DNA of 12,137 bases. Origin: CAVPRW01 sp046727435 [NCBI: bacterium] (GTDB lineage Bacteria > Tectomicrobia > Entotheonellia > J063). Below the pieces are notes generated by a model, which ran no database searches, was not told the DNA's origin, and saw only the letters and a program-made list of their open reading frames with translations. Location of the stretch: positions 1 through 12,137 of the forward strand of contig JBKPCR010000186.1 in NCBI GenBank assembly GCA_046727435.1, given 5' to 3'. Position 1 is the stretch's first letter. Every line of letters begins with the position of its first letter. Positions 1 to 12,137 of this stretch are shown piece after piece. The translations under genes were made by a program, and so were the position numbers.

Positions 1-57
1 TGAGTCCATCGGCCAGCTAGAGCCCACGACCCCTGCATGCCGTTTTCGTTGGGCCGG

Positions 58-87
58 TTGCTCTTGCTTGTGGAGGAGGACTATAAT
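58..87 (+). promoter_or_regulatory. Candidate sigma-70 promoter upstream of the LLM monooxygenase gene
   Basis: A perfect TATAAT hexamer lies at 82-87, with TTGCTC at 58-63 as a possible -35 box and an 18-bp spacer. Transcription would start near 94, leaving a leader of about 75 nt before the ATG at 170. The hexamer overlaps the ATG of a small ORF starting at 86, so this promoter and that ORF cannot serve the same transcript. The call rests on motif matching only. Confidence 0.35.
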
Positions 88-163
88 GGCTAAGTCACAC
101 GATCGGCATGGAGTGACGGCGAGGTTCTGGGCGATTTCCCCAGATGGCATGAAAGGAGCGTAG
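86..163 (+). CDS. Possible 25-residue small ORF (leader peptide or remnant)
   Basis: An ATG at 86 is preceded by GGAGGAGG at 72-79 with near-ideal spacing, and the frame runs 25 codons to a TAG at 161-163, six bases before the ATG of the monooxygenase gene. The peptide is hydrophilic, has no recognisable domain and lacks a run of one amino acid that would suggest an attenuator. The strong ribosome-binding site is the main support. It could be a translated leader coupled to the next gene, the start of a gene lost by deletion, or chance. It conflicts with the candidate promoter whose -10 box overlaps its start codon. Confidence 0.3.
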   Translation: MAKSHDRHGVTARFWAISPDGMKGA

Positions 164-169
164 ACACAC

Positions 170-1342
170 ATGAGTCTACCAGAGCGAATGAAGTTCGGGG
201 TCTTCATGGGGCCCTTCCACCGCGTCGGGGAAAATCCCACCCTGGCCATCGATCGCGACCTGGAATTGGTCCAATGGCTCGACTACCTGGGCTTTGACGA
301 GGCCTGGATCGGGGAGCATCACAGCGCCGGCTGGGAGATTATCTCCTCGCCGGAGATTTTCATTGCCGCCGCGGCCGAGCGCACCCGCCACATCAAACTG
401 GGCACCGGGGTGGTGAGCCTGCCCTACCACCATCCCTTGATGGTGGCTAACTGGATGGTACAACTGGACCACATGACCCACGGCCGGGTGATGCTGGGCG
501 TAGGGCCTGGCGCCTTACCGAGTGATGCCTACATGATGGGCATTGAGCACACCGTGCAGCGCCCCCGGATGGATGAGGCCTTAGGGGTCATTCTCCGGCT
601 GTTCACCGAAACCGAGCCGATCACTTACAAGAGCGACTGGTTCGAGCTGCGCGAGGCGTTGCTGCAGCTCCGACCCTATCAACGGCCGACCATGCCGGTC
701 GCGGTGGCCTCGGTGCAGTCGCCTGCGGGCGTGGTGCTGGCGGGGAAGTATGGCGCCGCGGTGCTGACCATCACGGTGCCGAGGGACCCCTCGCCCAACA
801 GCGAGGCCGATCTACGGCGCTTGTGGGACATCGCCGAGGAGTCGGCGGCCGAGCATGGCCAAGAAGTGCGGCGGGAGGATTGGCGGCTGGTGGTGCCGGT
901 GCACCTGGCGGAAAGCCGACAAGAGGCACGAGCAGAAGCCCGGCTGGGTGCTGGCCGCTACCTGCGGGAGTATTCAGAGGGCACCAATGGGCGTCGGCCG
1001 GTCTTCGATGGTCCCCTGGACAAGGTGATAGACTTTATGGCCGATGCCGGGTATTGGTTTGTCGGGACGCCGGACGACTGCATCGAGGGCATCAAGCAGT
1101 TGGCAGAGAAAAGTGGTGGGTATGGCGGCTTCCTGGTGCAGACCGTCGACTGGGCGCCACGCGACAAGATGCTCCACAGCTACGAGCTGCTGGCACGCTA
1201 TGTCATGCCCCAGTTCCAGGGGTCAGTGCTCAGCACCGCGGCGTCCAACCACTGGGCCCGCGAGCGACGAGACAGTCTGATGGCCGGGCGGACGCGTGCC
1301 ATCGAGCGGGCTCGCCAGGATTACGCCGCCAGCAAGCGCTAG
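170..1342 (+). CDS. LLM-class flavin-dependent oxidoreductase, limonene 1,2-monooxygenase-like
   Basis: Predicted cytoplasmic bacterial-luciferase-fold monooxygenase that would use reduced FMN and O2 to oxygenate a small organic substrate. The 390-residue product shows family landmarks in order: an N-terminal strand with KFGVFMGPFHR (residues 8-18), GFDEAWIGEHHSAGWE (41-56), KLGTGVVSLPYHHP (76-89), GRVMLGVGPGALPSDA (105-120) and a C-terminal GTPDDCIEGI segment. This wording is typical of proteins annotated limonene 1,2-monooxygenase, but substrate cannot be read from sequence, and relatives include alkanal and coenzyme F420-dependent enzymes. The start at 170 has GGAG at 155-158, a rather long 11-nt spacing; a second Met at codon 7 (188) matches the usual family start. 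The gene appears full length. It is followed after 33 nt by a quinone-oxidoreductase-like gene, probably co-transcribed, which might once have supplied a partner reductase or a downstream step. Confidence 0.9.
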   Translation: MSLPERMKFGVFMGPFHRVGENPTLAIDRDLELVQWLDYLGFDEAWIGEHHSAGWEIISSPEIFIAAAAERTRHIKLGTGVVSLPYHHPLMVANWMVQLDHMTHGRVMLGVGPGALPSDAYMMGIEHTVQRPRMDEALGVILRLFTETEPITYKSDWFELREALLQLRPYQRPTMPVAVASVQSPAGVVLAGKYGAAVLTITVPRDPSPNSEADLRRLWDIAEESAAEHGQEVRREDWRLVVPVHLAESRQEARAEARLGAGRYLREYSEGTNGRRPVFDGPLDKVIDFMADAGYWFVGTPDDCIEGIKQLAEKSGGYGGFLVQTVDWAPRDKMLHSYELLARYVMPQFQGSVLSTAASNHWARERRDSLMAGRTRAIERARQDYAASKR

Positions 1343-1375
1343 TCGAGGCCCTCTGGCCCAATCGGTGAAGCCATC

Positions 1376-2050
1376 ATGAGAGCGGTAGGGTACGACCGTA
1401 ATGGTCCTGCCGCCGTGCTCCATGTCGGTGAGATGCCGGATCCGACGCCAGGGCCGGGTGAGGTGCGGGTCCGTATCGTCACTTCGGGTATCAACCCGTC
1501 AGCCTGGAAGCGACGGCAGGGGCTGACCCGGCGCATGGAATTCCCGAGGGGCATTCCGCATCAGGACGGCGCCGGGGTCATCGCCACGGTCAGCTCAGAT
1601 CAGAAGGCGCAGATCGCCCTAGCCGCCGGGGCCGACGCCACCATCAACTCCCGGACTGAAGACACCATGCAGCGTCTCAGGGACATCGCCCGTGGGGAGG
1701 GCGTGGACCATATCGTCGAGGTCGATTGTGCCGGGCACTTCACGGTCAGTCGAGAGGTCCTCCGGGGCAATGGCGTCCTCGCCCGGTACTCGGCGGGCGT
1801 CGCGCCCCAGCCACCCGTCCCGCTGCACTTCAAGGCCAGCAACATCACCGTCCGGTTCGTCCTGGTCTATGACATGCCGGAAGCGGCCAAGCGCGCCGCC
1901 GTGCAGGAGATGACCCACCTCCTAGAAGGGGGGAAGCTGCGCCATCTCGCTGGTCCCCATTTCCCCCTCGAGTCAGTGCGGCAGGCGCACCAGGCCGTAG
2001 AAGGAGGCGCCATTGGCAAAGTCGTGCTGGAGGTGGCGGAAGACCCCTAA
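1376..2050 (+). pseudogene. Zinc-independent quinone oxidoreductase/MDR-family protein with an internal in-frame deletion
   Basis: The 224-residue frame is colinear at both ends with NADPH:quinone oxidoreductases of the medium-chain dehydrogenase/reductase superfamily, normally about 320-330 residues. The N-terminal GroES-like part is recognisable up to HQDGAGV (residues 62-68). The chain then jumps into the segment that normally follows the dinucleotide-binding strand (IATVSSDQK, 69-77, then AAGAD at 83-87), and continues to a normal C-terminus with GKVVLEV (214-220). About 100 residues are missing, including the rest of the catalytic domain and the glycine-rich NADPH motif, so the product should not bind cofactor normally. 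The reading frame is intact, so the loss was a clean in-frame deletion, possibly between similar GxGVIA/GARVIATV coding stretches. The ATG at 1376 has only a weak upstream GGTGA. It lies 33 nt after the monooxygenase gene, in a likely operon. Confidence 0.75.
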
Positions 2051-2079
2051 TGCCCTGTGCCATCAAAACAGAAATTCAC

Positions 2080-2545
2080 ACCTTGCGATGGTCCACGGCA
2101 GCAAGACTCGCACACCTCGTCGCGGCCGCCCAGGAGCTCTTGGGGGAGCAGTTCTGGGGGTGGTTGGTGACCGATCGGTAGAGCGCCTCCACTGGTAACC
2201 GACGTGGCGACGGCAGCTGTGTTGGACGCATCTGCTGCGCGACATTGAAGCCATGATCCAGCGCGGCGGGCGCTCGGCCGAGATCGGAGAGACCTTGCAA
2301 GCCCAGGCCCGCCAAATGTTCCACTCGTGGCACCGCGTCCGGGACGGCGCGCTGACGCATGCCAGCTCCAAGACCTCCATGCAGCCGATCCGACGGGAGG
2401 TCGAGCGACTGCTGGCGGCCGGCCAAACCTGCGGCGCGCCCAAGACCCCCGGGACCTGCCGGCAGATCCTCAAGCCGCATCAGGCGCTGTGGAGGTTCGT
2501 GCGTCATGAGGGGGTGAAGTCCACGAACAATACCGCACTTGGTGT
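2080..2545 (+). pseudogene. IS66-family transposase remnant
   Basis: Decayed central to C-terminal part of an IS66-type DDE transposase. In frame 1 from about 2080 the text reads TLRWSTAARLAHLV and then LVTDR, stopping at TAG 2179-2181. A one-base loss near 2186-2192 shifts homology to the next frame, where a TAA (2196-2198) interrupts the equivalent of WYPTWRRQLCWTHLLRDIE. Frame 3 then runs clean from 2253 with MIQRGGRSAEIGETL, WHRVRDGAL, REVERLL, GTCRQILK and ALWRFVRHEGV. The family signature PTNNxAERxxR is present only as STNNTA, and homology breaks off at about 2538, before the catalytic Glu. Two stops, a frameshift and loss of the end make it inactive. It begins about 30 nt after the truncated reductase gene. 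Confidence 0.85.
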
Positions 2546-2554
2546 GCTGACCAA

Positions 2555-3000
2555 CCGCGATACGGGGTAGGCGTCGAGGGTAACGCCGGCGCTTCGCTGG
2601 ACTTCAGGCTGAGTCCCACACGCGATGCCGATGCGGCCGAGCGCTTTTTCCGCCAGGTGCTCCAAGTCTCACATGCGCTTACACCTCGTGTGATCACTGT
2701 CGACAAGAACGCCGCGTACCCATTGGCCTTCGACGCCCTCCAGCCCGACGGCACCCTCCCAGAGACGTGTCTACTTCGGCAGTATAGATATTTGAATAAT
2801 ACGGTGGAACAGGATCATCGGTTGGTGAAATGCCGCGCGAATCCAGAGTTGGGGGTTTGGGGCGTTTGCCTTAGCGCAGCGAACGATTCAGGGCGATGAA
2901 GCCATGCACATGCTCCACAAAGGAGCTTGAAGGAGTCAGCAAGGGTGACGTCCTCACCCAGAACCGAGTCATCAACCAGCTGTTTGGTTTGGCTGCATAA
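2555..3000 (+). pseudogene. IS6-family transposase remnant (3' half)
   Basis: C-terminal half of an IS6/IS240-type DDE transposase. Homology starts near 2555, with GVEGN and then LDFRLSPTRDADAAERFFRQ, and continues through ITVDKNAAYP, where the second catalytic Asp is at 2702-2704, and RYLNNTVEQDHRLVK, where the catalytic Glu is at 2807-2809. The first Asp and the whole N-terminal helix-turn-helix are missing. The frame is then lost at a five-G run (2851-2855), which has one extra base compared with the family text LGFGAFA. It is lost again near 2921-2926, after MHMLHKG, before the last stretch NRVINQLFGLAA ending in TAA at 2998-3000. No terminal inverted repeat was recognised on either side. 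It directly abuts the IS66 fragment, which suggests insertion followed by deletion. Confidence 0.88.
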
Positions 3001-3027
3001 CGAGCAAGTACTCAGCAGCCTGCCCTC

Positions 3028-4011
3028 TCACTTGATGATTTTGTCCGCCTGGAACAGCACCGACTCCGGAATTGTAAGGCCAAGCTTTTTCGCGGTTTGC
3101 AGATTGATGACCAATTCAAACTTCATCGGCTGCTCCACAGGAATGTCGGCCGGCTTTGCCCCTTTTAAAATTTTGTCAACATAACGAGCGCCGTCCTTAC
3201 CCTCGATTCCGTAGCCGGGTCCGTAGGCCATCATGCAACCGTTTTCTGAATAGTCCGAGCGAGCGCAGATCGATGGCAACCCATGATTTATGGCCAGGTC
3301 TGCAATCCTTTTTTGGTTAGAATTGGCCAGAGGGTTCAGTGTCACCCAGAGAGCGGTGTTACGCGCCTCAACCGCTTCTTTGAAAGCAGCTTCATATTTA
3401 TCGGCACTACTTACTTCCATCGAATAAAGTTGCAGACCGAGTTCCCGCGCCGGCAGTTGACTTTCTTGCCACTGTGGCACGGAGCCTGGAGCTTGTGGAT
3501 CCCACAGGACCGCAACGCTGGACACCTTGGGAATAGTTTCTTTGAGGAACTCCAGTCGTTTGCCGGTCAAAATTGCCGCCATGTTCGTGATTCCCGTAGT
3601 GTTTCCCCCAGGTCGCGCCAGGCCTTCCACCAGTCCAGCCGTAACCGGGTCCGTCACGCCCATGAAAACGATGGGGATCGTCGTGGTCGCTTTTTTTGCG
3701 GCTAGCGCAGCGTTCGTTGTAACTGCAACAAGTACGTCGGGCTTTTGCCCAACCAGCTCGGCCGCAAGCTCGGGAAGCCGCTCGAAACCGCCGCCCTGAT
3801 GGCGATACTCAACGATAACGTTCTGTCCCTCAATGTAGCCGAGATCTAGCAGACCTTGCCGAAATGCCTCCAGACGAGGTGCGTCTGCGGCAGCTGAAAC
3901 GGCCGCGAGATACCCCACTCACGAGATTTTCTTCGGCTGCTGCGCATCGACCTGAACGCCAAGAGCGAGCAGAAGGGCGCAAAGAGGAACCCAAAAAATT
4001 TGTCTAATCAT
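3028..4011 (-). pseudogene. ABC-type substrate-binding protein (PF04392-like), interrupted by an in-frame TGA
   Basis: Periplasmic solute-binding protein of the ABC_sub_bind type, usually about 320-330 residues. Read from ATG 4011-4009 the frame is 327 codons plus stop, the expected length. CAGGAG lies about 7 nt upstream. Residues 1-23 form a classic signal peptide: a basic start (MIRQ), a hydrophobic core (WVPLCALLLALGV) and an AQ cleavage region. Codon 31 is TGA (3921-3919) where relatives normally carry Arg (KKIxRVGYL), consistent with CGA to TGA. The remainder is uninterrupted: GYLAAVSAAADAPRLEAF, GLLDLGYIEGQNV, VTDPVTAGLV, RPGGNTTG, then LTIPESVLFQADKIIK at the C-terminus. A GTG follows the stop directly but has no ribosome-binding site, and a product from it could not be exported. 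No permease or ATPase gene is adjacent. Codon use looks AT-richer than in the flanking redox genes. Confidence 0.85.
3919..3921 (-). other. In-frame TGA separating signal peptide from mature domain
   Basis: This codon lies between AAA-ATC-TCG and GTG-GGG-TAT on the minus strand, with homologous coding on both sides in the same frame. It is the only visible lesion in the gene. It could be a true nonsense mutation, a sequencing or assembly error, or a readthrough site; the sequence alone cannot distinguish these. Confidence 0.8.
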
Positions 4012-4061
4012 GGATTTCTCCTGAAGGTTTGCTGATGGGGTAGCTCCACCGTTAACCGTGG

Positions 4062-4223
4062 TCATAAGCACCACCGTTCTATAAGGCATATCAACGCATG
4101 CGAGGGGCGCCCACGCTGCTTGGAGGATGTCCAGCGTGGCGGTAGCACATGAAACGACAGCAGTTCCCGGATCATCCAACAATGCTCGGTGATCCCAGCG
4201 ACCATCGCTGGTGTCTGCTTGCT
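4062..4223 (-). pseudogene. C-terminal fragment of a DDE-type transposase (family not assigned)
   Basis: The minus strand encodes QTPAMVAGITEHCWMIRELLSF followed by LPPRWTSSKQRGRPSHAL and LIERWCL, ending at TGA (4064-4062). The pattern TPAMAAGLTDHxWxxxELL followed by a proline/arginine-rich tail is one I associate with the extreme C-terminus of DDE transposases in environmental bacteria, but I cannot name the IS family with certainty. Upstream, the 4224-4298 stretch shows possible homology in a shifted frame. The fragment sits immediately upstream of the binding-protein gene and may have displaced its promoter. Confidence 0.5.
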
Positions 4224-4355
4224 ACCTGCCACGCACAAGCGGCCGAACGCCCGCGGTGAGCCGTGCCCAAGAGCCGCAGCGAGGGACGAGCGGAGCAACT
4301 GTCTTGAATGTCAAGGGGGTCTTGTCTGTTATGCGTGAGGCACCTCCTCCACTTG
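4224..4355. other. Spacer between transposase fragments
   Basis: No gene, RNA or clear repeat is seen. The part nearest 4224-4298 may be a frameshifted extension of the neighbouring transposase fragment. Confidence 0.4.
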
Positions 4356-4823
<468 letters not shown>

Positions 4824-5090
4824 ATGCATCGACGGACATGGGACACCGACACGAAAGCCAAGAGCATCAATGAGGGCCTGCAGGGCAAGCCCGTCGCAGA
4901 ACTGTGTCACGCGTACCAGATCAGCCAATCCTTCTACGATCAATGGCGTGATCAGTATCTCACGCACGCCTCTAAAGCTTTTGACGTCCAGCCACGCCAC
5001 CAGAAGGAAGCCCACATTGCGCGCGAGCATGCGCGACTGAACACGCTCGTGGGGGAACTCACCCTGGAGCTAGAAAAAAGCGCCGAGTGA
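4824..5090 (+). CDS. IS3-family transposase OrfA (helix-turn-helix subunit)
   Basis: An 88-residue protein close in length and layout to IS3-family OrfA: an N-terminal helix-turn-helix (RRTWDTDTKAKSINEGLQ, then KPVAELCHAYQISQSFYDQW, residues 3-42) that binds IS ends, and a C-terminal leucine-zipper-like helix (REHARLNTLVGELTLELEK, 67-86). AAGAAGG lies 6-12 nt upstream of the ATG. IS3 elements make OrfAB by -1 frameshifting on A6G. Here an AAAAAAG occurs at 5074-5080, but in the phase GAA AAA AGC rather than A AAA AAG, so it is not in the canonical position. The overlapping -1 frame does hold OrfB-like sequence, which soon decays, so OrfA is orphaned and no transposition is expected. Confidence 0.82.
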   Translation: MHRRTWDTDTKAKSINEGLQGKPVAELCHAYQISQSFYDQWRDQYLTHASKAFDVQPRHQKEAHIAREHARLNTLVGELTLELEKSAE

Positions 5091-5275
5091 CGAGCCTAAC
5101 ACGACGGAGATCGCTCCAGGTCACCCAGCGCGATGAAGCTCTGCTCCCCCGCATCCAGGTCACGTCCCCTATAGGCAGCGCGCCCACCCACGACACGCCT
5201 CCTCACCGGACCCGCCAATCACCCTTCGCGGCGCTGGCCGCCAGCTCGTTTGGACTGTATGCGAATGTTGGGTGA
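5072..5275 (+). pseudogene. IS3-family OrfB remnant
   Basis: In the -1 frame relative to OrfA, sequence overlapping its end encodes RRRSLQVTQRDEALLPRIQ (to about 5152), which matches the start of IS3-family OrfB. After that the text (VTSPIGSAPTH and onward to the TGA at 5273-5275) loses similarity, apart from a possible frameshifted echo of the HPFWGYRRIW motif around 5218-5255. The DDE catalytic core, about 200 further residues in an intact OrfB, is absent. The boundary at 5275 is only the end of the open frame. Confidence 0.65.
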
Positions 5276-5506
5276 CCGCATTCTAGCGAATTTACCTCCA
5301 TTATCAATCGAGTGAACCCATCACTGGTGGTTATGATCCTGGCAGGTATAGAACGACTCTACGGTTGACCAGCCGCTTCATCTCATCTATACACATCTAA
5401 GCATGCAGCTGTACTGATGCCATGGTGTCCTCATGGTGGCGCTTATCCATTGGCCCTGATCCCATGACATACGTCTAAGATACGAGAGGAGCGTTCATTC
5501 GCATCT
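5276..5506. other. Noncoding stretch upstream of the GMC gene
   Basis: No gene was recognised on either strand. It is AT-richer than the flanking genes and contains the candidate promoter described separately. Short complementary pieces such as CCATG (5419-5423) and CATGG (5431-5435) are too short to call as operators. Confidence 0.5.
5365..5393 (+). promoter_or_regulatory. Candidate sigma-70 promoter for the GMC oxidoreductase unit
   Basis: TTGACC (5365-5370) and TATACA (5388-5393) are separated by exactly 17 bp, matching the consensus at 5/6 and 4/6 positions. A start near 5400 would give a leader of about 230 nt that includes the 42-codon small ORF ending on the GMC start codon. This is motif evidence only. 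Confidence 0.45.
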
Positions 5507-5635
5507 ATGCTCACGGCCAAGCAGGATGTCGTCGACCGTCGTGAGGATGGATTATTAGCGGACTATAAGCGGATCGGTATCCATGGCCTTTATCGATGCA
5601 TGAAGATAAGTGAAACGGACAGGAGGCTATCATGA
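5507..5635 (+). CDS. Possible 42-residue small ORF overlapping the GMC start (ATGA)
   Basis: A frame from ATG 5507 runs 42 codons and its TGA (5633-5635) overlaps the ATG of the GMC gene as ATGA, a common arrangement for translational coupling. The peptide is hydrophilic and charged (MLTAKQDVVDRREDGL at the start, ISETDRRLS at the end) with no domain I recognise. GAGAGGAG (5483-5490) lies about 16 nt upstream of the ATG, too far for a good ribosome-binding site. It could be a coupled leader ORF, the tail of a gene whose beginning was lost, or chance. The GMC gene has its own strong AGGAGG, located inside this ORF, so coupling would not be required. Confidence 0.3.
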   Translation: MLTAKQDVVDRREDGLLADYKRIGIHGLYRCMKISETDRRLS

Positions 5636-7152
5636 AATACGACGTGGTCATCATTGGAGCTGGTTCGGCCGGATGTGTCCTGGCCACTCGCCTGTCAGAG
5701 GACGCACAGCGCTCGGTGCTACTCCTGGAGGCTGGGCCGGATTATCCGGACCCGACGCACCTGCCGGACGAGCTGAAGTATGACTGTCATCAGGCCGCTT
5801 CGCAGGCTGGGGCTCCCCATAATTGGTCGTTCCTCGGTCAGGCCAGCCCGCAACAGTCCAGGCCGATTCCGGTGCCCCGGGGGAGGGTGGTCGGTGGCAC
5901 CAGTGCCATCAATCATCAGATTTTTTTGCGTGGCCCCCAGGAGGATTACGACGGCTGGGCGGCCCTGGGGAACGACGAGTGGAGCTATCGGAACGTTCTC
6001 CCGTATTTTAGAAAATCGGAAAGGGATCTCGGCATCCAGGACGAGTTCCACGGCACCGATGGCCCCATCCCGGTGCGTCGTCATCATCGGGAGCATTGGG
6101 TTCCCTTCCAGGCAGCATTTTATCACGCCTGTCTCGCCGCCGGGATACCCGATGATGAGGACTTGAACCATCCCACGTCTGGTGGCGTCGGGGCCTTCCC
6201 GCTAAATAACCCGGACGGCATCCGTATGAGCACCGCCTTGACCTATCTGCAGGCCTGTCGTCACCGCCAGAATCTGAGCGTCAAAGCGAACGCGCTGGTC
6301 CGGCGCATTCTCTTCGCCGGCCGGCAAGCGGTTGGCGTGGAGGTTGACAGCGGCGGAGAGACCTTCGTCGTCGAAGCGGAAGACATCATCCTCAGTGCCG
6401 GGGCTATTCAATCCCCGCAAATCCTCATGTTGTCTGGTGTGGGACCGGCAGACCACCTGCGCAGCTTGGGCATCCCGGTGGTCCATGACCTGCCCGGCGT
6501 CGGGCAACATCTGAAGAATCACCCAGGGGTATCTGTGCGTTACCTCCCACAGGCGCATGATCTGCTCGACCCCAATGCCCCAAGAAACCAGGTGGCGTTG
6601 CGTTTGACTGCCCCAGGATCGCACACCCGGAACGACATCCAAATTCAACCCACGTCTTCCGGACCGGTGGGTCGTGCCGCCGAGGATATGCGCCTCGGGG
6701 TTAGACTGGAGCTGCCCATGAGCACTGGCGAAATCCGGCTGGCCTCCACTGACCCCACAGTGCAGCCTCACCTGGAGTATCGGCTCTTGACGCATCCCTG
6801 GGACCGCGAACATCTCCGCGCGGCGGTGTGCTTGTGCGTTGATCTGTTGCGGCAGCCGGTCTTCAAAGACATGGTGGGACACCGTACGACACCGACCGAC
6901 CAGGATCTGGCCTCTGACCACGCATTGGATACCTGGTTACAGCTCAGCGCCGGTATCGCGGGACACTCCTCGCTCACCTGTAAAATGGGACCAACGTCGG
7001 ATGCAATGGCGGTGGTGGATCAGTACTGCCAGGTCCATGGCCTGAGTCATCTGCGGGTGATCGACGCGTCAGCGATGCCCGAAATCCCCCGCGCCAACAC
7101 GAACGCCACAATCATTATGGTCGCCGAGCGTGCCGCGGACTTTATCAGGTAG
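5632..7152 (+). CDS. GMC-family FAD-dependent oxidoreductase (choline dehydrogenase-like)
   Basis: Predicted soluble flavoenzyme that oxidises an alcohol-type substrate with FAD; the electron acceptor and substrate cannot be told from sequence. The 506 residues are typical for the bacterial family. Landmarks are the Rossmann dinucleotide fold GAGSAG (9-14) ending in LLLEAG, GMC signature 1 around VPRGRVVGGTSAIN (81-94), GMC signature 2 GAIQSPQILMLSGVG (257-271), and the C-terminal GHSSLTCKMG with H445 followed by ANTNATIIMVAERAADFI. H445 and N491 are in the region of the family's His/Asn catalytic pair. The usual GTCRMG is LTCKMG here, a mild departure. No signal peptide is visible. ACAGGAGG lies 6 nt before the ATG. 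The gene is intact, unlike its upstream neighbours, and looks to be under its own promoter (5365-5393). Confidence 0.93.
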   Translation: MKYDVVIIGAGSAGCVLATRLSEDAQRSVLLLEAGPDYPDPTHLPDELKYDCHQAASQAGAPHNWSFLGQASPQQSRPIPVPRGRVVGGTSAINHQIFLRGPQEDYDGWAALGNDEWSYRNVLPYFRKSERDLGIQDEFHGTDGPIPVRRHHREHWVPFQAAFYHACLAAGIPDDEDLNHPTSGGVGAFPLNNPDGIRMSTALTYLQACRHRQNLSVKANALVRRILFAGRQAVGVEVDSGGETFVVEAEDIILSAGAIQSPQILMLSGVGPADHLRSLGIPVVHDLPGVGQHLKNHPGVSVRYLPQAHDLLDPNAPRNQVALRLTAPGSHTRNDIQIQPTSSGPVGRAAEDMRLGVRLELPMSTGEIRLASTDPTVQPHLEYRLLTHPWDREHLRAAVCLCVDLLRQPVFKDMVGHRTTPTDQDLASDHALDTWLQLSAGIAGHSSLTCKMGPTSDAMAVVDQYCQVHGLSHLRVIDASAMPEIPRANTNATIIMVAERAADFIR

Positions 7153-7414
7153 GGTCAATGAACCTTGGTGTTATGGCGTATCGACGCCACCACTGCCGGA
7201 CCTGGTCATCGAATGCGTCCAGCGCAGCATCCATCGAAGCGAGAAATCGGTCCCGACCGTCCGAGGGGGTGTTTCGTCAGAAGAGCGGCGGAATCTGGCG
7301 GCCGTCGGCCTCGCGGTTGCGGACAAGCGGAATACCAGGAGGCGTGAGGAACTGAAGGAGCTCTACCGGCATCACCTGAGGGAATGGGAGAGCAAAGAAG
7401 TGCTCATCATGTGA
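7130..7414 (+). CDS. Small ORF of unknown function, possibly a truncated gene
   Basis: The frame opens with GTG at 7130 inside the end of the GMC gene and ends at TGA 7412-7414, only 22 nt before the ATG of the next protein. The first 30-40 residues look like random sequence, while the end (SSEERRNLAAVGLAVAD, then RREELKELYRHHLREWESKEV) is a charged helix with natural codon use. This suggests a real C-terminal piece whose beginning was replaced, or a small gene with a later start. I recognise no family. A convincing ribosome-binding site was not found. Close spacing to the 7437 gene suggests they share a transcript. Confidence 0.35.
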   Translation: MPRTLSGRVNEPWCYGVSTPPLPDLVIECVQRSIHRSEKSVPTVRGGVSSEERRNLAAVGLAVADKRNTRRREELKELYRHHLREWESKEVLIM

Positions 7415-7436
7415 TGTAATTGGAGAAGGTGTAGCC

Positions 7437-8129
7437 ATGTGGCTTGACAGTTTCCGGGCTCTGAGCGAGGCCGAGCAACTCCTGGCGTCAGCCCTCCTGA
7501 AAGACCGTATTCCCCTATCAGCACATGGTATTCGCCTCCGCACCTCAATACTTGAACGCGCAAGTGGGGTTCTAGCAACGCGCCTTGCCACACAATTAGC
7601 TCCGGGAAAACGACGGAGACTTGTCTTCCTCCTCCCCAACTCCACTCAGAGTCTTGGACGCTTTCTGGCTGTCAGTCTTCTCGTGGCAGATTTTGTCCAT
7701 CGTGATGGTCGCCGTGTACCGTTCCATGAGAGAGGTCCACTGCTTCGCGGTGATCTTCTCCTCGTGACCCAACACATCCGCGAGTGCGTAGCGCTCCTCC
7801 GCGCAGTTTCCGTCCAGCACGGATCAGAAGCACTTCCACTAAGTTCGTTTTGGCCAATTGAGGTGCTCTCGCAGTGTACGCCATCGCCTGACGATCGACC
7901 ACGAGTGTTTGTCGCCAATCCAGGGTGGTACTCGACCCTAGGGGAACGAGCTGTCTTCGCCTCGGTGGTAATCGATGTCTCCCACCCACGAACCGCAGAT
8001 CACCTACATGGACTTCTGGCCCAGTCAACCATCGCCGCTGCACCGGTGCAAATCCTTGTAATTCCTCCATGGGAGGAAGACCGACTCCGCACGCTCCAGG
8101 AGTCTCACCGACTCACTACCCTGGCATAG
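7437..8129 (+). CDS. Unrecognised 230-residue protein upstream of a DUF1998/DrmB-like gene; possibly truncated
   Basis: The ATG at 7437 follows GGAG (7422-7425) and AAGGTG, a plausible ribosome-binding region. The protein is soluble, with alternating hydrophobic strands and helices resembling a Rossmann-like or helicase-like alpha/beta domain: RLVFLLPN (61-68), RGDLLLVTQHIRECVALLRAV (104-124), FWPIEVLS (138-145), PRVFVANPGW (155-164), ASVVIDVSHPRT (175-186) and VQILVIPPWEEDRL (204-217). There is no Walker A GKT and no DExx box; VIDVSHPRT stands where a motif II might be, so a catalytically dead helicase-like domain is an inference only. The chain ends soon after the last strand at TAG 8127-8129, while the next open frame (+1) starts at 8062, so this may be the N-terminal part of a longer, frameshifted protein. 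DrmE of class 2 DISARM is one candidate relative, untested. Confidence 0.6.
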   Translation: MWLDSFRALSEAEQLLASALLKDRIPLSAHGIRLRTSILERASGVLATRLATQLAPGKRRRLVFLLPNSTQSLGRFLAVSLLVADFVHRDGRRVPFHERGPLLRGDLLLVTQHIRECVALLRAVSVQHGSEALPLSSFWPIEVLSQCTPSPDDRPRVFVANPGWYSTLGERAVFASVVIDVSHPRTADHLHGLLAQSTIAAAPVQILVIPPWEEDRLRTLQESHRLTTLA

Positions 8130-8232
8130 GCATGGGATCCAGCCGCCGTCACTGCCATCTAACGCGTCCTGTCGATGTCCACAGCAACTGGCTACGCCCC
8201 CAGGAGAGGCGGCGATTGCTCAGGTACGTATC

Positions 8233-9258
8233 TTGCTCGGACCTGCAGCGCCGCGCACCCATGAACACCCGCCGCGTCAGCTCGTGGAGCATATTGCAGT
8301 TCTCGACACATTGTCGACGACCGGCATCGCAAGTGTGGCCGGCTGGTTGCGAGAGCGCAGCGACGAAGCGGGGGCAAGACGGGTAGAAGTTGCCGCACGT
8401 TTTGCGCACCATGCCCTCGGGATTGCGAATCTACGGGTGATCGACGACTTTCCTATTGCGCTCTTCGCCGTCGGCTACACTCGGATCACGCGCGATCCGA
8501 TGCGCAGCATCCTGTCGCCCTTTGAAACGCGCGATCCAGATGGAAGAACGCCGTTATACGTGGTGACTGCGGAAACCGCGGGGATCTACCTGCAACTCGA
8601 CCCAGCGCGTGTGGTAACTTGGCTTGTTGACAACGCGTGGCTCCAGGGTCCGGCCCCTCAGGCCGCAGATCAGGCATGGGCCTGGCTTTACCGACATGTG
8701 CCTGGCGCGACCCAGCACCGCTGGCAGCCGAATTACCACGCATCAGCAGCGTTCGCAATTCGTACGTTACTCCACACGATCAGCCACGTGCGCCTGCGCC
8801 ATGTCGAATGGAGTGGTTTTAGTCAGAACAGTGTTGGGGAATACCTCTTGCCAGGCGCCCTTGCGTGTGTCCTGTACGCCAACCGATATGCAGAGACGAA
8901 GATTGGCGGCCTCACAACCCTATTTGAGCAACGGCTAGGGATGTGGCTGGCAGATTCGGCCCAAAGTGGGCGCTGGTGCGTGTACGATCCATTTTGCACC
9001 GATGAGGGTGGAACGTGCGTAGGGTGCCTCCATCGCGAATACAATTGCCCCCAGTTCAACCGCGAACTGTCGCGAGCGGTCCTCTATGGGGGAGCAACGC
9101 CGCCAACCGAGGCCGACGGTGGCCTCGGTGCAGTACGAGGGGGGCGGCATAGCTGCCGGCTCGTTATCTTGCCGGAAGGAGCGCCGAGTTCCCCCCTGAA
9201 GGTAGATGCCTATGCCGGGTCGGTGGAGAGCTCGATGCGGTTGCCGCAGGGGTCATAG
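8233..9258 (+). CDS. DUF1998/DrmB-like protein, N-terminally truncated or frameshifted
   Basis: The product carries features of the DUF1998 (DrmB/MZB) fold. These are IANLRVIDDFPIALFAVGYTR (64-84), TPLYVVTAETAGIYLQLDP (106-124), LLHTISH (179-185) like the family LHTLSH, EYLLPGALACVLY (203-215), GGL (225-227), and a Cys cluster C249, C255, C262, C265 and C272 followed by NRELSRAVLYGG (276-287). In DrmB the equivalent part helps the helicase DrmA in DISARM anti-phage defence; the domain also ends Lhr/Hrq1-type and Druantia DruE helicases. DrmB proteins are usually about 600 residues, so the N-terminal part is missing. The frame is open from 8062 but has no ATG, GTG or TTG before the TTG used here at 8233. 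After residue 288 the tail is low-complexity and overlaps the convergent VOC gene by 49 nt, so the natural stop has probably been lost. Confidence 0.65.
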   Translation: MLGPAAPRTHEHPPRQLVEHIAVLDTLSTTGIASVAGWLRERSDEAGARRVEVAARFAHHALGIANLRVIDDFPIALFAVGYTRITRDPMRSILSPFETRDPDGRTPLYVVTAETAGIYLQLDPARVVTWLVDNAWLQGPAPQAADQAWAWLYRHVPGATQHRWQPNYHASAAFAIRTLLHTISHVRLRHVEWSGFSQNSVGEYLLPGALACVLYANRYAETKIGGLTTLFEQRLGMWLADSAQSGRWCVYDPFCTDEGGTCVGCLHREYNCPQFNRELSRAVLYGGATPPTEADGGLGAVRGGRHSCRLVILPEGAPSSPLKVDAYAGSVESSMRLPQGS

Positions 9259-9590
9259 ACATACACGGAGTATCCTGGCCCATTACCGTGCATCCGGATG
9301 TGCTCCACCTTGATGCCCTTCGCTTCCAACTCCTGCACCATGGCGTCCGGCTCCCGAGGGCCGTCGAACTCGAAGGTGTGATGGGGCACGCCCGGCCGGG
9401 GACCGTCCTGGGTGTCGAAGAGGCCCAAGCCGGTGCTGCCGAGCTTGAGCCGCACCACATTGGCTCCCGCCACCTGGTGTCGCGTGGTCTCCTCTGCACC
9501 CAGCCCGTCCCGGTAGAAGCGAACCATGGCCTCGAAGTCTTCGGCATTGATGTTCCACGAACGCAGCCCGGTCAGGTGATACGGCATCAT
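9210..9590 (-). CDS. VOC-superfamily protein (glyoxalase/bleomycin resistance/extradiol dioxygenase fold)
   Basis: A 126-residue single-module pair of beta-alpha-beta-beta-beta units, the usual size for small VOC proteins that act as dimers. Visible elements are the first strand LRSWNINAEDFEAMVRFY (9-26), VRLKLGSTGLGLFD (46-59), HHTFEFDG (70-77) and YSVYVYDPCGNRIEL (107-121) ending in E120. The His70/71 and Glu120 positions fit metal ligands, but the first-strand ligand (usually His in a GxxHV context) is replaced by Arg-Ser-Trp, so a metal-independent or atypical role is possible. Two start codons lie in tandem; AAGGAGG is 4 nt before the first and 7 nt before the second, favouring Met2. Substrate is unknown. 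The 3' end overlaps the convergent DUF1998-like ORF. Confidence 0.88.
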   Translation of the reverse strand: MMPYHLTGLRSWNINAEDFEAMVRFYRDGLGAEETTRHQVAGANVVRLKLGSTGLGLFDTQDGPRPGVPHHTFEFDGPREPDAMVQELEAKGIKVEHIRMHGNGPGYSVYVYDPCGNRIELSTDPA

Positions 9591-9810
9591 AGATCCTCCT
9601 TGCGTCGGGGTGCTACGCTGATGACGCGCGCTTGAGCCAGCCTGGCCTCATTGACACATCACCTGTTGTTTTGCCTTACTGCCAGTCTCCGGTTTCATCT
9701 ATGCCTACATCAAACCACATACGATCGGTCCAGAGAGATTCATCGAAACATTGGTCGGGCCGATGTCTCCGCCATGCACGTGTACCAATGGTCTGTGGTC
9801 CGATTGAGCT

Positions 9811-10782
9811 CTAATTCGGTACCCACGCCAAGGCATGGACTTCCCCAAAGTCCCGCGGCAATTTCCTCCACGCGGTACCCCCGTCGGCACTGACGAAGAC
9901 CTGTCCATTGACCGTAGAGGCCAGGAGAAAACTGGCGTCTGCCGGGTGGGCCGCGAGATTCCACACCGTCCCATTGGGCACCGTCGGTAGCGGAAGCGGC
10001 TCCCAGGTCCGGCCAGCATCCGTTGAACGATGGATGGCCCCTTGTCCGCCAAAGGCGCTTTCTCCATTCCCCATGAAGATTACCTGGGGGGCATCTGGCT
10101 TCACCACCGCTCCCCGACAGTAGGGGAGGGAGAGCTGTTTGCCAATCCCCAGGGGCTCCCAGGTCATACCATCGTCCGTCGTGGCGAAGACTTCGCGTGG
10201 CGTGATGACGCATACCTTCTTCTGAGGCCCAGCGCTGATGGCCAAGTTGTGAATGTCCGGATCTTTAACCCCGCTCGTAATTGTCTCCCAGGTATTGCCA
10301 CCATCCATACTGCGCCGGACGCCATCGACCTCGATGCCGGCCCAAACCTGCTGGTGGTCCAGCGGGTCAATCACAATCGCCGTCACTCGCGGGATCGTCA
10401 CATTCGGGCACTCCTCCGCCAGCGCCACGGGCAGCTTTTTCCAGGTGAGGCCTCCATCCTGGGAGCGAAATAGTGCCGATGGCCTAGTCCCGGCAAATAT
10501 GATGTTGGGGTCCATAGGATCGATTGCGAGCGCCCAAATCGGTAGCGTGTTCATCGGCGAGTCCAGTCGCTCCCAGCTAGCGCCTCGATCCTCACTCCGA
10601 TAGATGCCGCTTTCAGCGCCGGCATAGATGATCTGGGGCTCTCTAGGATGAACCGCTATGGCGCGCACGGCGCTCTCGGAATAGAGACCTTGTCGCACAC
10701 GGGTCCACGTCTCTCCGCTATCGCCAGACCGCCAGATGCCCTGTCCCAGGGTGCCTACACAGATGGTCACGTTTGTCGCCAT
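9811..10782 (-). CDS. Seven-repeat Asp-box (BNR/YCF48/sialidase-like) beta-propeller protein
   Basis: A 323-residue protein made almost entirely of repeats ending in the Asp-box S/T-x-D-x-G-x-T-W. Seven are visible: SGDSGETW (19-26), SEDRGASW (63-70), SQDGGLTW (107-114), SMDGGNTW (158-165), TTDDGMTW (201-208), STDAGRTW (253-260) and SADGGTAW (298-305), spaced 43-52 residues. That spacing predicts one repeat per blade of a seven-bladed propeller. Between boxes the pattern AxxPxxxxxxxAGTxxGxxxS recurs (for example IAVHPREPQIIYAG). Such domains occur in sialidases, photosystem II assembly factor YCF48 and VPS10/sortilin proteins. No sialidase catalytic residues (FRIP motif) and no signal peptide are seen, so a cytoplasmic binding or scaffold role is more likely than glycosidase activity. 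GGAGGGCGAG precedes the ATG at a normal distance. Confidence 0.88.
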   Translation of the reverse strand: MATNVTICVGTLGQGIWRSGDSGETWTRVRQGLYSESAVRAIAVHPREPQIIYAGAESGIYRSEDRGASWERLDSPMNTLPIWALAIDPMDPNIIFAGTRPSALFRSQDGGLTWKKLPVALAEECPNVTIPRVTAIVIDPLDHQQVWAGIEVDGVRRSMDGGNTWETITSGVKDPDIHNLAISAGPQKKVCVITPREVFATTDDGMTWEPLGIGKQLSLPYCRGAVVKPDAPQVIFMGNGESAFGGQGAIHRSTDAGRTWEPLPLPTVPNGTVWNLAAHPADASFLLASTVNGQVFVSADGGTAWRKLPRDFGEVHALAWVPN

Positions 10783-11128
10783 ATCTCGCCCTCCTGCACC
10801 AGATGGTTGGACCGTACTCGCTGATACCAGAGCTCACCCATACGAAGGCTCAAACTATGACCCATGGTAACACAATCGTAGCCCAAGTGTTCAAGATGAT
10901 CTCAGGAATCCAGCACATCCTTGGATGACCTGCATGGCATCGGACGCCTGAGCCGATTCCCCAAACGGTGGAGTCACCCCCTCATGATCCTCGAAGCCCA
11001 CTCCGTGACTTTAGCTAACCTAGATACCCGCCCACGAGGCTGCACAGTCCTTGCTTCTTGCCCTTGGACGTTGGTCGTTCATCCTGAGCTTACATACTTG
11101 GCTCTGACGCAGAGCAGCAGCACCAGAA
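10783..11128. other. Intergenic region between two minus-strand genes
   Basis: About 346 nt without a convincing gene. Open frames here lack family resemblance and good ribosome-binding sites. It must hold the promoter of the propeller gene, read leftwards; TTGAAC in the minus strand around 10891-10896 is a possible but weak -35 element without a clear -10 partner. No terminator hairpin with a T-run was found after the HpaB-like gene. Confidence 0.4.
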
Positions 11129-12137
11129 TTAAGATTTTTCAGCACCCTGCGGGGAACCGGCTGCAGAGCCCCGTTGCGACGGCATGCTCACCGGCCGTCG
11201 TGGCGCCAGGAACATCTGGCGCAGGCTGTCCATGTCGATCACAGGCATGTCTAGGTCGAGGGCTTTCAGCACGCCATTGGCCAACTCGTTGTAATCGCTA
11301 AACCAACGTCGCAGCCGATTGCGCCAGGTGGGTATGCCGCCGTTGGCATGCAGTTCAAACGCCGACTCGCGTCCATCAAGGCCGGATGAGATATGGTCCC
11401 AGGCCAGATTCAGGAGGGCCGAGCGCTGCAGTGCCGTATAGCCGCCCCCACCGAACGTTTCCTCCAGGCCCGCCGCCATCTCCGGAGCGGCGAGGTCCGT
11501 GTCAGCGGGGGCCATGACCAGCGATGAGCCTGGCAGCACGCGCAGAATCTCGGTGAGACGTTGCCGGGCCTTGAGCATGGCGATGCTGCCCGCGGCGATG
11601 TGGATTAACCCCGGATAAGCATGTCCGGCCTGGGTCACTTGTGGGTCCAGCTCGGCGGCGGTGAGGCAGCTGCGGACCGTCTGCACCTCGGCGATGAGGT
11701 CCACCAAGTAGTCAAGCGTCTGTTGGTGCTCCCGCAGACCCATGGCGTCTGTGCAGGCCAGCGCGAGGCCTAAGGTGAACTCCGCCTTCGACAGCCAGCA
11801 GTATAACTGATGCCAGAAGAGCCAAGACGTAATACCCTCGCCCCGATCGAGCTCGAGAGGGGTCGCGCCGCTTGCCTCAGGTGGAGGTTCCGTCAGAAAC
11901 ACCCGGTCCCAGGGGATGAAAGTGTCCTCCAACCACATCTGTGCGTCGAGCTCATCGAACCGGCTGCTCAAAGGTGCCAGGAAAGGGTTGTTATGACGCG
12001 CGGCGATCCGCCGGCATACTACAGTCACGCCGGGCGCAGACACCGCTACGACGAACGTCGCCCGCTGATTCCCACACGTCACCGCCCCACCGGCGCCGAT
12101 GTAGACATCCTCGGCGAATGGGACGCTGGTGTGCATG
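11129..12137 (-). CDS. HpaB/PvcC-family flavin-dependent monooxygenase (4-hydroxyphenylacetate 3-hydroxylase-like), 5' end outside window
   Basis: About 335 residues of the C-terminal two thirds of a group D flavin monooxygenase (acyl-CoA-dehydrogenase-like fold), which hydroxylates phenolic or related substrates with FADH2 from a separate reductase. Family-typical text includes RATFVVAVSAPGVTVVCRR, PLSSRFDELDAQMWLEDTFIPWDRVFL, the helical region with HQLYCWLSKAEFTLGLAL, EETFGGGGYTALQRSALLNLAWDHI and the C-terminal FSDYNELANGVLKALDL. HpaB proteins run to about 480-520 residues, so some 150 N-terminal residues lie beyond the right edge; the Met at the edge is internal. The chain ends at TAA (11131-11129) after a low-complexity Ser/Pro/Gly tail. 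No reductase partner (HpaC-like) is in the window. Specific substrate is unknown. Confidence 0.88.
   Translation of the reverse strand, partial: MHTSVPFAEDVYIGAGGAVTCGNQRATFVVAVSAPGVTVVCRRIAARHNNPFLAPLSSRFDELDAQMWLEDTFIPWDRVFLTEPPPEASGATPLELDRGEGITSWLFWHQLYCWLSKAEFTLGLALACTDAMGLREHQQTLDYLVDLIAEVQTVRSCLTAAELDPQVTQAGHAYPGLIHIAAGSIAMLKARQRLTEILRVLPGSSLVMAPADTDLAAPEMAAGLEETFGGGGYTALQRSALLNLAWDHISSGLDGRESAFELHANGGIPTWRNRLRRWFSDYNELANGVLKALDLDMPVIDMDSLRQMFLAPRRPVSMPSQRGSAAGSPQGAEKS

What the first reader, a model, noticed from the sequence alone, without database searches (positions are those of the whole stretch)
7437..9258. Decayed or divergent DrmB-centred (DISARM-like) defence module
The 8233-9258 product has DUF1998/DrmB-type landmarks (LHTISH, GYTR, a five-Cys cluster, NRELSRAVLYGG), and it is preceded by a 230-aa protein with a helicase-like strand pattern but no Walker A or DExx box. 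Known DrmB proteins work with the helicase DrmA; no such helicase is in the window. Either this is a relic of a DISARM island, or a small system pairing a DUF1998 protein with a new partner. The surrounding IS debris fits a mobile defence locus.
Basis: partly seen in the sequence, partly recalled or inferred. Interest (0 to 1): 0.75.

Follow-up and report, generated by a model that had tools for sequence, protein, structure and literature searches.

The report
Broken remnant of a DISARM operon
Two adjoining gene pieces are leftover ends of a once roughly 11-kb anti-phage defence operon (DISARM) whose middle, including its motor gene, is gone, so the remnant is probably dead; intact copies elsewhere show a DISARM variant that current profile tools only partly recognise.

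Summary
8233-9258 matches the C-terminal part of DrmB (PADLOC 8.2e-30, profile 405-635 of 649). The "230-aa protein" is the N-terminal quarter of a divergent DrmE, ended by an in-frame stop. The last ~70 codons of a DNA methyltransferase gene precede it. The four relatives found (Rubrobacter plasmid, Tautonia, an Acidobacteria MAG, a Chloroflexota MAG) carry full-length MTase-DrmE-DrmA-DrmB genes in that order, three with DrmC. Against Tautonia the window lacks about 6.45 kb, from DrmE residue ~241 to mid-DrmB, with all of DrmA. Neighbouring genes are broken too. No two-gene system was found. Most likely this is a recently decayed DISARM operon. Possibly new: the intact operons join DrmABC to a DUF1156-like amino-type methyltransferase and a DrmE that PADLOC misses, and the window's DrmE piece is predicted to fold as an SF2 helicase RecA domain without Walker A or DExx box. 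A chimeric assembly join is not excluded: no reads or whole genome are held.

The parts
7193..7414 (+). 3' end (about the last 70 codons) of an amino-type DNA methyltransferase gene; the rest of the gene is missing
   Evidence: tblastn: Rubrobacter 572-633 of 645 (42%, 4.3e-9), Tautonia 566-637 of 638 (40%, 8e-9), Acidobacteria MAG 564-633 of 638 (2e-8); the Chloroflexota homologue gave no match at 1e-3
7437..8159 (+). 5' part of a drmE-type gene (first ~241 of ~825 codons)
   Evidence: 61% to Tautonia residues 3-247 (60%, 2.6e-88), 51% to Rubrobacter 1-236; predicted SF2 RecA-like fold
8127..8129 (+). in-frame stop inside the drmE piece; homology continues behind it
   Evidence: AWDPAA segment after the stop aligns with the intact homologues
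8160..8181 (.). deletion junction: 22 bases where Tautonia has 6,453
   Evidence: window pieces mapped on the Tautonia locus end at 5270 and start at 11724
8182..9129 (+). 3' half of a drmB gene, lacking its 5' half and last ~25 codons
   Evidence: 72% to Tautonia DrmB, 66-69% to Rubrobacter 304-627; PADLOC DrmB 8.2e-30
   Evidence: homology to Tautonia and Acidobacteria DrmB stops at 9129; ORFs, Glyoxalase PF00903

Best explanation
The region is a recently decayed cluster of pseudogenes: the remains of a DISARM-type operon (methyltransferase, drmE, drmA, drmB, drmC) cut from about 11 kb to about 1.9 kb by one internal deletion of about 6.45 kb and by losses at both ends. Shown: the three pieces, their order, the absence of the rest from the window, and the stop in drmE. 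Inferred: that the loss is a true deletion in the organism, and how the intact system worked. By analogy with studied DISARM, the methyltransferase would mark self DNA, the DrmA-DrmB complex would load on unmarked invading DNA, and DrmC would be a nuclease; DrmE is proposed as an ATPase-dead, helicase-like partner of DrmAB. The remnant should have no defence activity, because DrmA and the DrmB N-terminus that DrmA wraps round are missing.
For: PADLOC DrmB match to the C-terminal part only. Both ORFs have their best plasmid match on one Rubrobacter plasmid, in adjoining full-length genes of one operon with PADLOC DrmA (5.5e-108), DrmB and DrmC. Three more loci from genome contigs carry the same full-length order. 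Collinear mapping with one 6.45-kb gap. In-frame stop in the DrmE piece. Upstream methyltransferase end. Other broken genes in the window. Needed parts of DISARM from PMC9142583 (introduction and passages read).
Against: The DrmB piece is stop-free over 316 codons and shows no excess of private changes against Tautonia (12 and 12), so decay must be recent or the join an artefact. No reads, genome or sister strain were available. The methyltransferase piece matches 3 of 4 relatives only.
Confidence: 0.86

Rival explanations
1. Assembly artefact: the contig joins the two ends of an intact operon, or two strains, and the organism has a working DISARM system.
For: No reads or whole genome are held, and the DrmB piece is well conserved.
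Against: Three separate losses (methyltransferase 5' part, middle, DrmB end with DrmC) and an in-frame stop would be needed besides the join; unrelated genes in the window are broken in similar ways.
Confidence: 0.09
2. A working small system: the short DrmE-like protein and the short DrmB-like protein act together as a two-gene defence unit.
For: Both frames are open over long stretches and the DrmB piece is conserved.
Against: In 4 of 4 close relatives both are parts of longer genes flanking drmA; homology continues past the stop of the DrmE piece; no such pair was seen in the profile survey. The one short DrmE piece found (L014) has no DrmA or DrmB homologue within 19.9 kb.
Confidence: 0.03
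3. The DrmB C-terminal piece alone has been kept for a new role (domestication).
For: 12 private changes against 12 in Tautonia at otherwise agreeing columns; ordinary branch length, 0.18.
Against: Recent decay gives the same picture: in a simple simulation 49% of copies stay stop-free after 2% substitution. The piece lacks the DrmB start and end, and its ORF runs into a convergent gene.
Confidence: 0.02

Closest known systems
DISARM type II (PADLOC definition: DrmA, DrmB, DrmC, DrmE, DrmMII; PMC9252829, passage read)
   Same: Intact relatives have DrmA, DrmB, a DrmE-family protein in front of DrmA and, in 3 of 4, DrmC.
   Different: Their methyltransferase is amino-type and DUF1156-like, not the cytosine-5 DrmMII, and PADLOC finds no DrmE in 4 of 4. 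The window itself keeps only fragments.
DISARM type I (DrmA, DrmB, DrmC, DrmD, DrmMI; same passage)
   Same: DrmA, DrmB and DrmC core; an adenine- or amino-type methyltransferase.
   Different: DrmE is present, which PADLOC's type I prohibits. The methyltransferase of the variant did not list DrmMI among its matches shown (25 of 27 rows shown for two proteins). No DrmD was seen next to the operons, but it was not sought by profile.
[quoted passage not shown]
   Same: A DrmE-type DISARM whose methyltransferase is named MTase_II rather than DrmMII, so other methyltransferases in DrmE operons have been seen.
   Different: Archaeal proviruses; sequences were not compared here.
YprA-family systems ARMADA, Druantia, Dpd (PMC12458937, abstract and passages read)
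   Same: Built round YprA-family helicases and DUF1998 modules.
   Different: The Rubrobacter helicase matches DISARM DrmA at 5.5e-108 but DruE at 0.006 and DpdF at 0.073; the term DrmE does not occur in that paper.

Membership tests
DISARM (window remnant) | DrmB present | tested here: met
   C-terminal part only: PADLOC 405-635 of 649, 8.2e-30
DISARM (window remnant) | DrmA helicase present | tested here: not met
   Rubrobacter DrmA best E 0.57 in the window; four homologues none at 1e-3
DISARM (window remnant) | DrmC nuclease present | tested here: not met
   No match at 1e-3 with three DrmC homologues; Rubrobacter DrmC gave only scattered hits, best 0.003 without composition correction, taken as chance
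DISARM type II (window remnant) | DrmE present | tested here: inconclusive
   N-terminal piece of a DrmE-type protein by homology; no profile match of its own
DISARM type II (intact relatives) | DrmA, DrmB and DrmC | tested here: met
   Rubrobacter by PADLOC; the other three by BLAST to it, Tautonia also by NCBIfam below cut-offs and DrmC by PADLOC; DrmC not recognised in the Acidobacteria MAG
DISARM type II (intact relatives) | DrmE | tested here: inconclusive
   NCBIfam DrmE_fam below cut-off: Tautonia 1.9e-13, Chloroflexota 4e-5, Rubrobacter none at 0.01; Pfam DrmE_C 2.3e-4 for Rubrobacter; PADLOC 0 of 4. The variant profile finds L015, which is DrmE_fam above cut-off
DISARM type II (intact relatives) | Cytosine-5 methyltransferase DrmMII | tested here: not met
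   TDPPY and DPFSGGGT motifs in 4 of 4; DUF1156_antiphage 1.1e-20 for Tautonia, far below cut-off
Active SF2 helicase (DrmE piece) | SF2 RecA-like fold | tested here: met
   Model pLDDT 71; Z 13.8, rmsd 3.3 over 177 residues to ALC1; 49 of 50 listed titles are helicases, remodellers or their complexes. Foldseek itself: none at E<=0.001, first row an ORC subunit
Active SF2 helicase (DrmE piece) | Walker A and DExx motifs | tested here: not met
   No GK[ST] or DE.[HDQ] in the window piece
DISARM (any) | Anti-phage activity | not testable with these tools
   Needs an experiment

The most novel reading that the evidence does not exclude
The intact relatives form a so far undescribed class of DISARM: DrmABC with a DUF1156-like amino-methyltransferase and a divergent DrmE. 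DrmE is an SF2 pseudo-helicase that has lost its ATPase motifs and serves as a DNA-guiding or regulatory partner of DrmAB. The window is a decayed copy of that class.
Probability: 0.42. Interest if true: 0.5.

Novelty: new variant of a known kind. Interest (0 to 1): 0.3.

Why it matters
The window piece is a broken gene cluster, of modest interest as a snapshot of defence-system loss. Its relatives matter more: they show a DISARM arrangement that PADLOC sees only in part, because its DrmE has no matching model. They also lead to a testable idea about DrmE, whose interplay with DrmAB a structural paper calls a matter for future study (PMC9142583, discussion passage): an ATPase-dead SF2 helicase fold.

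Tried and rejected
Small two-gene system: rejected, since the relatives have full-length genes. Genome context: no genome is held, so the organism, and whether drmA survives elsewhere in it, stayed open. Phage carriage: no relative of the DrmE piece in viral contigs or phage records. Sequence search of solved structures: none for the DrmE piece or the DrmE profile, only four weak unrelated hits for the DrmB ORF. Repeats: five direct families and three inverted pairs of 12-21 nt in 7000-9700, none spanning the junction 8160-8181 as a flanking pair. No tRNA and no Rfam match. The Roseomonas and Halarchaeum plasmid loci have other partner genes and served as outgroups. The full-length DrmE model was poor (pLDDT 50), so its matches, 11 of 11 at E<=0.001 to SF2-type helicases or remodellers (second look), are weak support. 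Foldseek on the N-terminal model gave no match at E<=0.001 and mixed rows (ORC, DnaB, RAD51, terminase among SF2 helicases); the SF2 reading leans on the second look.

Literature searches: DISARM with DUF1156: no paper; 61 papers hold 'DrmE'; one listed, unrelated by title. None listed describes this variant by title or abstract; passages were read in five papers (PMC9142583, PMC12458937, PMC9252829, PMC11705971, PMC9716671). The original DISARM paper is not held, so 'undescribed' holds only for this library.

Limits: the survey scored at most two candidates per genome, and its tallies (1 of 392, 3 of 400, 3 of 396) include the three query genomes. The close relatives come from one genome scan with two peptide patterns (31 stretches, 3 confirmed) and one plasmid search, so others may be missed. 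An earlier count gave about 115 missing residues for the dehydrogenase; the alignment offset is 126.

Full report
What is in the window. The 8233-9258 product matches PADLOC DrmB with E=8.2e-30, but only positions 405-635 of 649. The 7437-8129 product matches nothing in PADLOC, Pfam or NCBIfam. A tblastn search of 72,556 plasmid records at E<=0.01 found one record for it, a Rubrobacter tropicus plasmid (53% identity); 44 records matched the DrmB ORF, the same plasmid best (69%). On that plasmid the matches lie about 7 kb apart in one operon: methyltransferase (645 aa), an 839-aa protein, DrmA (1253 aa, PADLOC 5.5e-108), DrmB (639 aa) and DrmC (315 aa).

How the pieces map. Against the Rubrobacter proteins the window holds methyltransferase residues 572-633 (7193-7378), residues 1-236 of the 839-aa protein (7437-8159, across an in-frame stop at 8127) and DrmB residues 304-627 (8182-9144) (304-614 ending at 9114 with composition correction). 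On the Tautonia locus the DrmE piece ends at 5270 and the DrmB piece starts at 11724: 6,453 bases lie between, against 22 in the window. The Tautonia operon spans 10,994 bases; the window keeps 7193-9129, about 1.9 kb. The methyltransferase piece begins 40 bases after the stop of a GMC oxidoreductase gene. DrmB homology stops at about 9129, before a convergent glyoxalase-family gene at 9210-9590.

Relatives. One scan of genome contigs gave three confirmed loci: Tautonia sociabilis, an Acidobacteria MAG and a Chloroflexota MAG. All three, like Rubrobacter, have full-length methyltransferase, DrmE-like (784-839 aa), DrmA and DrmB genes in the same order; DrmC follows in Tautonia, Chloroflexota and Rubrobacter but was not recognised in the Acidobacteria MAG. 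So 4 of 4 relatives are full-length and the window alone is truncated. DrmA in all four has TGGGKT and DELH motifs. A profile of the four DrmE-like proteins was run on 392, 400 and 396 genomes of the three phyla: 1, 3 and 3 matched at E<=1e-5, the three query genomes included. Of the four others, L016 and L017 have a cytosine-5 methyltransferase fused to a Vsr domain, then DrmE, DrmA, DrmB, with a DrmC match nearby; L015 has a cytosine-5 methyltransferase, DrmE, DrmA and DrmB; L014 has only a 386-aa middle piece of DrmE and no DrmA or DrmB homologue in 19.9 kb, probably another relic.

What the 230-aa piece is. Its relatives are divergent DrmE proteins. NCBIfam DrmE_fam matches the Tautonia protein at 1.9e-13 in collinear position (638-818 to 646-826 of 838) and the Chloroflexota one at 4e-5, both below cut-off, but not Rubrobacter at 0.01, where Pfam DrmE_C gives 2.3e-4, also below cut-off. 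The variant profile finds L015, which is DrmE_fam above cut-off (152.9 against 80 bits), and L016 and L017, with weak DrmE matches. PADLOC finds none of the four. The window piece is modelled with moderate confidence (pLDDT 71, pTM 0.77). In the second look at Foldseek's candidates 49 of the 50 listed titles are helicases, chromatin remodellers or their complexes (the other, 7oi6, is a mitoribosome assembly intermediate); best Z 13.8, rmsd 3.3 over 177 residues. Foldseek itself gave no match at E<=0.001 and mixed rows; the full-length model is poor. No GK[ST] occurs in 7 of 8 DrmE-type sequences; Rubrobacter has one at residue 553, outside the first domain. The pattern DE.[HDQ] hits only Tautonia (residues 268 and 732) and L016 (559), also outside it. 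In the five variant sequences the segment that looks like helicase motif II reads D[VA][ST]H (the motif equivalence is my inference).

The methyltransferase. In 4 of 4 relatives it has DPFSGGGT near the N-terminus and TDPPY near residue 450. Tautonia's matches NCBIfam DUF1156_antiphage at 1.1e-20, far below its cut-off; PADLOC lists PglX-, HmaB-, DUF1156- and type II-like matches. It thus looks amino-type, not the cytosine-5 DrmMII of PADLOC's type II definition (PMC9252829, passage). The motif reading rests on general knowledge of methyltransferase motifs.

Age of the decay. Among window, Tautonia, Acidobacteria MAG and Rubrobacter, private changes at columns where the other three agree are 12, 12, 18 and 22 for the DrmB piece and 12, 3, 16 and 30 for the DrmE piece (window against Tautonia p=1.0 and p=0.035; one of the window's 12 in DrmE is the stop). 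With the Chloroflexota sequence added the counts for window and Tautonia are 6 and 9 (DrmB), 3 and 1 (DrmE). A DrmB tree groups the window with Tautonia and the Acidobacteria MAG (support 0.87), branch 0.18 against Tautonia's 0.20. In a simple simulation the DrmB piece stays stop-free in 49% of trials after 2% substitution and 5% after 10%. The decay is thus recent relative to the split from Tautonia. Two unrelated genes are also broken: a zinc-type dehydrogenase lacks about 126 internal residues against 2eih, and an ABC substrate-binding gene is parted from its leader by an in-frame stop. Fragments of IS66, IS6 and IS3 transposases lie at 2253-5090.

Function. [quoted passage not shown] Without DrmA and the DrmB N-terminus the remnant should be inactive. 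For the intact relatives I infer self-marking by the methyltransferase, recognition of unmarked DNA by DrmAB, and a partner role for DrmE; none was tested.

Verdict. A relic of a DISARM-type operon, of a variant joining DrmABC to an amino-type methyltransferase and a divergent DrmE. The remnant is ordinary; the variant and the DrmE fold prediction are worth following. No paper in the listings seen describes the variant; the original DISARM paper is not held, and a related case, DrmE operons with another methyltransferase in archaeal proviruses, is in print (PMC11705971).

Noticed in passing
1376-2050 (+): Zinc/quinone-type dehydrogenase with an in-frame internal deletion: residues 1-74 match 2eih 1-74 and residues 64-220 match 190-342, so about 126 residues are missing.
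   Followed up: partly
3028-4182 (-): ABC substrate-binding gene (PF04392) parted from a leader-like stretch in the same frame by an in-frame stop at 3919-3921.
   Followed up: no
2253-5090: Transposase fragments: IS66 (2253-2570, profile 242-333/387), IS6 (2657-2899, 120-179/202), IS3 (4824-5090, 3-76/369).
   Followed up: partly
5632-7152 (+): GMC oxidoreductase scoring above the cut-off for mycofactocin dehydrogenase MftG (431 against 387 bits).
   Followed up: no
L014:10191-11351: Isolated 386-aa middle piece of a DrmE-type protein in another genome (of the Acidobacteria MAG's phylum), without DrmA or DrmB nearby: probably a second relic. A distant DrmB-like match lies on another contig (2e-5).
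   Followed up: partly
L003:1731-24546: Halarchaeum plasmid with DrmABC between a cytosine methyltransferase, a 910-aa protein with a weak HATPase match (0.004) in the place of DrmE, and a DrmMI-like protein; a second helicase gene follows.
   Followed up: no
L002:6955-12834: On a Roseomonas plasmid an annotated sigma-70 family factor gene directly precedes the drmA- and drmB-like genes.
   Followed up: no
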